From assembly GCF_000423465.1 (NCBI RefSeq), contig NZ_AUIA01000012.1, positions 1 to 64,000 on the forward strand: a DNA stretch of 64,000 nt. The letters run 5' to 3'. This DNA comes from Propionicicella superfundia DSM 22317. GTDB lineage: Bacteria > Actinomycetota > Actinomycetes > Propionibacteriales > Propionibacteriaceae. Below, one piece after another: positions 1 to 64,000 of the stretch (position 1 is its first letter; each line of letters opens with the position of its first letter). The notes below the pieces were generated by a model. That model was given only the letters and a program-made list of their open reading frames with translations. It was not told where the DNA came from and made no database searches. Both the position numbers and the translations under genes were made by a program.

Positions 1-870
1 GTACAACTGGATCCCGTTCGTGGTCGTGACCAGCGGGGTGATGTCCTGCTTCAGCCGCTCGTCGGAACCGCCACCGCCCGCGCCCCCGGCGCCGGCGTAG
101 CAGCCGGTCCCGGGCGTCACCTCGCGCGGGCCGTATGCGGCGGTGGTCCACCGATAGCCATCCGGCGCGGCGGGCAGCCCGGTCTCGGCGACCGACACCT
201 CCTGCCCGACACGGACGCCTGTGATCAGCACCGGCAGATCCTGCGACACGCTCGTGGTCTGCGACGATCCCCCGTCCACGGTGTAGTCCACCCCGAACGC
301 GGTGCCACCCGGCACGGACACGCCGTCGGGGGCGTCGACCACCTTCTTCACCAGCACCCAGTCGGCGTCGGCGTCCGCCTGGCGGCCGCGGGCAGCGGAC
401 GGGGTCGACGAGCCCGGCGCGGCGCTCTGCGGTTTCGCGGATTCGCTCGTGGGCTCCGAGCCCGTCGCCGCCGACGTCTCGTCCGTCCCCGGAACGGCCT
501 GCCCCGATTCCTGGGAGCCATCCTGTTGCGTCGCCGACGTCTCGTCCGTCCCGGGAACGATCTGCGCCGATTCCTGGGAGCCGTCGTGTTGCGTCGCCGA
601 CGTCTCGTCCGTCCCGGGAACGATCTGCGCCGCTTCCTGGGAGCCATCCTGTTGCGTCGCCGTCGGGGACACCGTCGATTCGGCCGCAGAGGGAGTCGCG
701 GATCCCTCCGTGGGCACCGGGACGTCGGCACTGGCGGGTGCAGCGACAGCCAGCGGGACGCTCAACAGGGCCAGTGCCAGCAGCTTCGCCAAGCCCGCGG
801 CACCGCGCGTCATCCGCCCGGTTGTCGATCCGGGAGCGGCTGCACCCCGGAGCCCTCTCCGCCGATCCAT
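1..870 (-). CDS. Secreted surface protein with DUF5979-like domain and start of an S74-type chaperone domain (partial)
   Basis: The frame starts at ATG 870 and is still open at base 1, so only about 290 N-terminal residues are present. Residues 27-48 are a signal peptide core (LLALALLSVPLAVAAPASA) with cleavage near Ala48. A Ser/Thr/Gln-rich stalk follows, with three 21-residue repeats at about 70-132. Residues 171-235 resemble DUF5979 (KKVVDAP, then PGGTAFGVDYTVDG), a module of actinobacterial wall-attached adhesins. After a Gly-rich linker the readable part ends with GSDERLKQDITPL, the usual opening of the intramolecular chaperone (peptidase S74) domain of phage tail spikes and some surface proteins. 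A surface or adhesion role is inferred. The C-terminus and any anchor lie outside the window. The upstream SD is weak, so the start is likely but not certain. Confidence 0.75.
   Translation of the reverse strand, partial: MDRRRGLRGAAAPGSTTGRMTRGAAGLAKLLALALLSVPLAVAAPASADVPVPTEGSATPSAAESTVSPTATQQDGSQEAAQIVPGTDETSATQHDGSQESAQIVPGTDETSATQQDGSQESGQAVPGTDETSAATGSEPTSESAKPQSAAPGSSTPSAARGRQADADADWVLVKKVVDAPDGVSVPGGTAFGVDYTVDGGSSQTTSVSQDLPVLITGVRVGQEVSVAETGLPAAPDGYRWTTAAYGPREVTPGTGCYAGAGGAGGGGSDERLKQDITPLVTTTNGIQLY
478..666. repeat. Three tandem 63-bp repeats inside the surface protein gene
   Basis: The string CTCGTCCGTC recurs at 478, 541 and 604, giving a 63-bp period with few differences between copies. 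Each unit encodes 21 residues of the form ATQ(Q/H)DGSQE followed by VPGTDETS. The near-identity at DNA level suggests recent unequal crossing-over and possible copy-number variation of the stalk. Confidence 0.85.
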
Positions 871-1245
871 GCCGCTGATCGACCCCGGCAGCCGTGCTCT
901 GTCGTCTCCCACGGGAGGCCCCCCTCGTCTCCGAAACCCCAGGCGGTAACAACGAGCACCCAGAACCACCCGAGCCCCCATCGCTGCCATCATTGGGGCC
1001 CGCCCCGAAAACTCAGGACGGTCGTTGGCATCGTGCCACCCTCTGGTAACCGAACCAAAGCACAGCCCGACCGTGATCGACGACGAGCGAGAGTCCTTGA
1101 CGACCATCAACGCGATCAACGGCGAGCGGGGGGCGAATTCCTCTCGCGGAGAGGGACGGCTCCGCGCCGCCCGATCCCGGGAACGACGGCGAGGCGTCCT
1201 GACCGACCCGCGCGACCCGAACCCGGCTGGGACGGCGCAGGCACC
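871..1245. other. Intergenic stretch with no supported gene
   Basis: The 375 bases between the surface protein start and the regulator stop should hold the promoter and leader of the surface protein. I see no conserved box, hairpin or credible small ORF; the open frames here are antisense or out-of-frame shadows. Confidence 0.5.
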
Positions 1246-1908
1246 TCACTCCTCGCGGATCCGCTTCGCGATCCGGGAGAGGGCCTCCTCCGTGATGCCC
1301 AGGTTTCCCGCCAGGTCTCGCTGGGTGATGCGGCGCACGAGCGACGGACGCTCCACGACGACGCGGCGATACCGCTCCTCGGGCTTGACCCGCAGCAGTT
1401 CCGTGTCGGCGTACAGCGTCGCGACGCGCAGGAAGGCGATCGAGTACAGCAGACGTGACCACGCCGTATGCGTGCCGGACAGATGGTCGAGCACGTCCAC
1501 GTCGATGCGGAAGATCTGGCTTGGCTCGACGGCCACCGCACGCGACACAGGCAGTTGATCCAGGCCGAGGTGGATGCCGCGGGACCGCGGGTGCACACCG
1601 TTCAGGGCGATCCGCTTCATGGCTCCGGCGTTCACGATCGGGAAGGGGGAGATCACCTCGCCCTCCTCCCAGAACCAGGCCGGACGCCCGTCGACGCGTG
1701 CGAACCCCTTCACCAAGCCGTGCTGGACCACATACAGGCAGTGCGGACCGTCGTCGCCCACCGTGAAGACCGTCCTTCCGGCGGCCACCCTCACGTGCTG
1801 GATCTGCGCGGCGAATGCATCCCAGTCCGGCAGTTCCGACCCGGCGTATGCCTCAAGGAGGGACCGCAGCCACCACAGCGAGTTGGCTGTCGCTGATACG
1901 TGCGCCAT
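1246..1908 (-). CDS. Crp/Fnr-family transcriptional regulator
   Basis: The product is 220 residues, the normal length for the family. Residues about 30-125 form the cyclic-nucleotide-binding-like beta-roll (HVRVAAGRTVFTVGDDGPHC, then FWEEGEVISPFPI). Residues about 178-220 form the C-terminal winged helix with a recognition helix (TQRDLAGNLGITEEALSRI). There is no N-terminal cysteine cluster, so it is not a classical [4Fe-4S] FNR. The effector cannot be read from the sequence. The start at 1908 is chosen because GGAAAGGACGCT lies directly upstream; a longer frame to 2082 lacks such a site. A TTGAT-N4-ATCAA box about 145 bases upstream suggests autoregulation or control by a paralogue. Confidence 0.85.
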   Translation of the reverse strand: MAHVSATANSLWWLRSLLEAYAGSELPDWDAFAAQIQHVRVAAGRTVFTVGDDGPHCLYVVQHGLVKGFARVDGRPAWFWEEGEVISPFPIVNAGAMKRIALNGVHPRSRGIHLGLDQLPVSRAVAVEPSQIFRIDVDVLDHLSGTHTAWSRLLYSIAFLRVATLYADTELLRVKPEERYRRVVVERPSLVRRITQRDLAGNLGITEEALSRIAKRIREE

Positions 1909-2050
1909 AGCGTCCTTTCCACCCGTCTTCCGCCTCGGGGTGCGGAGCAGGAGAGGTGATCCTGCGCCGTGCGTCTCGACGAGAGGAGCCCACAACCCCA
2001 GGGCATATGACGCCAACGGACGAGCAGGATCGAACAATTTCTCAAGAACC

Positions 2051-2064
2051 TTGATGTAAATCAA
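2051..2064. promoter_or_regulatory. FNR/CRP-type operator TTGAT-N4-ATCAA
   Basis: TTGATGTAAATCAA is a perfect match to the FNR consensus TTGAT-N4-ATCAA in an unusually AT-rich patch. It lies upstream of the Crp/Fnr regulator that starts at 1908. Which protein binds it is inferred. Confidence 0.6.
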
Positions 2065-2078
2065 CAATAGCATTGTTG
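2062..2078. repeat. Perfect 7-bp inverted repeat overlapping the FNR-type box
   Basis: CAACAAT-AGC-ATTGTTG has 7-bp perfect arms and overlaps the last bases of the TTGAT-N4-ATCAA site. It could be a second operator or a promoter-proximal hairpin. Confidence 0.5.
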
Positions 2079-2260
2079 ACACAGATTCGGATCTAGGCAG
2101 GATCTGTCTGCGCGACCATCCAGAATCACCGGGAAGGCGACCGCGACGGGACGGCGTCCCTTATATGCAAGGGACGCGAGCCGCTCCGTGCGCCGAGACG
2201 TCGGGCGCACCCGGGTTCAGGAATCGCCGCGATGCCGCCCCGAGAACAGGATGAACCGAG

Positions 2261-2320
2261 GAGGTGAGAATAAGGTGAAAGAAGGTGAAAGAAGGTGAGA
2301 CAGGGTGAAATAAAGTGAAG
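2261..2320. repeat. Six 10-bp phased GGTGA repeats
   Basis: Six degenerate 10-mers centred on GGTGA(A/G)A run in register (cores at 2263, 2274, 2284, 2294, 2304, 2314). They are purine-rich on the + strand and lie downstream of the antiporter stop, between it and the regulator promoter. The spacing matches one helical turn. Function is unknown. Confidence 0.6.
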
Positions 2321-2369
2321 GAGAAAGGCCCGAACGCAGGGGCTCGACCCGCGCCTCCCCCGGACCGGT

Positions 2370-3518
2370 TCAGCCCCGGTGCGCCGCTGGATCGGTGCGG
2401 ATCGCGTCGCGCAGCGGACGGGCCACGAGCGCCACGGCCCCGACCGTGACGAGCGCCCCGAGCAGCAGGGCCGCGCGCTCGCCGGGAGCGAAGACGCCCA
2501 GCGGCGTCCCGATCGTCACCGCGCCGACCGGGACCCCGAGCTGAGCGGCCGTCACCACGGCGACCGGCCAGGGCTGTCGAGTCAGCGCCATGGCGCCGTG
2601 GACGAGCACCGCACCCAGACCGAGGCACAGCCCCAGCGCGACGGCCTGCGGGTGCGACAGCAGATCGCGCAGATTCAGCGTCGCCCCGAGCCACACGAAG
2701 AACACCGGCCCGAAGAAACCCTCCGTGAGGGCGAATGCCTGGTTCTTCACCCGCTTCGGCTCGCCCACCGCCGCCACGGCCAGGCCCAGTGTGAACCCGG
2801 CCAGCATGATCGAGACATGGCTGACGACGGCGATCGCAGCCAGGCCGAAGAGCAGAGTGAGCGTCACACGCAACTCGACCGCCAGCCCGCGTTCCTCGCT
2901 CAGGTCGTGGACGCGCCGCCGCCACCCACCGGCCTCGGCCCATCGCAACACCAGATACACCACACCGCCCGCCGCGACGACGGCGAGCGAGCCGAGGGCC
3001 GCCGTCCCCGCCCGGTCGGTCTGAAGGACGAGCGGCAGCGCGACGATGCAGGTTGCGTCGGCGACCGCCAGTTGCACGAGCATCTGCACCCCTGCCGGGC
3101 TGGTGACCCTGCCGCCGAGGACCGGCATGACCAGGCTGGCCGAGGACGACGCGAGCACGACCGCGTACAGGGAGCCGTGCCCGGTGCCGAACAGCGCCGC
3201 CAGCCCGAACCCGGCAGGAATCGCCAGCACCCCGACCAGCACGGCACGCAGGATGCCGCGTGGCAGCCCGGCGCGCATCGCCGGTCTGCGCAGGGGCACG
3301 TGCGTCCCCGCGACGAACATGACGAGGGCGAAACCGATCTCGGCGAGGAACGTCAGGGTGGGGTCGGATCCGTCGACGATCCGCAGCCCCGTCTCGCCGA
3401 GCGCCACCCCGACGAACAGTTCGCCGATCACGACCGGCAGTCGCAGCGCGGGGCTGAGATTGAACAGCGGACCCGACAACGCGACCAGGCAGATGAGCGC
3501 GAGCAGCGCGAACGTCAT
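2370..3518 (-). CDS. Kef-type cation/proton antiporter (CPA2, Na+/H+ exchanger family)
   Basis: The 382-residue product is nearly all hydrophobic segments, about 11-12 membrane spans, and fits the Na+/H+ exchanger fold of CPA2 carriers without C-terminal TrkA domains. Seen: an N-terminal LPVVIGELFVGVALGETGL segment typical of Kef proteins, and a central AVADATCIV helix in the position of the ion-binding Asp. It should exchange K+ or Na+ for protons in the plasma membrane; the ion is not readable. It starts 10 bases after the deacetylase stop and is very probably co-transcribed with it. The last residues are hydrophilic and carry no regulatory domain. Confidence 0.8.
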   Translation of the reverse strand: MTFALLALICLVALSGPLFNLSPALRLPVVIGELFVGVALGETGLRIVDGSDPTLTFLAEIGFALVMFVAGTHVPLRRPAMRAGLPRGILRAVLVGVLAIPAGFGLAALFGTGHGSLYAVVLASSSASLVMPVLGGRVTSPAGVQMLVQLAVADATCIVALPLVLQTDRAGTAALGSLAVVAAGGVVYLVLRWAEAGGWRRRVHDLSEERGLAVELRVTLTLLFGLAAIAVVSHVSIMLAGFTLGLAVAAVGEPKRVKNQAFALTEGFFGPVFFVWLGATLNLRDLLSHPQAVALGLCLGLGAVLVHGAMALTRQPWPVAVVTAAQLGVPVGAVTIGTPLGVFAPGERAALLLGALVTVGAVALVARPLRDAIRTDPAAHRG

Positions 3519-3528
3519 GCGGACCGCC

Positions 3529-4287
3529 TCACCTCGTGAAGCGGGCGCCCTTGACGGCCGTCCCCGCGTCGAGCAGGGCCCCGACCGTGCCGACGGTCAG
3601 CCCCCCGTCCTGGTACTCGCGAACGGCGTCGAGGGCCCAGGCGACCCGGTCGAGCGCGGGCGGCGGCGGATCGTCCACCCCGTCGTCGCGGTCGGCCACC
3701 CCGTCGTGGCCGAGGACGATGTCGCCGGGCCGGGCGCGTCGCCGACGTCGCCGCTCGGCGACCGCGACCTGCTCGGTGTCGGCGAGACCGGGGCCCCACA
3801 GCACGGTCTCCATCCCTTCGCGGCGGACGTGCTGCCAGACCTGCACGGTCTGAGCGCCGTACGGAGGGCGGAACCAGCGGACCTCGGTCCCCAAGCGCTC
3901 GGACAGCTCGGCCCGGGCGAACGTGATCGACCGGCGGGCCTCGGCGAGCGGCAGCGTCGTGAGCCGACGATGATCGAGCCCGTGCAGGGCGATCTCGTGC
4001 CCGCCGTCCGCCACGGCGGCGGCGACCCGCGGGAACCGGCGGACGCGTGACAGCAGCAGGAAGAAGGTCGCCTGCGCGCCCGCGTCGGCAAGCCCCGCCA
4101 AGAGCCGCGGCGTCACGTCGGGATCGGGACCGTCGTCGAAGGTGAGCGCGATGCGACGCCCCGCGCGCTCGGCGCGGAGAATCGAGCCGAACGGACTGGT
4201 GGCCGCGTCCAGGACGCGTCGGGCGCGAGGCCCCAGGCGTTCGAGGCCGCGCCGGAAGGCCGGGTACACGGCGACCGGACGAGGCAT
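3529..4287 (-). CDS. NodB-type polysaccharide deacetylase
   Basis: This 252-residue protein has the carbohydrate esterase 4 motifs: TFDDGPD at 49-55 (catalytic Asp and metal Asp), HGLDH at 102-106 (metal histidines), RPPYG at 140-144 and LGHDG with His194. It should remove N- or O-acetyl groups from an envelope glycan. No clear signal peptide is visible, which is odd for a wall enzyme; it may act on a cytoplasmic precursor or leave by another route. The start is well supported by GGAAGGAGGACG before ATG 4287. It is the first gene of a pair with the antiporter. Confidence 0.88.
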   Translation of the reverse strand: MPRPVAVYPAFRRGLERLGPRARRVLDAATSPFGSILRAERAGRRIALTFDDGPDPDVTPRLLAGLADAGAQATFFLLLSRVRRFPRVAAAVADGGHEIALHGLDHRRLTTLPLAEARRSITFARAELSERLGTEVRWFRPPYGAQTVQVWQHVRREGMETVLWGPGLADTEQVAVAERRRRRRARPGDIVLGHDGVADRDDGVDDPPPPALDRVAWALDAVREYQDGGLTVGTVGALLDAGTAVKGARFTR

Positions 4288-4442
4288 CGTCCTCCTTCCG
4301 ACGGGGGCCGAGGGGGCTCCTCGCGGATCCCTCCCGGTGTACGAGGGAACGGCGGCACCACGGTCCCCGCCCTCGCTCCCGCCATTGTGCCGGACGTCGC
4401 TTCCGCCGGGCGAGCGTCGCCGTGACGAGCGTGGACAGTGCA

Positions 4443-4478
4443 TTGACAGTCCCGCGGTCCCGCGCCTAGCGTCGCCGC
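4443..4478 (+). promoter_or_regulatory. Housekeeping-type promoter giving a leaderless transcript
   Basis: TTGACA at 4443-4448 and TAGCGT at 4467-4472 are 18 bases apart. The ATG of a 22-codon ORF starts 6 bases after the -10 box, where transcription would be expected to begin. Confidence 0.6.
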
Positions 4479-4547
4479 ATGTCGACGACCACGAACCAGG
4501 GCCGAATGCCCGGCTGCCGGTGTCGTCGCACCCGCCCGCCGGTCTGA
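4479..4547 (+). CDS. Leaderless 22-residue leader peptide (Gly-Cys-Arg-Cys-Arg)
   Basis: The ORF reads ATG to TGA in 23 codons and contains PGCRCRRTRPPV with cysteines 13 and 15 beside arginines. Its ATG coincides with the predicted transcription start, and the next gene on the same strand is the carbonic anhydrase at 4687. Actinobacteria use leaderless cysteine-containing leader ORFs as cysteine-responsive attenuators of sulfur genes, and in mycobacteria a beta-carbonic anhydrase sits beside sulfate-activation genes. This ORF has only two cysteines, so the role is an inference. The alternative is a chance ORF. Confidence 0.4.
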   Translation: MSTTTNQGRMPGCRCRRTRPPV

Positions 4548-4686
4548 CGCGTCCCTCGTCGACGTCCCGTCCCACCGACGCACCGGCACCCCGTCGCCCG
4601 CGGCCTTCCCTCGACCTGCGCCCCGACCGTGTCCTGTCGCGGGATCGTCCGCACCCTCCCGAACCGCACTCACGAATCGAGTACCC

Positions 4687-5175
4687 ATGACCGCAACCGA
4701 CGAGTACCTCGCACGCAACGCCTCCTACGCCGCCACCTTCCAGGGTCCCCTGCCGCTGCCGCCCTCGCGGCATGTCGCCGTCGTGGCATGCATGGACGCC
4801 CGCCTCAACGTCTACGGCATCCTCGGCCTCGGCGAGGGCGAAGCCCACGTCATCCGCAACGCCGGCGGGGTCGTGACCGACGACGAGATCCGCTCCCTGG
4901 CGATCAGCCAGCGCCTCCTCGGGACGACGGAGATCATCCTCATCCACCACACCGACTGCGGGATGCTCACGTTCACCGACGACGCGTTCAAGGCACAGAT
5001 CCAGGCCGACACCGGCATCAAGCCGCCCTGGAGCGCCGAGGCGTTCGGCGACCTCGACGAGGACGTCCGGCAGTCCATCGCGCGCATCACCGCGTCTCCG
5101 TTCCTGCTGCACACGGACGCTGTGCGCGGTTTCGTGTTCGACGTGGCGACGGGGGCGCTGCGCGAGGTCCACTGA
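4687..5175 (+). CDS. Beta-class carbonic anhydrase
   Basis: The 162-residue protein interconverts CO2 and bicarbonate in the cytoplasm. Zinc ligands are readable as Cys35 (ACMDARL), His88 and Cys91 (HHTDCG), with the Asp37-Arg39 catalytic dyad. The length and the RNAGGVVTDDEIRSL segment place it in the short beta-class group common in actinobacteria. No good Shine-Dalgarno site precedes the ATG, which fits translation from a processed or leader-coupled transcript. Expression probably depends on the promoter and leader ORF upstream. Confidence 0.9.
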   Translation: MTATDEYLARNASYAATFQGPLPLPPSRHVAVVACMDARLNVYGILGLGEGEAHVIRNAGGVVTDDEIRSLAISQRLLGTTEIILIHHTDCGMLTFTDDAFKAQIQADTGIKPPWSAEAFGDLDEDVRQSIARITASPFLLHTDAVRGFVFDVATGALREVH

Positions 5176-5256
5176 GCCGCCCGCGTCCCCGCTGACCGGC
5201 GACACCCGGAACGGTTTCGGCGTCCGTGGTGGAATGGGGACGATCGGAGGCACTCC

Positions 5257-7545
5257 ATGACGCTCGACAACTACCCCGCGGCGGCGAAGCGGCTCGCCTC
5301 GTCGGTGACACGGCTGCGCGGGTGGGTGGGATCCGATCCCGCCCGGCAGCCCGAACTGGCCGACGAACTGGTGCGGCTCACCGACGAGCGCCTGGACGCA
5401 TGCGCGTGGGTCGAGGCGGCGACCGATGCCCAGGAGTCGGTGGCGCTGTCGGGTCGGCTGCTGGCGGCCCATGGGTCCTTCGGGCCGTACACCCCGGCCG
5501 ACGACGCGGCCCGCTTCGTCCACGCGACCGTCCAGCTCGCCGACACGCAGGCGGGGCTCGGGCTGCCGGACGCGGCCGGAGCGTCGGTGGCGACGGCGTT
5601 GGCCGTCCTCGAGCAACTCCCCGCGCTCGACCTGGTGCGCGACCCTCGCACGCGGCTGCGCGCCCTCGTGGCGCAGGTCGCGGCAGCGCTCGCGACGGGA
5701 GACGCGGGCGGAGCCAACACGTCCGCCGACGCGGCGATCGTCGCGCTCGACGTCACCCCCGGGGTCCCTCCGCTCCTCGCGCTCCGTGTGCTCTCGGCCG
5801 TCGCCGACGCCCGGTGGGCGGCGGGTCGCCGCGAGGAGGGCCTCGCCTGGTCGCGGGCTGCGGTCGAGCACTACCGCCGCAGTGTCGACCTGAGCAGCCC
5901 GGCGAAGGTGAACCCGACGCGGCTCGCCAGGCTGGCCGAACGCCTTCACCCGACCTTCGCGGCGTTGTCCGGGCGGCTGGCCGACGAGGGCGAGGTCGCG
6001 TCGGCGCTCGCGGTCGACCGGGAGGCGGTGGCGGCGTTGGCCTCCCTGACTGCCCGGATCCCGGAGGCGACCGCCTGGCTGGGCCTCGCCGAGGCCGAGC
6101 TGGCCACCCACCTGCTGGCGGCCGGGCGCCCGCGGGAGGCGTTCGACGTGGCGCAGGACGCGGCCGCCCACAGCCCGTCCGATGCGGCCGCGCTGGCGGC
6201 GGGGCAGGCCCTCCGTGCGATGGGCGATCCGCAGGGTGCCGTGGCGGAGCTGGAGCCACTCGTCGAGAACGGGCTGTCTCACGGAGAGGTGACCGGAGCC
6301 GATGCGACGGCGCTCGCCGCATACGCGGAGGCGCTCGCCGCCACGGGCCAGGACGCCGCGGCGATCCGGGCAGCGGCCGAGCAGGCGCGAGCGGCGGTGC
6401 CGGTCGCCGCGGCCGTCGGGTCCTGGGATCCGCCGAGCGGACCGTTCGCCGCCTCGTTCGATTCACAGCGGCTCGCCGCTCTCACGGCGCGCGCCGTGGC
6501 CGATCTCGCCTCGTCCGCCCCGGCGGCCCGCGCCGCCGCGTCTCGGGACGAAGATGACATCCGTGCCCGTGCGGAGCACTCCTACGCCGCCGCCGACGCC
6601 GAACGCGCCGAGCGGGAGCGGAGACTCGCCACCGAGCGCGACGCGGAGACGGCCCGGCGCGCCGCGGAGGAGAGGGCCGCTGCCCAGGCCGAGGACGAGC
6701 GGATGCGTGCGGCTGAGAAGGCCGAACGGCAGGAGACCAAACGCCGCCGCCAGGAGCGGATCGAGCAGCACCGCCGCGACGCCGAGGAACGCGACGCCGA
6801 GGAACGAGAGGCTGCTCTCGCCGCAGAACTCGCCCGTGCCACGGATGCGGCCGAACGCGAACGACTCGAGCTGGCGTTGCTCGAACAGCAACTCGCGCGA
6901 CTCGACCGCGAGAACGCTGCGATCGCGGTGCAGGAGGTGCCGGATCCGCTCGCGCTCGCAGACGAGCCGGCGCCGCCCTCCCCGGCCCAGGAACCCTCCG
7001 CTCCCGCCGCCGAACTCCCCGCGACAGCCGACACGGACGTACCCACACCCGCCCCGGCCCACGAACCCCCGGCACCTACCGCAGAAGACCCCACCACACC
7101 CGCCACGACCGACACGAAAGAACCCACACCCACCCCGGCCCAGGGACCCCCCGCACCTACCGCAGAGAACCCCACCACACCCGCCACGACCGACACGAAA
7201 GAGCCCACACCCACCCCGGCCCAGGGACCGTCGGGGATCACCGTCGCGTCCCCCGCGCCCGTCACCGAACCCGCCGCCGAATCCCTCGACCCGCTCGTGG
7301 CGGCTCGCGTGGAGCGGGACGCCGCCCGGTCGACCGGGGACCGCAAGGCGCTCCGGCGGGCGACAGAGGGTCTCGTCGAGGCGCTGCGTCCGGCGGCCTC
7401 CGCCGACCCCGGCGCGTTCGGGGCCGAGCTGGTCGAGACCCTGCGCGAGTCGGCTGCGCTGCGGCTGCGGGCCGGGGACTGGTGGGGATCGCGCGGCCCG
7501 GCCGCCGAGGCGAAGTCCCTGGCCAAGCAGTGGGGCCTGCGCTAG
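5257..7545 (+). CDS. Large tetratricopeptide-like/coiled-coil protein, function unknown
   Basis: The 762-residue protein has no signal peptide or membrane segment. Residues 1-425 are Ala/Leu-rich helical repeats resembling TPR units. Residues about 430-560 are a highly charged Arg/Glu/Ala coiled coil (for example AEKAERQETKRRRQERIEQH). Residues about 565-680 are a Pro/Thr linker with two 27-residue repeats. Residues 685-762 return to helical sequence ending in SLAKQWGLR. A GGAGG site precedes ATG 5257. Similar helical-repeat proteins act as cytoplasmic scaffolds. No catalytic motif is seen and I do not assign a function. Confidence 0.75.
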   Translation: MTLDNYPAAAKRLASSVTRLRGWVGSDPARQPELADELVRLTDERLDACAWVEAATDAQESVALSGRLLAAHGSFGPYTPADDAARFVHATVQLADTQAGLGLPDAAGASVATALAVLEQLPALDLVRDPRTRLRALVAQVAAALATGDAGGANTSADAAIVALDVTPGVPPLLALRVLSAVADARWAAGRREEGLAWSRAAVEHYRRSVDLSSPAKVNPTRLARLAERLHPTFAALSGRLADEGEVASALAVDREAVAALASLTARIPEATAWLGLAEAELATHLLAAGRPREAFDVAQDAAAHSPSDAAALAAGQALRAMGDPQGAVAELEPLVENGLSHGEVTGADATALAAYAEALAATGQDAAAIRAAAEQARAAVPVAAAVGSWDPPSGPFAASFDSQRLAALTARAVADLASSAPAARAAASRDEDDIRARAEHSYAAADAERAERERRLATERDAETARRAAEERAAAQAEDERMRAAEKAERQETKRRRQERIEQHRRDAEERDAEEREAALAAELARATDAAERERLELALLEQQLARLDRENAAIAVQEVPDPLALADEPAPPSPAQEPSAPAAELPATADTDVPTPAPAHEPPAPTAEDPTTPATTDTKEPTPTPAQGPPAPTAENPTTPATTDTKEPTPTPAQGPSGITVASPAPVTEPAAESLDPLVAARVERDAARSTGDRKALRRATEGLVEALRPAASADPGAFGAELVETLRESAALRLRAGDWWGSRGPAAEAKSLAKQWGLR
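7072..7233. repeat. Two 81-bp tandem repeats in the proline linker
   Basis: Near-identical copies begin with GCACCTACC at 7072 and 7153. They encode APTAE(D/N)PTTPATTDTKEP followed by TPTPAQGP. Copy number may vary between strains. Confidence 0.8.
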
Positions 7546-8228
7546 CCGTACTGCCGGCCCCGCATGCCGAGCACCGCGGTCGAACTGGAGGCGAGCGGGC
7601 GGACCGTACGCCTCAACCGACCCCGATCGGGACTGCTTCCCCGCCCACGGGTGGACGAAGCTCGACGTCGCGGAGCACGACCTGTCGGTCGCCGACGGCA
7701 TCGTGCGCGCCGCGCGACCGCCCCAGCATGCTGCATCGGTTCCCGACCGGGCTGAGCGGTGAGAAGGGCCGCCCGAAGCGGCTCCCCGCCGGCCCCCGCG
7801 GATCGGGACGGTGAAGGTCCCCTGCCGACCTGGGCCGAGCGCGACGGCGTCCCCGCCGGTGCGGATGGTGTCCGTGTCGATCGTGGGGCACGCCCCGGGC
7901 GAGATCGGCGCGTGACGAAGGGACCGTCCACGGCACGCGCATTGTGCGCTTTTCTGTACCGAATGCGGGCGGTCGGAGCGGGCTCACCGCCAGGATGCGC
8001 CGTTTCGTACCCGATCAGCCCGCCTGGCGCCGTCATCGGGTGCAGAACTCCGCAGTCGGGGCTCACTCCGACGTGAAGGACCCTCGTAAGGTACACAAAC
8101 CCGCAGTCCGGTCGACCGGCCCGCTGCGGCGCGGGCTGCGGACTCCCCTGAGGGATCGGTCCGGCCGGACACGCCGGGAGACGGGTTCCGAGCGTCCGAG
8201 GAGCTGCAGGCGCTCCGCGTCACCGCGT
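7546..8228. other. Gene-poor region with possible gene remnants and a dispersed motif
   Basis: About 680 bases lie between the coiled-coil gene and the Lrp-type gene. No frame has a ribosome site plus a recognisable product. Short stretches in different minus-strand frames look protein-like but are broken by frame changes, so a decayed gene is possible but not shown. Bases about 7958-7983 and 8036-8054 match an intergenic element also found at 26.9-27.0 kb. Confidence 0.4.
7958..8054. repeat. Dispersed intergenic element, copy 1 (GTGCAGAACTCCGCAG type)
   Basis: TTCTGTACCGAATGCGG followed by CGGTCG, and 55-60 bases later GGGTGCAGAACTCCGCAG, recur with small changes in the spacer at 26.85-27.01 kb. 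No ORF spans the element. It may be a small non-autonomous repeat or a binding-site cluster. Confidence 0.45.
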
Positions 8229-8504
8229 TCAGGAACCCAGGGAGAAGGCGGCCTCGATGTCGCCGGAGGAGTACGTGCGGAAAGCGATGTGCGTCTCGGT
8301 CCCTTCGACCCCCGGCACCTTGTTGAGGTGATCGGCGACGACCGTGGCGACGTCGTCGATGGTTTTCACGCGCACGAGGGCGATCAGGTCGATCGTCCCC
8401 GTCACGGAGTAGACCTCGCTGACCTGGGGCAGATCCGCGATGGCCTGGCCGACCTCGGGGATCCGCGCCACGTCCGCCGACACGAACACAATCGCGGTGA
8501 TCAT
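8229..8504 (-). CDS. Stand-alone Lrp/AsnC-type ligand-binding (RAM) domain protein
   Basis: The 91-residue product is the alpha/beta ACT-like sensing half of Lrp/AsnC regulators (MITAIVFVSAD, VSEVYSVTGTIDLIALVRVK) without the DNA-binding half. Such single-domain proteins assemble as dimers or octamers, bind small effectors such as amino acids, and can modulate full-length Lrp proteins. Its target here is unknown. It is a single-gene unit. Confidence 0.85.
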   Translation of the reverse strand: MITAIVFVSADVARIPEVGQAIADLPQVSEVYSVTGTIDLIALVRVKTIDDVATVVADHLNKVPGVEGTETHIAFRTYSSGDIEAAFSLGS

Positions 8505-8632
8505 GCCGGAATCCTAGCCGGGCCGGGCCTCGCGCGGGCAGCGACGAGAAGTGACCAGCCCTGCGCCGGGAGCCAGGAACACACGCCGAGCTGACCCGCG
8601 CCCGTTGCATCGAGGGGGCGTGCCGACCGGGC

Positions 8633-8645
8633 TACCCTGAGACGG
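8633..8645 (+). promoter_or_regulatory. -10 box for a leaderless Nudix transcript
   Basis: TACCCT at 8633-8638 lies six bases before GTG 8645, and no Shine-Dalgarno sequence is present. This is the usual geometry of actinobacterial leaderless genes. Confidence 0.45.
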
Positions 8646-9130
8646 TGCCAACTCCCGAGTTCATCGTCCAGCTTCGTCAGCACGTCGGCACCATGCCGCT
8701 GTGGTTGTCGGGATCGACGGCCGTGGTCGTGCGCGGCGTCGCCGACGACACGGAGGTGCTGCTGGTACAGCGGGCCGACAACGGAGAATGGGGGCCTGTC
8801 GCCGGCATCATCGACCCCGGGGAGCAGCCGCACGCCGCCGCCGTCCGGGAGGTCGCCGAAGAGGCCGGCGTCGAGGCCGTCGCCGAGCGGCTGGTCTGGC
8901 TCACCGTGACGGAGACGATCACCTACGACAACGGTGACCGGACGCAGTACATCGACCATGTGTTCCGCTGCGGCTGGGTGACCGGCGATCCGCGACCCGT
9001 GGACGGCGAGGCGACGCGCGCCGAGTTCTTCCCGGTGTCGGCGCTGCCGCCGATGACCGAGCGCAACGTCACCCGGATCCGCCTCGCCCTGGAGAACCGG
9101 CCCGAGGCGCATTTCGGCTCGGTCTCCTGA
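8645..9130 (+). CDS. Nudix hydrolase
   Basis: The 161-residue protein has a complete Nudix box at residues 54-76 (G-x5-E-x7-REVAEEAG), which binds the metal that cleaves nucleoside-diphosphate-linked substrates. It belongs to the MutT/ADP-ribose-type group; the substrate cannot be assigned. The GTG start has no ribosome site but follows a -10-like box at leaderless spacing. It ends nine bases before the convergent hydrolase stop. Confidence 0.85.
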   Translation: MPTPEFIVQLRQHVGTMPLWLSGSTAVVVRGVADDTEVLLVQRADNGEWGPVAGIIDPGEQPHAAAVREVAEEAGVEAVAERLVWLTVTETITYDNGDRTQYIDHVFRCGWVTGDPRPVDGEATRAEFFPVSALPPMTERNVTRIRLALENRPEAHFGSVS

Positions 9131-9138
9131 CGGCCGCG

Positions 9139-9963
9139 TCAGAGGACGTCGGCGAACCCGATCAACGCCCTGGTGAACGCCTCGGCGTGGGTCACGTTGA
9201 TGCCGTGCGGCCCGTCGGGGATGACCTCCAACTGGCTGGTCGGGATGATGTCGCCCATCCGGGCCGCGCTGGCGGCGAAGGGGACGTTCTGGTCGCCCTC
9301 CCCGTGGATCACGAGCACCGCGACGCCGGCGTTCGCCAGGTCGGCGCGGAAGTCCTGCGCCCATAGCCCGATGGTCTCGACGAGCGCGGGCAGCGCGGCC
9401 TGCGCGGCGATCTCGTGCGCGGCCGCCACCTGTTCGGGGGACGCCTTCAGCCCGGTCGGCGTGGAGAAGAACGACACCAGGAAGTCCTCCAGGAAGCCCT
9501 CGCGGTCCGCGCGGCAGGCGTCCTGCATGTCGGTGAACCCCTGGATCGGCATCGCCCCGCCGGGATTGGTGTCGGTGATCCCCAGCGCGGGCGTGACGGA
9601 CGACGCGAACACCACGCCGGCGAGCCGGCCGACGTCCTGCGTACCGAGGTAGCGCGCGACCTCTCCGCCGCCCATGGAGAAGCCGACGAGCACGGCGTCG
9701 GTGAGGTCGAGCTGCTCCATGAGGGACGCCAGATCGGCGGTGAGCGTGTCGTAGTCGTACCCGGTCGACGGTTTCGACGACCGGCCGAAGCCGCGGCGGT
9801 CGTACGCGACGACGCGATACCCGGCGGCCGTCAACGGGCCGACGTTGGCCGCCCAGGCCGCCGCCGAGAGCGACCAGCCGTGGATGAGGACGACGGGACG
9901 ACCGTCACCGCCGGAATCCTCGTAGTACAGCGAAACTCCGTCAGCCACAGTCAGCTCGGGCAT
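9139..9963 (-). CDS. Alpha/beta hydrolase, non-haem chloroperoxidase/esterase type
   Basis: The 274-residue protein carries the classical fold: VVLIHGWSLS oxyanion region, nucleophile Ser96 in GFSMGGG, acid Asp224 in GEGDQNVP and His253 in PDGPHGIN. The GGGE continuation and the length are typical of the cofactor-free haloperoxidase/arylesterase group, so ester or perhydrolase activity is likely. No export signal is seen. ATG 9963 is preferred over GTG 9969 because AGGAG then lies six bases upstream. Confidence 0.85.
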   Translation of the reverse strand: MPELTVADGVSLYYEDSGGDGRPVVLIHGWSLSAAAWAANVGPLTAAGYRVVAYDRRGFGRSSKPSTGYDYDTLTADLASLMEQLDLTDAVLVGFSMGGGEVARYLGTQDVGRLAGVVFASSVTPALGITDTNPGGAMPIQGFTDMQDACRADREGFLEDFLVSFFSTPTGLKASPEQVAAAHEIAAQAALPALVETIGLWAQDFRADLANAGVAVLVIHGEGDQNVPFAASAARMGDIIPTSQLEVIPDGPHGINVTHAEAFTRALIGFADVL

Positions 9964-10118
9964 GGGCACTCCTCATCGATGCGCGATGGACCCGAGTATC
10001 CCAAACCGTCCGGTCACGGACCAGGGTGCCGGGGGCATCCGCCGCACCCGGATCGACGACCGGGCATTGCGCTCCTGGCGGCTCGTCGTGGATCGGTCAG
10101 CAGCCCGCGAGTACGGCG

Positions 10119-10148
10119 ACGGGCGGCACCACGCAGGATGCCGCCCGT
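10119..10148 (-). terminator. Hairpin terminator after the rpsF-ssb-rpsR-rplI operon
   Basis: ACGGGCGGCA and TGCCGCCCGT form a perfect 10-bp stem with a 10-base loop, 14 bases past the rplI stop. There is no U-tract, which is common for high-GC terminators. Confidence 0.6.
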
Positions 10149-10161
10149 TCGTACGTGGATG

Positions 10162-10608
10162 TCAGGCCGCGACGACCGACACCGTGATGTGCGCGGTGAC
10201 GGCCTCGTGCAGCTTGAGCCCGACGGTGTGCGCGCCGAGCGACTTGATCGGCTTGGTGATCTCGACGACGCGCTTGTCGAGCTGCGGGCCGCCGGCCTTC
10301 TTGACGGCCAGGACGATCTCGGCGGACGTGACGGCGCCGAAGAGCTTGCCCTCGCCGCTGGCACGCACTCCGACCTCGACCGACAGTGCCTCGAGCTGGT
10401 CGCGGACCTCCTTGGCGTGGTCGATGCCACGGATCTCGCGGGCGTCACGGGCGCGCTTGATGCCGTCGATCTGCTTCTCGGCGCCCTTGCTCCAGGCCAT
10501 CGCGAAACCGCGAGGAAGGAGGAAGTTGCGGCCGTAGCCGTCCTTCACGTCGACGACGTCCCCGGGGATGCCCAGGTGCTCGACGGGAGCGGTGAGAATG
10601 AGCTTCAT
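10162..10608 (-). CDS. rplI: 50S ribosomal protein L9
   Basis: This 148-residue protein binds 23S rRNA at the base of the L1 stalk. The N-terminal rRNA-binding signature is intact (GDVVDVKDGYGRNFLLPRGF, residues 16-35), joined by a long helix to the C-terminal domain. It is the last gene of the operon, 12 bases after rpsR, with AGGGGGAAGGT before the ATG. Confidence 0.97.
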   Translation of the reverse strand: MKLILTAPVEHLGIPGDVVDVKDGYGRNFLLPRGFAMAWSKGAEKQIDGIKRARDAREIRGIDHAKEVRDQLEALSVEVGVRASGEGKLFGAVTSAEIVLAVKKAGGPQLDKRVVEITKPIKSLGAHTVGLKLHEAVTAHITVSVVAA

Positions 10609-10620
10609 ACCTTCCCCCTG

Positions 10621-10857
10621 TCAGCGAGCGGTGGACGCGTAGGGCAGGAGCGCGACCTCGCGCGCGTTCTTGATCGCCGTGGCGACCTTGCGCTGCTCCT
10701 GGACGGACAGACCGGTGACGCGGCGGGCGCGGATCTTGCCCCGCTCGGAGATGAACTTCCGCAGCGTGGCGGTGTCCTTGTAGTCGATGTGGCCGATCTT
10801 GATCGACTTCACCGGGATGATCTTCTTCTTGTTGTTCGGCTTGCGTGGCGCGGCCAC
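10621..10857 (-). CDS. rpsR: 30S ribosomal protein S18
   Basis: The 78-residue protein begins at GTG 10857, preceded by GAGGAGAACCACC. The core ([19 protein letters not shown], then [20 protein letters not shown]) is the S18 signature. It pairs with S6 on the small-subunit platform. No CXXC zinc-type motif is seen, so this is a zinc-independent form. Confidence 0.97.
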
Positions 10858-10942
10858 GGTGGTTCTCCTCGTGTGTCCGGGCCGGTCATGGCCCTGGTCG
10901 TTGCCCGGGTCTCCGGGCTCCGCAGGCGTCTGCGGAAGGGGA

Positions 10943-11452
10943 TCAGAAGGGGGGCTCGTCGCTCTGGGGCTGCGCCCAGGGGTCGCTGGCCGGCGCGGCG
11001 GGTCGGGAGTCGCCACCGGACCACGGGTCGTTACCGCCACCCGTGTTGTGACTGCCGCCCGACGAGTAGTTGCCGCCACCACCACCGCTGTTGTTGCGGG
11101 TGACCTTCGCCGATGCGTACCGCAGGGACGGGCCGATCTCGTCGACCTCGATCTCGAACACGGTGCGCCGCTCCCCCTCGCGCGTCTCGTAGCTACGCGA
11201 GCGGAGACGCCCCTGGACGATGACGCGCATGCCCTTGGTGAGGGTCTCGGTCACGTTCTCGGCCGCCTGCCGCCACACGGAGCAGTTGAGGAACATCGCC
11301 TCGCCGTCTTTCCATTCGCTGGTCTGACGGTCGAAGGTACGCGGCGTGGAGGCCACGGTGAAGTTGGCCACCTGCGCTCCCGACGGGGTGAAGCGGAGGT
11401 CAGGGTCGGCGGTGAGGTTGCCGACCACGGTGATGATGGTTTCGCCTGCCAT
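10943..11452 (-). CDS. ssb: Single-stranded DNA-binding protein
   Basis: The 169-residue protein has an OB fold at 1-112 ([46 protein letters not shown]). A Gly/Asn/Ser-rich linker follows, then the acidic tip DEPPF, which recruits replication and repair partners. It protects single-stranded DNA in replication and repair. Position between rpsF and rpsR is the standard arrangement. Confidence 0.97.
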
Positions 11453-11551
11453 GAGTGCCTTCTATCGGTGAGTCGTGACTGTCCGTAAGTCTGCCAGGCC
11501 GGTGCGACGCGTTTGAAGAGCCGACCGGGAGGCTGTGGACAGTCGCCGGGC

Positions 11552-11839
11552 TCAGTTGTCGGTCCGCAGGACCTTCGTCCGCATGACCTGCTCGTTGATC
11601 GTGAACTGGCGATCCAGTTCCTTCACGTCGTCAGGCGCGGCCGTCACGTTGAGCACGGCGTAGATGCCCTCGGGCTTCTTGTTGATCTCGTACGCCATCC
11701 GGCGCTTACCCCACACGTCCACGTTGTCGACGGTGCCACCGGCCTTGGTGATGACGGTCAGATGCTTGTCCAACAGCGGAGTGACCTGCCGGTCGTCCAC
11801 GTCAGGATCGATGATGACCATGATCTCGTAGGTGCGCAT
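11552..11839 (-). CDS. rpsF: 30S ribosomal protein S6
   Basis: The 95-residue protein starts at ATG 11839, with GGAGGTGGAG upstream. [15 protein letters not shown] and [19 protein letters not shown] are diagnostic. It is the first gene of the rpsF-ssb-rpsR-rplI operon and forms the S6:S18 heterodimer on the 30S platform. Confidence 0.97.
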
Positions 11840-12032
11840 GCGCGAACTCCACCTCCTCTGGTCTCGAACGGCCACGGGGCGATCCCGTGGCAGGAGGGCG
11901 AATGCCTGTGTCACGGGCTCGGGCCCGCACACAAGGTGCCACTCTACTGGACGCGCCTCGCCGCGACCAAAGCCGGAGACCTCCGCGGCTCCCCCCGCCG
12001 ACACCGCTCCCGCGATGCCGCACGACGGCGGC

Positions 12033-12263
12033 TCACGGGCGCGGAGGCGGCTCCTGCTCCCACCGGAAGTCCAGTCGCGTGAGCCCCGGCCCGCCGGCGA
12101 CGAAACAGACGTCGGGGTGGACGAGCGCCACCAGTTCCTGGCCGACCTCCGCGCAGGACAGGAGTTCCGCGTCGAACGCGCGGCCGCCGACCTCGATCCG
12201 CACCATCCTGGCCGATGTCGTCGTCCGGCGAACGCGCTCCCGGAAATCGATCGCCGTGTTCAT
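12033..12263 (-). CDS. Small TOBE-like protein, hypothetical
   Basis: The 76-residue frame has high third-position GC and a GGAG site four bases before ATG 12263. Residues about 20-60 ([20 protein letters not shown], then [14 protein letters not shown]) resemble the OB-like TOBE module at the C-terminus of ABC-importer ATPases or in molybdate-binding proteins. No ATPase is attached, so it is either a stand-alone ligand-binding module or a remnant. It lies 193 bases upstream of rpsF on the same strand. Confidence 0.5.
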
Positions 12264-12278
12264 GATCTCCAGCGCCGT

Positions 12279-12360
12279 GGCCGCCCGTCTGGCCGCGACG
12301 CTACGCCTGGGCCGGGACGCTACCCGTCCCCCGGTAGCGTCCCGGCCGAGGTGTAGCTAC
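12279..12360. repeat. Dispersed hairpin element, copy 1
   Basis: Arms 12310-12324 and 12333-12347 form a perfect 15-bp stem around an 8-base loop. About 80 bp here align with 39678-39758, sharing CGCTACGCCTGGGCCG, CCCGTCCCCCGGTAGC and TCCCGGCCG. In this copy the inner stem is perfect and the outer one has decayed. It lies between two minus-strand genes. Confidence 0.7.
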
Positions 12361-12367
12361 ACGAGCG

Positions 12368-12805
12368 TCAGCGCGACCGCGGCGTGGACACGACCCGCTC
12401 GCCCGCCTCGCGCCAGGCGGCCAGCCCGCCGCGGACGAAGAACGCCCGGTACCCGTCGGCCGCCAACTGCGCCGCCGCCTGGGACGCCCGGTTGCCGTAC
12501 GAGCAGATCGTCACGATCGTGCGTCCGGGCACCTGCGCCGGGACGTCGGTGGCGAGCCATCCGAGCTGGATGTGGATCGCCGGCTGCGCGTGGGCCGTGC
12601 GGTACTCGTTCGGCGTGCGGACGTCCACCAGCACCGCCCCTGCCCGCAGCTCGGCCAGCGCCTCGCCCACACCGATCCCCGATCCGGACGGGACGTCCGC
12701 CCCGACACCGACATCCCCGCCGGTCGGCGACTCCCCCGGAGCGAAGCGCTCCCCCACGCGGCCGGGCTCCCGGTCGCGCGCCGGGCCGGGAGCGTCGGCC
12801 GTCAC
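12368..12805 (-). CDS. Rhodanese-like sulfurtransferase
   Basis: The 145-residue protein has a disordered N-terminus of about 45 residues, then a single rhodanese domain. The active-site loop CSYGNRAS contains the catalytic Cys that carries a persulfide. GTG 12805 overlaps the stop of the acyl-CoA synthetase gene, so the two are translationally coupled. The reason for pairing a sulfurtransferase with a fatty-acid ligase is not evident. Confidence 0.82.
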   Translation of the reverse strand: MTADAPGPARDREPGRVGERFAPGESPTGGDVGVGADVPSGSGIGVGEALAELRAGAVLVDVRTPNEYRTAHAQPAIHIQLGWLATDVPAQVPGRTIVTICSYGNRASQAAAQLAADGYRAFFVRGGLAAWREAGERVVSTPRSR

Positions 12806-14577
12806 CGCTTCCGCCCGTCGAACTTCGTGTACATCTCGTCGATCAGCTCGTGGAAGCGGTGCTCGACCTCCTTGCGCTTCACCTTCAGCGTCGGTGTCAG
12901 CAGCCCGCTCTCGGTGCTGAACTCGTCGGAGACGATCCGCACGTCCTTGATCTGCTCGTGGTGCGCCAGCCGTTCGGTGAGCTCGGCGATGCGGCGCTTC
13001 GTCTCCTCCAGGATCTCGGGCAGTTCGAACAGCTCCTCCCGTTTCGACCACGTGAGCTGCAACTGCTTGGCCAGTTCCTCCAGGTTCGGCAGCGACGGGC
13101 TGACCAGCAGCGTGACGTAGGGACGGTTGTCCCCCAGCAGCATCGCGTACTCGAACAGCGGGTCGGCCAGCACCATCCCCTCGATGGGGGCCGGCGCGAT
13201 GTTCTTCCCGTTGGACGTGACGATGAGGTCCTTGATCCGGTCGGTGATGAGGAGGAACCCGTCCTCGTCGAGATGCCCGACGTCGCCGGTGTGCAGCCAG
13301 CCGTCGCGCAGCACGCGCGCCGTCTCCTCGGGCATCCCCCAGTACCCCGCCATCACGTTCGGCCCGCGGTAGCAGATCTCCCCGCCGTCGCCGATCCGGA
13401 TCTCCCCGCCCGGCACGACGCGACCCGACGCGCCGACCCGCCACGCCGCCGGGGCGTCGAAGCTCACCAGCGGCGACGCCTCCGTCAGGCCGTACCCCGA
13501 CAGCAACTGGATGCCGCACGCCGAGAAGAACTGCTGGACGTCCCGGCGCAGCGGGGCGCCGCCGCAGGCCAGCACGGTCTTCGGCCCGCCGATCGCATCG
13601 CGGATCGCCCGGAACACGAGGACATCCGCGACCGCCACCTGCGCGCGCGTCCAGGCACCGGGACGCCGACCGTCCAGGTAGGCGTCCTGCGCGCGCGTCC
13701 CGACGCCCATCGCCCAGCCGAAGACCGCCCGCTTGAACGCCGATCCCCGCACCCGCTGATGCGCGACGGCGAACACCTTCTCGTACAACCGCGGGACGCT
13801 CACCAGCAGCGTCGGCCGCGCGGCGACCATCCCGTCGGCGACGGTCCGCGGGTCGGGCCAGTACGTGTTCATACAGCCGTGGGCGAGCACGAAGAAGGTC
13901 CACGCCCGTTCCAGTGCGTGGCTGAGCGGGAGGAAGCACAGGCTGTGGTCGTCCGCGGTGACGTCGAAGAACTGGTCGAGGCTGTCGACCTGGAACGTGA
14001 AGCCGCGATGGGTGAGCATCACCCCTTTGGGGACACCGGTCGTCCCGGACGTGTAGATGAGCGACGCCAGGTCGTCGGCCGTCGCGGCCGACAGGCGGGT
14101 GTCGATCTCGGCCTCCTCGGCGGCGCTGGGGTCGGGCAGCCCGGCGAGAGTGGGGATGTCGGCACCGGCGTCCGCGAAGGACACGACGAGACGCAGGTCG
14201 GGCAACTCGGCGCGGGGGATGACCGCCAACTCCGCGCCCGAGGCGACGAAGGCGGCGACGCAGCCGGCGTCGGCGAGAACATGGCGAACCTCGGACTCGC
14301 CGCTCGTGGCGTACAGCGGGACGACGACGGCCCCGGCCGTGAGGACGGCCAGATCGGCGACCGTCCATTCGGGCAGGTTCGGCGCGAAGATGGCGACGCG
14401 GTCGCCTCGCTGGATGCCGGAGCGGACCAGGAGAGCCGCGACCCGCCGCACCTCACCCCAGAGCTCTTCGTATGTGGCCGTGCGCCACCCGTCGCCCTCG
14501 GCGACCCGGGTGGCGATCCGGTCCCCGTTCTCCACCCCTGCCGCCGCCAGGCGTACGGCGAGATTGCCCCGATCCAT
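12802..14577 (-). CDS. Long-chain fatty acid-CoA ligase (FadD15-like AMP-binding enzyme)
   Basis: The 591-residue enzyme activates fatty acids to acyl-CoA through an acyl-adenylate. Seen: the P-loop LIYTSGTTGVPKGVML, the GYGLTEASP adenine motif, HTGDVG, and KDLIVTSNGKNIAPAPIE near the C-terminal hinge. These match the actinobacterial long-chain acyl-CoA synthetases of the FadD15 group. ATG 14577 follows GGAGGAGCAC. It is divergent from the endonuclease IV gene and close to the ether-lipid-like operon that starts at 15552, to which it could supply acyl-CoA. Confidence 0.88.
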   Translation of the reverse strand: MDRGNLAVRLAAAGVENGDRIATRVAEGDGWRTATYEELWGEVRRVAALLVRSGIQRGDRVAIFAPNLPEWTVADLAVLTAGAVVVPLYATSGESEVRHVLADAGCVAAFVASGAELAVIPRAELPDLRLVVSFADAGADIPTLAGLPDPSAAEEAEIDTRLSAATADDLASLIYTSGTTGVPKGVMLTHRGFTFQVDSLDQFFDVTADDHSLCFLPLSHALERAWTFFVLAHGCMNTYWPDPRTVADGMVAARPTLLVSVPRLYEKVFAVAHQRVRGSAFKRAVFGWAMGVGTRAQDAYLDGRRPGAWTRAQVAVADVLVFRAIRDAIGGPKTVLACGGAPLRRDVQQFFSACGIQLLSGYGLTEASPLVSFDAPAAWRVGASGRVVPGGEIRIGDGGEICYRGPNVMAGYWGMPEETARVLRDGWLHTGDVGHLDEDGFLLITDRIKDLIVTSNGKNIAPAPIEGMVLADPLFEYAMLLGDNRPYVTLLVSPSLPNLEELAKQLQLTWSKREELFELPEILEETKRRIAELTERLAHHEQIKDVRIVSDEFSTESGLLTPTLKVKRKEVEHRFHELIDEMYTKFDGRKR

Positions 14578-14640
14578 GTGCTCCTCCGGCCCTCCGCGGG
14601 CCGACCCGGCCCCACTGCTCTTTCCATGATGCCCGGTCGG

Positions 14641-14654
14641 TAGGCTGCGGACCA
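14641..14654 (+). promoter_or_regulatory. -10 box for a leaderless endonuclease IV transcript
   Basis: TAGGCT at 14641-14646 is followed by seven bases and then ATG 14654, without a ribosome-binding site. Confidence 0.45.
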
Positions 14655-15454
14655 TGAGCACGTTGATGGGCGCTCACGTCGACCAGGTCGATCCGCTCGC
14701 GGAGGCCCGGGCACGCGACGCGGCACTGAGCCAGTTCTTCCTGGGCGATCCGCAGGGGTGGAAGGGTCCGGCGATCGCCTACGACGGGGGTGCCGAGGCG
14801 CTCCGCGCCGATGCCGCCGCGGCGGGAGTGACGCTGTATGTCCACGCGCCGTACGTCCTCAATGTCGCGACGACGAACAACCGGATCCGCATCCCGTCGC
14901 GCAAGCTGCTGCAGCAGACGCTGACCGCGGCGGCGTCCATCGGGGCCGCCGGCGTCATCGTCCACGGCGGGCACGTCCTGAAGAACGACGACCCCGACAC
15001 CGGCTTCGACAACTGGCGCAAGTGCATCGACGGCCTGGACATCCCGGTCCCGCTGCTGATCGAGAACACCGCGGGCGGGGACAATGCGATGGCCCGCCAC
15101 CTCGAACGCATCGACCGTCTCTGGTCGACGATCGCTCCCGCGACGGGCAGCGATCGGGTCGGCTTCTGCCTCGACACGTGCCACGCCCACGCGGCCGGTC
15201 TCGACCTGTCGGGGCTCACCGACGCGATCCGGGCGATCACGGGTCGCATCGATCTCGTCCACGCCAACGACTCGCGGGACGCGTTCGGGTCGGGCGCGGA
15301 CCGTCACGCCAACCTGGGTGCGGGGCACTGCGACCCCGAGGGTCTCGTCGAGGTGGTCGCGACGGCCGGCGCGCCGGTCTGCGTCGAGACACCGGGCGGG
15401 GTCGAGGGGCAGGCCGCCGACCTGGCCTGGCTGGCCCAGCGGGTCACCGCCTGA
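14654..15454 (+). CDS. nfo: Endonuclease IV (AP endonuclease)
   Basis: The 266-residue TIM-barrel enzyme cuts DNA 5' to abasic sites in base-excision repair. The metal-binding positions are readable: YVHAPYVLN, IVHGGHV, LLIENTAGG, CLDTCHAHAAG, VHANDSRDAFGSGADRHANL with GAGH, and VCVETPGG. This is the complete set of His, Glu and Asp ligands for the trinuclear zinc site. The gene appears leaderless. Confidence 0.92.
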   Translation: MSTLMGAHVDQVDPLAEARARDAALSQFFLGDPQGWKGPAIAYDGGAEALRADAAAAGVTLYVHAPYVLNVATTNNRIRIPSRKLLQQTLTAAASIGAAGVIVHGGHVLKNDDPDTGFDNWRKCIDGLDIPVPLLIENTAGGDNAMARHLERIDRLWSTIAPATGSDRVGFCLDTCHAHAAGLDLSGLTDAIRAITGRIDLVHANDSRDAFGSGADRHANLGAGHCDPEGLVEVVATAGAPVCVETPGGVEGQAADLAWLAQRVTA

Positions 15455-15538
15455 CCGCGGCGGCGCGGCCGCGGCACAGACCCGGCGGGTCGCCGTCTGG
15501 ACTCCGCGGTCGGCCCTGTGACCGGGGCAATGCGCCAC

Positions 15539-15552
15539 TACAGTTGCAGATA
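15539..15552 (+). promoter_or_regulatory. -10 box for a leaderless SDR-operon transcript
   Basis: TACAGT at 15539-15544 stands seven bases before ATG 15552, and no Shine-Dalgarno site is visible. It should drive the four-gene operon 15552-19636. Confidence 0.5.
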
Positions 15553-16316
15553 TGAGCTGGGCTTTGATCACAGGCGGGACGTCGGGGATCGGCGCCGCCT
15601 ACGCGCGTCACCTCGCCTCGCAAGGGTATGACCTCGTCCTCGTCGCGCGGGACACCGCACGCCTGCGCGACAGCGCGACCGAGCTGACCGAGACGTTCGG
15701 GATCGAGGTCGAGACGATCAGCGCCGACCTCGCCGTCCGGACCGACGTCGACACGGTGGCCGCGCGGCTCGAGACCGGCGAGCGCCCGATCGACCTGTTC
15801 ATCAACAACGCCGGGTTCGGTCTGAAGAGCAAGCTGCTGGACGCCGACACCACCGAGCACGAGCGAGCGTTCGACGTGATGATCAGGGCCGTCCTCGTCC
15901 TCGGCGGAGCGGCGGGGCGAGGGATGAAGGTCCGCGGCCACGGCCGGATCGCCAACACCGGCTCCATGTCGTCGTGGATCTCGCAGGGCAACTACTCCGC
16001 CATCAAGGCCTGGGTGACGACCTACTCGGAGTCGCTGCGCAACGAGCTCGCCGGCACCGGCGTCACCGTGACGAACATCAGCCCCGGCTGGGTCCGGACC
16101 GAGTTCCACACGCGGGCGGGCATCCGCAACTCGCTGCCGGGCTGGGCCTGGGTGGACGCCGACACGATGGCTCGCCTCTCGCTCGGCGACATCCTCAAGG
16201 GCAGGCCCCAGTCGGTGCCCACGGCGATGTGGAAGCTCGGCACCTTCTTCGTCCGGCATGCACCCCGTTCCGTGATACGCCTCATCTCCAGGGCTCTCGT
16301 TCGCAGCCGCGAGTGA
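15552..16316 (+). CDS. Short-chain dehydrogenase/reductase
   Basis: The 254-residue Rossmann enzyme has TGGTSGIG cofactor binding at 7-14, NNAG, and a YSAIK catalytic Tyr-Lys pair. It belongs to the 17-beta-hydroxysteroid dehydrogenase/DltE-like group, which includes 3-ketoacyl and acyl-DHAP reductases. A basic hydrophobic C-terminus (VRHAPRSVIRLISRALVRSR) could touch the membrane. It is first in an operon with an acyltransferase and an AGPS homologue, so reduction of an acyl- or alkyl-DHAP intermediate is a reasonable but unproven role. Confidence 0.85.
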   Translation: MSWALITGGTSGIGAAYARHLASQGYDLVLVARDTARLRDSATELTETFGIEVETISADLAVRTDVDTVAARLETGERPIDLFINNAGFGLKSKLLDADTTEHERAFDVMIRAVLVLGGAAGRGMKVRGHGRIANTGSMSSWISQGNYSAIKAWVTTYSESLRNELAGTGVTVTNISPGWVRTEFHTRAGIRNSLPGWAWVDADTMARLSLGDILKGRPQSVPTAMWKLGTFFVRHAPRSVIRLISRALVRSRE

Positions 16317-16323
16317 GTACCAT

Positions 16324-17175
16324 GTGCCGGGTCCGATCGGGAGCGACAGAAATGAGCCGTTGGTGAGCGAGCCGGATCTGAGCCGTTACCGCTCTGCCGT
16401 GCACGCGTCCGCGCGCTATGTCGCCCAGCAGATGGTCATGAAGCCCTACTTCTGGTCGGCACTGCACGTCCATATCCACGGCCGGTCGCATCTGGAGTCG
16501 CTGGAGAATCCGCTCGTCGTGATCGCCAACCACTCCAGTCATCTGGACGCGCCGCTCATCTTCGGGGCGCTGCCGCGGCGCATCACCGGCAACCTCGCCA
16601 CGGGCGCGGCCGCCGACTATTTCTTCGAGAAGAAGGCGAAGGGCGCGGCGACGTCCCTGTTCTTCAACGCGTTCCCGGTGGACCGCAAGGGCATGAAGGG
16701 CAAGAAGAACCGCGGCATCGCCGGGGCGCTGCTGTCCGACGGGACGTCGCTGCTCCTGTTCCCCGAGGGGACCCGCTCGCGCACCGGCGCGATGGGGCGT
16801 TTCACGCCGGGGGCGGCCGCGCTGTCCATCAGCCGGGACGTGCCGGTGCTGCCGATCGCGCTCGTCGGCGCGCACGCCGCGATGCCGACGACGGCGTCGG
16901 TGCCGGTCAACGGACGTCCGCACGTCCATGTCGTCTTCGGCCGGGCGCAGACCGCCGCGCCGGTCGAGAACGCGCACCGGTTCTCCGACCGGCTGCGTCG
17001 CTACATCCTCGAACTGCACGACACGACGGCGCGGGCCTACGGGATGCCGACCCAGGAGGACTTCCGGCGCGCGGCCGCGCTCCGCAAGGCCGCCAAGGAC
17101 GCGCTGGCGACGACCAAGGCCGACAAGGACCGCAAGGCCGACACGAAGAAAGAGAAGGAGGGGGAGGAACCATGA
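16324..17175 (+). CDS. PlsC-type 1-acylglycerol-3-phosphate/DHAP acyltransferase
   Basis: The 283-residue protein contains the acyltransferase box NHSSHLDA (His70-x4-Asp75) and FPEGTRSR at 146-153, the glycerol-phosphate binding motif. It transfers acyl groups to a lysophospholipid or related acceptor at the inner membrane face. The C-terminal 35 residues are very lysine-rich. The start is uncertain: GTG 16324 gives the longest frame and GTG 16363 would give a protein 13 residues shorter. It overlaps the next gene by four bases (ATGA). Confidence 0.85.
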   Translation: MPGPIGSDRNEPLVSEPDLSRYRSAVHASARYVAQQMVMKPYFWSALHVHIHGRSHLESLENPLVVIANHSSHLDAPLIFGALPRRITGNLATGAAADYFFEKKAKGAATSLFFNAFPVDRKGMKGKKNRGIAGALLSDGTSLLLFPEGTRSRTGAMGRFTPGAAALSISRDVPVLPIALVGAHAAMPTTASVPVNGRPHVHVVFGRAQTAAPVENAHRFSDRLRRYILELHDTTARAYGMPTQEDFRRAAALRKAAKDALATTKADKDRKADTKKEKEGEEP

Positions 17176-18881
17176 CCGATGTGGCCCACATGAAGTGGTG
17201 GGGGTGGGGCGTGCCCGACCACGCGTTCACGGCCGACGACAAGCCGAAGCTGGCCCCCTTCATCTACGAGGCGATCCGCGTGGACATCACCGTCCCCGCC
17301 ACCCCGCCGCCCGATTTCTCCTCGCTCACGATCCCGGCGTCGCGCCTGCCGGACGGCCTCCAGGCCGACCTGGTCTCGGCGGTCGGGTCGCAGAACACGA
17401 CGACCGACGATCTCGAACGGGTCGTCCACACCTACGGCAAGGGCGTCCGTGACCTGGTGCGGATCCGCGGCAACGTGCTCCCCCGCGTCCCCGACGTCGT
17501 CGTGTACCCGGGTGACGAGGACGACGTGGTGGCGATCGTCCGGGTCGCCGCCGAGCATGGCGCGGTCGTCATCCCGTTCGGAGGCGGCAGCAACATCGTG
17601 GGCGCGCTCGAACCGTTGCCCGAGGAGACCCGGCCGGTCGTGTCGCTGGACGTGGGGCGCCTCAACAGGGTGCTGTCCATCGACGCCGAGTCGGGCCTGG
17701 CCACGATCCAGGCCGGCGTCCTCGGGCCCGACATGGAGGAGCAGCTCAACGCGCAGGGCTGGACGATGGGGCACTTCCCCGACTCGTTCACCCATTCGAC
17801 GCTCGGCGGCTGGATCGCGACACGGTCGTCCGGGATGCAGTCCGACCGGTACGGGGACATCGCCGACATCACCCGCGGGCTGCGGATGGTGCTGCCCGAC
17901 GGCGACCTCGTCGTCCTCCGCCCGTTGCCGAGCACGTCCTCCGGGCCGAGTGTCCGCGAGATGATCCTCGGCTCCGAGGGACGGCTGGGCGTCATCACCG
18001 AGGCGACCGTGGACGTCCACCGGCTGCCCGAGGTGCGCGAGATCCAGGCGTACTTCTTCCCGTCGTACGCCGCCGGCATCGAGGCGATGCGGGAGATCTC
18101 CGAGTCGGACGCCGCGCCGACCGTGACCCGCGTGTCCGACGCGTACGAGACGGCGTTCTCGATGGCCACCGGCAAGAAGAGCCGCGGCGTGTCGAAGTGG
18201 GTCACGAAGGGACTCACCGCGTACCTCAAGCGGACCGGCTGGGATCTCGGGCAGCTCTGCCTGTCGTTCATCGGCTACGAGGGCAGCCCGACGCATGTCC
18301 GCTACGAGAAGGCGCTCGTGGGCAGGATCGTGAAGCGTCACGGCGGCCTCGGCGTCGGGAAGGGGCCGGGGGCGCTGTACGACCAGAAGAAGTTCGACAC
18401 CCCGTACATCCGCGACTTCCTGCTCGACCGGGGCGCGATGGCCGACGTGTCCGAGACGGCGTCGCCGTGGTCGAGGATGCTGGAGATCCACGACACGGTC
18501 GTCGAGCGGTTCCACGCGACGCGGCGCGAGCTGGGCCTGCCGGGGTACATCATGTGCCACCTGTCGCACAGCTACCACTCGGGCGCCTGCCAGTACTTCA
18601 CGTTCGCGCTGACCGATTCCGGTCCGGACGCGCTGGTCCACTACGACGCCGTCAAGGCCAGGATCCAGCAGACGTTCATCGACCTGGACGCGACGGTGTC
18701 GCACCACCATGGCGTCGGCGAGGAGCATTCGCCGTGGCTGGAGCAGGACATCTCGACCGGCGGCGTCCGCCTGCAGCGTGCCCTGTTCGCCGGGATCGAC
18801 CCCGACCAGCGGGCCAACCCGGGCAAGATCGTCCACGACGGGACGCCCGGTGTCTCCACGAACTCCCGTCCCGCGCAATGA
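17172..18881 (+). CDS. Alkyldihydroxyacetonephosphate synthase (AGPS)-like FAD flavoprotein
   Basis: The 569-residue protein has an N-terminal KWWGWG motif, the FAD PP-loop PFGGGSNIVG at 135-144, and a C-terminal cap. It keeps two AGPS signatures: SHSYHSGACQYFTFA (Tyr468, Tyr475) and SHHHGVG (His511-513), which in eukaryotic AGPS exchange the acyl chain of acyl-DHAP for a fatty alcohol. Mycobacterial AGPS-like flavoproteins also carry related motifs, so the substrate could differ. Its neighbours, a PlsC-type acyltransferase and an SDR, correspond to the other core steps of ether-lipid synthesis. Four-base overlaps at both ends indicate coupled translation. Confidence 0.85.
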   Translation: MTDVAHMKWWGWGVPDHAFTADDKPKLAPFIYEAIRVDITVPATPPPDFSSLTIPASRLPDGLQADLVSAVGSQNTTTDDLERVVHTYGKGVRDLVRIRGNVLPRVPDVVVYPGDEDDVVAIVRVAAEHGAVVIPFGGGSNIVGALEPLPEETRPVVSLDVGRLNRVLSIDAESGLATIQAGVLGPDMEEQLNAQGWTMGHFPDSFTHSTLGGWIATRSSGMQSDRYGDIADITRGLRMVLPDGDLVVLRPLPSTSSGPSVREMILGSEGRLGVITEATVDVHRLPEVREIQAYFFPSYAAGIEAMREISESDAAPTVTRVSDAYETAFSMATGKKSRGVSKWVTKGLTAYLKRTGWDLGQLCLSFIGYEGSPTHVRYEKALVGRIVKRHGGLGVGKGPGALYDQKKFDTPYIRDFLLDRGAMADVSETASPWSRMLEIHDTVVERFHATRRELGLPGYIMCHLSHSYHSGACQYFTFALTDSGPDALVHYDAVKARIQQTFIDLDATVSHHHGVGEEHSPWLEQDISTGGVRLQRALFAGIDPDQRANPGKIVHDGTPGVSTNSRPAQ

Positions 18882-19636
18882 CCGGCTGGATCGAGCTCGA
18901 CGGGCTCGACAATCTGCGTGACCTCGGTGGCCTGCGGACGTCCGGCGGCGCCGAGATCGTGCCGGGGCGGCTGTGGCGGTCGGACAATCTGCAGTCGCTC
19001 ACCGCGGCGGACGTGTCCCGGCTGCACGACCTGGGGTTGAGCGATGTCGTGGATCTGCGCAGCGGGTTCGAGATCCGCAGCGAGGGGCCGACGCCGCTCG
19101 CCGGCCAGGGCTGGGTGACGTACCACTGGCATTCCCTCGTGCCCGAGGAGGAGGAGCAGCTCCCCGACGCGGCGGTCCCCCTGCCCGAGGACGCGTCGAC
19201 GCTGCTGGCCGACCCCGTCGCGGCGTCCTACCTGGGCTACATCACCGAGCGTCCGCGGGCGATCCTGGACGCGATGCGTGTCGTGGGCACCGCGCACGGC
19301 GCGGCGCTCGTCCACTGTGCGGCGGGCAAGGACCGCACCGGCACCGTCGTCGCCCTCGCCCTCGGCGCACTGGGCGTCGCCCGGGACGACATCGTCGCCG
19401 ACTACGCGCTGACGACCGAGCGCATCGGACCCGTCGTGGAGCGGATGCGGCAGGCTCGCACGTACACCGGACGGCTGGACGACGTCCCGCTGGAGATGTT
19501 CCACGCCCGGCCCGAGGTGATGGCCGCCCTGCTCGACGTCACCGACGATGTGTGGGGCGGCGTCGGTCCCCTGCTGACGGCCATGGGCTGGTCCGCCGCC
19601 GACCAGAACGCGCTGGAGGACAGGCTGCTCGGCTGA
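18878..19636 (+). CDS. Tyrosine-protein/lipid phosphatase (IphP/PtpB-like)
   Basis: The 252-residue protein has the P-loop HCAAGKDRTG with nucleophilic Cys and Arg, preceded by NLRDLGG, both marks of actinobacterial PtpB/IphP-type phosphatases. Members act on phosphotyrosine and sometimes on phosphoinositides. Because it is the last gene of the acyltransferase/AGPS operon, a lipid phosphate is a possible substrate; that is inference. ATG 18878 overlaps the previous stop. Confidence 0.85.
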   Translation: MTGWIELDGLDNLRDLGGLRTSGGAEIVPGRLWRSDNLQSLTAADVSRLHDLGLSDVVDLRSGFEIRSEGPTPLAGQGWVTYHWHSLVPEEEEQLPDAAVPLPEDASTLLADPVAASYLGYITERPRAILDAMRVVGTAHGAALVHCAAGKDRTGTVVALALGALGVARDDIVADYALTTERIGPVVERMRQARTYTGRLDDVPLEMFHARPEVMAALLDVTDDVWGGVGPLLTAMGWSAADQNALEDRLLG

Positions 19637-19687
19637 CGGTACCCGAGCTCACCGGAATCTTGACAGATCCGAGTTACCGACGGGTAC

Positions 19688-19727
19688 GTGGAGGGTTGTT
19701 GTTGGTAGTCCAACAACAACTCTCCAC
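19688..19727. terminator. Strong hairpin between convergent genes
   Basis: An 18-bp stem (GTGGAGGGTTGTTGTTGG with its complement at 19710-19727) encloses the loop TAGT and has one G-T position. It lies between the phosphatase stop and the convergent VOC-gene stop, as a bidirectional terminator would. Confidence 0.7.
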
Positions 19728-19756
19728 CGAGACGCGATCCGGCGCGAGGGGCGGCC

Positions 19757-20644
19757 TCAGGAATCCGCGATGAGCTCCCGCAGCAGAGCACCGGAGTCGG
19801 GACGCCGAATCAGACAGGCCGTGACCCGCAACCCTTCGGGACCGGTGATCCGCACCGAGTTGTCCCGCTGCTCGCAGGTGGCCGGCGGAACGGCGTCCGC
19901 CACAGCCGCCAACTGCTCGGGCGCTTCCACCCCGAACGACAACCCGGCCGGGCCGTATACGCGCCGACGCGTGCGCTGCAGGTCGATCACCTGGGCGCCG
20001 TTGGTCATGACCACCCCGTTCGGGCGGGCCTGCTGCTGGCGGAACCCCAGGACGTCCCCGAAGAACGACACCGCATCGCGCAGGTCCCGCAGGTGGAGGG
20101 CCACACGGGTCAGCGCCGAGGCCGGGCGATCGGCGGGGACGCCGGTCGCGCACGCCGTCACGACCGCGCGCCCCTCGTCGGTGAGGTGCTCGGCCAGGTA
20201 CTCGTCGGCGTCGAGCCGAACACTGCGATCGTCCGGGGCGGGGGCGCTGATCTCGACCCGGACGCCGTCGCACGCCGAAAGCAGGAACGTGTCGGTGCGA
20301 TGCGCGCGCACCCCGTCGACCAGCCACTGAGGATCGTTGACGCCGACGGAGGCGAGGACGATCGCGAGGTCGCCGGGCGTCGCGTACAGGAGCCGGAAGA
20401 ACGTCCCGTTGACGCCCCGTCGCGCTCCGGCCTCCAGCCGGGCGCCGAGAACCGCCGCACCGTCGTCCTGGCCGAACCACATCGTCCGGTCGGTATGGGC
20501 GGCAAGGGGATACAGCAATCCTCCCGACAGGAACCGTGTCGCCTCGCGGGCGTTGGGCACCGCCACCTCGACACCACAGAGCGACGCGGTGCCTGGACGG
20601 ATCGCCGCCGCGATCGCCGACGCCGCCCTACTCCTGCCGAGCAC
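19757..20644 (-). CDS. VOC-superfamily (glyoxalase-like) protein
   Basis: The 295-residue protein appears to contain repeated VOC-type beta-alpha-beta-beta-beta modules; the clearest is residues about 175-260 (RVALHLRDLRDAVSFFGDVL, then NGAQVIDLQ). Residues 19-130 look like a diverged copy. VOC proteins include dioxygenases, isomerases and drug-binding resistance proteins. I do not see a full metal-ligand set, so the activity is open. GTG 20644 is supported by GAGGAGTCATC. Confidence 0.65.
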   Translation of the reverse strand: MLGRSRAASAIAAAIRPGTASLCGVEVAVPNAREATRFLSGGLLYPLAAHTDRTMWFGQDDGAAVLGARLEAGARRGVNGTFFRLLYATPGDLAIVLASVGVNDPQWLVDGVRAHRTDTFLLSACDGVRVEISAPAPDDRSVRLDADEYLAEHLTDEGRAVVTACATGVPADRPASALTRVALHLRDLRDAVSFFGDVLGFRQQQARPNGVVMTNGAQVIDLQRTRRRVYGPAGLSFGVEAPEQLAAVADAVPPATCEQRDNSVRITGPEGLRVTACLIRRPDSGALLRELIADS

Positions 20645-20867
20645 GATGACTCCTCACGGTCCGCCTGCGAAAAACAACTCGCAGCGCGTGGAGCGAAGAC
20701 CAAGGGAAATGCCGCGCCCCCGCTCGATTTACTCCGGATGTCTCGAACGTTCACCCAGCATGACCTGAAGACACTCTATGCCGCAACGACAAGCGAAATG
20801 GTGGATCGAACGAATACCTCTCGCGCCCTCGCCGGGCATGATGGACCCACACGGAGCAGGAGGAGAC

Positions 20868-23102
20868 ATGTCCGCGGTACTCACGAACGTCGATTCGCCC
20901 GTACGCATGGGGATCCTGACCAGCGGCGGCGACGCCCAGGGCATGAACGCAGCCGTCCGCGCCGTCACCCGCACCGCCCTCAAGACCGGCGCCGAGGTGT
21001 ATGCGATCTACGAGGGCTATCAAGGAATGATCGACGGTGGCGACGGCATCCGCCGACTCGACTGGGACGACGTCGGCAGCATCCTCCACAAGGGCGGCAC
21101 CGTCATCGGCACCTTCCGCAGCACCGACTTCCGGGAGCGTTCCGGACGGCTGCGTGCGGCACGCAACCTGCTCGCCATCGGCATCGACCGGCTCGTCGTG
21201 ATCGGGGGCGACGGCAGCCTGTCGGGGCTGGACGTCTTCCGCGAGGAATGGCCGTCCCTCCTCGCCGACCTCGTGGCCTCCGGCGAGCTCGACCAGGCCA
21301 CGGCCGATGCCCATCCGCACCTCATGTTCGCCGGGCTCGTGGGGTCCATCGACAACGACCTCGTCGGCACCGACATGACCATCGGCGCCGACACCGCCCT
21401 GCACCGCATCGTCGACGCCGTCGACGCCCTCGTCAGCACGGCGGCCAGCCACCACCGCTGCTTCGTGGTGGAGGTCATGGGTCGACACTGCGGCTACCTC
21501 GCCCTGATGAGCGCGATCGCCGGCGCCTGCGACTACGTCCTCGTGCCCGAGCAGCCCCCCGAGGAGGGCTGGGAGCAGCGGATGTGCACCGAGCTGGCGC
21601 GGGGCAGATCGGCCGGGCGGCGCCACTCGATCGTCGTCGTCGCCGAGGGCGCGACCGATCGCCAGGGCCGGCCGATCACGGCGCAGGACATCGCCGACGT
21701 CATCCAGCGGACCCTCCACGAGGACACCCGGGTCACGATCCTCGGCCACATCCAGCGCGGCGGCACCCCCAGCGCGTACGACCGCTGGGCCAGCACCTGG
21801 CTCGGGTACGAGGCGGCCCAGGAGGTGCTCACGGCGACACCGGGACAGACCGGCCCGGTGATCGGCTTCCGCGGGAACAGGGTCACCCGGGTCCCCCTCA
21901 TGGAGGCCGTGGCGGCGACACGGCGCGTGCCGTCCCTCATCGCCGAGGGACGCTACGACGAGGCGATGGACCTGCGCGGACCGTCCTTCGCCCGGGACAT
22001 GGAGACGTTCCGGGAGCTGTCCGAACCCTCCCGGGTCGAACCGGGCTCCGACGCGAAGCGGATCGGGATCATCCACGTCGGCGGCCTCGCTCCGGGCATG
22101 AACGCCGCCGACTGGGCCGCCGTGCGGCTCGGCATCAGTCGCGGGATGACGATGGTCGGCATCCGCAACGGCTTCCCCGGGCTCATCGAAGGAGACGTCG
22201 TCGACCTCGGATGGTCCGACGTGGAGGGCTGGGCGGACTCCGGCGGCTGCGACCTCGGGATCCGGCGGACCGTGCCGACCGTGGAGATGCTGTACGGGGT
22301 CAGCCGGCAACTCGAATCCCATCGGATCGACGCCCTGCTGGTGACCGGCGGGTGGAACGCGTACCAGGCGGCGCATCTGCTGCACCGCGAACGCGACCGG
22401 TACCCGGCGTTCCGCATCCCGATCGTGTGCGTCCCCGCAACGATCGACAACAACCTGCCCGGGTCGGAACTGGCCATCGGAGCCGACACCGCGCTCAACA
22501 CCGTCGTCGACGCGATCGACAGGATCAAGCTGTCCGCCAGCGCGACCACCCGGTCGTTCGTCGTCGAGACCATGGGCCGCTACTGCGGCTACCTGGCGCT
22601 CATGGGCGGGCTCGCGGGCGGCGCCGAACGCGTGTACCTGCACGAGACGCCGACCCACCTGTCCGACCTCGCGGCCGACGTGGCCTGGCTGCAGAAGTCC
22701 TTCGCGGCCGGACGACGGCTGTTCCTGGCCGTGCGCAACGAGCGGGCCAGCGAGAACTACACGACCGATTTCCTCGCCGCGCTGCTGAACGAGGAGGCCC
22801 AGGGACGCTACGACGTCCGCACCCAGGTCATCGGCCACGTCCAGCAGGGCGGGACGCCGACGCCGTTCGACCGCCTGCTCGCCGTGCGGCTGGTGTCGTA
22901 CGCGCTGCGCGAGCTGGAGACGCGCCTCACGTCGGGCTCGGACGAGTCGAGCTACGTCGGCCTGGTGCGCTCGGCCGTGCGCTCCTCCCCGCTGTCCCAC
23001 ATGGCCGAGGAGGTCGATCCCACGTACCGACGACCGCGGCAGCAGTGGTGGATGGATCTGCGGGCGGTTCTCGCGGCCGTGTCCGACTCCGACCTCGTCT
23101 GA
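20868..23102 (+). CDS. Tandem-domain 6-phosphofructokinase
   Basis: At 744 residues this is twice the bacterial PFK length and is made of two fused PFK domains. The N-terminal half keeps TSGGDAQGMN, GGDGS at 113-117 (Gly after Asp, as in ATP-dependent enzymes) and catalytic SIDND with Asp162. The C-terminal half has VGGLAPGMN, GGWNA instead of GGDGS, and TIDNN instead of TIDND, so it has probably lost catalysis and serves allostery, as in eukaryotic PFKs. It phosphorylates fructose-6-phosphate in glycolysis. ATG 20868 follows AGGAGGAGAC. Confidence 0.88.
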   Translation: MSAVLTNVDSPVRMGILTSGGDAQGMNAAVRAVTRTALKTGAEVYAIYEGYQGMIDGGDGIRRLDWDDVGSILHKGGTVIGTFRSTDFRERSGRLRAARNLLAIGIDRLVVIGGDGSLSGLDVFREEWPSLLADLVASGELDQATADAHPHLMFAGLVGSIDNDLVGTDMTIGADTALHRIVDAVDALVSTAASHHRCFVVEVMGRHCGYLALMSAIAGACDYVLVPEQPPEEGWEQRMCTELARGRSAGRRHSIVVVAEGATDRQGRPITAQDIADVIQRTLHEDTRVTILGHIQRGGTPSAYDRWASTWLGYEAAQEVLTATPGQTGPVIGFRGNRVTRVPLMEAVAATRRVPSLIAEGRYDEAMDLRGPSFARDMETFRELSEPSRVEPGSDAKRIGIIHVGGLAPGMNAADWAAVRLGISRGMTMVGIRNGFPGLIEGDVVDLGWSDVEGWADSGGCDLGIRRTVPTVEMLYGVSRQLESHRIDALLVTGGWNAYQAAHLLHRERDRYPAFRIPIVCVPATIDNNLPGSELAIGADTALNTVVDAIDRIKLSASATTRSFVVETMGRYCGYLALMGGLAGGAERVYLHETPTHLSDLAADVAWLQKSFAAGRRLFLAVRNERASENYTTDFLAALLNEEAQGRYDVRTQVIGHVQQGGTPTPFDRLLAVRLVSYALRELETRLTSGSDESSYVGLVRSAVRSSPLSHMAEEVDPTYRRPRQQWWMDLRAVLAAVSDSDLV

Positions 23103-23127
23103 GGCGGTCGGCTCACCGGAGACGGGC

Positions 23128-23625
23128 TCACAAAGGGCGGCGCAACTCCAGCGAGATCCACACCTCCCCGGCCACGACCGTGCTCCGCTCGGCTCCCGTG
23201 GGACGGAAGCCGAGGTCGGTGTAGAGGGCGACCGCCGCCGTGTTGAAGGTGTACACGCCCAGCTCCACCACGTCGATCCCCGGCAGATCGCGGGCACGGT
23301 CCAGGAGCGCGAGCATCATCCGCCTCCCCCACCCGCGACCGCGCGCCGCCGGATCGACGAGCACCCGGCCGATGCGGCCGACCCGCTCCCCGGTGCGGCG
23401 CAGCGAACCCGTCGCGACGAGCCGCCCGTCGACATCGCGCAACGCATGGGGGACATGGCCCGACGTCCCGGCCACCAGCAACTCGGGTGTCAGCGGCCAG
23501 GCGACGTCGGGGCCGGCGAACTGGACGGCGTCGCGCCGCGAGGACACCCAGGCCAGCACCTCGGCGGCGGTGTGCACGGTGAGCGGTTCGAGCACATGCC
23601 CCGAACCGGGGGGTCGGACGTCCAC
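23128..23625 (-). CDS. GNAT-family N-acetyltransferase
   Basis: The 165-residue protein has the acetyl-CoA binding motif A (IGRVLVDPAARGRGWGRRMM) and motif B (VYTFNTAAVALYTDLGF). It transfers acetyl groups to an unknown amine. The start is taken as GTG 23625, four bases after the stop of a small upstream ORF; the same frame runs much further upstream but without coding character. GTG at the VLEPL position is an alternative. Confidence 0.75.
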   Translation of the reverse strand: MDVRPPGSGHVLEPLTVHTAAEVLAWVSSRRDAVQFAGPDVAWPLTPELLVAGTSGHVPHALRDVDGRLVATGSLRRTGERVGRIGRVLVDPAARGRGWGRRMMLALLDRARDLPGIDVVELGVYTFNTAAVALYTDLGFRPTGAERSTVVAGEVWISLELRRPL

Positions 23626-23629
23626 CTGC

Positions 23630-23818
23630 TCAGCCGGGACGTCCGGCCGAGCCGACACCCGGATCGGCCCGCACGAGAGTCCTCCGCACCACGCCCCTGC
23701 GCACGCTGCCGACGCGTGCCGGGACGCCGGGCTCGATCCGCGGGCCGCGGCTCGGCCGACTCCCGCACGCGAGGGCCGAGGCGGTCGTCCCGCTCGACCC
23801 GAAGGGGTGAGAATCCAT
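23630..23818 (-). CDS. Hypothetical 62-residue protein upstream of the GNAT gene
   Basis: ATG 23818 has a near-perfect ribosome site (AAGGAGGTGCC), and the frame ends four bases before the GNAT GTG. The product is Arg/Gly/Ser-rich and matches no family I know. It may be a small protein or a translated leader that couples GNAT expression. Confidence 0.35.
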   Translation of the reverse strand: MDSHPFGSSGTTASALACGSRPSRGPRIEPGVPARVGSVRRGVVRRTLVRADPGVGSAGRPG

Positions 23819-23900
23819 GGCACCTCCTTCGTGCCCGCCCGAGGGGGGTGACGCCCACGGTAGACCCACGAACCCCCGCGCGAACAGCGCCGGCCCGTCA

Positions 23901-25700
23901 CTACTCGCCGGAGCCCATCCGGACCTGCATCCCGATCTGGTCGGCGTCCAACTGGCGCAGGACGTCGTCGAGCACGCCGGTCGGGTACGAGCCGATGTCC
24001 CGCAGCCGGAGCAGCTCGTGACGCTGGGCGTCGAGGACGATGCTGCGCAGGTCGGCGAACTCGGCCTGCAGATCGGCCTCCGCCGCCCGGTCGCGGACCT
24101 CGCGCAGCTTGTCCCACTGGCGTCGGCTCGCCTCCAGGAAGCCGGCGGAGAAGGGCGTCCCGTCGGGACGACGCAGCGCGGGGTCGTTCAGCCTGGCGAC
24201 CGCGGCCTTGTTGAGCTCCACCCGCACGGCGTCGGCGGCGGCAGGATCGGGGGCCGCCGTCCCCGCCAGCCCGAGACGCCGCGCCACCGGGCCGAGCGTG
24301 CCGCCCTGAACGAGGAGCGTCCCGGCCGCGACGACGAACGCCACGAGGATCAGCAACGACCGGTACGGCGTCCCGTGCGGAAGCGTCTGCGCGGCGGCCA
24401 GTGTCACGGCCCCGCGCATCCCGGCCGCGACGAGCAGCGTCCCCTCGCGCGGACCGAGTCGCTCCGAGGCCAGATAGTCCAGGTCGGCGCGGCGCCGGGC
24501 AAGCATGAGCTGGAACCGCTCCCACTGCTCCGCGCTGGTGGGGAGGCGTCGCCGCCGCCGCACGGCGCCGACGAGCGGGGCGCCCGGCCCGGATCGCGGG
24601 ACATCCCCGGGACGGCCGGCGCCCGCATCCGGCAGCGCGGGCAGGATGCCGTCGGCGAGGCGGGCCTCCATCCTGTCCAGCACGCCCCTGCTCTGCTCGA
24701 GGCGGGCGGCGCGCCGTTTGAGGGACCACAGGGACAGCGCCACGAACACGACCCGCACCGCGAGCACGACCGTCGCCACCAACGCCCCGATCCCGAAAGC
24801 CGCGCCGACGCTGAAGTGCTGCTCGGTGACCTCGATCACCAACCCGAACAGCTCCAGTCCCATCACGAGGAAGATCGCCGACTCGAGCACGAGCTCGATC
24901 GTGCGCCACACGGCGTCGGTCGTGACGCGCACCTCGGCGGACAGGACCCGCGGACCCGCGTTCCCGGCCACGAGGCCGGCGATGACGGCCGCCACCAGCC
25001 CCGACGCCCCGAGAGCCTCGGCCGGCAGATAGGCCACGTACGGGATGGTGAGAGAGATGAGCACATTGCCCGTCACGAAGCCCACCCGCGCCCGCACGAA
25101 CAGGCTGAGGTGTCCCACGGCGAACCCGATCAGCCCGGCGACGACCACCGCGTACAGGAATGTCGCCGCGCCCCACCAGACGCTCACCGACGCGCCGATC
25201 GCCGCGACGGCGAACCGCAGCAGCACAAGGGCCGTCGCGTCGTTCAGCAGGCTCTCGCCGTCCAGGATCGTGACGATGCGAGGCGAGATGCCCGCCTTCT
25301 TGACGATGGATGTCGCGACCGCATCCGTCGGGCTCACGATCGCACCGAGCGCGATCCCCAGCGGCCACCCGAGACCGGGGATCAGCAGCGACATCAATCC
25401 GCCGACCACGACGGCGGACACCACCACGAGGACGACGGAGAACGCCGAGATCACCCGCAGGTCACGCCGGAACTCCATCGTCTTCACGCCGACCGCCGAC
25501 GAGTACAGCAGGGGTGGCAGGATGCCGGCGAGGATCCACTCGGGCTCGATCTCGACGGCGTCGACGAAGGGCAGGAAGCTGATGCCGATGCCGAGCACGA
25601 CCAGCAGCAGCGGGGCGGCGACCCTGACGCGCGGGGCGAGAGTCGTCACCGCCACGACGAGCACCACGCCCGCGATGGCGATCAAGATGGACAGCTCCAC
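23901..25700 (-). CDS. Na+/H+ antiporter (CPA1, NhaP type)
   Basis: The 599-residue protein has about 12 membrane segments in residues 1-460 and a cytoplasmic tail of about 130 residues. CPA1 signatures are present: PPLLYSSAV, ALGAIVSPTDAVAT with the essential Asp, and LDGESLLNDATALV. It exports Na+ (or K+) for protons in pH and salt homeostasis. A hydrophilic loop rich in Arg/Pro/Ala lies at about 345-400. GTG 25700 follows GGAGGGAGCCACC. Confidence 0.88.
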   Translation of the reverse strand: MELSILIAIAGVVLVVAVTTLAPRVRVAAPLLLVVLGIGISFLPFVDAVEIEPEWILAGILPPLLYSSAVGVKTMEFRRDLRVISAFSVVLVVVSAVVVGGLMSLLIPGLGWPLGIALGAIVSPTDAVATSIVKKAGISPRIVTILDGESLLNDATALVLLRFAVAAIGASVSVWWGAATFLYAVVVAGLIGFAVGHLSLFVRARVGFVTGNVLISLTIPYVAYLPAEALGASGLVAAVIAGLVAGNAGPRVLSAEVRVTTDAVWRTIELVLESAIFLVMGLELFGLVIEVTEQHFSVGAAFGIGALVATVVLAVRVVFVALSLWSLKRRAARLEQSRGVLDRMEARLADGILPALPDAGAGRPGDVPRSGPGAPLVGAVRRRRRLPTSAEQWERFQLMLARRRADLDYLASERLGPREGTLLVAAGMRGAVTLAAAQTLPHGTPYRSLLILVAFVVAAGTLLVQGGTLGPVARRLGLAGTAAPDPAAADAVRVELNKAAVARLNDPALRRPDGTPFSAGFLEASRRQWDKLREVRDRAAEADLQAEFADLRSIVLDAQRHELLRLRDIGSYPTGVLDDVLRQLDADQIGMQVRMGSGE

Positions 25701-26009
25701 GGTGGCTCCCTCCGCCGGACGATCGCGTCATGTCCGCTGTGGGCATTCTCACCCGGCACACCAACCAGCACCACAGCGTCCCGTCGCGCCGGCCGTGGGG
25801 CGGAGGCGGCCGGGTCGCTGCCGGAATCGTCCCCACGCGTCCCGTCGCACCGGCCGTGGCCCCTTCCCGGCATCTGTGGACGGAGCGGCCCGGCGCTCAT
25901 CTGGCGGTTCCCCCCGCGGCCCCGGGCGCTCCCTCCGCCCGATGGGATACTGCCCGGTAACGGTGGTCGTTCGCGCCGCCGTTCACCCTCGACGGACAAA
26001 GGAGTTCAC
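25701..26009. other. Divergent intergenic region
   Basis: The 309 bases hold the starts of the antiporter (minus) and the SDR (plus). GATACT near 25945 is a possible -10 box for the SDR. No other motif or ORF is supported. Confidence 0.4.
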
Positions 26010-26780
26010 ATGAGCTACGCGGATCGCTTCACTGTGTCGGGCAAGAAGGCAATCGTCACCGGCGGCTCCCGCGGAATCGGTCAGGCGTGCGCGGTCGTGC
26101 TCGCCGAGGCCGGAGCGGAGGTCGCCATCGTCGGCCGTGACACCGCGGCCCTGGCCGAGAGCGAGGCTCTCGTCAAGGCCGCAGGCAACCCCGTGCACGT
26201 CGTGACCGGTGACGTGCTCACCGCATCCGGCGCACGGCAGGCGGCGAGGGACGCCCTGGCCGCGCTCGGTGGCGTGGCCGACATCGTCGTCAACTGTGCC
26301 GGCATCGCCCGCATCGCCCCCTTGACCGAGTTGAGCCAGGAGGACTGGGACGACACCATCGCCGTCAACCTGACTGCGCCCTTCGCGTTCACGCAGGAGG
26401 TCGTCGGGCCGATGATCGCGCAGAAGTCCGGCAAGGTCGTCAACATCTCCTCCCAGGCCGGCGTCATCGCCCTGGACGGCCACGGCGCGTACTGCGCCTC
26501 CAAGGGCGGCATCAACATGCTCACGAAGATGATGGCGCTCGAGTGGGGCCCGTCCAACATCCAGGTCAACGCCGTGGCGCCGACCGTCATCCTCACCCCG
26601 ATGGGGACCAAGGTCTGGGGCGACCCGGCCAAGGCCGATCCCATGCTGGCCAAGATCCCCCTCGGCCGGTTCGGGCAGCCCGTCGAGGTCGCCGATCTCG
26701 TCCTGTTCCTGTCGTCCTCGGCGTCGGACCTCATCACGGGCGACGTCATCCTGATCGACGGCGGGTACACCGCGATCTAG
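26010..26780 (+). CDS. Short-chain dehydrogenase/reductase (polyol or 3-oxoacyl type)
   Basis: The 256-residue enzyme has TGGSRGIG, NCAG and YCASK motifs, and ends with LITGDVILIDGGYTAI, as in classical SDRs. The sequence around NISSQAGVIALDGHGAYCAS is most like sugar-alcohol dehydrogenases of the threitol/sorbitol group, though a 3-oxoacyl-ACP reductase cannot be excluded. AAAGGAG lies six bases before the ATG. It is a single-gene unit. Confidence 0.85.
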   Translation: MSYADRFTVSGKKAIVTGGSRGIGQACAVVLAEAGAEVAIVGRDTAALAESEALVKAAGNPVHVVTGDVLTASGARQAARDALAALGGVADIVVNCAGIARIAPLTELSQEDWDDTIAVNLTAPFAFTQEVVGPMIAQKSGKVVNISSQAGVIALDGHGAYCASKGGINMLTKMMALEWGPSNIQVNAVAPTVILTPMGTKVWGDPAKADPMLAKIPLGRFGQPVEVADLVLFLSSSASDLITGDVILIDGGYTAI

Positions 26781-27155
26781 CCCGCCGTGCCCGGCCCCGG
26801 GTCCTCCGAGACGTCGTCCGACTCGGGGGACGGGGGCCGGGTCGTCCGGATTGCGGAGTTCTGTACCGTGCAGGGACGCTTCACGCCACGAGGCGCCTCG
26901 ACCGCGTGTTTCTTTGCGTTATGGCCATGTCCGGCGCGCTCATAGGGTGCATAACTCCGCAGCCGGCCCGTCGGAGCGTTTCGACCGGCCGCATTCGGTA
27001 CAGAACTCCGCGCGACCCCCTGTCCGGACCCGGAACCGCCGACCGGACGGGACAGGTCGAGATCCGGAGGTATCACAGTCCTCGAAAAGCGCTCTTTCGC
27101 TGTAACTGAACTAGTCAGTAGCCTGAACGCGCGACCGAGCAGAAAGAGCTGACGA
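26781..27155. other. Intergenic region with dispersed element and CHAT-operon promoter
   Basis: The 375 bases carry the dispersed element described separately. Upstream of the protease gene there is an AGCGCT-centred near-palindrome at 27083-27099 and a TAGCCT -10-like box at 27119-27124. No gene is supported here. Confidence 0.5.
26853..27011. repeat. Dispersed intergenic element, copy 2, with perfect 16-bp inverted repeats
   Basis: GCGGAGTTCTGTACCG at 26853-26868 and its exact complement at 26996-27011 flank the region. A third related motif, GGGTGCATAACTCCGCAG, is at 26946-26963. The right end, read on the minus strand (TTCTGTACCGAATGCGGCCG), matches the element near 7.96 kb. Confidence 0.6.
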
Positions 27156-28748
27156 GTGTCCGAGAACAACTCCGAGAGAGCGCAGCACCTGTCGCCGACG
27201 CCCCTCTTGCCCCCCGATATCACCCAGCGCTTCGGGGCCCGCGTCCTGAACCCGACCGAGGCCGTGACGTTGCCCGATGGCCGCGAGCCGAGCCCGACAT
27301 CGTACGTCGGCAGCTCGGTCCTCATCCGCGGCATCTCCGGGGCCGACGCCGTGGCGGAGTACAACGCGCGGCTCCAGGCCGGCGATGTGCGGCTCGAACT
27401 GCCACCCGATGTCGAGCACGACCTCGAGATCGTGCGGCGCCTGTCGGAGCGTCATCCCGAGGTGCGGGAGATCTTCGAACGCCACTGGACGTTGCGCGCG
27501 AACCTGGTCCCGGCGAGCCGGCAGCAGGCCCCCATCGACGCGTGGCCCTTCCTGCAGCGGCTCCGCGCCGACGACCGGGAGACCTGGCAGGGACGGCTCA
27601 GCCTCGTCCACATCCTCACGTCCGCGCCCGCGATCGACGGGGCGCCCTACTACGCCGGGCTGCCGTACTACGCCGGGCTGCCGTACTACGCCGGACTGCC
27701 CTACTACGCCGGCCTCGGGACGCCCGGCCCCGCCGTCGAGTACGGGCGTGCGGGTGCCGGCGGTCGGACGCCGGTGTCGCTCGTGCTGCCCGACCCGGCG
27801 AAGCGGGCGAAGCGCCTCAAGCGTCCGCCGGTCGTCGCGGTGTTCGACACGGCTCTCGGCACCCACCCGTGGTTCGCCGACCCGGCGCGCGCGACGTCCG
27901 ACGTCCGCCTCGACGGTCTGCTGCTGGGACTGGGCGGCGACTTCGAGACGTGCCAGCTCCCGACCCCGCAGGTCAACCCCCTCGACGGCTGCATCCAGGC
28001 CGACACCGGGCACGGCACGTTCATCGCCGGCATCGTCCGGCAGGAGAGCCCCGAGGCACGTACCCTCGTCGTCCCGGTGATGACCGACGAGGGCGTCGTT
28101 CCCGAGGACGCGCTCACGAACACGCTCGTGCTGATGCTCGTCCGGCATGTCCTCGGCATCGTGGAGGGACGCCCCGAGGACGTCATCGATGTCGCGAACC
28201 TGTCGCTCGGGTACTACCACGAGGACCCGGAGGACGCCGCCGCGGACGGCCCGCTGTGGGATCTGCTGTCCGACTACGGACGATGGGGCGTCGCCGTGAT
28301 CGCGGCCGCCGGCAACTCGTCCACCACCGCACCGATGTTCCCGGCCGCGTTCACCTTGCAGCCGCGCGACCCCGGCCAGGTGCCCCTCATCAGCGTGGGG
28401 GCGCTCAACCCGGACGGCACGGTGGCGTACTTCAGCAACGCCGGGGCGTGGATCACCTGCCACCGGGCCGGTTCGAACCTCGTCAGCACCGTCCCCACGA
28501 CGCTGCACGGGGCGATCCAGGCCAGCGCCCGGCTCACCTACGAAGGGCTCGAGCGCGCGACGATCGACCCCGACGACTACCGGTGCGGGTTCTCCCTGTG
28601 GAGCGGGACGTCCTTCGCGGCTCCGGTCTTCGCCGGAGAGGTCGCCGCCTTCCTGGCGGACGTCGACGTCCTTCCCGAGATCGACAGGGACGCGTTCGTG
28701 AAGCGCGGGCTCGGTGCCGTCGAGCACCTGCTGAAGGACGACCGGTGA
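27156..28748 (+). CDS. Cytoplasmic subtilisin-like serine protease (S8) of the CHAT operon
   Basis: The 530-residue protein has no signal peptide. Residues 1-160 are a family-specific N-terminal region. Residues 164-187 are four perfect PYYAGL repeats. The peptidase domain follows with the triad Asp231 (VAVFDTALGTHP), His286 (DTGHGTFIAG) and Ser486 (SGTSFAAP), plus oxyanion Asn387 (AAAGNSS). All catalytic residues are present, so it should be active inside the cell. It is first in a four-gene operon with a sigma factor, a small protein and a CHAT protease. The start GTG 27156 has a modest AGAAAGAG site. The N-terminal region plus repeat linker may be an inhibitory piece removed on activation; that is inference. 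Confidence 0.88.
   Translation: MSENNSERAQHLSPTPLLPPDITQRFGARVLNPTEAVTLPDGREPSPTSYVGSSVLIRGISGADAVAEYNARLQAGDVRLELPPDVEHDLEIVRRLSERHPEVREIFERHWTLRANLVPASRQQAPIDAWPFLQRLRADDRETWQGRLSLVHILTSAPAIDGAPYYAGLPYYAGLPYYAGLPYYAGLGTPGPAVEYGRAGAGGRTPVSLVLPDPAKRAKRLKRPPVVAVFDTALGTHPWFADPARATSDVRLDGLLLGLGGDFETCQLPTPQVNPLDGCIQADTGHGTFIAGIVRQESPEARTLVVPVMTDEGVVPEDALTNTLVLMLVRHVLGIVEGRPEDVIDVANLSLGYYHEDPEDAAADGPLWDLLSDYGRWGVAVIAAAGNSSTTAPMFPAAFTLQPRDPGQVPLISVGALNPDGTVAYFSNAGAWITCHRAGSNLVSTVPTTLHGAIQASARLTYEGLERATIDPDDYRCGFSLWSGTSFAAPVFAGEVAAFLADVDVLPEIDRDAFVKRGLGAVEHLLKDDR
27645..27716. repeat. Four 18-bp tandem repeats encoding PYYAGL
   Basis: Four in-frame copies of CC(G/C)TACTACGCCGG followed by (G/A)CTG or CCTC encode PYYAGL x4 between the N-terminal and protease domains of the subtilase. 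The near identity suggests slippage and possible length variation between strains. Confidence 0.85.
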
Positions 28749-29347
28749 CTGCCTCGGCCACCGACACGCTCCCGGGCAGGGCGACCGCCGCGTTCACCGC
28801 GTATCGCGACGGGGATGTCGGGGCGCTGGGCACGCTCGTCGATCTCGTGACGCCCGTCCTGTGGCACGCCGCGCGCGCCTGCGGGCTCGATGCCGCCACG
28901 GCCGAGGACGTCGTCCAGGGCACCTGGGTGAAGCTGTACGAGGGCGGGGACCGGATCGCCGAGCCCGGCGCGATCCTCGCCTGGCTCGTCACGACGACGC
29001 GGCGGGAGTCCTGGCGGGTGTCGGCCCGGCTCGGACGGGCGACGCCGACCGACTTCGACGAGCCCGTGCCGCCGCGCGGGGAGCCGCTCGGCACGGCATC
29101 CGCGGCCGATCCCGAACAAGAGGTGTTGCGCGACGACCGGGACCGCCGGCTGTGGGATCACGTGCAACGGCTGAGCCCGCGCTGCCAGGTGCTGATGCGG
29201 GTGATCTGCTTCGCGGACGCCCCGAACTATGCCGTCCTGGCCGAGAGCCTCGGCATGCCCGTGGGCTCGATCGGGCCCACCCGCGGACGTTGCCTCGCCG
29301 CCCTCCGGAAGGCCCTCCTCACCGACCCCCATTGGAGCCTGACATGA
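28745..29347 (+). CDS. ECF-like sigma-70 family sigma factor
   Basis: The 200-residue protein has a region 2 (ARACGLDAATAEDVVQGTWV, then ILAWLVTTTRRESWR) and a region 4 helix-turn-helix (LSPRCQVLMRV, then LAESLGMPVGSIGPTRGRCL). It should direct RNA polymerase to a specific promoter set, perhaps its own operon. GTG 28745 overlaps the protease stop by four bases (GTGA), so the amounts of the two proteins are linked. No zinc-type anti-sigma factor is encoded beside it; the next small gene is the best candidate for control. Confidence 0.85.
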   Translation: MTASATDTLPGRATAAFTAYRDGDVGALGTLVDLVTPVLWHAARACGLDAATAEDVVQGTWVKLYEGGDRIAEPGAILAWLVTTTRRESWRVSARLGRATPTDFDEPVPPRGEPLGTASAADPEQEVLRDDRDRRLWDHVQRLSPRCQVLMRVICFADAPNYAVLAESLGMPVGSIGPTRGRCLAALRKALLTDPHWSLT

Positions 29348-29832
29348 GCATCCCGCAGATCGACGCACTGGCCTCGGAGCCGCTCGACGAGTTCGACGCC
29401 CGGATCCTCGCCGACCTCGCCAGAGTGCAGGACCAGGCCGACCCGCCTCCGGCCGGGCTGACGGACCGCATCCGGTTCGAGCTCTCGCTGCGGGCGCTCC
29501 AGGCCGAGCTGGCCGAGTTGCAGGGGATGTCGGAGTTGGAGACCGTCCGGTCGCAGTCCGCGCCCGAGGTGTTCGACACGATCTCGTTCACCGCCAGCCG
29601 CGTCAGCCTGATGATCACGGTCACGCCCGAGCGCGGGCGCGACGACACCGTCCGGATCGACGCCTGGGTGACCACCCCGGGGGTCGAGATCGAGCTGTGG
29701 CAGGAGGGGAGCAAGAGGACCGCACGCGCCGACGAGGACGGCCGGCTCGCGTGGGACGACGTCCCGCGACGACCCACCCGCCTCCTCATCTCCGGCACGC
29801 CACCGGTCGTCACCCCGACCATCGAGTTGTGA
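29344..29832 (+). CDS. Small two-part protein of the sigma/CHAT operon, function unknown
   Basis: The 162-residue protein has an acidic helical N-terminal half (PLDEFDARILADLARVQDQ, then PPPAGLTDRIRFELSLRALQ) and a beta-rich C-terminal half (about 75-162) resembling a small beta-sandwich of the carboxypeptidase-regulatory type. It lacks the HxxxCxxC zinc motif and any membrane segment. Its place between sigma factor and CHAT gene, with ATGA overlaps on both sides, suggests a cytoplasmic regulator or adaptor, possibly a substrate. I do not assign a biochemical function. Confidence 0.75.
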   Translation: MSIPQIDALASEPLDEFDARILADLARVQDQADPPPAGLTDRIRFELSLRALQAELAELQGMSELETVRSQSAPEVFDTISFTASRVSLMITVTPERGRDDTVRIDAWVTTPGVEIELWQEGSKRTARADEDGRLAWDDVPRRPTRLLISGTPPVVTPTIEL

Positions 29833-32447
29833 GGAGCGAGCAGGAGGCCACCACGTCCGACGCCGACGAGCTGACAGCCGCGCAGCACCTGTACGACCAG
29901 GCGCTCGCGGCCCAGGCGCAATACCGGTTCGCCGAGTTCGGGGAGTTGATCAACCGGACGCGGGATGTCGTCGCGCGCGCGGAGCCGGCGGCGAGCTCCG
30001 CCGACCACGACCGGTGGCGGGAGCTGCGCATCCGGGTCGCCGTCACGTGGAGTTGGCACGCGTTCGACGCCCAGGGCCTTCCCGCGGCGCTCGCCGCCCT
30101 CACCGCCGCCGAGGCGGAGGCCACGGAGTGGGAGCGGGAGGATCTGCTGGGTGCGGTCCTGTTCCAGCGCGCGTCCGTGCTCAGCCGGGGCGGGGACCAC
30201 GCCGCGGCCGTCGACGTGGCCCGGCGGGCCGCCGGCCATCGTGCCGGGATGCCGCTGGACTCCCAGGCGAAGGTCACGCTCAACTGGGCTCTGCTGGAGT
30301 CATGGGCGGGGAATCTCCCGGGGGCTGTCGCCCGCAACGAGGAGGCGTCCGAGCTCGCGCGGCGCGCCGGTCTGCCGAACCTGCAGTTCATGGCGCTGCA
30401 CAACGGCGGGTACATGGAGTTCCTGCGCGGCAACCTGCCGCACGCCCTGGTGCTCATGGAGCGGGCCGACGCGATGGACGTCGACACCGACCGCAGCGTG
30501 GCGCGGCTCGACCATGCCCGGGCCCTCCTCGACGCCGGTCTGCTGGACGAGGCCCGGGAGATGCTGCGATCGGCGGCCGGGCTGTGTGCGGCGAACGGCA
30601 GCGACCACGACGTCGCCGAGTCGGAGCTGGAGACGGCCCGCTGCGAACTGCTGCGCGGCAATCCCGACGCGGCGCGAGACTGGGCTCGACAGGCGCGACG
30701 CCGGTTCGCCGCCCGCAAGGAGCCCGGCTGGCGCGTCCGCGCCTTGCTGGCCGAGCTCGACGCGCTGGCGGAACTCCCGGGGACGGTCCGGCGCCGGGCG
30801 CGGCTCGCCGCCGCCCTGCACGCGGCCTCCACGGCGAATGGGGACACCCTCGCCGCCGAGCAGGCCGGGCTGGCGTGGGCCGAGGCGCTCCTCGACTCCG
30901 GCGACCCGCAGGCCGCGGCGCCGTGGGCGGCTGCGGCACCGCTGCGGGACTCGCCGCAGATCACCACGCGACTCCACTACGGTCTCGCGGCCGCGAAACA
31001 TGCTCTGGCCGCCGGGGACGCGGACGCCGCGCGGGACGAGCTCACCGCCGCGGCGCGTGCCCTCGCCGCCGCGCAGCGGGAGAGCGCCTCGATCGATCTT
31101 CGTACCGCGTTGTCGGGGCATGGGCAGCGGCTGGCGCAGCTCGACTGCCGGCTCGCCGTCGAGCGGGGGGACGCCGCCGATGTCCTGGAGCGCGTCGACC
31201 GCTGGCGCGGTGCGCTCCGCGGGCAGGCGTCCGTGCGCGCTCCGTCCGATCCGCGCGAGGCGGAGCTTCTCGCCCGGCTGCGGAACCTGCGGGACGAGGC
31301 GCGGATCGCCCAGGGCGACGACCTCGCGCGCGTTCAGCGCGAGACCGACGAGGTCGCGCGCCGGATCCGCGAGTTCTCGTGGCGGGCGGCGGCGCAGGGC
31401 GAGCGCGACCCGGCCGGCTCGTTCTCGATCGACGCCGTCACCGCGGCGGTGCGTGAGCGCAGCGAGACGCTGCTCGTGCTGGCCCAGGCCGGAGACGCGT
31501 TCGAGCGGGTGGAGGTGACGCCCGCGGGAGACCTGCGGCTGCATCCCGGCGTGCCGGTCGCGGCGGTCCTCGAGGCCACGCGCCGAGTGCGAGCCGATCT
31601 CACGGCGGCGTCCCGCCTCCCGGAGGGCCATCCCCTGTCGGGTGCGATCCACGCGTCGCTGACACGAGGTCTTTCCACCCTGGACGGTCTGCTCCTGCCG
31701 GCCGGGTTCGCTCCCGGGCGGTTCGTCGTCGCGCCCCCGTCGCAGCTCAATCTGGTGCCGTGGGGCATGCTGCCCCGGCTGCGGCAGATGCCGGTCACCG
31801 TCGCCGCGACCGTCACCGACTGGGCGGACAGCGCCCACGTGGTCGTGGCGCCCCGAGTGACGGCGGTCGCAGGCCCCGATCTGCCCGAGGCCGACGCCGA
31901 GGTGAGCGCGGTCTCCGTCGCGTGGCCGGGCAGTCGCGCCATCGCCGCCGCCGACTCGACCGGCCGCGGTCTGATCGCGGCGCTCACCGGCAGCGACCTC
32001 GTCCACGTCGCGGCGCACGGCGAGCATCGCGCGGAGAACCCGCTGTTCTCCAGCCTCCGGCTCGGTGACGGCGTCCTGTTCGCGCACGAGTTCGAGGGGC
32101 AGGCGCTGCGCGTGTCCCTCGCCGTGCTCTCGGCATGCGACGCGGGCCGGGTGACACCGCGCGCCGGCGACGAGGGACTGGGGCTGGCCGCCTCGCTGCG
32201 CGAACTCGGCGTCGGGACGGTCGTCGCACCGCTCACCCCCGTCCCCGACCGCTTGTCCCGGGAGATCATGGACGACCTGCACACGCGCCTGGCGGCCGGG
32301 CTCGACACGTCCGCGGCGGTGGCTGCCGCGGGTGCGGGAAAGGGAATTCTCGCGGCCTCGTTCACGACGTTCGGACGTCCGTGGAAAAAAAGTGTGGTGT
32401 CCCCTGTATCAGGGTCTTCCGTCGGTGCTCTTGAGCGGCAAGGGTAG
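29829..32447 (+). CDS. TPR-CHAT protein (caspase-fold cysteine protease)
   Basis: The 872-residue protein has about 550 residues of TPR-like helical repeats followed by a CHAT domain (about 575-850). The catalytic dyad is intact: His730 in VHVAAHGEHRAENPLFSS and Cys770 in LSACDAG. CHAT proteases are relatives of separase and caspases and act in bacterial stress and immune pathways; TPR repeats usually sense a partner. The N-terminus at GTG 29829 overlaps the upstream stop. With the co-encoded active subtilase, a two-protease cascade is plausible. No membrane segment or secretion signal is seen. Confidence 0.88.
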   Translation: MRSEQEATTSDADELTAAQHLYDQALAAQAQYRFAEFGELINRTRDVVARAEPAASSADHDRWRELRIRVAVTWSWHAFDAQGLPAALAALTAAEAEATEWEREDLLGAVLFQRASVLSRGGDHAAAVDVARRAAGHRAGMPLDSQAKVTLNWALLESWAGNLPGAVARNEEASELARRAGLPNLQFMALHNGGYMEFLRGNLPHALVLMERADAMDVDTDRSVARLDHARALLDAGLLDEAREMLRSAAGLCAANGSDHDVAESELETARCELLRGNPDAARDWARQARRRFAARKEPGWRVRALLAELDALAELPGTVRRRARLAAALHAASTANGDTLAAEQAGLAWAEALLDSGDPQAAAPWAAAAPLRDSPQITTRLHYGLAAAKHALAAGDADAARDELTAAARALAAAQRESASIDLRTALSGHGQRLAQLDCRLAVERGDAADVLERVDRWRGALRGQASVRAPSDPREAELLARLRNLRDEARIAQGDDLARVQRETDEVARRIREFSWRAAAQGERDPAGSFSIDAVTAAVRERSETLLVLAQAGDAFERVEVTPAGDLRLHPGVPVAAVLEATRRVRADLTAASRLPEGHPLSGAIHASLTRGLSTLDGLLLPAGFAPGRFVVAPPSQLNLVPWGMLPRLRQMPVTVAATVTDWADSAHVVVAPRVTAVAGPDLPEADAEVSAVSVAWPGSRAIAAADSTGRGLIAALTGSDLVHVAAHGEHRAENPLFSSLRLGDGVLFAHEFEGQALRVSLAVLSACDAGRVTPRAGDEGLGLAASLRELGVGTVVAPLTPVPDRLSREIMDDLHTRLAAGLDTSAAVAAAGAGKGILAASFTTFGRPWKKSVVSPVSGSSVGALERQG

Positions 32448-32467
32448 AAACCACCTCGGGAGCATCT

Positions 32468-32497
32468 CCCGGGCCGACTCGGGGGGATCGGCCCGGG
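32468..32497 (+). terminator. Hairpin after the CHAT operon
   Basis: CCCGGGCCGA and TCGGCCCGGG form a perfect 10-bp stem with a 10-base loop, 20 bases past the CHAT stop. There is no T-tract. Confidence 0.55.
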
Positions 32498-32515
32498 AAT
32501 CCACCCTCAGGAGCG

Positions 32516-32583
32516 TCGTACTCGCGGCGCCGGGCTCATTCCTTTTGTCATGGTTTTCTGGGCGAAAAGCGCCGCGAGTACGA
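32516..32583. repeat. 15-bp perfect inverted repeat around an AT-richer 38-base spacer
   Basis: TCGTACTCGCGGCGC at 32516-32530 and its exact complement at 32569-32583 enclose 38 bases that include CCTTTTGTC and GGTTTTC. It lies between the CHAT operon and the oxidoreductase gene at 32617. It could be a paired operator, an attenuator or a tiny mobile element. Confidence 0.6.
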
Positions 32584-32616
32584 TCTGCTCAATGATCCCG
32601 GACTCCGTGCACCGCC

Positions 32617-33282
32617 ATGGCGACCGCTGACGCGCGCGGCCGCACGCTGGCCGTCTTCGGTCCGGGCAAGGTCGGCGAGGCGATCGGGCGCCTCGCGCTC
32701 GCGGCCGGATGGGACGTGCTGTACGTCGGGTCTCCGCGCCACACCTCGCTGCAGCCCTTCCTGGACGTGTCCGTCCCCGGCTCTGTCGCGGTCGGCCACG
32801 AGGACGCGGCGCGCCGGGCGGACGTCATCGTCCTCGCGGTCCCCTACGGCGCGGCACGCACCCTGCCGTGGCACCTGTTCGCCGACCGGCTCGTCGTCGA
32901 TGCCATGAACCGGTGGCCTCCGGTCGACTGGTCGCGCACGCCGCTGCCGGAGCGGTCGACGTCCGAGGAGCATGCCCTGCTGAACCCGAGGATGCGCCTC
33001 GCCAAGACACTGAACCATCTGGGGTTCGGCGACCTGGAGGACGATTCTCTGCCGGCCGGCGACCCGCTACGCCGCACCCTCGCCTTCGCCACGGACCATG
33101 ACCGCGACCGGGCCACGCTCATCGGCCTGCTCGACGATCTGGGATTCGATGCGCTCGACCTCGGCCCGCTCGCGGAGGGACGCTGGCTCGAACCCGGTTT
33201 CGCGGGGTTCGGCCGTGACCTGGACGCCGCCGGGTTCCGCGCGGCGATCGCAAAGTCTAGATCACTCTACGGAAACGGCTAG
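32617..33282 (+). CDS. NADP/F420-dependent oxidoreductase-like Rossmann protein
   Basis: The 221-residue protein opens with a dinucleotide-binding motif (LAVFGPGKVGEAIGRLAL) and continues as a small Rossmann domain with VIVLAVPYGAA and VVDAMNRW, as in the F420H2:NADP oxidoreductase family and its relatives. It probably reduces NADP-linked substrates in the cytoplasm. Whether this organism uses F420 cannot be told from this window. No strong ribosome site precedes ATG 32617, so the start could be slightly different. Confidence 0.75.
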   Translation: MATADARGRTLAVFGPGKVGEAIGRLALAAGWDVLYVGSPRHTSLQPFLDVSVPGSVAVGHEDAARRADVIVLAVPYGAARTLPWHLFADRLVVDAMNRWPPVDWSRTPLPERSTSEEHALLNPRMRLAKTLNHLGFGDLEDDSLPAGDPLRRTLAFATDHDRDRATLIGLLDDLGFDALDLGPLAEGRWLEPGFAGFGRDLDAAGFRAAIAKSRSLYGNG

Positions 33283-33312
33283 ATATCGGCAGAGACGGGT
33301 AGCCCCGCCGCG

Positions 33313-34497
33313 TCACCGCTTGGCGAGACTCGTGATGACCCGGAAGGTGCCGAGCCCGGCGAACAGCAGGTACATGGCGACTGCGGGAACGTACCCGGAC
33401 CAGATCTCGGGGTTGGCGATGTTGTCGATCGTGAGCGCCATCGCATCCGAGGCGAAGAAGCCCTCGTCGATCGCGTAGAAATAGATGTCGCTGCCGACTC
33501 CGACGACCAGCGCGAGCACGGCGCCGAGGAGGATCATCACGATCAGCGGGACAGCGCCCTTCCTGGGTGCGGTCTTCGCACCGACGCCGTACAGCCAGAT
33601 CGCGGCGGCAGCCATCACGAAGCTCGTGATCGACGCGAAGAAGCCCATCCGCCAGATGATGGTCGACAGGACGACGCCCAGCAGGATCCCGCCGACCGCG
33701 AAGAGCAGGCCCGCGCCGACGCGTTCGGGGCCGGCGGGTGCCTGGGCGACCGGGACGCCCGGGGCGGCGTACGCCCCCGGAACCGGCGCTCCCGGCGCGG
33801 CGACGCCCTGCGGCGGGTAGCCAGGAGGCGCGACCGGCGGATAGGACCCTGCCGCGCTCGGCGGGGCGCCGAAGCCGGGCACGGCACCGCCCTGCGGGGC
33901 GGAGGGGTATCCGTCCTGCGGAACGGAAGGGTAGCCGCTCGGAGCGGCAGGCTCGTAACCGCCCTGCGGAACCGACGGATAACCGCCCGGGGCGGTCGGC
34001 TGGTAGGCGGAGGGGTATCCGCCCTGCGGAACCGACGGGTAGCCGCTCGGAGCGGCAGGCTCGTAACCGCCCTGCGGAGCCGGCGGGTAACCGCCCGGGG
34101 CGGTCGGCTGGTAGGCGGAGGGGTAGGCCTGGCCCGACGGCTGCGGCCAGGCCGGGTCGGGCGCGGAACCGGCGGCCGCGGCGTAGGGCGACGACGCGTA
34201 GCCGTCCGGCACTCCCGCCGAAGACGGCGCGGCATAGGGCGACGACGCGTAGCCGTCCGGCGCCCCCGCCGGAGGGGTCAGGGTCGAGGGACCGGTCGAG
34301 CCCGCCGCAGGCTCGGTGGGGCCGGCGACGGGGGCGGTCCAGGCCGGGGCGTCCAGCGGTGCCGCCCCCAGGCCGTCGGCGGACGTGCGAAACGCGTCGA
34401 GCGGCGGCGGAGCACCGTCCGCGGCTTCGGGAGTGAATCGCGCGCCGGTCGTGGCGGGGTCATCGGAGAAGGGCTGCTGCTGCACATCGTCGGGCAC
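33313..34497 (-). CDS. Membrane protein with proline/glycine/tyrosine-rich N-terminal repeats
   Basis: The 394-residue protein has a disordered N-terminal region (about 1-260) rich in Pro, Gly, Tyr and Ala with two 36-residue tandem repeats. Four hydrophobic segments follow (about 267-385, for example LLFAVGGILLGVVLSTIIW). Long cytoplasmic Pro/Gly/Tyr tails on small membrane domains are frequent in actinobacteria, but I cannot name a family or function. GTG 34497 is preferred over the upstream ATG because GGGGAACTC precedes it. The 281 bases to the divergent gdhA hold both promoters and nothing else that I recognise. Confidence 0.75.
   Translation of the reverse strand: MPDDVQQQPFSDDPATTGARFTPEAADGAPPPLDAFRTSADGLGAAPLDAPAWTAPVAGPTEPAAGSTGPSTLTPPAGAPDGYASSPYAAPSSAGVPDGYASSPYAAAAGSAPDPAWPQPSGQAYPSAYQPTAPGGYPPAPQGGYEPAAPSGYPSVPQGGYPSAYQPTAPGGYPSVPQGGYEPAAPSGYPSVPQDGYPSAPQGGAVPGFGAPPSAAGSYPPVAPPGYPPQGVAAPGAPVPGAYAAPGVPVAQAPAGPERVGAGLLFAVGGILLGVVLSTIIWRMGFFASITSFVMAAAAIWLYGVGAKTAPRKGAVPLIVMILLGAVLALVVGVGSDIYFYAIDEGFFASDAMALTIDNIANPEIWSGYVPAVAMYLLFAGLGTFRVITSLAKR
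33902..34117. repeat. Two 108-bp tandem repeats in the disordered tail gene
   Basis: GCTCGTAACC recurs at 33951 and 34059, and TGGTAGGCGG at 34001 and 34109, giving a 108-bp period. The repeats encode 36 residues built from GGY(P/E) and SGYPSVPQGG units. Confidence 0.7.
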
Positions 34498-34511
34498 GAG
34501 TTCCCCTTTGA

Positions 34512-36161
<1,650 letters not shown>

Positions 36162-36218
36162 GGCGTGCCTCCTGGAGCCGTGGCCGGGTGAGCTCGGCAC
36201 GGAACCGCTGCACAGGCC

Positions 36219-37451
36219 CTACGCGTCGTCGGGCTCCTGCCGGGGCTTGTGCATCATGAACCGGAGAGCGGCGAAGCGAAGCAGGGTCGCCGTCGCGTTC
36301 GCCACGATGAGGACGAAGACCTCGGCTCCCCGGCCCGCGGCGGGCGCCAGGCTGTGCAGGGCCCACAGCGAACCGCTCGTGAGGCCGAGCGCAGCCGCGA
36401 ACGCCAGCAGACCGCCGAGCTGGTGCGCGAGCGCCCCCTCGCTGCCGCGGATGCCGAACGTGAGCCGGCGATTGGCGGCCGTGTTGGCCACGGCCGTGAC
36501 CAGCAGGGCCACGAGGTTCGCCGCCTGGGCCCCGACGACGTCGCGCAGCAGGAGGTACAGCACGAAGTACGCCACCGTGGACGCGACCCCGACGACCCCG
36601 AAACGGATGAGCTGCGACAGCAGCCCCACCGGCGTCGCCGGCGCCGGGGCCGACCGCCGCAGGGACGCACGCACCCGGTCGAGCGGGACGCGTCCGGACG
36701 TCAGTCCCGTGAACAGCCGCCAGATGCCGCGCAGGTCCTCGGTCGCCGTGGCGACGATGTCGACCGTCGAGCCCGGGTCGTCCACCCAGTCGACCGGCAC
36801 CTCGTGGATGCGCAGCCCCGCGCGCTGCGCCAGCACCAGCACCTCGGTGTCGAAGAACCAGTTGTCGTCCTCGACCAGCGGCAGGAGCTCACGGGCGACA
36901 TCGGTGCGAATCGCCTTGAACCCGCACTGCGCGTCGCTGAAGCTCACGCGCAGGGTCCCCCGCAGGATCAGGTTGTAGGTGCGGGAGATGAACTCGCGCT
37001 TCGGCCCGCGCTCCACCCGCGAGCCGCGTGCGAGCCGGGAGCCGATCGCGACGTCGGAGTGTCCGCTGACGAGCGGTGCGACAAGGGGCAGCACGGCCTT
37101 GAGGTCGGTCGACAGGTCGACGTCCATGTACGCGACGACATCGGCCTCGCTCGCCAGCCACACCTGTTTCAGCGCCCGGCCCCGGCCCTTGAGATCGAGG
37201 TGGACGGCCTGCACGGTGGGACGTTCCTGCGCCAGGTCCCGCGCGACGGCCCACGTCGCGTCCGTGGATGCGTTGTCGGCCACCGTGATCCGGTAGTCGT
37301 AGGGGAACGACGCGGCCAGGGCGTCGTCGAGACGCCGCACGGACTCGGCGAGGTCGACCTCTTCGTTGTAGACGGGGACGACGAACTCGACGGTGGCTGT
37401 GCGGGCGGACGGACGGTGGTCGCGGGCGGTGCCGTGATGGGTGACGGTCAT
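36219..37451 (-). CDS. Fusion of dolichyl/polyprenyl-phosphate glycosyltransferase (GT2) and GtrA membrane domain
   Basis: The 410-residue protein starts with a GT2 domain (FVVPVYNEEVDLAESVRRLD, DVDLSTD with metal Asp residues, QCGFKAIR) of the type that loads a sugar from a nucleotide donor onto polyprenyl phosphate. From about residue 285 it continues into a GtrA-like domain with four membrane spans, thought to flip or present the lipid-linked sugar. The next gene downstream, nine bases away, is a GT39-type transferase that could use this lipid-linked sugar. Together they may glycosylate envelope proteins or polymers. Confidence 0.88.
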   Translation of the reverse strand: MTVTHHGTARDHRPSARTATVEFVVPVYNEEVDLAESVRRLDDALAASFPYDYRITVADNASTDATWAVARDLAQERPTVQAVHLDLKGRGRALKQVWLASEADVVAYMDVDLSTDLKAVLPLVAPLVSGHSDVAIGSRLARGSRVERGPKREFISRTYNLILRGTLRVSFSDAQCGFKAIRTDVARELLPLVEDDNWFFDTEVLVLAQRAGLRIHEVPVDWVDDPGSTVDIVATATEDLRGIWRLFTGLTSGRVPLDRVRASLRRSAPAPATPVGLLSQLIRFGVVGVASTVAYFVLYLLLRDVVGAQAANLVALLVTAVANTAANRRLTFGIRGSEGALAHQLGGLLAFAAALGLTSGSLWALHSLAPAAGRGAEVFVLIVANATATLLRFAALRFMMHKPRQEPDDA

Positions 37452-37460
37452 GTCCTCGGA

Positions 37461-39605
37461 TCACTCGCTCTCGGTGAGGTCGTAGACGGTGGTGGTGCCG
37501 ACGGTCTGGGCGGTGAAGTTCTCCTCCACCCAGGTGGCGATCTCCGACGCCGCGTCCGAGCCGCCGTTCTGCTGGCCGCCGATCGAGCCGGCGATGTAGT
37601 AGTGGATCTTGCCCTCGGCGACGTACTGCGTGAACTGCTCCAGGGTGGGCGACGGATCGGAGCCGTTGAAGCCGCCGATCGGCATCACCGCGTACCCGGA
37701 GGCGAGCTGGTAGCTGGCGGCGTTCTGCGAGCCGGTGGTCGCGGCGACCCACGTGAAGCCGTCGGCGTTCTCGCTGAGCAGCGCCACGAGCTCCGAGCTC
37801 GCGTCGGTGCCGTTGAGCAGCCCGCCCATGCCGCCGCCGGTGCTCATCCCGTCCTGTCCGGTCGGTGCCTGCTGGCTGGTTCCGGTCGTCTGCCCGGAGT
37901 TCGAGGTGCCCGGGAAGCCGCCCTGGGGAAGGTTGCCCGTGCCGCCGGGCCCGCCCTGGCCTCCGGGCGCCTGCTGGCTGGTGCCGCCCGGACCGCCCTG
38001 GCCCATGCCGCCGCGTCCGCCGCCGAAGCCGCCGCCCGAGCTCGTGACGGGCCCGGCGGTGACGATCGAGCCGGTGTGCGCCGTGGCCGCGGTCTGGATC
38101 GAGTACGCCGTCGGGCCCGCGAGCCCGGCGGCCAGGGCCGCCACGAGGGCGGCCGATGCGAGGATGCGCGGCAGCCTGTGGGCGAGGACCAGGGCCGCGC
38201 CCGCGACAAGGCCGACCGCCAGCACGCCCCAGCCGAGCATCGCGTACAGGCCGCCGGCCTGCTGCAGCAGCACAACGGCCCAGATCGCCGAGCCGATGGC
38301 GGCGGCCGCGAGCGCGATGCGCGCGACCCAGCCCTGCCGGTGCGCCCACACGACGCCGCCGCCGAGCGCGAGCGTCCCGCCGATCGCCGGAGCAAGGGCG
38401 ACGGTGTAGTAGTCGTGGTAGATGCCGCTCATGAAGCTGAACACGGCCGCGGTGATCACCAGCCAGCCAAGCCACAGCGCGACGCCGCCGCGCAGCAGCC
38501 GGTACCCGGCCGCCCGGTCGTCCTCCATGCCCTTCAGCCGTCGGCCGAGCAGCACGAGCGCGACGATCCCCAGCACGAGCGCGGCGGGGATGAGCCACGA
38601 CACCATGCCTCCCGACACGTCGGTGAACATGCGGAGCAGGCCGCCGGTGCCGGTGCCGGGACCGGCCTGGTTGCCGCCGCCCACGGAGCCGACCTCGTCT
38701 CCGGTGATCCGGCCGAGGCCGTTGTAGCCGATGATCAGCTCGAGGATGGAGTTGTTCTGCGACCCGCCGATGTAGGGGCGCAGGCTCGCCGGAGTGAGCT
38801 CGACGACGGCGACGTACCAGCCCGATGACACGACGACGGCCGCGAACGCGATCAGCAGGTCGACGAGCTTGCGCTTCCAGGTTGCCTTGGTGGCGACGAT
38901 GTAGACGAGGACGAGGATCGGCAGGATCAAGAACGCCTGCAGCATCTTCGTCAGGAAGCCGAAGCCGATCGCGACGCCGGCGGCGAGGAGCCACCGCCGG
39001 GAGCCGTTCTCGGTGGCGCGGAGCGTGAAGTACGAACTCAGCGTGAGCAGGAAGACCAGCAGCGCGTCGGGGTTGTTGAACCGGAACATCAGCGTCGCGA
39101 CGGGGGTGAGCGCGAGGGCGGCGCCGGCCGCGAGCGCGGTCCAGTGCGCGAAGCGGGCCGGGTCGGACCGCGGGGCCACGCGTTCGAGCGCCGGCCAGCC
39201 GCGCAGGACCGTGCGGCGCACGGACGCGTACAGGACGGCGACGCTGCCGACGCCGAGCAATGCCTGCGGCACCAGGATCGACCACGAGCTCAGACCGAAG
39301 ATCCGGACCGACAGGCCCATCAGCCACAGGGAGGCCGGGGGCTTGTCGACGGTGATGGAGTTGCCGGCGTCGGAGGAGCCGAAGAACCAGGCGACCCAGT
39401 CCTGGCTGCCCGCCTGGGCGGCCGCGCTGTAGAACGAGTTGGCGTACCCGTTCTGGTCCAGGCCCCACAGGTACAGGACCGCCGTCCCCACGAGGAGGGC
39501 GGCGTAGGTCCCGGCGCGGAGCCAGTCGCGGCGCCGCCTCGCCGGGGCCGGTTCGGCGATGGGCGCCGTCGGCCGGGCGGGCGGATCGATCACGGAAGCA
39601 GTCAT
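37461..39605 (-). CDS. GT39/ArnT-type membrane glycosyltransferase
   Basis: The 714-residue protein has a YANSFYSAAAQAGSQDW loop and DKPPASLW motif typical of protein-mannosyltransferase-like enzymes, then about 11-13 membrane spans. A Gly/Gln-rich linker (about 530-610) and a C-terminal extracellular alpha/beta domain (about 620-714) follow. It should transfer a sugar from polyprenyl phosphate to an acceptor outside the membrane. The start is uncertain: ATG 39605 or an ATG 54 bases upstream; neither has a strong ribosome site. It precedes the GT2-GtrA gene in the same operon. Confidence 0.85.
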   Translation of the reverse strand: MTASVIDPPARPTAPIAEPAPARRRRDWLRAGTYAALLVGTAVLYLWGLDQNGYANSFYSAAAQAGSQDWVAWFFGSSDAGNSITVDKPPASLWLMGLSVRIFGLSSWSILVPQALLGVGSVAVLYASVRRTVLRGWPALERVAPRSDPARFAHWTALAAGAALALTPVATLMFRFNNPDALLVFLLTLSSYFTLRATENGSRRWLLAAGVAIGFGFLTKMLQAFLILPILVLVYIVATKATWKRKLVDLLIAFAAVVVSSGWYVAVVELTPASLRPYIGGSQNNSILELIIGYNGLGRITGDEVGSVGGGNQAGPGTGTGGLLRMFTDVSGGMVSWLIPAALVLGIVALVLLGRRLKGMEDDRAAGYRLLRGGVALWLGWLVITAAVFSFMSGIYHDYYTVALAPAIGGTLALGGGVVWAHRQGWVARIALAAAAIGSAIWAVVLLQQAGGLYAMLGWGVLAVGLVAGAALVLAHRLPRILASAALVAALAAGLAGPTAYSIQTAATAHTGSIVTAGPVTSSGGGFGGGRGGMGQGGPGGTSQQAPGGQGGPGGTGNLPQGGFPGTSNSGQTTGTSQQAPTGQDGMSTGGGMGGLLNGTDASSELVALLSENADGFTWVAATTGSQNAASYQLASGYAVMPIGGFNGSDPSPTLEQFTQYVAEGKIHYYIAGSIGGQQNGGSDAASEIATWVEENFTAQTVGTTTVYDLTESE

Positions 39606-39677
39606 GCCCACAAGAGGACCTCGGTGCCTTGTGGCAACCATGTGGGCTTTCTTTGACAAGTCTGTGAGCCGTCCCGT

Positions 39678-39758
39678 GGCTACGCTCCGGCCGGGTCGCT
39701 ACGCCTGGGCCGCGATGCTGCCCGTCCCCCGGTAGCTTCCCGGCCGGAGCGTAGCTAC
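39678..39758. repeat. Dispersed hairpin element, copy 2
   Basis: Arms 39679-39695 and 39739-39755 form a perfect 17-bp stem (GCTACGCTCCGGCCGGG and complement) around 43 bases that contain CCCGTCCCCCGGTAGC. The element aligns over about 80 bp with 12279-12360 and lies between two minus-strand genes, upstream of the glycosyltransferase operon. Confidence 0.7.
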
Positions 39759-39809
39759 GCCGGCGCGGCGCTGAGCCCCGGGATCGTCCACCGAGGGCTC
39801 ATCCCGGCA

Positions 39810-40745
39810 TCACGGGACGATGTGGCCCGCTGCCCGGTACAGCTCGTACCACTCCGCCCGGCTGAGCACGACGTCGGCCCCCTGCGCCGCCGCGGTGAGC
39901 CGCTGCGGATTCGTGGTTCCGAGCACGACCTGCATCTGCGCCGGGTGGCGGGTGATCCAGGCGGTGGCGATCGCCTCGGGCGGGACGCCGTACTGCGCCG
40001 CCAGTCTGTCGACGACCGCGTTCAGCTCGGCGAATTCCGGGTTCCCGAGGAACGGCCCGGTGAAGAAGCCCGCCTGGAACGGCGACCAGGCCTGGATCGT
40101 GATGTCGTTCAGGCGGCAGAAGTCGAGGGTGCCGATCGTCCGGTCGACCGACTGGTCGAGGGCGCCCATGTTCATCGCCAGACCCTGGGTGATCAACGGC
40201 GCATGGGTGATCGACAACTGGAGCTGGTTGGCCACCAACGGCTGCCGCACGTACCTCTTCAGCAGGTGGATCTGGGCCGGCGTGTGGTTGGAGACGCCGA
40301 AGTGGCGCACCTTGCCGGCCGCCTCCAGCTCGTCGAACGCGCGGGCGACCTCCTCGGGCTCCACCAGCGCGTCGGGGCGGTGGAGCAGCAGGATGTCGAT
40401 GTAGTCGGTGCCGAGCGCGGCCAGTGATCCGTTCACGGCCTCGACCAGGTGGTCGTAGGAGAAGTCGAAGTACGGCCCGTCCTTCACGATGCCGGCCTTG
40501 GTCTGCAGCACGATCTCGGCACGTTGGGACGCCGTGAGCCGCAACGCCTCGGCGAACCGGGCCTCGCAGCCGTGGGCGGGCAGGTTGCCGTAGATGTCGG
40601 CGTGGTCGAAGAAGGTGATCCCGGCGGCGAGGGACGCGTCGAACAGGGCGCGCACCTCGGCGTCCGACTTCTCCTGGATGCGCATCACGCCGGTGACGAT
40701 GGCCGGGACGACCAGGTCGGTGCCCGGCAGGGTGAAGGTCTTCAT
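39810..40745 (-). CDS. Aldo/keto reductase (YdhF-like)
   Basis: The 311-residue TIM-barrel enzyme reduces aldehydes or ketones with NADPH. The catalytic tetrad is readable: Asp and Tyr in FFDHADIYGN, Lys in LQTKAGI, His in LLLHRPDAL. The GVSNHTPAQI and GTTNPQRL segments bind the coenzyme. AAAGGAACACC precedes ATG 40745. It follows another aldo/keto reductase by 29 bases and the two form one operon, divergent from a LysR regulator. Confidence 0.9.
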   Translation of the reverse strand: MKTFTLPGTDLVVPAIVTGVMRIQEKSDAEVRALFDASLAAGITFFDHADIYGNLPAHGCEARFAEALRLTASQRAEIVLQTKAGIVKDGPYFDFSYDHLVEAVNGSLAALGTDYIDILLLHRPDALVEPEEVARAFDELEAAGKVRHFGVSNHTPAQIHLLKRYVRQPLVANQLQLSITHAPLITQGLAMNMGALDQSVDRTIGTLDFCRLNDITIQAWSPFQAGFFTGPFLGNPEFAELNAVVDRLAAQYGVPPEAIATAWITRHPAQMQVVLGTTNPQRLTAAAQGADVVLSRAEWYELYRAAGHIVP

Positions 40746-40774
40746 GGTGTTCCTTTGCTGGTGGTCCGGGTGGG

Positions 40775-41635
40775 TCAGGATTGCGAGAGGAGGGCGATCT
40801 CGTCGGCCGAGAGCGTCAGTCCGACCGCCTTCACGGAGTCCTGGACGCTGGCGGGGCGCGAGGCGCCGGGGATCGGGATGACGATCGGCGCGAGGGCGAG
40901 TTCCCACGCGAGGGTGACCTGCTGGGGACTGACTCCGTGTGCGGCTGCGATCCTCGCGAAGGCGGCGTGCCGGCCGCCGAGCGCCGCAGCGTTGCGGATG
41001 CCGCCCAACGGGCTCCACGGCAGGAAGGCGATCCCGAGTGTCGCACAATGCTCCAGTTCGGCGAGCGACGAGCGGTGGGCGGGGGAGAACTGGTTCTGCA
41101 CCGAGACGAGCCGGCCGCCCAGGATGTCGTTCGCCAGGTCGATCTGGGCGACATCGGCGTTGGAGATCCCCGCCTGCAGGATGACGCCCTCGTCGAGGAG
41201 CTCGCGGATCGCGCCGATCGAGTCGGCATAGGGGACGTCGGGGTCGGGTCGGTGGAACTGGTACAGGCCGATGGCCTCGACGCCGAGCCGCCGGGCGGAC
41301 GCCTTGGCCGCCTCCTTCAGGTGGTCGGGACGGCCGTTCTGAGTCCACGTCCCGTCGCCGGGACGCAGGTGGCCGCCTTTCGTGGCGACGAGGACCTCGG
41401 ACGTGTCACCGCCGTAGCCGGCCAGCGCCCGGGCGATCAGTTCCTCGTTGTGCCCGACCTCGCCGGCGTGCAGATGGTAGGCGTCCGCGGTGTCGATCAG
41501 GGTGACGCCGGCGTCCAGCGCGGCGTGGATCGTCGCGATCGAACGGTCGGCGTCCGGTCGTCCCTCGATGGACATCGGCATGCCGCCGAGACCGATCGCG
41601 CCGACCGTCCGGGAACCGAGGACACGCTGAATCAC
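40775..41635 (-). CDS. Aldo/keto reductase
   Basis: The 286-residue enzyme shows LIDTADAYHLH, LVATKGGH and YQFHRPDPD as the catalytic Asp/Tyr, Lys and His regions, and IPIPGASRPASV for coenzyme binding. GTG 41635 has a good GGAGGCTCCCC site. It is the first gene of the two-reductase operon and its promoter faces that of the LysR gene at 41761. Confidence 0.9.
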   Translation of the reverse strand: MIQRVLGSRTVGAIGLGGMPMSIEGRPDADRSIATIHAALDAGVTLIDTADAYHLHAGEVGHNEELIARALAGYGGDTSEVLVATKGGHLRPGDGTWTQNGRPDHLKEAAKASARRLGVEAIGLYQFHRPDPDVPYADSIGAIRELLDEGVILQAGISNADVAQIDLANDILGGRLVSVQNQFSPAHRSSLAELEHCATLGIAFLPWSPLGGIRNAAALGGRHAAFARIAAAHGVSPQQVTLAWELALAPIVIPIPGASRPASVQDSVKAVGLTLSADEIALLSQS

Positions 41636-41760
41636 GGGGAGCCTCCCTCTCGCGCTGATCGCAGGTCGGGGTCGCCCGCGCTGACTCCGTTCACCCTAGG
41701 AGCGGGTAACCTAGAAGTCCAACAAGTCTATTTCATTCGTTTCAGAAGAGATGCGCATCA

Positions 41761-42648
41761 ATGGACCTGCGTCAGATGGAATACGTCGTCGCGCTCGCCG
41801 ACGAGCAGCACTTCACGCGGGCGGCCGCGCTGTGCGGGGTGTCCCAGTCGGGACTGTCGGCCGCGATCCGCGGCCTGGAGAAAGAGCTGGGCACCGTCCT
41901 GTTCACCCGGACGACGCGTCACGTCGAGCCCACCGACGCGGGCCACGCCCTGTTGCCGTATGCCCGCGAACTGCTCAGCCGGGCCAGTGCGGGGCGCGAT
42001 GCTGTGGTGCGCGCGACCCGCGCCCTGTCGGGACACCTGAGAGTGGGGGCCGAGCAGTGTCTCGGGGTCGTCGACGTCCCCGGCCTGCTCGAGCGCTTCC
42101 ACCGGCGCTATCCCCAGGTGGTGATCCAGTTCACCCAGGCCGGGTCCTATGACCTGCTCGACCTGATCCGCGCCGGGGAGCTCGACGCGGCCTTCGTCGC
42201 CACGCCCGACCACCTCGGCGCACTCGACCGGATCGAGCTGGCGCGGTGTCCGATCGTCGTGCTGAGCCCGCCCGAGCACGCCCTCGCGGCGCAGCCCCGT
42301 CTCGCCTGGTCGGACCTCGACGGCCTCGACTACGTGGACTTCCACGAGTCCTGGGCCGTGCGCTCCCTCAACGACGAGGTCTGCCGCACGCACGGTGTGC
42401 ACCGACGGGTCCGATGCACGGTCAACGACAGCCACACCCTGCTGGATCTCGTGCACCGCGGCCTCGGGGTGGCGATGGTGCCTCAGACCATCGCGTCCAA
42501 GCCTCAGGCCGCCGACCTGGTGGTCGCTCAGCTCCCGGCCGACGCCGGGCCCGAGTGGGTCGTCTCGGCGGTCACCGGTCCGAAGAGCGCGGAGACCGCC
42601 GCCGCCGTCCATCTGCTGGAGTTGCTGGACATCCCCTGCGCGACGTGA
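41761..42648 (+). CDS. LysR-family transcriptional regulator
   Basis: The 295-residue protein has the N-terminal winged helix (MEYVVALADEQHFTRAAALC, then SQSGLSAAIRGLEKELG) and a periplasmic-binding-like effector domain. Divergent orientation to the aldo/keto reductase operon, with 125 bases between, is the classical arrangement for LysR control of that operon. The effector is unknown. Confidence 0.9.
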   Translation: MDLRQMEYVVALADEQHFTRAAALCGVSQSGLSAAIRGLEKELGTVLFTRTTRHVEPTDAGHALLPYARELLSRASAGRDAVVRATRALSGHLRVGAEQCLGVVDVPGLLERFHRRYPQVVIQFTQAGSYDLLDLIRAGELDAAFVATPDHLGALDRIELARCPIVVLSPPEHALAAQPRLAWSDLDGLDYVDFHESWAVRSLNDEVCRTHGVHRRVRCTVNDSHTLLDLVHRGLGVAMVPQTIASKPQAADLVVAQLPADAGPEWVVSAVTGPKSAETAAAVHLLELLDIPCAT

Positions 42649-42690
42649 GCGCTGCGGGCCGACCTCCTTCGCCCTGCCCACAGCCCTGTC

Positions 42691-42710
42691 CACACCTGTG
42701 GAGAACTACA
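42691..42710 (+). repeat. 20-bp dispersed sequence after a LysR gene, copy 1
   Basis: CACACCTGTGGAGAACTACA is identical to the complement of 54821-54840. Both copies are just downstream of a LysR stop and in the same orientation relative to it. Confidence 0.5.
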
Positions 42711-42747
42711 CCGGTGTAAGTCTCTGCTCAAGCGCCGGTGCGGTGGA

Positions 42748-43335
42748 TCAGCCCAACCGACAAGGCAGCTCGATCTGTTGGATGTCGTCGCTCGAACGCA
42801 GCACCTGAATGATCGCCGGTGCGGGCTTCGAGAACAGGTCGGGAAGATCGGTCTCACCGAGGGATGCGTCGAGATGGAACGCCAGTTCCTCCTGGCGCAG
42901 GTCGAACTCGGCGTTGACCCCCGGCTTGTTGCCCCGCACATCCAGACGGTGCCATCCTCCGTCGAGGTGCACTGCGACCAGCCCGTGGAGCACGAGCCGG
43001 CTCTCGCTGCGCACCAGTTGGTAGCACAACCCGGTCGGGATCCCCGAGAGACGGTAGAGCGCCGCTGCCAGGTGGGACTTGGCGTAGCACAGCCCTGTGC
43101 GGTGGCGCAGCACCTCGCTCGCGATCAACGTCACTGTCGTGTCGCCCGCATCAAGCGAGTGTCGGATCTCGTCGCGGACGAACAGGTAGATCGACCGTGC
43201 CAGCGCCACGGGGTCACGGATGTCCCGGACGATCGCAGCATGAGCCGAGCGCACCTCGGCGTGATCGAGGTCGATCACTGCCGAGCCGCCCAGGTAGGCC
43301 TCGAGGTCTCCACACTGGGCCAGAAGGTTCACCAC
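42748..43335 (-). CDS. Transglutaminase-like cysteine protease-fold protein
   Basis: The 195-residue protein matches the transglutaminase core: Cys83 in HRTGLCYAKSHL, His117 in LVLHGLVAVHLDG and Asp132 in WHRLDVRGN. Bacterial members are proteases or amide-modifying enzymes. No signal peptide is present. The GTG start has a weak ribosome site. It is convergent with the LysR gene and divergent from the AlbA_2-type gene. Confidence 0.8.
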   Translation of the reverse strand: MVNLLAQCGDLEAYLGGSAVIDLDHAEVRSAHAAIVRDIRDPVALARSIYLFVRDEIRHSLDAGDTTVTLIASEVLRHRTGLCYAKSHLAAALYRLSGIPTGLCYQLVRSESRLVLHGLVAVHLDGGWHRLDVRGNKPGVNAEFDLRQEELAFHLDASLGETDLPDLFSKPAPAIIQVLRSSDDIQQIELPCRLG

Positions 43336-43401
43336 GCCCGGAGACTATCAACGCCCCGCCGGACCACTTCTCCTGGGGGCCCTGCTGCGGGGCTCCCGCG
43401 A

Positions 43402-43468
43402 CGTACGGCCTGTCTCTATCCGTACGCGCCGACCAGTTTGACGCTAATTTGGGGGAACTGACAAACTG
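43402..43468. promoter_or_regulatory. Two palindromes upstream of the AlbA_2-type gene
   Basis: CGTACGG at 43402-43408 pairs with CCGTACG at 43420-43426, and CAGTTTG at 43434-43440 pairs with CAAACTG at 43462-43468. Both sets of arms are perfect 7-mers. They lie 25-90 bases before the GTG and probably are operators. Confidence 0.5.
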
Positions 43469-43493
43469 TCGCTATCCCCAAAGGAGGTCCAAA

Positions 43494-45257
43494 GTGCAGG
43501 CGCCGATCACGTCGACCCTGAGCAGGATCGAATCGGGCGCCGCCAGCGGCGGCGACCTCGAGGGAGCGCACCTCGATTTCAAGACCGAGGGATCCACGCT
43601 GAAGGAGACTGCGCAGGACCTCGCGGAAGCCGCGCTCTGCTTCGCGAACGCGTCGGGAGGAACGATCGTCGTCGGGATCCACGACAAACGAAGAGGCGAC
43701 GAGGCCTTCGTCAGCACCGAACTCGACCCGGCGATCATTCGAGCGAGGATCTACGAACTGACTGAGCCACCCCTCACTGTGGAGGCCGAGGCGCTGCAGT
43801 ACAGCGGACATCGTCTGGTCGTGATCAGGGTAGGCGAGGGACTCGCCGTCCACACCACCAGGAAGGGCGCCGCCACCCGCCGGGTTGAGTCACAGTGCCT
43901 GCCCATGCGGCCCGAGGAGATCGCCCGGATCACGGAGGAACGGCGCGGCGCCGACTGGAGCGAGAACAGCAGCGGGCGCGAGATCAGCGAGGTCGATCCT
44001 GTGGCCGAAACGGTCCTGCGCTCCTACCTCACGACTGCGGGAAAGGAGCAGCAGCGTCGTCTGGCGCCCCTGGAACTGCCGGCTGTCCTGCAGGAACTGG
44101 GCCTCCTGGTCACAGGGGCGACCACACTCAACCATGCCGGGGCGATCCTGTTGTGCGGCCCCAGAGCCGGAGAGAACCACGAAGTGCTGGTCTACCAGCA
44201 CCGCCGAACAACAGCCGGGGAGTCTGACCTGGTCCGCAGGTGGCAGGCACCGTCCTTGATCGCGTTCCGGGAGTGCCTGGAACTCATCAGTTCGCGCACC
44301 ACCAGCTACCCGCTTACAACGAGTACCGGACAGCAACTCACCCTCAGCGACTTCAGCCCGGATGCCATCCGGGAAGCGCTCGGAAACGCCCTGATCCACG
44401 GTGACCTCCGCGGACGCAGGCCGGTGACGATCGAACACTCCCCGGAGCAACTCTCCATCACTTCACCGGGGCCACTGGTCACCGGGATCACACCGGCGAA
44501 CATCCTCACGCACGGTTCCAAGCCAAGGTTCAGGGCGCTTGCCCGGGCGATGCGCAGCATCGGGCTCGCCGAGGAACTCGGTCAGGGCGTGGATCGGATG
44601 TACCGCGAAGCGGTCAAGAGCGGCCAGGACACCCCCTCCGTGGCGGTGATCGACGGAGATGCCCCCGAGACGGTCGTGCAGTTCAAGGCCGGCCCGCCGA
44701 ACACCAGACTCGCCCGCTTCCTCGCAGAGATGCCACCAGACGAGCAGAACGACACGGATGCCCTTCTCATCACACACCTGCTGTGTACCCGGAAGTCGGT
44801 GTCGGCCACCGAGGTCGCGCCCGTCATCCAAAGGAGTGTCGAGGATGCACAGGCTGCCCTGCACAGGCTCGCGGCAGGAGACGCACAGATCCTGGAGGCC
44901 ACCACCGGGACCGTGGGCCGCCGCAACCCCCGCTACAGATTCACGGGACCGAGTCTCGCGCGGCTGGGTTCGGCCGTCGCGTACAGCAGGCGCAACAGGT
45001 CCGACTCGGATCGGAAGGTCATCGAGCACATCCGTGACTACGGCACCATCAACAACGCGACACTCCAGCGGCTCTTCGATGTTGATGTCTACGCCGCGAG
45101 GGACATGCTCCAGGAGCTTGTGGGGCGCGAGATCCTCGTCCGCGTCTCCTCACAGACACGTGGCAAGTCCGTCCGATACGGCCCTGGGCCGCGCTTTCCC
45201 ACCAAGGCCACCAGGCGAAGAGGCAAGGCGGAGCCGCAACTTCCGCTCGACGAGTAG
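43494..45257 (+). CDS. AlbA_2/Schlafen-type putative DNA-binding ATPase-like regulator
   Basis: The 587-residue protein begins with an AlbA_2 (Schlafen) domain (about 20-135: GAHLDFKTEGSTLKETAQDL, FANASGGTIVVGIHDK). It continues with the ATP-binding region of this family (REALGNALIHGDLRG, about 300-315) and ends with two winged-helix-like segments (about 430-480 and 500-560) and a basic tail. Members are transcriptional regulators or parts of phage-defence loci. An exceptionally good ribosome site (AAAGGAGGTCCAAA) and twin palindromes upstream suggest tight autoregulation. It is a single gene, and its more relaxed codon use compared with neighbours hints at acquisition. Confidence 0.82.
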   Translation: MQAPITSTLSRIESGAASGGDLEGAHLDFKTEGSTLKETAQDLAEAALCFANASGGTIVVGIHDKRRGDEAFVSTELDPAIIRARIYELTEPPLTVEAEALQYSGHRLVVIRVGEGLAVHTTRKGAATRRVESQCLPMRPEEIARITEERRGADWSENSSGREISEVDPVAETVLRSYLTTAGKEQQRRLAPLELPAVLQELGLLVTGATTLNHAGAILLCGPRAGENHEVLVYQHRRTTAGESDLVRRWQAPSLIAFRECLELISSRTTSYPLTTSTGQQLTLSDFSPDAIREALGNALIHGDLRGRRPVTIEHSPEQLSITSPGPLVTGITPANILTHGSKPRFRALARAMRSIGLAEELGQGVDRMYREAVKSGQDTPSVAVIDGDAPETVVQFKAGPPNTRLARFLAEMPPDEQNDTDALLITHLLCTRKSVSATEVAPVIQRSVEDAQAALHRLAAGDAQILEATTGTVGRRNPRYRFTGPSLARLGSAVAYSRRNRSDSDRKVIEHIRDYGTINNATLQRLFDVDVYAARDMLQELVGREILVRVSSQTRGKSVRYGPGPRFPTKATRRRGKAEPQLPLDE

Positions 45258-45440
45258 GCGCGGTACGCCCCGTTCCCCACCCGCGGCACGCCACCCGCGA
45301 AGCGGCTGCCAGAAGGGTGCTCGGGCCAGTGTCATAACGTCACGAGTCTCGGAGTCTTTACCCGCCCCTCATCTCAGAATCCCCAGCCTGAGCGTGTTTC
45401 TGTGTCGGATTCGCCGGGGCCGGACAGACGGCAGGCTATT

Positions 45441-45466
45441 CTGAACGCCTTCAGTGAACGCATTCA
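45441..45466. promoter_or_regulatory. Double TetR-type operator and -10 box
   Basis: CTGAACGCCTTCAG (45441-45454) and TGAACGCATTCA (45455-45466) are adjacent palindromes, ten bases before the TetR GTG. The -10-like TATTCT at 45437-45442 overlaps the first. Binding would block RNA polymerase. Confidence 0.6.
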
Positions 45467-45475
45467 GGAGGAAGC

Positions 45476-46072
45476 GTGGCGACGAGATCGCAGGCCCGCG
45501 CCGCAACGGTCGCGAAGGTGACGGAGGCGGCCTCGAAGATCTTCGCCGAGCAGGGCTACCGGGCGGCGACGATCCCGCTGATCGCGAAGACCGCCGGAGT
45601 GTCGGTCGGCACGGTGGCGAGCGTCGGGTCCAAGGACGACCTCTTCCTGCGCAGCGTGGAAGAGCTCTCCACGGCGAACTCGCTGGCGATGATCCGCGCG
45701 GCGTCGGCGGCGTCGACCGTCACCGAGCGGGTGTGGGCCTATACGGGGAGGATGGTGGAGGTCTCCATCGCGACGCCGGGCCAGATCCAGGACTACTTCG
45801 TGGCCTACCTGCGGTCGTCCGACCACGAGCAGAACCTGGCCCGCGTCCACGAGGTCACCGACGCGCTTCGCGGGCTGTTCCCCGACGACGGGCTGCCGCC
45901 GGAGGAGTCGCCCGCCGCGTTGGCGGCGTCGGTGATCTGGCTGTCGTTCTCGGCGCTCTGCTTCTCGCTGGCGGCGTCCTCCGTGCCACCGGATACGGCG
46001 CGCCGGCTGATGCGGTCGATCGTCGAGGCGCAGTGTGCCCCGTTCGACGCGGCAGAGCGGGCCGCGCGGTGA
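45476..46072 (+). CDS. TetR-family transcriptional regulator
   Basis: The 198-residue protein has an N-terminal helix-turn-helix (KIFAEQGYRAATIPLIAKTA, then VSVGTVASVGSKDDLF) and a helical ligand domain. GTG 45476 has a GGAGGAAGC site. It overlaps the glycosyltransferase gene by four bases, so it probably represses its own operon through the two adjacent palindromes. The inducer is unknown. Confidence 0.9.
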   Translation: MATRSQARAATVAKVTEAASKIFAEQGYRAATIPLIAKTAGVSVGTVASVGSKDDLFLRSVEELSTANSLAMIRAASAASTVTERVWAYTGRMVEVSIATPGQIQDYFVAYLRSSDHEQNLARVHEVTDALRGLFPDDGLPPEESPAALAASVIWLSFSALCFSLAASSVPPDTARRLMRSIVEAQCAPFDAAERAAR

Positions 46073-47292
46073 AGGTCACGCTGGTCAGCTATGGCAGCAC
46101 GGGCGACGCTCTGCCGCTGGTGGCGCTCGCGGCCGGGCTGGATGCCGCAGGCCACCGGGTGGTGACGGTCGGCGACCAGGCCGGTGCGGGCCTCGCCGCC
46201 CGTCACGGACTCGAGTTCCATGCCCTGGCCGGCAGCTTCCAGGAGTTGATGGAGCCGGGGCGGCCCGCGGCGCTGGCCGTCGAGGCGGGCCATTTCACCT
46301 GGAAGTCGCTGAGGGACTACGACGCCCACGACCGGGCGCGGCTCGCGCTCATCCAGAAGGTCGCCCGGGGATCGGATGTCGTCGTGGCGATGCCCACCGC
46401 GCACTATCACGCCCTCGCCGTCGCCCGGGACATCGGGGCCCGACCTGTCCTCGCGGTTCTGCAGCCCCTCGCGCCGACGCACGCCATGACGCCCGCCGGG
46501 GCGGGGCTGCCCTCACTGCCCCGGGTGCTCAGACGTCCGGCCGGCAGGCTGGTGCAACGGGCCGGCTGGCTGAACGCCAAAGGCCCGCTCAACGACGCGC
46601 GCCGGGCGCTGGGCCAGGCTCCCGTCGAAGACCCCACCCGCGACGCCTTCACCCTCTGCGCCTGGTCGCCGACACTCGTTCCGCACCCCGACGACTGGCC
46701 CACAAGCCGATTCGCCATCACCGGACGCTGGCACCTCCCCACGCGCCACGGGGAACCGGACCCCGCCCTCGACGCGTTCCTCGACGCCGGCGAGCCCCCG
46801 GTCTATGTCGGGTTCGGTTCCATGCAGGGCTTCACGGGCATGCACCGACTGCTGGACGCCCTCTTCGCGGGCCTTGCGCCCCGGCGCATCGTCCTGGCGT
46901 GCGGCTCGGGCACGCCGAGCGACGAGGACCTGCCCGCGGGCGTCCACCGGGTCGCCGGTTTCGTCCCCCACGACTGGCTGTTCCCGCGCTGCGCCGCCAT
47001 CGTCCACCACTGCGGTGCCGGCACCGCCCACCAGGCGGTCGCCGCCGGCGTCCCGTCGATCCCGGTCCCGATCTCGATGGACCAGCCGTTCTGGGCCGAC
47101 CGACTCCACCGACTGGGCGTCGCCTCAGCCCCGCTGAACCCCCGAAAACCCGGCGTCGAACTCGTCCGGCGAGCCGTCGCGGCGGCCGAGTCCCGGCCCG
47201 TGAGGCGCCACGCCGCCGAGCTCGCCCGGCGCACGGCGGACGAAGACGGCATCGCCGCCGCGATCCGACAGATCGAACGACTCGGGCACTGA
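46069..47292 (+). CDS. UGT/MGT-type glycosyltransferase (GT1)
   Basis: The 407-residue protein has the GT-B fold. The N-terminal half starts KVTLVSYGSTGDALPLVALA. The C-terminal donor site reads FVPHDWLFPRCAAIVHHCGA, then GTAHQAVAAGVPSIPVP and DQPFWADRLHRLG. These enzymes glycosylate lipids, sterols or macrolide-like compounds with UDP-sugars. Coupling to a TetR repressor suggests an induced response to a small molecule, such as antibiotic inactivation. That role is inferred. Confidence 0.88.
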   Translation: MKVTLVSYGSTGDALPLVALAAGLDAAGHRVVTVGDQAGAGLAARHGLEFHALAGSFQELMEPGRPAALAVEAGHFTWKSLRDYDAHDRARLALIQKVARGSDVVVAMPTAHYHALAVARDIGARPVLAVLQPLAPTHAMTPAGAGLPSLPRVLRRPAGRLVQRAGWLNAKGPLNDARRALGQAPVEDPTRDAFTLCAWSPTLVPHPDDWPTSRFAITGRWHLPTRHGEPDPALDAFLDAGEPPVYVGFGSMQGFTGMHRLLDALFAGLAPRRIVLACGSGTPSDEDLPAGVHRVAGFVPHDWLFPRCAAIVHHCGAGTAHQAVAAGVPSIPVPISMDQPFWADRLHRLGVASAPLNPRKPGVELVRRAVAAAESRPVRRHAAELARRTADEDGIAAAIRQIERLGH

Positions 47293-47355
47293 ACACAGCA
47301 CCCGAGGCTCGGCGCCGCGAGCGGCGGAACCGGACGACGCCTCGGGCAGGCCGCC

Positions 47356-48360
47356 TCAGACGGCCGTGCCGATGCGCTCGGAGAACTCGACGAGCCGGTT
47401 CGAGAAGCCCCACTCGTTGTCGTACCAGCCGAGCACCTTCACCTGGTTGCCGACGACCTCCGTCAGGGGAGCGTCGAAGATGGACGAGTGCGGGTTTCCG
47501 ACGATGTCGGCCGAGACGAGAGGGGCCTCGGAGTACTGCAGATAGCCGGACAGCGGCGCCGTGGCGGCGGCCTCGGCGAAGGCGGCGTTGATCTCGGCCG
47601 CTGTCGCGGTCTGCCGCACGACGACGGTGAGGTCGGTGATCGAACCCACCGGCACCGGCACCCGCAGGGCAAAGCCGGTCAGGCGTCCGTCCAGCGCGGG
47701 GATCACCTTTCCGATCGCCTTCGCCGCACCCGACGACGTCGGGATGGTCGACACCGCGGCGGCGCGAGCCCGGCGGAGGTCGGAATGGGGGGCGTCGTGC
47801 AGCCGCTGATCGCCGGTGTAGGCGTGGACGGTGGTCATCAGACCGCTCTCGACGCCGAAGCGGTCGTTGAGCACCTTCGCCAGCGGCGCGAGCGAGTTCG
47901 TCGTGCAGGAGCCGTTGGAGAAGACGTCCGAGGCCGTCGGATCGAGGGTGTCGTCGTTCACGCCGAGCACGAACGTGGGGACGTCCCCCTTCGCGGGCGC
48001 GGAGACGATGACCTTGCGGGCGCCGCCACGAAGGTGCGCGAGCGCCGTGGCGCCGTCGGTGAACCGCCCCGTGGACTCGATCACCACGTCGGCACCGTAC
48101 TCACCCCACGGAATGGCCGCAGGATCGGCCTGGGACAACACGGTGATCCGGTTGTCCCCGACGCCGATCACGGTGCCGTCGACGGTGACGCCGTCCAGGT
48201 GGCCGGAGATCGAGTCCCACTCGAGCAGCGTCGCCAACGTGGCGGCATCGGTCAGGTCGTTGACCGCCACCACCTCGACATCGGCCGCGTTGGCCAGCGC
48301 GGCGCGCAGGTAGCTTCGACCGATCCGTCCGAAGCCGTTGATCCCGATGCGAACAGTCAT
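47356..48360 (-). CDS. gap: Glyceraldehyde-3-phosphate dehydrogenase
   Basis: The 334-residue enzyme has INGFGRIGRSYLRA, Asp35 (NAD specificity), the catalytic SNGSCTTNSLAP with Cys152, His179 (TVHAYTGDQ) and WYDNEWGFSNR. It oxidises glyceraldehyde-3-phosphate in glycolysis or the reverse step. It has its own GAAGGAAGTGTGAG ribosome site and starts one base after the stop of a TetR gene, so the two are co-transcribed. The usual pgk-tpiA neighbours are absent, and it may be a second, specially regulated GAPDH. Confidence 0.93.
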   Translation of the reverse strand: MTVRIGINGFGRIGRSYLRAALANAADVEVVAVNDLTDAATLATLLEWDSISGHLDGVTVDGTVIGVGDNRITVLSQADPAAIPWGEYGADVVIESTGRFTDGATALAHLRGGARKVIVSAPAKGDVPTFVLGVNDDTLDPTASDVFSNGSCTTNSLAPLAKVLNDRFGVESGLMTTVHAYTGDQRLHDAPHSDLRRARAAAVSTIPTSSGAAKAIGKVIPALDGRLTGFALRVPVPVGSITDLTVVVRQTATAAEINAAFAEAAATAPLSGYLQYSEAPLVSADIVGNPHSSIFDAPLTEVVGNQVKVLGWYDNEWGFSNRLVEFSERIGTAV

Positions 48361-48361
48361 C

Positions 48362-48976
48362 TCACACTTCCTTCGTTTCGGTCGCGGCAGGCGCCGCGAC
48401 GCGGAGAGCGGTCGTCGGCACGGCCGCTCGGAGCAGGTCCAGGGCACCCGCACAGGCGGCCTCGAACGGACCGGGGTCCTGCGCCGCGATCGCCAGCACA
48501 TAGCCGCCCTGGATCGTCGCCGACAACGTGCTGGCCAGGCGATCCGGATCCAGGTCGTCGCGAAGCTCCCCCCGTGCCATCGCGTCCCTGATCACCGCGG
48601 CCAGGCCCTCGTGCACCGCCTCGAACGCCGCGGCGACCGGGGCGAGCAGGCCCGGATCGGCCGCCACCAGCGGATCCTGCGTCATCCGCCCCACCTTGCA
48701 GCCCCGGAGCGCCGCGCGCGGACGACGCAGGTAGGCGGTCAGCTTCGCCAGGGGATCGCCCGGCGCCGTGAGCAGTTCCTGCGTCGCCGGCAGCAGGTCG
48801 GCGCAGTTGCGCTCGAGGGCCGCCAGGGCGAGGTCGCGCTTCCCCGCGAAGTGGTGGTACATGCTGCCCTGGCCGACACCGGAACGCTCGCGCACCTCAC
48901 GGGGGCTGGTCGCGGCATAGCCGCGCTCCCACATGAGGTCGCTCATCGCGACGACCAGACGCTCCCGGGAATCCAC
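48362..48976 (-). CDS. TetR-family transcriptional regulator
   Basis: The 204-residue protein has a helix-turn-helix (ATSPREVRERSGVGQGSMYH, then HFAGKRDLALAALE) and a C-terminal domain with a LRGCKVGRMTQDP segment like AcrR/YxaF-type regulators. GTG 48976 is the likely start. A perfect palindrome ends eight bases upstream, indicating autorepression, which would also control the downstream GAPDH gene. Confidence 0.88.
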   Translation of the reverse strand: MDSRERLVVAMSDLMWERGYAATSPREVRERSGVGQGSMYHHFAGKRDLALAALERNCADLLPATQELLTAPGDPLAKLTAYLRRPRAALRGCKVGRMTQDPLVAADPGLLAPVAAAFEAVHEGLAAVIRDAMARGELRDDLDPDRLASTLSATIQGGYVLAIAAQDPGPFEAACAGALDLLRAAVPTTALRVAAPAATETKEV

Positions 48977-48983
48977 GCCCTCA

Positions 48984-49005
48984 CTGTACCTACCTCCAGG
49001 TACAG
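48984..49005. promoter_or_regulatory. TetR operator CTGTACCT-N6-AGGTACAG
   Basis: The arms are perfect 8-mers with a 6-base centre, directly upstream of the TetR-GAPDH operon. Confidence 0.75.
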
Positions 49006-49007
49006 AC

Positions 49008-49793
49008 TCAACTCGTCCCTGCGCCTTCGGCCGTCCGGGCCGCCTTCGGCTTCCGGGCGGTGACGGCGAACTTCCTGCCCTGGTAGCCGTACTTCCAGTG
49101 TTCGAGGTTTCGCCGGCTATTGCGATACCGATCCGCGCGGATGCGAATGTCCACGTACCCCGCCTCTTCGAGCAGCCTCCGATCCAGACGCGGACGCTCG
49201 GCGTGCACGGCGGGAAGCTCCGAGAACGCCGATGCATTCCTGTCGCGGCCTTCCGTGGACGACCTCTTGCCTTCCGTCAACCGGATGAGTGCCCGGGACA
49301 GCGTCTGCCACGCCGACAGACGCGGAGATCGGCGCCCGCGCCGGTAGTCGCCGTCGTAGACCGCCAGGACGCCTCCCGGTCGAAGGATCTCAAGCCACCG
49401 CCGGTAGGCGGCCGCCGGATCGTACAGCGTCCACACCACATCCCGGGAGACGATGGCGTCCATCGAATCGGTCTCTTCGCGCTCCAACAGGACGGCGTCT
49501 CCGCGGTACAGATGGGCGTCGATTCCCTGGCGGGCCAGATGGCGCGCGGCGGATCGCACCATCTCCTCGGACCCGTCGACGCTCGTCACTCGATGCCCGA
49601 GCCTGGCCAGGATCACCGTGAAGAAGCCAGGACCGCAGCCGATGTCCAGCACATCCGACGACGGACGTCCGACGACGGACGACAACTCCTCGGTCCAGTG
49701 GCCCACATCGGCGCCGTTCGACAGTTGGCGGCGAACGATGCGGTCGTAGTCCGACGCGCCGTCGGACCACAGGTCCTCCAACTCCCGACTCAT
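49008..49793 (-). CDS. SAM-dependent methyltransferase
   Basis: The 261-residue class I methyltransferase has the SAM site VLDIGCGPGFFTVILARLG and follow-up motifs (VTSVDGSEEM, then RPGGVLAVYDGDY). The target is unknown. ATG 49793 has a GAAGGACGCG site. An alternative ATG at 49853 overlaps the stop of the upstream methyltransferase as ATGA and would add 20 residues. It is the last gene of the cobalamin-riboswitch operon. Confidence 0.82.
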   Translation of the reverse strand: MSRELEDLWSDGASDYDRIVRRQLSNGADVGHWTEELSSVVGRPSSDVLDIGCGPGFFTVILARLGHRVTSVDGSEEMVRSAARHLARQGIDAHLYRGDAVLLEREETDSMDAIVSRDVVWTLYDPAAAYRRWLEILRPGGVLAVYDGDYRRGRRSPRLSAWQTLSRALIRLTEGKRSSTEGRDRNASAFSELPAVHAERPRLDRRLLEEAGYVDIRIRADRYRNSRRNLEHWKYGYQGRKFAVTARKPKAARTAEGAGTS

Positions 49794-49849
49794 CGCGTCC
49801 TTCGTCCGCCCCGAACTCTCGGCACCGCGGGGCACACGACGACGGCGAC

Positions 49850-50623
49850 TCATCGGATCCCCGCCACGACATAGTCGTCGAGGTGCTGCCACACCGTCCC
49901 GACCTCTGCGAATCCCGCGCTACGCAAAGCCTCCAGATGGAATCCGAGACTGACCGGCATGACGCCGCCGCTCTCGGCCCAGACCGTCGAGCGCCGGGCG
50001 ACGGCCTCGGCGTACGCCGGGGCCGCAGACGCCGCTGCCCACCAGTCGTCCCAGGTGTCCACACCGTCGCCGAAGCACCTCTGCTGCTGCTCACGATCAT
50101 CGGCGGCGGCGACCCGTCGCAGCGTGGGGTTGGACGTCGCGTCGTACAGCAGATCGTCGCCGTTGAGAAACACCCCGCCAGGAGCGATCAACGGGGCCAG
50201 CTCGCCGTAGACCCGCGCGAGGACGTCCGGGCTCAGCCAATGCAGAGCCGTAGAACTGATGACCGCGTCGAAGGGCCCGTCGACCGTCCTCACCCACTCC
50301 GGGGTGTCGAGATCGCCTTCGACAACCTGCACCTGCGCATCGGACGCGAAGACATCGGAGGCGATCGCCAGCAGGAGAGGATCCTTGTCGAGCGCGACGA
50401 CCGTCGAAGAAGGGAACCTCTCCCGCACGAGCCGGGTCAGCGACCCGGGGCCGCTCGCGAGATCGAGCACCCGGGCCTGCGGGGGGCATAGGTGCCCGAT
50501 CACCCGGGCCATGACGTCGAATCGCCCGGCTCGCTGGCGAACATAGGCGGTCTGCTGAGCATCCCAGCGGTCGAGGAGGTGCCTGGGGGTCGGCGGAGGA
50601 GCGAGCGGAGCGGCGTGGGTCAT
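49850..50623 (-). CDS. SAM-dependent methyltransferase
   Basis: The 257-residue class I enzyme has RVLDLASGPGSLTRLVRERF for SAM binding, VVALDKDPLLL, and FDAVISSTALHWLS, as in trans-aconitate methyltransferase-like proteins. The substrate is not known. It overlaps btuD by four bases (ATGA) and lies in the riboswitch operon, so its expression should follow cobalamin status. It is not closely similar to the other methyltransferase and is not a simple duplicate. Confidence 0.82.
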   Translation of the reverse strand: MTHAAPLAPPPTPRHLLDRWDAQQTAYVRQRAGRFDVMARVIGHLCPPQARVLDLASGPGSLTRLVRERFPSSTVVALDKDPLLLAIASDVFASDAQVQVVEGDLDTPEWVRTVDGPFDAVISSTALHWLSPDVLARVYGELAPLIAPGGVFLNGDDLLYDATSNPTLRRVAAADDREQQQRCFGDGVDTWDDWWAAASAAPAYAEAVARRSTVWAESGGVMPVSLGFHLEALRSAGFAEVGTVWQHLDDYVVAGIR

Positions 50624-51423
50624 CGGGGACTTCCTTCGTGAGCGAGCAGGTTCGATGTGACGTTGCGGTGTTCGGCCAACATGAGGTGAACGCGGCCGTC
50701 AGGCAATGGAAGGACACACACCGGCACGTGATAGACCGGTTCGAGATTGTGCGCCGTGAGGACGTCGGGTGGAGGCCCACAGGCGACTGTCCGCCCCCCG
50801 TCGAGCAGCAGGACCTGGTCGCAGTAGCGAGCAGCGAGGTTCAGATCGTGCAGAACGACGATGACCGTCGCTCCCATCTCCCGGACGGTCCCCAGCACCT
50901 CGTGCTGCAGCCGAACGTCGAGATGGTTGGTGGGCTCGTCGAGCAGCAGGTGATCCGCGGACTGAGCGAACGCCCGGGCGAGGAGTGCCCGCTGGGCCTC
51001 GCCACCGGAGATCTGCGACATCGGTCGTTCCGCCAGATCCCCGATGCCCAGGCGGTTCAGCGCCTGCGCGCACACCTCGTAGTCGTCGGCTCCCGGGGCG
51101 GACAGCCACGACCGATGGGGCAACCGGCCCAGGAGAACCGTGTCCGCGACGGACAACGCGATCTCTGCATGCTCCGACTGGGGAACGACGGCCAACCGGC
51201 GTGACACCTCTCGCCGGCCGAGCCGGGCGAGCGGCCGGCCGTCGATCTCCACGGTTCCCTCGATGGGGGTCAGGGAGCCGTACAGGAGCCGCAACAGCGT
51301 CGTCTTGCCGCTCCCGTTCGGGCCGACCACCCCGAGTGTGCGACCCGTCGGCACCTGAAGGTCGACCCGATCGACAACGGGCCGCCCCCGGCGGGTGAAC
51401 ACGAGTCCGCGGGCCGTGATCAC
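50620..51423 (-). CDS. ABC transporter ATP-binding protein, B12/metal-chelate importer type (BtuD-like)
   Basis: The 267-residue protein has Walker A VGPNGSGKTTLLRLL, Q-loop VVPQSEH, signature SQISGGEAQRALLARAF, Walker B LLLDEPTNHLD and the switch His in VVLHDLN. It belongs to the FecE/BtuD group. It overlaps the binding-protein gene by four bases and powers the importer at the inner membrane face. Iron-siderophore importers look the same; the riboswitch upstream decides for corrinoids. Confidence 0.88.
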   Translation of the reverse strand: MITARGLVFTRRGRPVVDRVDLQVPTGRTLGVVGPNGSGKTTLLRLLYGSLTPIEGTVEIDGRPLARLGRREVSRRLAVVPQSEHAEIALSVADTVLLGRLPHRSWLSAPGADDYEVCAQALNRLGIGDLAERPMSQISGGEAQRALLARAFAQSADHLLLDEPTNHLDVRLQHEVLGTVREMGATVIVVLHDLNLAARYCDQVLLLDGGRTVACGPPPDVLTAHNLEPVYHVPVCVLPLPDGRVHLMLAEHRNVTSNLLAHEGSPR

Positions 51424-52409
51424 GGCAGGTCGTCGAGCGCCGAGGTCAGCTTGCTCACCCCCGCGATGGACAGCGGTGTCGGCGGGTCGGTGAACGGGAA
51501 CTGCAGTGCGATGATCCGGTTGTTCTTCACGGCCGACAAGGCCTCGACTCCCGCCACGGCGCGGAAGTTCGCCATGGCTGTCTCCGCGGTCCCGTCGGAG
51601 AACAGCAACACGACGGTCTCCGGGTTCTTCTGCAGCAAGTCCTCGATATTCACCTCGAAGACCCGATCGGCGGTGTCGGCGTAGACATTGGAGAGCCCCG
51701 CCGCCGCGAAGACGGGGGTGACCATGCTCGCGGCCCCGTACGGGTAGAGGGTTCCTCCTCCGGTCGGAACGTACAACGCGACAGCGCTTCCCCTGTCCGT
51801 CGACGTCGTCGGCACCGTGGACGTCAGCTCGCTGATTCGCTGTTCGGCCAGCTCGGACTTCCCGAGCAAGGTACCGAAGGTGCGGAGCTGCTCGTACACC
51901 AGGTCGAAGGTCGCCGCGCCGGAACTCTGCGTGCCGGCGTTGTCGCAGTAGGCCGGAGGGGAGTACAGCGCCACACCCGAGGCCGCCAGTGTCTCTCGGT
52001 CCACCGCGTTCTCGGGAGCGAGCACGAGATCGGCTCCGGAATCGAGGATGGTCTCGATGGAGATGATCGATCCGCCTGTGGACCCGGTCTCGGTGGCGAC
52101 GAGCCGGATGCCCTTGAGGGCGCTGAGCACCTCATCGGAGTAGACCCCCTCGACGGGCTCGGCCGTGCGCGCCACCACGAGATCGAGAGCGTCGAGTTCG
52201 GCGAGGATCGCGATGTCGTCGTTGTTCACGATGAAGATGCTCGTGGGCGCCGCGTCCAGGGTGACCTCGGCTCCGCAGTTGGTCACTGTCACGGGAAAAG
52301 CGGCGGCCCCTGACGACGGGGACGACGGGACGGCGACGGGGCTTCCGCATGCTGTGAGGACGATGGCGATCCCGGCCAATGCGGCTACAGATCGAAATCG
52401 GTTGACCAT
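51420..52409 (-). CDS. Corrinoid/metal-chelate-binding lipoprotein (BtuF-like)
   Basis: The 329-residue protein has a lipoprotein signal (ALAGIAIVLTACGSP, lipidated Cys near position 21) and a cluster A-II/TroA-type binding fold. A central segment reads DLVLAPENAVDRETLAASGV, as in FhuD/BtuF. It captures the ligand outside the membrane for the permease. ATG 52409 with GGAGTCACA upstream is preferred over ATG 52424. Confidence 0.85.
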   Translation of the reverse strand: MVNRFRSVAALAGIAIVLTACGSPVAVPSSPSSGAAAFPVTVTNCGAEVTLDAAPTSIFIVNNDDIAILAELDALDLVVARTAEPVEGVYSDEVLSALKGIRLVATETGSTGGSIISIETILDSGADLVLAPENAVDRETLAASGVALYSPPAYCDNAGTQSSGAATFDLVYEQLRTFGTLLGKSELAEQRISELTSTVPTTSTDRGSAVALYVPTGGGTLYPYGAASMVTPVFAAAGLSNVYADTADRVFEVNIEDLLQKNPETVVLLFSDGTAETAMANFRAVAGVEALSAVKNNRIIALQFPFTDPPTPLSIAGVSKLTSALDDLP

Positions 52410-52420
52410 TGTGACTCCAT

Positions 52421-53560
52421 TCAATGCGTTGCACGGCGAACCATGGCGCTGCGCCGTGTTGTCTTTTTCTGGTGGACGAGGGCCAGGAGGAACGGTGCCC
52501 CGACGAGGCCGGTGATGACCCCGATGGGCATCTCCTGCGGAGCGAAGAGCATTCGGGCTCCGACATCGGCGAGGACGAGGAAGGCCGCCCCGAGGAGAGC
52601 CGAAGCGGGGATGAGCACGCGGTGCCGGGATCCGACCAGGGCTCGGGCGAGGTGGGGGATGACGAGTCCGACGAACCCGATGCTTCCCGCCCCGGCGACA
52701 ACGACTCCGACCGCCAGCGACACGACGAGCATCAGCACGATGCGCGCCGTCTGTGGTGTGACTCCCAAGGTGAGAGCCGCCTCGTCCCCGGAGGCGAGGA
52801 CGTCCAGGGTGCTGGCCTGCGCGCCGAGAAGGACGAGGACGACCAGGCCGACCGCCGAGGACAGCATGGCCGTGGACCAGTGGACGTTCGCCAGGGAGCC
52901 GAGCATCCAGAACATGACGGATCGACTGGACTCTGCCGAGTCCGACGTGAAGATCAAGAAGTTCGTCGCAGCGCTGAGCGCGTAGCCCACGGCCATCCCG
53001 GCCATGATCAGCCGCATGGGGCCACCTTCACTGCGGGATCCCGCGATGGCCAGAACCAGCAGGGTCGCACCCAGAGCCCCGAGGAAGGCTGAGCCCGACA
53101 GCAGGAGGGCTCCGCCCCCACTCCCCGCGAAGACGACGATGGCGATGGCCGCTCCGGTGGAGGCGCCGCTGTTGACGCCCAGGATGTAGGGGTCGGCGAG
53201 CGGATTGCGGACCATCGCCTGCAACGCCGCGCCCGCCATGGCCAACGTGGCGCCCGTCGCCATCCCCATGATGACTCTGGGGACACGCGTGACCCACACG
53301 ATCGTGTCGGCCGTCACCGACCATGTCCGTTCGCCGGGAGCCGCGATGAGGTGGTGGCCGATGATCCGGACCACGTCGGGCAACTGGATGTAGGCGGGAC
53401 CGATGCCGGCCGAGATGAGGGCGACGAGGACACACACCACTGCCGCCACGATGAGGAGAAGGGCGGATCGCCGATGGTGAGCCTGGAGCACCCGCCCGGT
53501 GATCTCCGGAGCCGACGAGCCGGCGGAATCGGTGATCTCGTCCGCGCGTGGGCCCGACAT
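52421..53560 (-). CDS. FecCD-family ABC permease (BtuC-like)
   Basis: The 379-residue protein has about ten membrane spans and FecCD landmarks: RVPRVIMGMATGATLAMAGA, QAMVRNPLADPYILGVNSGA, GSIGFVGLVIPHLARALVG and EMPIGVITGLVGAPFLL. It forms the channel of the importer. It is the first gene of the operon, and its ribosome site GGAAGGACGCCG lies downstream of a cobalamin riboswitch. Confidence 0.9.
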   Translation of the reverse strand: MSGPRADEITDSAGSSAPEITGRVLQAHHRRSALLLIVAAVVCVLVALISAGIGPAYIQLPDVVRIIGHHLIAAPGERTWSVTADTIVWVTRVPRVIMGMATGATLAMAGAALQAMVRNPLADPYILGVNSGASTGAAIAIVVFAGSGGGALLLSGSAFLGALGATLLVLAIAGSRSEGGPMRLIMAGMAVGYALSAATNFLIFTSDSAESSRSVMFWMLGSLANVHWSTAMLSSAVGLVVLVLLGAQASTLDVLASGDEAALTLGVTPQTARIVLMLVVSLAVGVVVAGAGSIGFVGLVIPHLARALVGSRHRVLIPASALLGAAFLVLADVGARMLFAPQEMPIGVITGLVGAPFLLALVHQKKTTRRSAMVRRATH

Positions 53561-53645
53561 CGGCGTCCTTCCCGCTGCAATACGCGGAGAAGCCGAGGAG
53601 GCCTACCCGTGTGTTCGCGACAGCGTGTAGTGATGAAGCTCTTGA

Positions 53646-53760
53646 GGAGGGTTGGTCCGACTCATCGACAACGTCGATCTACGGTTGCGCGTCAGTGCCG
53701 GGATTAGACCGGCTTCTTCCCTCCGCAAGATATGAAGTTTCAGCAGCGACGCTACCCTCC
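53646..53760 (-). ncRNA. Cobalamin riboswitch
   Basis: Read leftwards, the conserved core is present in order: GGGAAGAAGCCGG, a GCCGG/CCGGC hairpin with loop TCTAATC, CACTGACGCGCAACCGT, a short ATCGAC/GTCGAT hairpin and GAGTCGGACCAACC. The closing stem P1 is GGAGGGT (53760-53754) with ACCCTCC (53652-53646). The aptamer is compact, about 115 bases. The remaining 85 bases to the permease ATG would form the expression platform that hides the ribosome site when cobalamin binds. Confidence 0.9.
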
Positions 53761-53963
53761 CTGGCCTGACCGGCGCGGCCGTTACCCGAAAATGAGGGAT
53801 CGGCTTGCCTCGTCACGGCCGGGTCCAGACGAACCCGCTCACGGTCCGATCCCGTGCCGCTCGACCTGATTCCGCGCCGCGCCTCCACTCGCGAGACGGT
53901 TGCGGCACACCATCCTCGGCACCGGGCGTGACTTTCCGCGCCGGATTCGGCTGCGCAATGGGA

Positions 53964-54027
53964 GCGCCGAACGCTCTGGAACTGGCGGTTTCGGGCGGGT
54001 TTCCGGAGGTTTGGGAGCGTTCGGCGC
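53964..54027. terminator. Long-stem hairpin after the toxin-antitoxin pair
   Basis: GCGCCGAACGCTC at 53964-53976 pairs perfectly with 54015-54027 across a 38-base G/T-rich spacer. The position past the VapC stop suggests a terminator. Confidence 0.45.
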
Positions 54028-54089
54028 CTCGTCCCGGCCGTCGGGCAGGCCGGGTCCCGGGGCTGGCCGGCCGGCGCGCTGTGGCTCTT

Positions 54090-54491
54090 CTACCGCTCGT
54101 CGACGGGGTCGTAGGTCGGATAGCCGAGCGATGTGGCCGCGGCAAGCATGGTGGTGTCGTGGCTGACGATCGTCGCGTCCAGGCCTGCGGCGATCACGGA
54201 CCCGAGGTGGATCGCGTCAAGGGTCGTGACGCGGGGCTGGATCGCCTCGGCGGCAGCCAGCACCCCTTCGGTGATCGGCACGAGGCTCAGGGCGTCGAGA
54301 ACTTCGTCGCGCCGGTTCACCGGCAGTCCTTCACGACGGAGAACCCGGGTGAGTTCTGTGCGAAGGATGCGCGACGAGACCACCAGATGCTCGTCCTGGG
54401 CGGTGACGTCGTCGACCCAGGCGGCCGCCGAGGGCGAGTGGCCGAGCAGCGCCCGCAGCGCGACCGACGTGTCGAGGTAGAAGATGGTCAC
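54090..54491 (-). CDS. PIN-domain ribonuclease toxin (VapC-like)
   Basis: The 133-residue protein keeps the acidic PIN site: Asp7 (FYLDTSVALRALL), Glu46 (RTEL), Asp92 (TLDAIHL) and Asp112 (SHDTTM). VapC toxins cut tRNA or rRNA and stop translation when their antitoxin is degraded. It overlaps the antitoxin gene by four bases. Confidence 0.9.
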   Translation of the reverse strand: MTIFYLDTSVALRALLGHSPSAAAWVDDVTAQDEHLVVSSRILRTELTRVLRREGLPVNRRDEVLDALSLVPITEGVLAAAEAIQPRVTTLDAIHLGSVIAAGLDATIVSHDTTMLAAATSLGYPTYDPVDER

Positions 54492-54736
54492 CGGTCGCGC
54501 TCGTCTGCGAGCAGTTCGTCGACCGAGGCCGCGGTGCGCACCTCGTGGGCGGGCAACTCCGCGAGCTTCGAACCGGTGCGTCGCTTGCGGGGCAGCAACT
54601 CGATCCCGTGTGCTCGGGGAACGATGCGGGCGATCTCGCGGTTGTGGCGGGTGACTCGGTAGACCTCCCCGGCTTCGACGTCAGCGAGCATGGCCGTCGG
54701 ATTCTGCCGCATCTGGCCGACCGTGATCGTCTTCAT
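54488..54736 (-). CDS. Phd/YefM-type antitoxin
   Basis: The 82-residue protein has the Phd-type N-terminal DNA-binding fold (TITVGQMRQNPTAMLADVEA, then GEVYRVTRHNREIARIVPR) and a flexible acidic C-terminus that would bind and mask the PIN toxin. It is the promoter-proximal gene of the pair and should autoregulate through a site such as TAGATCTA at 54763-54770 upstream. Confidence 0.88.
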   Translation of the reverse strand: MKTITVGQMRQNPTAMLADVEAGEVYRVTRHNREIARIVPRAHGIELLPRKRRTGSKLAELPAHEVRTAASVDELLADERDR

Positions 54737-54762
54737 GACTCGTTCTAGTCCGAATGTCTACC

Positions 54763-54770
54763 TAGATCTA
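54763..54770. promoter_or_regulatory. Possible antitoxin operator TAGATCTA
   Basis: An 8-bp palindrome in an AT-richer patch, 27 bases before the antitoxin ATG; GTAGATCTAGGTAGA on the minus strand also has GTAGA direct repeats. Confidence 0.35.
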
Positions 54771-54820
54771 CGACGGCAATGCGCTCTCGGCCGGGCGTCG
54801 CGACGGCCGAATCACAGTGA

Positions 54821-54840
54821 TGTAGTTCTCCACAGGTGTG
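54821..54840 (-). repeat. 20-bp dispersed sequence after a LysR gene, copy 2
   Basis: On the minus strand it is identical to 42691-42710. It begins 21 bases past the LysR stop and is followed on the + strand by TGCAGAACTC, a motif also seen in the 8-kb and 27-kb intergenic elements. Confidence 0.5.
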
Positions 54841-54861
54841 CAGAACTCGGTGGACGGGCGA

Positions 54862-55752
54862 TCACCGCTGGGCGGCACCGATGGCGTGCAGGTCGTCCAG
54901 CACTGCGCGGACCGCCGCCCGGGCGAAGCGATCGGGACGTCCGAGGGCGAGGATGGAACGCTCCGAGCGGACGTCGGTGAGCGGGATCGTGACGAGGTCG
55001 GGGCGTGGACGCGTGGTGAACCGGGGCAGCATCGCGCACCCGAGACCGGCGGCCACCAGCGCCTCGACCAGCCGGTTGTCCCGGAGCCGCTGCACGACGT
55101 TGAGGGCGGCGCCCGACCGGTTCTCGATGGCGATCCGCACGGTGTCGAAGGGAAACCCGAGGGGGACGCCGATCCAGTCCTCACCGCCGAGGTCGGCCGC
55201 GGTGAGGCCGACACGACCGGCGAGCCGATGGCCGACCGGGAGGGCGACATCCAAGGGCTCCCGGACAAGCACCTCGACCGCCACGCGATCGGCCCAGGGC
55301 GGGACGTCCGTCAGGCTGTGCCCGATGACGATGTCATGATCGGCGGCCCGCGTCGCGAAGTCGGCCTCCGATACGTCCTCGTCGGCCACCTCGATGCGGA
55401 TCGGCGAGTCTGCCCTGCCCATCAACAGCGGCGGCACGAGGTACTCCGCCGCGCTCGGCAGAGCCGCGACGGACACCGCGCCGGCGGGCTCATCCTGCAG
55501 TGCATCCAGGTCCCTCTGCACCTGGGCCAGGGTCACCGCTACACCCACCGCGCCGGCAGCGAGCACCTGGCCCGCACGGGTGAGCCGGAGCCGGCGGCCG
55601 TCCGGCTCGACGAGCGGGACGCCGAAGGCCCGCTCGGCCGTGTGGAGCTGCTGGCTGACCGCCGACGGGGAGCGGAACGTCGCCTCGGCGACCGCAGTGA
55701 TCGTGCCCCGGTCGGCCAGTTCGCGAAGGAGTTCGAGATGCCGCAGATCCAT
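54862..55752 (-). CDS. LysR-family transcriptional regulator
   Basis: The 296-residue protein has the LysR winged helix (HLELLRELADRGTITAVAEA, then SPSAVSQQLHTAERAFG) and an effector-binding domain. It is divergent from the EamA-family transporter with 72 bases between. Those bases include CCTTCG and CGAAGG arms around 22 bases, a plausible binding site. It most likely controls the transporter. Confidence 0.9.
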   Translation of the reverse strand: MDLRHLELLRELADRGTITAVAEATFRSPSAVSQQLHTAERAFGVPLVEPDGRRLRLTRAGQVLAAGAVGVAVTLAQVQRDLDALQDEPAGAVSVAALPSAAEYLVPPLLMGRADSPIRIEVADEDVSEADFATRAADHDIVIGHSLTDVPPWADRVAVEVLVREPLDVALPVGHRLAGRVGLTAADLGGEDWIGVPLGFPFDTVRIAIENRSGAALNVVQRLRDNRLVEALVAAGLGCAMLPRFTTRPRPDLVTIPLTDVRSERSILALGRPDRFARAAVRAVLDDLHAIGAAQR

Positions 55753-55824
55753 GAAGGAAGCCTAAAGGTACCCTTCGCAATAGTCCGCTTGTCCTTCACC
55801 GAAGGATCCACCAGGATCAGCCCC

Positions 55825-56748
55825 GTGCCCCTCCGTCACCGCCTGCTCGCCGTCCTCGTGGCCGTCATCTGGGGCGTGAACTTCCTCGCGATCCACGCGT
55901 CCCTGGAACAGTTCCCGCCGCTCTTCCTCGTGGCGCTGCGCTTCGCCCTCATCGCCGTCCCGACGCTGCTGCTGGTGCCTCGGCCGGCGGTGCCCCTGCG
56001 CTACCTCCTCGGCTACGGGTTGGGGTTCGGGGTCGTCCAGTTCACCTTCCTCTACGCCGGGATGGCAGCCGGGATGCCGACCGGACTCGCCTCGCTCGTG
56101 CTGCAGGCGTCCGCCCCGTTCACGCTCGTGCTGGGACGGCTGCTGCTCGCCGAGAACGTCTCGGCCCGCGCATGGGCGGGGATCGGGATCGCGGTCAGCG
56201 GACTGATGGTCGTCGGTCTCGCCCGCGCCCAGGCCGCGGCGTTCGTGCCGTTCCTTCTGGTGCTGCTCGGAGCGGTCGGCTGGGCATTCGGGAACCTTGC
56301 GAGCCGCCAGGCCAAACCGCCCAACCCTCTGCACCTGACGCTGTGGATGTCGGTCGTCGTCCCGGTGCCGATGCTTGTCCTCTCCCTGCTCGTCGAGGGA
56401 CCGGGACGCATCGCCGCCGCATGGGCGGGGGCGTTCGACGCCCCGGCCGCGCCCGCGTGGCTCGGGCTGGCGTATACCTGCATCATCGGGACCGCGGTCG
56501 GGTCGGGCATCTGGACGTGGCTCATGGCCCGGCACCCGGCCGGCGTGGTGGCTCCCTTCTCCATGCTCGTGCCCGTCGTCGGCATGCTGACCGCGGCCCT
56601 TGCCCTGGGAGAGGTTCCCGGCGCGCTGGAGGTCGCCGGAGGCGTCCTCGTCGTCACCGGTGTGCTTGTCGGAGCGCGACGCCGCGCCGGACGCCCCACG
56701 CCGGCGGCGACATCCGCACCGCCCGACACGGTCGAATCGGTGACGTGA
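55825..56748 (+). CDS. EamA/DMT-family metabolite exporter
   Basis: The 307-residue protein has ten membrane spans in two EamA repeats (AVIWGVNFLAIHASLEQFPP near the start, GAVGWAFGNLASRQA opening the second). Such carriers export amino acids or other small metabolites. GTG 55825 is used, with AGGATC as a modest ribosome site. The adjacent LysR gene is the likely regulator. Confidence 0.85.
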   Translation: MPLRHRLLAVLVAVIWGVNFLAIHASLEQFPPLFLVALRFALIAVPTLLLVPRPAVPLRYLLGYGLGFGVVQFTFLYAGMAAGMPTGLASLVLQASAPFTLVLGRLLLAENVSARAWAGIGIAVSGLMVVGLARAQAAAFVPFLLVLLGAVGWAFGNLASRQAKPPNPLHLTLWMSVVVPVPMLVLSLLVEGPGRIAAAWAGAFDAPAAPAWLGLAYTCIIGTAVGSGIWTWLMARHPAGVVAPFSMLVPVVGMLTAALALGEVPGALEVAGGVLVVTGVLVGARRRAGRPTPAATSAPPDTVESVT

Positions 56749-57142
56749 CGCCGTACCCCGGGTCAGGACGCGTCGCGCAGCGCGTCGAGCATGCCGAGCA
56801 TCAACCGCGACGGTTCCTCGGCGACGCCGGCTGGTGTGTCATCGACGTCCGGGACGCTCGACGCGCGTCGTCGACGACCAGGGACGACAGGTGGGCCCGA
56901 GGTCATCCGGAGACCTCGGGCCCACGTGTCGGAACGGGGGAGGAGAGGTCCCCCGCGCCCCGGTCACCCCTTGGGGAAAGGCTCCCGAGGCCCGGACGGG
57001 CAGCGTCGCTGCGCTGCTGTCGGTCCGTCCCGGCGCGACACCGGGCGAGAGGGCCGCTCCTCAGGAGCAGCGACCCGTGGAATGTGCCTGGCGAGCGAAG
57101 CGATGACGTTCATGCGCAGGAAGCGGCGCCGCTGTATCCGCG
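56749..57142. other. Convergent intergenic region
   Basis: The 394 bases between the transporter and the LuxR-type gene contain the hairpin at 56891-56925 and no supported gene. Confidence 0.5.
56891..56925. terminator. Bidirectional hairpin between convergent genes
   Basis: GTGGGCCCGAGGT and ACCTCGGGCCCAC form a perfect 13-bp stem with a 9-base loop. No T-tract follows. Confidence 0.65.
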
Positions 57143-58669
57143 TCAGCTCGACCGGTCGTAGAAACCGGAGCGCTCGAGGTGGGCCACGGCGTCCTCGCGC
57201 GAGGAGACGCCGAGCTTGTGGTAGAGCGACCGGATCTGTGTCTTGATGGTGTTGACCGACACGAGCAGCGTTCCGGCGATCTCGGCCATGGTTCCCTGCC
57301 CGCGGAGCTGATGCGCGACGAGGGTCTCCCGCTTGGTCAGGCTGGGAGGGACGGGGAGGTCCGTCGGGACGGTGATGAAGGAGGCCAGCGCATTCGCGCT
57401 CAGCTCGTCGATATCGCTCGCGAGATGGGGCTGCCGGGCCCGGAGTCGGGCGAGGAGTTCCTCCAGGTCACCACGGGGCACGATGCTGAGGGGGACACCC
57501 GTCGCGCCGGTCGAGCGGTAGAGGCTGAAGGCATCGGCGAGGGCGGCATCCGCGGCGGCGTGATGACCGAGACGGTGGTTGGCGATCGCACGCTGCAGCA
57601 GCACCGGAGGCAGGGTGCGCAGGCAGTGGTCGGTGCCCAGCCGCATGCATCCATCGGTCGTGACGAGCGCCTGCCGGTCGTTCCCGAGAAGCAGGTACGC
57701 CGAGGCGCGGTGGACGTCGTAACACAGCGCGTGCCCAGGGGACGACTCCCTGCCGTCCAGCAATTGGAGCACGCGCTGCGGCTCGCCACGGGCGGTCAGC
57801 ACCGTCGCGACGAAACCGGTCGCGAACCCCTGCACGATCAGGGGGATGCGTAGCTGATCGCTGCTGTTGGTGACCCGGGTGATCGCGGCGAGGGCCTCGC
57901 TGTGCCGGCCTCGGATCAGCAGCTCGATCGCCTCGGCATAGCAGGCCATCGCGACCCACGCCGGGTCTCCGGGCTGACCGCGCCGGAACCGTTCCGCGCA
58001 GGTGACGAGCGTGTCCACGTCGAGGGTGTCATAGGCGTGCAGGACCTCCCCCACCAGGAGCAGATAGGCGGTCGACGTGTTCTCCCAGCCGTGCTTCCGC
58101 TCCAGTTCGTGGGCGGCGTTCGCCGACTCCCGGGTGAGGCCGAGTTCGCCGTTGAGCGCCCTGTTGACGGTCAGCAGTTCGAGGGCGCGAAACAGATGCG
58201 CATCGTCACCGGCCGCCCTGGCGTACTCGGCGGCATTGCGCGCGCACGCGCTGCCGCGTCGGGGCAGGCCGAGGGCCGCGTATGCCTCCGATGCCGCAGC
58301 CCAGCAGGCCGAAAGAGCGGCGTCGCCCAGATCCGCCTTGCGCGCGGCCGGCAGGAGGGCGCGCTCCGCGTCGGCCAGCGCCACCGCCTCGTACACGGCA
58401 TTCGCACGGGTCTTGACCAGGATCATCGCCGCGGTGACCCTGCGTCGCGCCCCGTCGCCGAGACCCTCGAGATCGGCCGGAACGGCGGCCACGAGCTCGT
58501 CGTGGGCTGCCCTCGACGCGACCGCCCCCGGCAGCGCGGCGGTCAGCACCTCGACGGCGGCCCGCACCAGCGTCTCGGCGCGGGGGTCCGGATCGTCCGC
58601 GTGGGGGCCCGGCAGGTCCGGGACGTCGCCCGGCTCGGATCGGCTCGTCACCGGCTCGTCACGTGTCAT
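57143..58669 (-). CDS. LuxR-family regulator with TPR-like N-terminal region
   Basis: The 508-residue protein has about 430 residues of helical repeats resembling those of MalT/LAL regulators but no NTP-binding site. A C-terminal LuxR helix-turn-helix follows (SLTKRETLVAHQLRGQGTMA, then EIAGTLLVSVNTIKTQIRSL and YHKLGV). ATG 58669 with GGAGCCGGG upstream overlaps the signal peptidase gene by 11 bases. It is therefore the last gene of the fibre operon and its probable regulator, responding to a protein or ligand bound by the helical repeats. Confidence 0.85.
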   Translation of the reverse strand: MTRDEPVTSRSEPGDVPDLPGPHADDPDPRAETLVRAAVEVLTAALPGAVASRAAHDELVAAVPADLEGLGDGARRRVTAAMILVKTRANAVYEAVALADAERALLPAARKADLGDAALSACWAAASEAYAALGLPRRGSACARNAAEYARAAGDDAHLFRALELLTVNRALNGELGLTRESANAAHELERKHGWENTSTAYLLLVGEVLHAYDTLDVDTLVTCAERFRRGQPGDPAWVAMACYAEAIELLIRGRHSEALAAITRVTNSSDQLRIPLIVQGFATGFVATVLTARGEPQRVLQLLDGRESSPGHALCYDVHRASAYLLLGNDRQALVTTDGCMRLGTDHCLRTLPPVLLQRAIANHRLGHHAAADAALADAFSLYRSTGATGVPLSIVPRGDLEELLARLRARQPHLASDIDELSANALASFITVPTDLPVPPSLTKRETLVAHQLRGQGTMAEIAGTLLVSVNTIKTQIRSLYHKLGVSSREDAVAHLERSGFYDRSS

Positions 58670-59300
58670 CCCGGCTCCTTGTCCTCCGCGCACGACGGTG
58701 GTGAAAAGACGCCGGGTCCAGCAGGAAGACCGCGATGAGCAGGAGGCCGGCCGCAACCACCGTGAGGATTCCGCCTCTGCTCTGCAGCACGAGCGCGACG
58801 TTCCCCAGGTACGGGACGTGCCACATGTATCGACCTGCCTCGGAGACCGTGTACGTCGATGAGTCCGGAGTGCGGTTCGCATCGCCTTGGAGCGTGAGCT
58901 CGTAGCTCCCGGAGTCGCCGGGCTCCATCGCGACGATCCGGTGCGTCACCAGGCCTCCGACCCGAGGTCGCTCGACAGTGACGACGTCACCGACCGCGAG
59001 CTCGGCGGCCGGAACGGTCCGGGTGAAGACCACCGAACCGGTGGGGATCGCCGGCTCCATCGAACCCGAGATCACCACGAGCGGGCGCACGCCGACCAGG
59101 AAGGACACCCCGAAGGCGACGAGGCACACGACTCCGAGCGCTGCCGCAAGGGTCAGGATCACCGAGCGCACGACCGACCACACCCGCCAGGGCAGCGACA
59201 GGCTCCCCCGGCCCTCTTCCGCGCTACGCCGCGGTGTGTCGACCCGGACGCGGCCCGGATCGTGCTTCACCACACGCTCACGGCGCAACGGACTCCGCAT
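58659..59300 (-). CDS. SipW-type signal peptidase I
   Basis: The 213-residue membrane protein has a transmembrane helix at about 44-72, catalytic Ser80 in VISGSMEPAI, and His120 in VTHRIVAM instead of the bacterial Lys. The Ser-His dyad defines the archaeal/endoplasmic-reticulum/SipW class. There is a second membrane helix near 173-196. SipW enzymes cleave TasA-type fibre proteins. At least five neighbouring genes carry the matching signal sequences. The start is ambiguous: ATG 59300 or GTG 59273. Confidence 0.9.
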   Translation of the reverse strand: MRSPLRRERVVKHDPGRVRVDTPRRSAEEGRGSLSLPWRVWSVVRSVILTLAAALGVVCLVAFGVSFLVGVRPLVVISGSMEPAIPTGSVVFTRTVPAAELAVGDVVTVERPRVGGLVTHRIVAMEPGDSGSYELTLQGDANRTPDSSTYTVSEAGRYMWHVPYLGNVALVLQSRGGILTVVAAGLLLIAVFLLDPASFHHRRARRTRSRDDT

Positions 59301-59943
59301 CGAAGTGCACGGCCAGCGCCGACTGGCCCCCGTTGTAGTCCTCGACTCCGCTCGCGTCGAGGTACGTCACGGTCAGGGAGACCGTCTCGTCGCTGCCCGG
59401 AGCGCCCGCGTAATAGGTGTCGCCCGCCGTCAAGGCGGCCGAATCCCGTTTCGCGAGCTCCCCGATCGACCCGGTGGCGTCGGCCAGGGTCGCGTCGGTG
59501 AACACGTAGGTCCCGCCCGACAGCCTCGCGGTGAACCGGAGGAACGCCGTGATGTTCGGCGCCGACCCGACGGAGCCGTCGCCGTTGCGGACCCTGATGG
59601 TCATCGTCACGTCGGCGTCGAACGAGGGCGAGTTGTTGAACACCGGGATCTCGGTGGTGACCGAATGCCCCGGCACGAGGCTCTCGGCGCCCTCGACGTC
59701 CCAGTCCACGCCGGCGGGGCCGTCGGCCTGGACGACGGTGTTGTCGGGCAGGACCACCGCGATGTCGAACCGGTCCTCCGATCCGATTCCCGACCCGCCC
59801 AGGTTCAGGTTGGCCATGTCGGTATAGGCGGCCGAGGAGACGGCCATGCTGGCCACGACCGCGACGGCCCCGATCAGGCTCAGCCCGGACAGGAGGCGCC
59901 CGCCGGCCCGCGTACGTGCGGAACGCTCTCGGTCCATCCTCAT
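59278..59943 (-). CDS. TasA/camelysin-like secreted fibre protein (SipW substrate)
   Basis: The 221-residue protein has a SipW-type signal (LSLIGAVAVVASMAVSSAAY followed by TDMANLNLGG) and a beta-rich jelly-roll-like mature part. It includes DRFDIAVVLPDNTV, PGHSVTTEIPVFNNSPSFDA and a terminal AVHFDAESVAP. The order and C-terminus are nearly the same as in the protein encoded at 63152. It should be exported and assembled into surface fibres. GAGGAGATTC precedes ATG 59943. Confidence 0.85.
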   Translation of the reverse strand: MRMDRERSARTRAGGRLLSGLSLIGAVAVVASMAVSSAAYTDMANLNLGGSGIGSEDRFDIAVVLPDNTVVQADGPAGVDWDVEGAESLVPGHSVTTEIPVFNNSPSFDADVTMTIRVRNGDGSVGSAPNITAFLRFTARLSGGTYVFTDATLADATGSIGELAKRDSAALTAGDTYYAGAPGSDETVSLTVTYLDASGVEDYNGGQSALAVHFDAESVAP

Positions 59944-59951
59944 GAATCTCC

Positions 59952-61232
59952 TCACTGTGCCACCACGCTCAGGCTCGGACTGGTGATCTGGCGGTTGCTG
60001 TACTGCGATCCGATCGGCAGCCCGATCGCGCCCTGCGGGTTGTACCCGCGCCCCCAGAACGTGCCGTCGGACTTCTGCCAGATGTAGTACCCCTGTCCCG
60101 CGGCGTACTGCACGACGTTGGTGTCGATCTGCGTGGGGAGCTCGGGGAACTGGCCGTAGTCATCGCTGGCGCCGTAGCCCCACAGCGAACCGTCGTTCTT
60201 GCCCAGGGCGACGCCGGTGAACGAGAACTGCATCGAGGTGATGCCCGACAGGGTCGGGACGATCGCCGGCGAGATCGGCGCGCCGCGGCCCGTGCGGGAC
60301 GCGTCGGTGCGGCTCCAACTGAGCACCTGTCCGTTGGACAGCAGCGCGCCGCCCATGTTGATGCCGCCGTCGATCGCCACGATGTAGGGATCGCCCGGTG
60401 CGACGTTCGCCTTCATCCACGAGTTCAGCGCCGTCAGCTTGGTCGCCGTCGCTCCCGCGTTGCCCGTGCCGTACGGGAGGCTGCTGCCCCCCGTGCCGCC
60501 CCAGTAGTAGACGTCGCCGTTCTCCAGGATCACGAAGAAGTTCGTGTAGGCGCCCTTGAGGTACACCGGCTTGTTGCCGGCGACCGTCGGGTCGGGCAGG
60601 CCCGTGAGCTGGCTCGCGCCCGCACCGCTGTTGCCGCCGTACCCGGTCGAGGAGCCCCAGTGCCAGACCGTGCCGTCGGCGCGGATGCCCGCCCCGGCGT
60701 ACTCGGTCGAGCTGATCGTCATGATCTGGTCCAGGACGGCGCCCGTCCCGTCCCAGGCGCTTTCGATCCGCAGTTGCCGCGGAAGGCCGTCCGAACGGGT
60801 CGCATCGGTGCCGTTGCGGGCGTTGTATTGCCCCCAGCCCCACACGTGGCCGTCCTTGTCGAGCGCATTGGCGTCGTAGATCTGGCCGGTGACCTGTCGC
60901 ACCGTGCCCTCGGCGATCGGGACCCGTTGCGGCGGCTTCTGCACGCCGGGATCGCTCGCCCCGCCGTTGATGTTGAGACTCGTCAGGCCCCACACATAGA
61001 CGTTCCCGTCGTCGGAGAGACCCAGTCCCGTGTCGACCATGCGGGCGTTGCGGGAGAGGCCGACCTGGAACTCCGGCTCGGTGCTGACCTGGAGGGACGC
61101 GGTGCGTGCGTGCGTCGTGTCGACGTAGCCGGCGGCCGTCAGGGTGATCCCGCCGCCGGCCAGAGCGACCGCGCCCAGCGTCAGGGCGATGCCGGCGACG
61201 GTGGTACGGGACCACTTCCCGGTCCTCTTCAT
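59952..61232 (-). CDS. Secreted RCC1-repeat-like protein with SipW-type signal
   Basis: The 426-residue protein has a hydrophobic signal (TVAGIALTLGAVALAGGGIT, then LTAAGYVDTTHA) like those of the TasA-like neighbours. The mature part has repeated units such as NVYVWGLTS, HVWGWGQYN, TVWHWGSST, DVYYWGGTG, SLWGYGASD and TFWGRGYNP. These are typical of RCC1-type beta-propellers, giving about six to seven blades. It may be a fibre tip or binding adhesin. ATG 61232 overlaps the previous stop (ATGA). Confidence 0.82.
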   Translation of the reverse strand: MKRTGKWSRTTVAGIALTLGAVALAGGGITLTAAGYVDTTHARTASLQVSTEPEFQVGLSRNARMVDTGLGLSDDGNVYVWGLTSLNINGGASDPGVQKPPQRVPIAEGTVRQVTGQIYDANALDKDGHVWGWGQYNARNGTDATRSDGLPRQLRIESAWDGTGAVLDQIMTISSTEYAGAGIRADGTVWHWGSSTGYGGNSGAGASQLTGLPDPTVAGNKPVYLKGAYTNFFVILENGDVYYWGGTGGSSLPYGTGNAGATATKLTALNSWMKANVAPGDPYIVAIDGGINMGGALLSNGQVLSWSRTDASRTGRGAPISPAIVPTLSGITSMQFSFTGVALGKNDGSLWGYGASDDYGQFPELPTQIDTNVVQYAAGQGYYIWQKSDGTFWGRGYNPQGAIGLPIGSQYSNRQITSPSLSVVAQ

Positions 61233-61846
61233 GACTCGGTTCCCTTCGCGCGCGAGCGGACGGTGAGGATGATGCCCGCCAGGATCAGCGCCGCCGCCAG
61301 CACGATCAGAGCCACGCCGACGTTGGCGCCGGTGAAGGCCAGGTGGCCGGGACCCTGGTGCGGCGCCTCGGACGGCGTGTCGACCGAGGTGACGAAGCGG
61401 AGCGTGAGCGATCCGGATACGCCCTGGTAGCGGTTGTCGGCTTCCGCGGGAAGCTCGACCGAGCCGCTCAGCGAGTACGTGGCGCCCGCAGGCAGTCTCG
61501 GGAGCTCGACCGCCGAATCGAGCAGGCCTCCGACCGGCGCCGCGTCGATCAGCACGCCGGACGCGTCCCTGACCGTGAGCTCGAGGGGGGTGGGACCGGT
61601 GAAGAGCACCTGCCCCCCGTCGCCGAGAACCTGAAGGCTCAGCGGCAGGTCCCCGTCGGTGAGGTTGCGCACCGACATCTCCCATTCGCGGGTCTCGCCG
61701 GGTGCGGGGACCGACAGCACGACGGTCGCGGGGGTCGAGTCGATCAGGTCGGTCGGCGCTCCCTGCGCGGCGACAGGTGCGAGCACCGTCAGCACGAGCG
61801 ACGCGAGTCCGACGGACACGGTGCGTGCCCAGCTCCGGGGGCTCAT
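61229..61846 (-). CDS. Wall-anchored surface protein with LAFTG sortase signal
   Basis: The 205-residue protein has a standard signal peptide (SVGLASLVLTVLAPVAAQGA), a beta-sandwich body and a sortase sorting signal: LAFTG at 169-173, a hydrophobic span (VALIVLAAALILAGIIL) and RSRAK at the end. LAXTG is the motif of class E sortases in high-GC actinobacteria. It may anchor the fibres to the peptidoglycan. No sortase gene is in this window. It overlaps both neighbours by four bases. Confidence 0.85.
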   Translation of the reverse strand: MSPRSWARTVSVGLASLVLTVLAPVAAQGAPTDLIDSTPATVVLSVPAPGETREWEMSVRNLTDGDLPLSLQVLGDGGQVLFTGPTPLELTVRDASGVLIDAAPVGGLLDSAVELPRLPAGATYSLSGSVELPAEADNRYQGVSGSLTLRFVTSVDTPSEAPHQGPGHLAFTGANVGVALIVLAAALILAGIILTVRSRAKGTES

Positions 61847-62439
61847 CGGCTCTCTCCTTCCACCTGCAGGCCGACCTGCGTGGTCTTGCCGGCGTTGCCC
61901 AGAGCGGTGCCGGAGGCGAGGACCGCGGACACGCGAATCGTGTGCTCCTCGCCCGGCTCCACGTCTGTGATCGTGAGCCCGGCGGCGTTCACCTCGGTCG
62001 ACGTCAGACCCGTCAGAGACGCCGTCGGGCTGCCGTCGAGGTAGATCGTGAAGCGCAGCGCGGCGAACACGTCGTCGGTCACCGGATCGGGATCGTAGAG
62101 CTGGATCGACAGGTCGCCGGCCACGCCGGGGTCACGATTGAGCACCGTGGCGTCGAACACGACGGGATCGGTCTCCGACAGCGCGGTCCCGGAGGTGAGC
62201 GACAGGACGACCGCCGTGGCCCGCGTGTCGGCGTCCTGCAGCACGTCGTCGTCGTCGTGGATCGCGATGTCGAACCTGTTCGGGTTGCCGACGCCGGAGC
62301 CCGGCGAGCCCGTGCCGAGGTTGACGACGGCATGGTCGGTGAACGCCGCGCTCGTGCTCGCGACGCCGAGGACGATCAGGGCCGAGGCCGCCAGGACGAG
62401 GCGCGTCACACCGCGGGGACGATGGGTCTTGTCGGTCAT
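61843..62439 (-). CDS. TasA/camelysin-like secreted protein (SipW substrate)
   Basis: The 198-residue protein has the signal LVLAASALIVLGVASTSAAF followed by TDHAVVNLG, then NRFDIAIHDDDDVLQDADTR and a beta-rich body. It shares the motif order of the other fibre-like proteins but ends differently (QVGLQVEGESR). ATG 62439 overlaps the upstream stop, so translation is coupled. Confidence 0.82.
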   Translation of the reverse strand: MTDKTHRPRGVTRLVLAASALIVLGVASTSAAFTDHAVVNLGTGSPGSGVGNPNRFDIAIHDDDDVLQDADTRATAVVLSLTSGTALSETDPVVFDATVLNRDPGVAGDLSIQLYDPDPVTDDVFAALRFTIYLDGSPTASLTGLTSTEVNAAGLTITDVEPGEEHTIRVSAVLASGTALGNAGKTTQVGLQVEGESR

Positions 62440-63056
62440 GCGCTGGTCCCCTCGAAGTGGAATTGCACATCGGTGCTGGCGAGCTGCCACCGGTTGTCCA
62501 CCGAATCGGGCAGTTCGATCACGACGTCCAGCAGCAGGTGGTCGCCCGAACTCACCGGGTGCGACCACGTATAGCTGGTCAGGTCGGGGGCGGGAACCCG
62601 GTCGAAGAGCACCGTGCTGCCGTCGCGGACCGTGAAGAGAAGCTGGTCGTAGAGTTCGACGAAGTTCCCGGTCGCCGGGTCGGTCTCGGACCCACGTGGC
62701 TGGGGGTCGGAGATGGTCAGCGTCATGTGACTCGCCAGGCGGGGGCTCGCGTTCTTGGCGGCCACGCGCACGTCGAGCGAGCTGCCCGGGGCCATCACGA
62801 TGTCCGTGTCGCCGTTGGCGAGCCTGATGCGGAAGGGCTCGACGTCGCCTTGCTCCCAGACGTCCTCGGCGGGTGTCCAGGTTCGCGTGCCCGCCTGGCC
62901 CGCGACCATGATGTCGAAGGTGTTCGACGATCCGTCCAGCACCACGTCGACGTCGCTGCGATCAGTGATCGCCGCGGCTGTCAGCAGCGCCCCGACGGCG
63001 ATGATGCTCCCGGCGGCGGCCGTCAGTCGGCGCCAGCCTGTCCATGACCTGCTCAT
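62436..63056 (-). CDS. TasA/camelysin-like secreted protein (SipW substrate)
   Basis: The 206-residue protein has a shorter signal (LTAAAGSIIAVGALLTAAAI followed by TDRSDVDVVLDG), then NTFDIMVAG and a beta-rich body ending VQFHFEGTSA. The TD dipeptide after the hydrophobic stretch and the FDI motif are shared with the other operon proteins. It is separated from the first fibre gene by a strong hairpin and may be made at a lower level. Confidence 0.8.
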   Translation of the reverse strand: MSRSWTGWRRLTAAAGSIIAVGALLTAAAITDRSDVDVVLDGSSNTFDIMVAGQAGTRTWTPAEDVWEQGDVEPFRIRLANGDTDIVMAPGSSLDVRVAAKNASPRLASHMTLTISDPQPRGSETDPATGNFVELYDQLLFTVRDGSTVLFDRVPAPDLTSYTWSHPVSSGDHLLLDVVIELPDSVDNRWQLASTDVQFHFEGTSA

Positions 63057-63096
63057 GGTCGCGTTCCCCTCTCTGCGGATTCGCGTCGCCTCTCAT

Positions 63097-63137
63097 GAGG
63101 CGGTCCTGGGCGGGGGCCACCTGCCCAGGACCGCCTC
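63097..63137 (-). terminator. Intra-operon hairpin (attenuator) after the first fibre gene
   Basis: GAGGCGGTCCTGGGC and GCCCAGGACCGCCTC make a perfect 15-bp stem with an 11-base loop between genes 63152-63781 and 62436-63056. It probably causes partial termination or RNA stability so that the first protein is most abundant. Confidence 0.7.
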
Positions 63138-63151
63138 GGGAGGAGGCTGGC

Positions 63152-63781
63152 TCAGGGAGCGACGGACGTCGCGTCGAAGTGCGCCTGAACGTAGGACACC
63201 TGGCCCTGCAGCGCGTTGTTCGCCGCTTCGCTGCCCTGGTCGGGCAGGGTGATCGCCACCGTGAGGACGCCACCGTCACCGGTGACCCAGGTGCCGAGGT
63301 CGTAGTTGACGACCGTGTCCTGGTCCACGTTCGTCACCAGCGGGGTGCCGTCGAGCTCGATCGTGTAGCGCAGCGCGGCCGCGATCTCCGCATCGGACGT
63401 GTAGCCCGGGCGGTCCTGCAGAGAGAAGGCGATGGCGGCGCTCAGCACGGGGCTCTCGTTGCGGAACGGGATGTCCACCGTGACCGTGTCCCCGGGGGTG
63501 ATGAGGTCGGCGCCGGGCACCTTGATGTTGACGCCCTCCGTGGTGTTGGCCTCCTGCCACTCACCCGGGATCGGCGTGCCGTCGGCCGCAGTGTTGACGA
63601 CCTGGATGTTGAACCTGTTGTTGCCGCCGATGCCGGAGTCGTCGGTCCCGTTGCCCAGGTTCAGGTTTGCGAAGTCGGTGAACGCGGCGGCGGTGGCCAG
63701 TGCTGCCACCGCCACGAGGGTGCCGACCGCAGCGAGCAGGCGATTCAGCCCCCGCTTCCGATTGCGCCGTTGGTTGATCAT
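63152..63781 (-). CDS. TasA/camelysin-like major fibre subunit candidate (SipW substrate)
   Basis: The 209-residue protein has the signal LLAAVGTLVAVAALATAAAF followed by TDFANLNLGNG, then NRFNIQVVNTAADGTPIPG, PGDTVTVDIPFRNESPVLSA and a C-terminal QAHFDATSVAP. Motif order and C-terminus match the protein at 59278, so the two are paralogues. It is the promoter-proximal gene, with AAAAGGGGAGCAGCA before ATG 63781 and a hairpin behind it. This would suit a major subunit. The 219 bases upstream to the window end hold its promoter; TTGACA (minus strand, 63950-63955) is a possible -35. Confidence 0.85.
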   Translation of the reverse strand: MINQRRNRKRGLNRLLAAVGTLVAVAALATAAAFTDFANLNLGNGTDDSGIGGNNRFNIQVVNTAADGTPIPGEWQEANTTEGVNIKVPGADLITPGDTVTVDIPFRNESPVLSAAIAFSLQDRPGYTSDAEIAAALRYTIELDGTPLVTNVDQDTVVNYDLGTWVTGDGGVLTVAITLPDQGSEAANNALQGQVSYVQAHFDATSVAP

Positions 63782-64000
63782 TGCTGCTCCCCTTTTATTT
63801 CTCGATGACGATAGGCGGGCCACGAGGGCTTGCCGTCACGCGAACGGATTCGGGAGCGAAGCGACCCGCAGGACGGTTGCAGGTGTCCAGGACATCGCTG
63901 CTCGGCCCTTTGTGAGGCTTCTGTTCGTTGGCTCCCGATCGGGTGTCATTGTCAAGCGCATCCCCCCGCACTCACCGTGCAGGCCCCCGAACATTGAGTG

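Follow-up and report, generated by a model that had tools for sequence, protein, structure and literature searches.

The four overlapping genes at 27156-32447 (+) of the window (the whole stretch of DNA that was analyzed, 64,000 nucleotides from Propionicicella superfundia DSM 22317) encode a subtilase (S8) zymogen, an ECF-like sigma factor, a 162-residue protein termed P3 and a TPR-CHAT protease, and together they have the look of an alarm circuit, built on proteases, that has not been described before. In the explanation that we favor, with about even confidence, the set would be a chromosomal proteolytic switch made of two modules, one consisting of the sigma factor with P3 and the other of the S8 zymogen with the TPR-CHAT protease. 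The TPR groove of the CHAT partner is most likely the docking site of an array of hexapeptides at the pro/mature junction of S8, a feature absent from the initial annotation of this DNA. Coordinates are given in Table 1.

Table 1. Features of the four-gene region, in window coordinates, with the basis of each assignment.
Feature	Position	Strand	Basis or remark
S8 subtilase zymogen, 530 aa	27156-28748	+	Pfam PF00082, conserved catalytic residues, model aligned to pro-subtilisins and PCSK9
ECF-like sigma factor, 200 aa	28745-29347	+	PF04542 above cut-off; SigE/SigL profile match
P3, 162 aa	29344-29832	+	Helical N-part and Ig-like beta sandwich; candidate sigma regulator (AF2; adjoins sigma)
TPR-CHAT protease, 872 aa	29829-32447	+	PF12770, H730/C770
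Predicted sigma promoter of the operon, GTATCA-N16-CTCTT	27070..27096	+	Motif enrichment upstream of relatives
S8 prodomain (most likely), about aa 46-157	27291..27626	+	Structure alignment of the S8 model
Array of 4 x PYYAGL, aa 164-187	27645..27716	+	S8 pro/mature junction; proposed TPR ligand
S8 catalytic domain (D231, H286, N387, S486)	27771..28745	+	Pfam, alignment of relatives, structure alignment
P3 Arg69 codon	29548..29550	+	Invariant; end of long helix and start of linker; candidate CHAT cleavage site
TPR codons M188 to N192	30390..30404	+	188, charge swap with the hexapeptide; N192, conserved
Second predicted sigma promoter	32406..32432	+	Overlaps last codons of the CHAT gene

All three gene junctions are 4-bp overlaps by their ORF coordinates, exactly as the initial annotation had reported. 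Its description of the products as an S8 protease without a signal peptide and with D231, H286 and S486 intact, an ECF-like sigma factor, a two-part protein of 162 residues without a zinc motif and a TPR-CHAT protein of 872 residues with H730 and C770 intact was borne out by profile searches, alignments of relatives and structure models. Pfam identified Peptidase_S8 (E 2.8e-14) in the first product and CHAT (PF12770, E 8.9e-24, 84.9 bits with a cut-off of 24) in the last, together with a TPR_12 match below its cut-off (E 3.8e-6, 27.4 bits against 30.1). H730 and C770 are kept in 58/58 aligned relatives, and by profile and catalytic His/Cys the 872-residue protein belongs to the CHAT proteases. 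A second, more distant CHAT protein is encoded in the source genome (L002, G000 C5:163092-163712, 36.2 bits). The sigma factor matched Sigma70_r2 (PF04542) above the cut-off at E 5.9e-8 and TIGR02937 with 40.4 bits, just below the cut-off of 42.9; Pfam made no call for region 4 on the 200-residue protein, and the family profile matches SigE/SigL chains across about 160 positions. The protein is classed with the ECF sigma factors, which have regions 2 and 4 only.

The catalytic residues of S8 are present in nearly all of 50 relatives (D231 in 48/50; H286, N387 and S486 in 49/50 each), the exceptions being alignment gaps in two broken copies, the remnant L046 and the frameshifted L086. Of 47 S8 proteins, 1 has an N-terminal stretch that is hydrophobic (mean hydropathy above 1.6 over 19 residues); the S8 of the source genome reaches a maximum of 1.49, and it is predicted to carry no signal peptide. 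The structure model of S8 (mean pLDDT 83, below 50 over residues 160-203) was aligned with VIA-align to pro-subtilisin E (3whi 7..345 on 52..530 of the model, Z 26.1, rmsd 3.2, 295 aligned) and to PCSK9 (6u2f 69..420 on 46..530 of the model, Z 27.7, rmsd 3.0, 307 aligned), whereas structures matching the catalytic domain only gave about 220-240 aligned residues. Because the prodomain and the catalytic domain align together to pro-subtilisin E and PCSK9, residues 46-157 are most likely a prodomain, and from the D/H/N/S site and the modeled subtilisin-type prodomain S8 would be assigned to the subtilases with prodomain.

Four copies of PYYAGL sit between this prodomain and the catalytic domain, inside the stretch with pLDDT <50, and the array is the sole occurrence of a degenerate PYYAGL-type pattern in the available sequence of the source genome. 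Tandem arrays, called where the score was at least 6 and above the gene's own 20 shuffles, are present in 123 of 135 distinct close S8 genes and in 0 of 15 distant S8 proteins outside the 135; among the arrays of the close genes, 97 have period 6 and 99 are perfect repeats in protein sequence. The 97 period-6 arrays contain 64 different hexapeptide units, usually following the pattern P-[YF or other hydrophobic]-x-x-[GSPT]-x. Comparison of units within genes gave a pooled pS of 0.50 and a pooled pN of 0.027, the latter lowered by construction because arrays were detected by protein similarity (units at least 60% like the consensus). Since synonymous sites are near saturated, fresh duplication is disfavored, and we judge that the units are under constraint at the protein level.

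The relation of the array to the four proteins was analyzed in 91 operons with a period-6 array and all four proteins, other periods being left out. When the other regions were controlled for, unit distance correlated with the TPR region (partial r 0.198, 0/200 permutations) and with the S8 catalytic domain (partial r 0.15, 0/200); values for sigma and P3 were -0.115 (3/200) and 0.097 (4/200), and no correlation was found with the CHAT domain (partial r 0.04, 81/200) or the S8 prodomain (r -0.06, 21/200). In a scan of 547 charge-variable columns covering all four proteins, from which residue 188 was picked afterwards, TPR-CHAT position 188 gave the most negative contrast with the charge at unit residue 4 (PIC r -0.53), and the largest positive contrast (r +0.50) fell in a C-terminal column of sigma. 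Unit residue 4 and TPR residue 188 form 36 opposite-charge pairs and 0 like-charge pairs: D/E units face Lys188 in 19/19, R/K units face Glu188 in 17/24 and never Lys, and A/V units face Met188 in 23/24. With simulated traits, 2/5000 reached the contrast correlation of 188 and 0/5000 its charge-pair counts. The raw correlation with unit charge is -0.82 for column 188 and -0.64 for the next column (TPR-CHAT profile column 417), where the pairs number 26 opposite and 0 like; in another three columns the split is 25-26 to 2. Shared ancestry can therefore skew raw charge counts, since columns other than 188 are also skewed. Counting of co-changes on the tree, in which charge direction is ignored, ranks the 188-unit pair only 66th of 6165; first place goes to unit residue 6 paired with S8 A384, which lies three positions ahead of the oxyanion Asn387 (8.0 co-changes vs 1.7 expected).

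Among arrays of other periods, neutral units face Met or Ala at 188, the basic unit of L130 faces Glu, and Met is faced by the acidic unit of L174 and by the basic units of L061, L063, L066, L068, L069, L070 and L236. N192, four residues beyond 188, is kept in 90/91 operons (one gap), and Asn is absent from this position in 2/22 other TPR-CHAT proteins. Position 148, four before N152 and one repeat earlier, co-changes too, and from TPR numbering we take 188/N192 and 148/N152 to be groove positions. Given the charge swap between unit residue 4 and TPR 188, we consider docking of the array in the TPR groove of the cognate CHAT protein most likely. Mutual information with APC across 136 operons gave a weak signal, in which a few hub columns recur: the top 300 pairs include 21 for sigma-P3 (9.5 expected), 86 for P3-CHAT (42.5), 88 for S8-CHAT (139.1) and 34 for sigma-CHAT (53.1).

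P3 was modeled by AF2 with a pLDDT of 90.8 and a pTM of 0.57 as three helices (H6-10, H16-32 and H39-68) followed by an Ig-like beta sandwich. Pfam gave no match above cut-off, the best being Trypco2 (E 0.089), and the fold search returned generic Ig-like sandwiches only, over residues 75-162 (best Z 8.3, rmsd 2.1, 73 aligned), with no anti-sigma fold for the helical part, a region that such a search hardly probes. Zinc anti-sigma factors (ZAS) carry an HxxxCxxC motif. Across 46 P3 sequences there is no invariant or nearly invariant Cys or His, and by sequence P3 falls outside the ZAS group; the invariant positions are D33, R69, F82, R104, W108, G133 and R134. Arg69 is invariant in 163/163 sequences, including loci with CHAT not adjacent. 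Loss of Arg69 was expected where CHAT is not adjacent, and this was not seen; the reading of Arg69 as a candidate mark of CHAT cleavage survives because those genomes carry TPR-CHAT elsewhere.

Across Actinomycetia the four genes are found side by side again and again, which makes their association more than chance. TPR-CHAT was matched (E <= 1e-3) in 64/198 genomes of the host's family (43/141 good genomes), and the P3 profile matches 99/394 genomes of the class. Named genomes were scanned with the S8 alignment, the best 80 of at least 396 relatives being kept: the complete set stands in 72 of these 80 loci, some of whose genomes are shared with the family and class scans, with the order sigma-P3-S8-CHAT in 45 and S8-sigma-P3-CHAT in 27 (the CHAT of L201, one of the 27, being a profile match of about 100 residues only). 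The remaining 8 comprise 2 loci each with S8-CHAT, S8 alone, S8-sigma-P3 and sigma-P3-S8, both loci of the last kind lying on short contigs. Conservation in this strain alone, the outcome that would have spoken against the annotated system, was not what emerged, as the set occurs in the family, the class and the named genomes; the earlier picture of two active-looking intracellular proteases with a dedicated sigma factor is upheld as a conserved unit, for which the promoter motif described below predicts a sigma loop.

Sigma is the immediate upstream gene of P3 in 40/40 class loci, a selection of ours from the class list, and the same stretches contain CHAT in 31 and S8 in 28. Where a sigma-P3 stretch is without CHAT, TPR-CHAT is found elsewhere in the genome (9/9, of which L131, L139 and L147 are short contigs or contig ends and may not be truly split); S8 adjoins the distant TPR-CHAT in 6/6 split genomes tested, and P3 is present elsewhere in 3/3 genomes with an isolated S8-CHAT pair. 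TPR-CHAT occurs in 3 of 20 P3-negative genomes, an unmatched sample drawn entirely from the host's order, most P3-positive genomes being from other families, and P3 is absent from 4 genomes whose CHAT matches are weaker (best E between 1.5e-5 and 3.8e-28). On this pattern of co-occurrence we consider that the separated parts of the set still belong together. Four whole genomes that retain sigma-P3-CHAT gave no S8 match and still have Met at residue 188 of TPR-CHAT, so that the array appears not to be strictly needed. In collections of 72,556 plasmid and 50,697 phage records we found one partial match each, and because of this near-absence the gene set looks chromosomal. A PADLOC defence search returned weak matches only. 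Distant sigma/CHAT neighbors at L084, L085, L087 and L091, where in some cases sigma is encoded on the other strand, seem to represent a paralogous version of the set.

GTATC is present in the 300 bp before the operon at 47/51 loci (mean 7.4 and maximum 15 in 50 shuffles), and the two-part motif GTATC[AG]-N14-18-CTC[CT] at 49/68 named loci (maximum 1 in 20 shuffles), the two sets of loci overlapping in part. The motif also stands upstream of S8 in 2/3 loci with P3 elsewhere (L064, L069), and in 14/55 and 26/66 relatives a second copy sits close to where the CHAT gene ends. The strict motif gave 61 matches in 15 genomes vs 16 for the reversed control. The 20 first genes scanned behind it include those for subtilases L037 and L326 (the latter with a VWA domain), a papain-type peptidase (L083), a CHAT protein with a TCAD7 domain (L356), a patatin (L357) and an AAA_21 ATPase (L335), as well as metabolic enzymes and 7 products without any match; strict-motif matches before metabolic or no clear genes (e.g. 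G000 C2:424853) are probably due to chance. The occurrence of GTATCA-N16-CTCYT before the operon and some other protease genes predicts autoregulation by the sigma factor.

The non-coding stretch 32433-32616, which follows the second predicted promoter, has an unusually stable RNA fold with a long hairpin (-85.2 kcal/mol and z -3.1 for 32436-32616) and is possibly a small RNA or a terminator; Rfam gave no match to E 0.1 across 26700-33400. In Microbacterium (L213, L216, L239) a stretch with no obvious gene follows the second promoter; by eye it looks similar between species and contains repeated TGGGGA. Several relatives encode downstream of the second promoter a protein of 720-750 residues starting MVQAMGPTYAGG (L325 106-2268, L322 797-3034), and the one copy scanned, that of L322, gave no Pfam match. 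A 163-residue protein with repeated LNPQPLPP and no Pfam match lies behind a sigma-motif site at L351 2551-3039.

In the switch that we favor, the lineage-specific hexapeptide copies at the S8 junction would dock in the concave TPR groove, as the covariation suggests, and the helical part of P3 would hold sigma, as its constant adjacency and architecture suggest. Once the S8-CHAT pair is triggered, array processing would alter the state of CHAT; by analogy with Csx29, Csx30 and CASP-sigma, CHAT would then cut P3, possibly near the invariant Arg69, and release sigma, which would read GTATCA-N16-CTCYT, a motif supported by its enrichment, and presumably regulate its own operon and further effector genes, several proteases among them. 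The order in which S8 and CHAT act in the cascade is something we infer. The initial annotation had suggested a cascade in which sensing frees the sigma factor and/or activates a protease; the array-TPR covariation adds to this a link between the two proteases, and the cutting of P3 by CHAT to free sigma is the step taken on inference. A more specific version, with an intracellular peptide messenger, is one we would put forward tentatively: S8 would cut its own array and set loose several copies of its private hexapeptide, these would bind the TPR groove and switch on CHAT, and CHAT would free sigma, which would yield more of the set and further proteases. An immune role of the set is possible.

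The position of the array between prodomain and catalytic domain and its covariation with the TPR could also be read with CHAT upstream. The array would then be a multivalent linker for both docking and cleavage, TPR-CHAT would bind the zymogen, cut the junction and so activate S8 as the executioner in a caspase-like cascade, and sigma and P3 would only tune expression. Plain mutual information, without correction, does show covariation of the unit with residues 734, 779 and 792 near the CHAT His/Cys (R734, A779, E792); under tree control, however, the CHAT columns drop (the best is only 116th of 6165) and we rejected coevolution of the CHAT active site with the array. The array units also have no constant candidate P1 residue, and the persistence of sigma-P3-CHAT after loss of S8 would be left unexplained, and we regard this reading as rather unlikely. 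We see a smaller chance that the array is only a self-processing and inhibitory linker of S8, kept identical by the S8 cleft, with the TPR covariation reflecting shared ancestry. The correlation of unit distance with the S8 catalytic domain, the leading A384 co-change and the skewed charge counts in other columns would all fit, but the 36-to-0 charge swap is with a residue in another protein, which ranks first of 547 columns by contrasts, and the CHAT domain of that same gene has no such distance signal. It is improbable, in our estimate, that the set is just a routine operon for proteolysis or protein quality under sigma control, in which the proteases have unrelated substrates and P3 is an unrelated adaptor; the co-occurrence of the genes even when they are not adjacent, and the array-TPR coupling, argue against this, and the weak defence-library scores, the near-absence from mobile elements and the metabolic genes behind some motif matches argue for it.

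Several known systems resemble the proposed two-module switch in part. Calp (CalpL-CalpT-CalpS) reportedly uses a protease, of Lon type and driven by cyclic oligoadenylate, to free a sigma factor in immunity; the protease-sigma release proposed here would resemble it, although Calp is said to have no CHAT or array. The EACC2/TRADD-N and EACC1 conflict systems contain caspase-fold proteases, partly near ECF sigma and TPR proteins (PMC8195603, PMC7159879), and unlike the four-gene set they are built on EACC domains and caspases, the term CHAT matching no CHAT domain in either text. In the RRNPPA (Rap-Phr) family, a TPR domain that has a conserved Asn recognizes a short peptide, often of six residues, which is produced by proteolysis and sometimes present in repeated copies (PMC11343458). 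The short repeated peptide and the conserved TPR Asn, here a putative reader, are like Rap-Phr systems with tandem propeptides; unlike RRNPPA, the peptide lies within a protease zymogen without a predicted signal peptide, the receptor is fused to CHAT and the system is actinobacterial. Because the array protein has no predicted signal peptide, the set does not belong to the secreted-propeptide systems of the RRNPPA kind. If our reading is correct, two proteases are wired by a lineage-variable tandem peptide and the receptor residue changes alongside; the charge-swap rule makes this specificity directly testable, and the promoter motif provides a regulon in which to seek the output of a bacterial caspase-like protease.

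A close analogue in logic is type III-E CASP, in which the TPR-CHAT protein Csx29 cuts Csx30, the inhibitor of the ECF factor CASP-sigma (PMC10028731). The earlier view that the mechanism is undescribed is thus tempered by this analogue, and otherwise holds in that no published description of the four-gene set was found in the open-licence papers searched. In both systems a TPR-CHAT protein, a sigma-partner protein and an ECF sigma factor are encoded together (PMC10028731 for CASP). A comparison of the P3 profile with PDB sequences, at the sequence level only, gave no Csx30 chain to E 10. The set differs from type III-E CASP in the 162-residue size of P3 and in the added S8 zymogen with its hexapeptide array, and no CRISPR effector, such as the Cas7-11 that activates Csx29 in type III-E CASP, is among the four genes; the proposed switch, if real, would amount to an equivalent in logic of the protease-sigma switch of CASP, one that is widespread and works without CRISPR.
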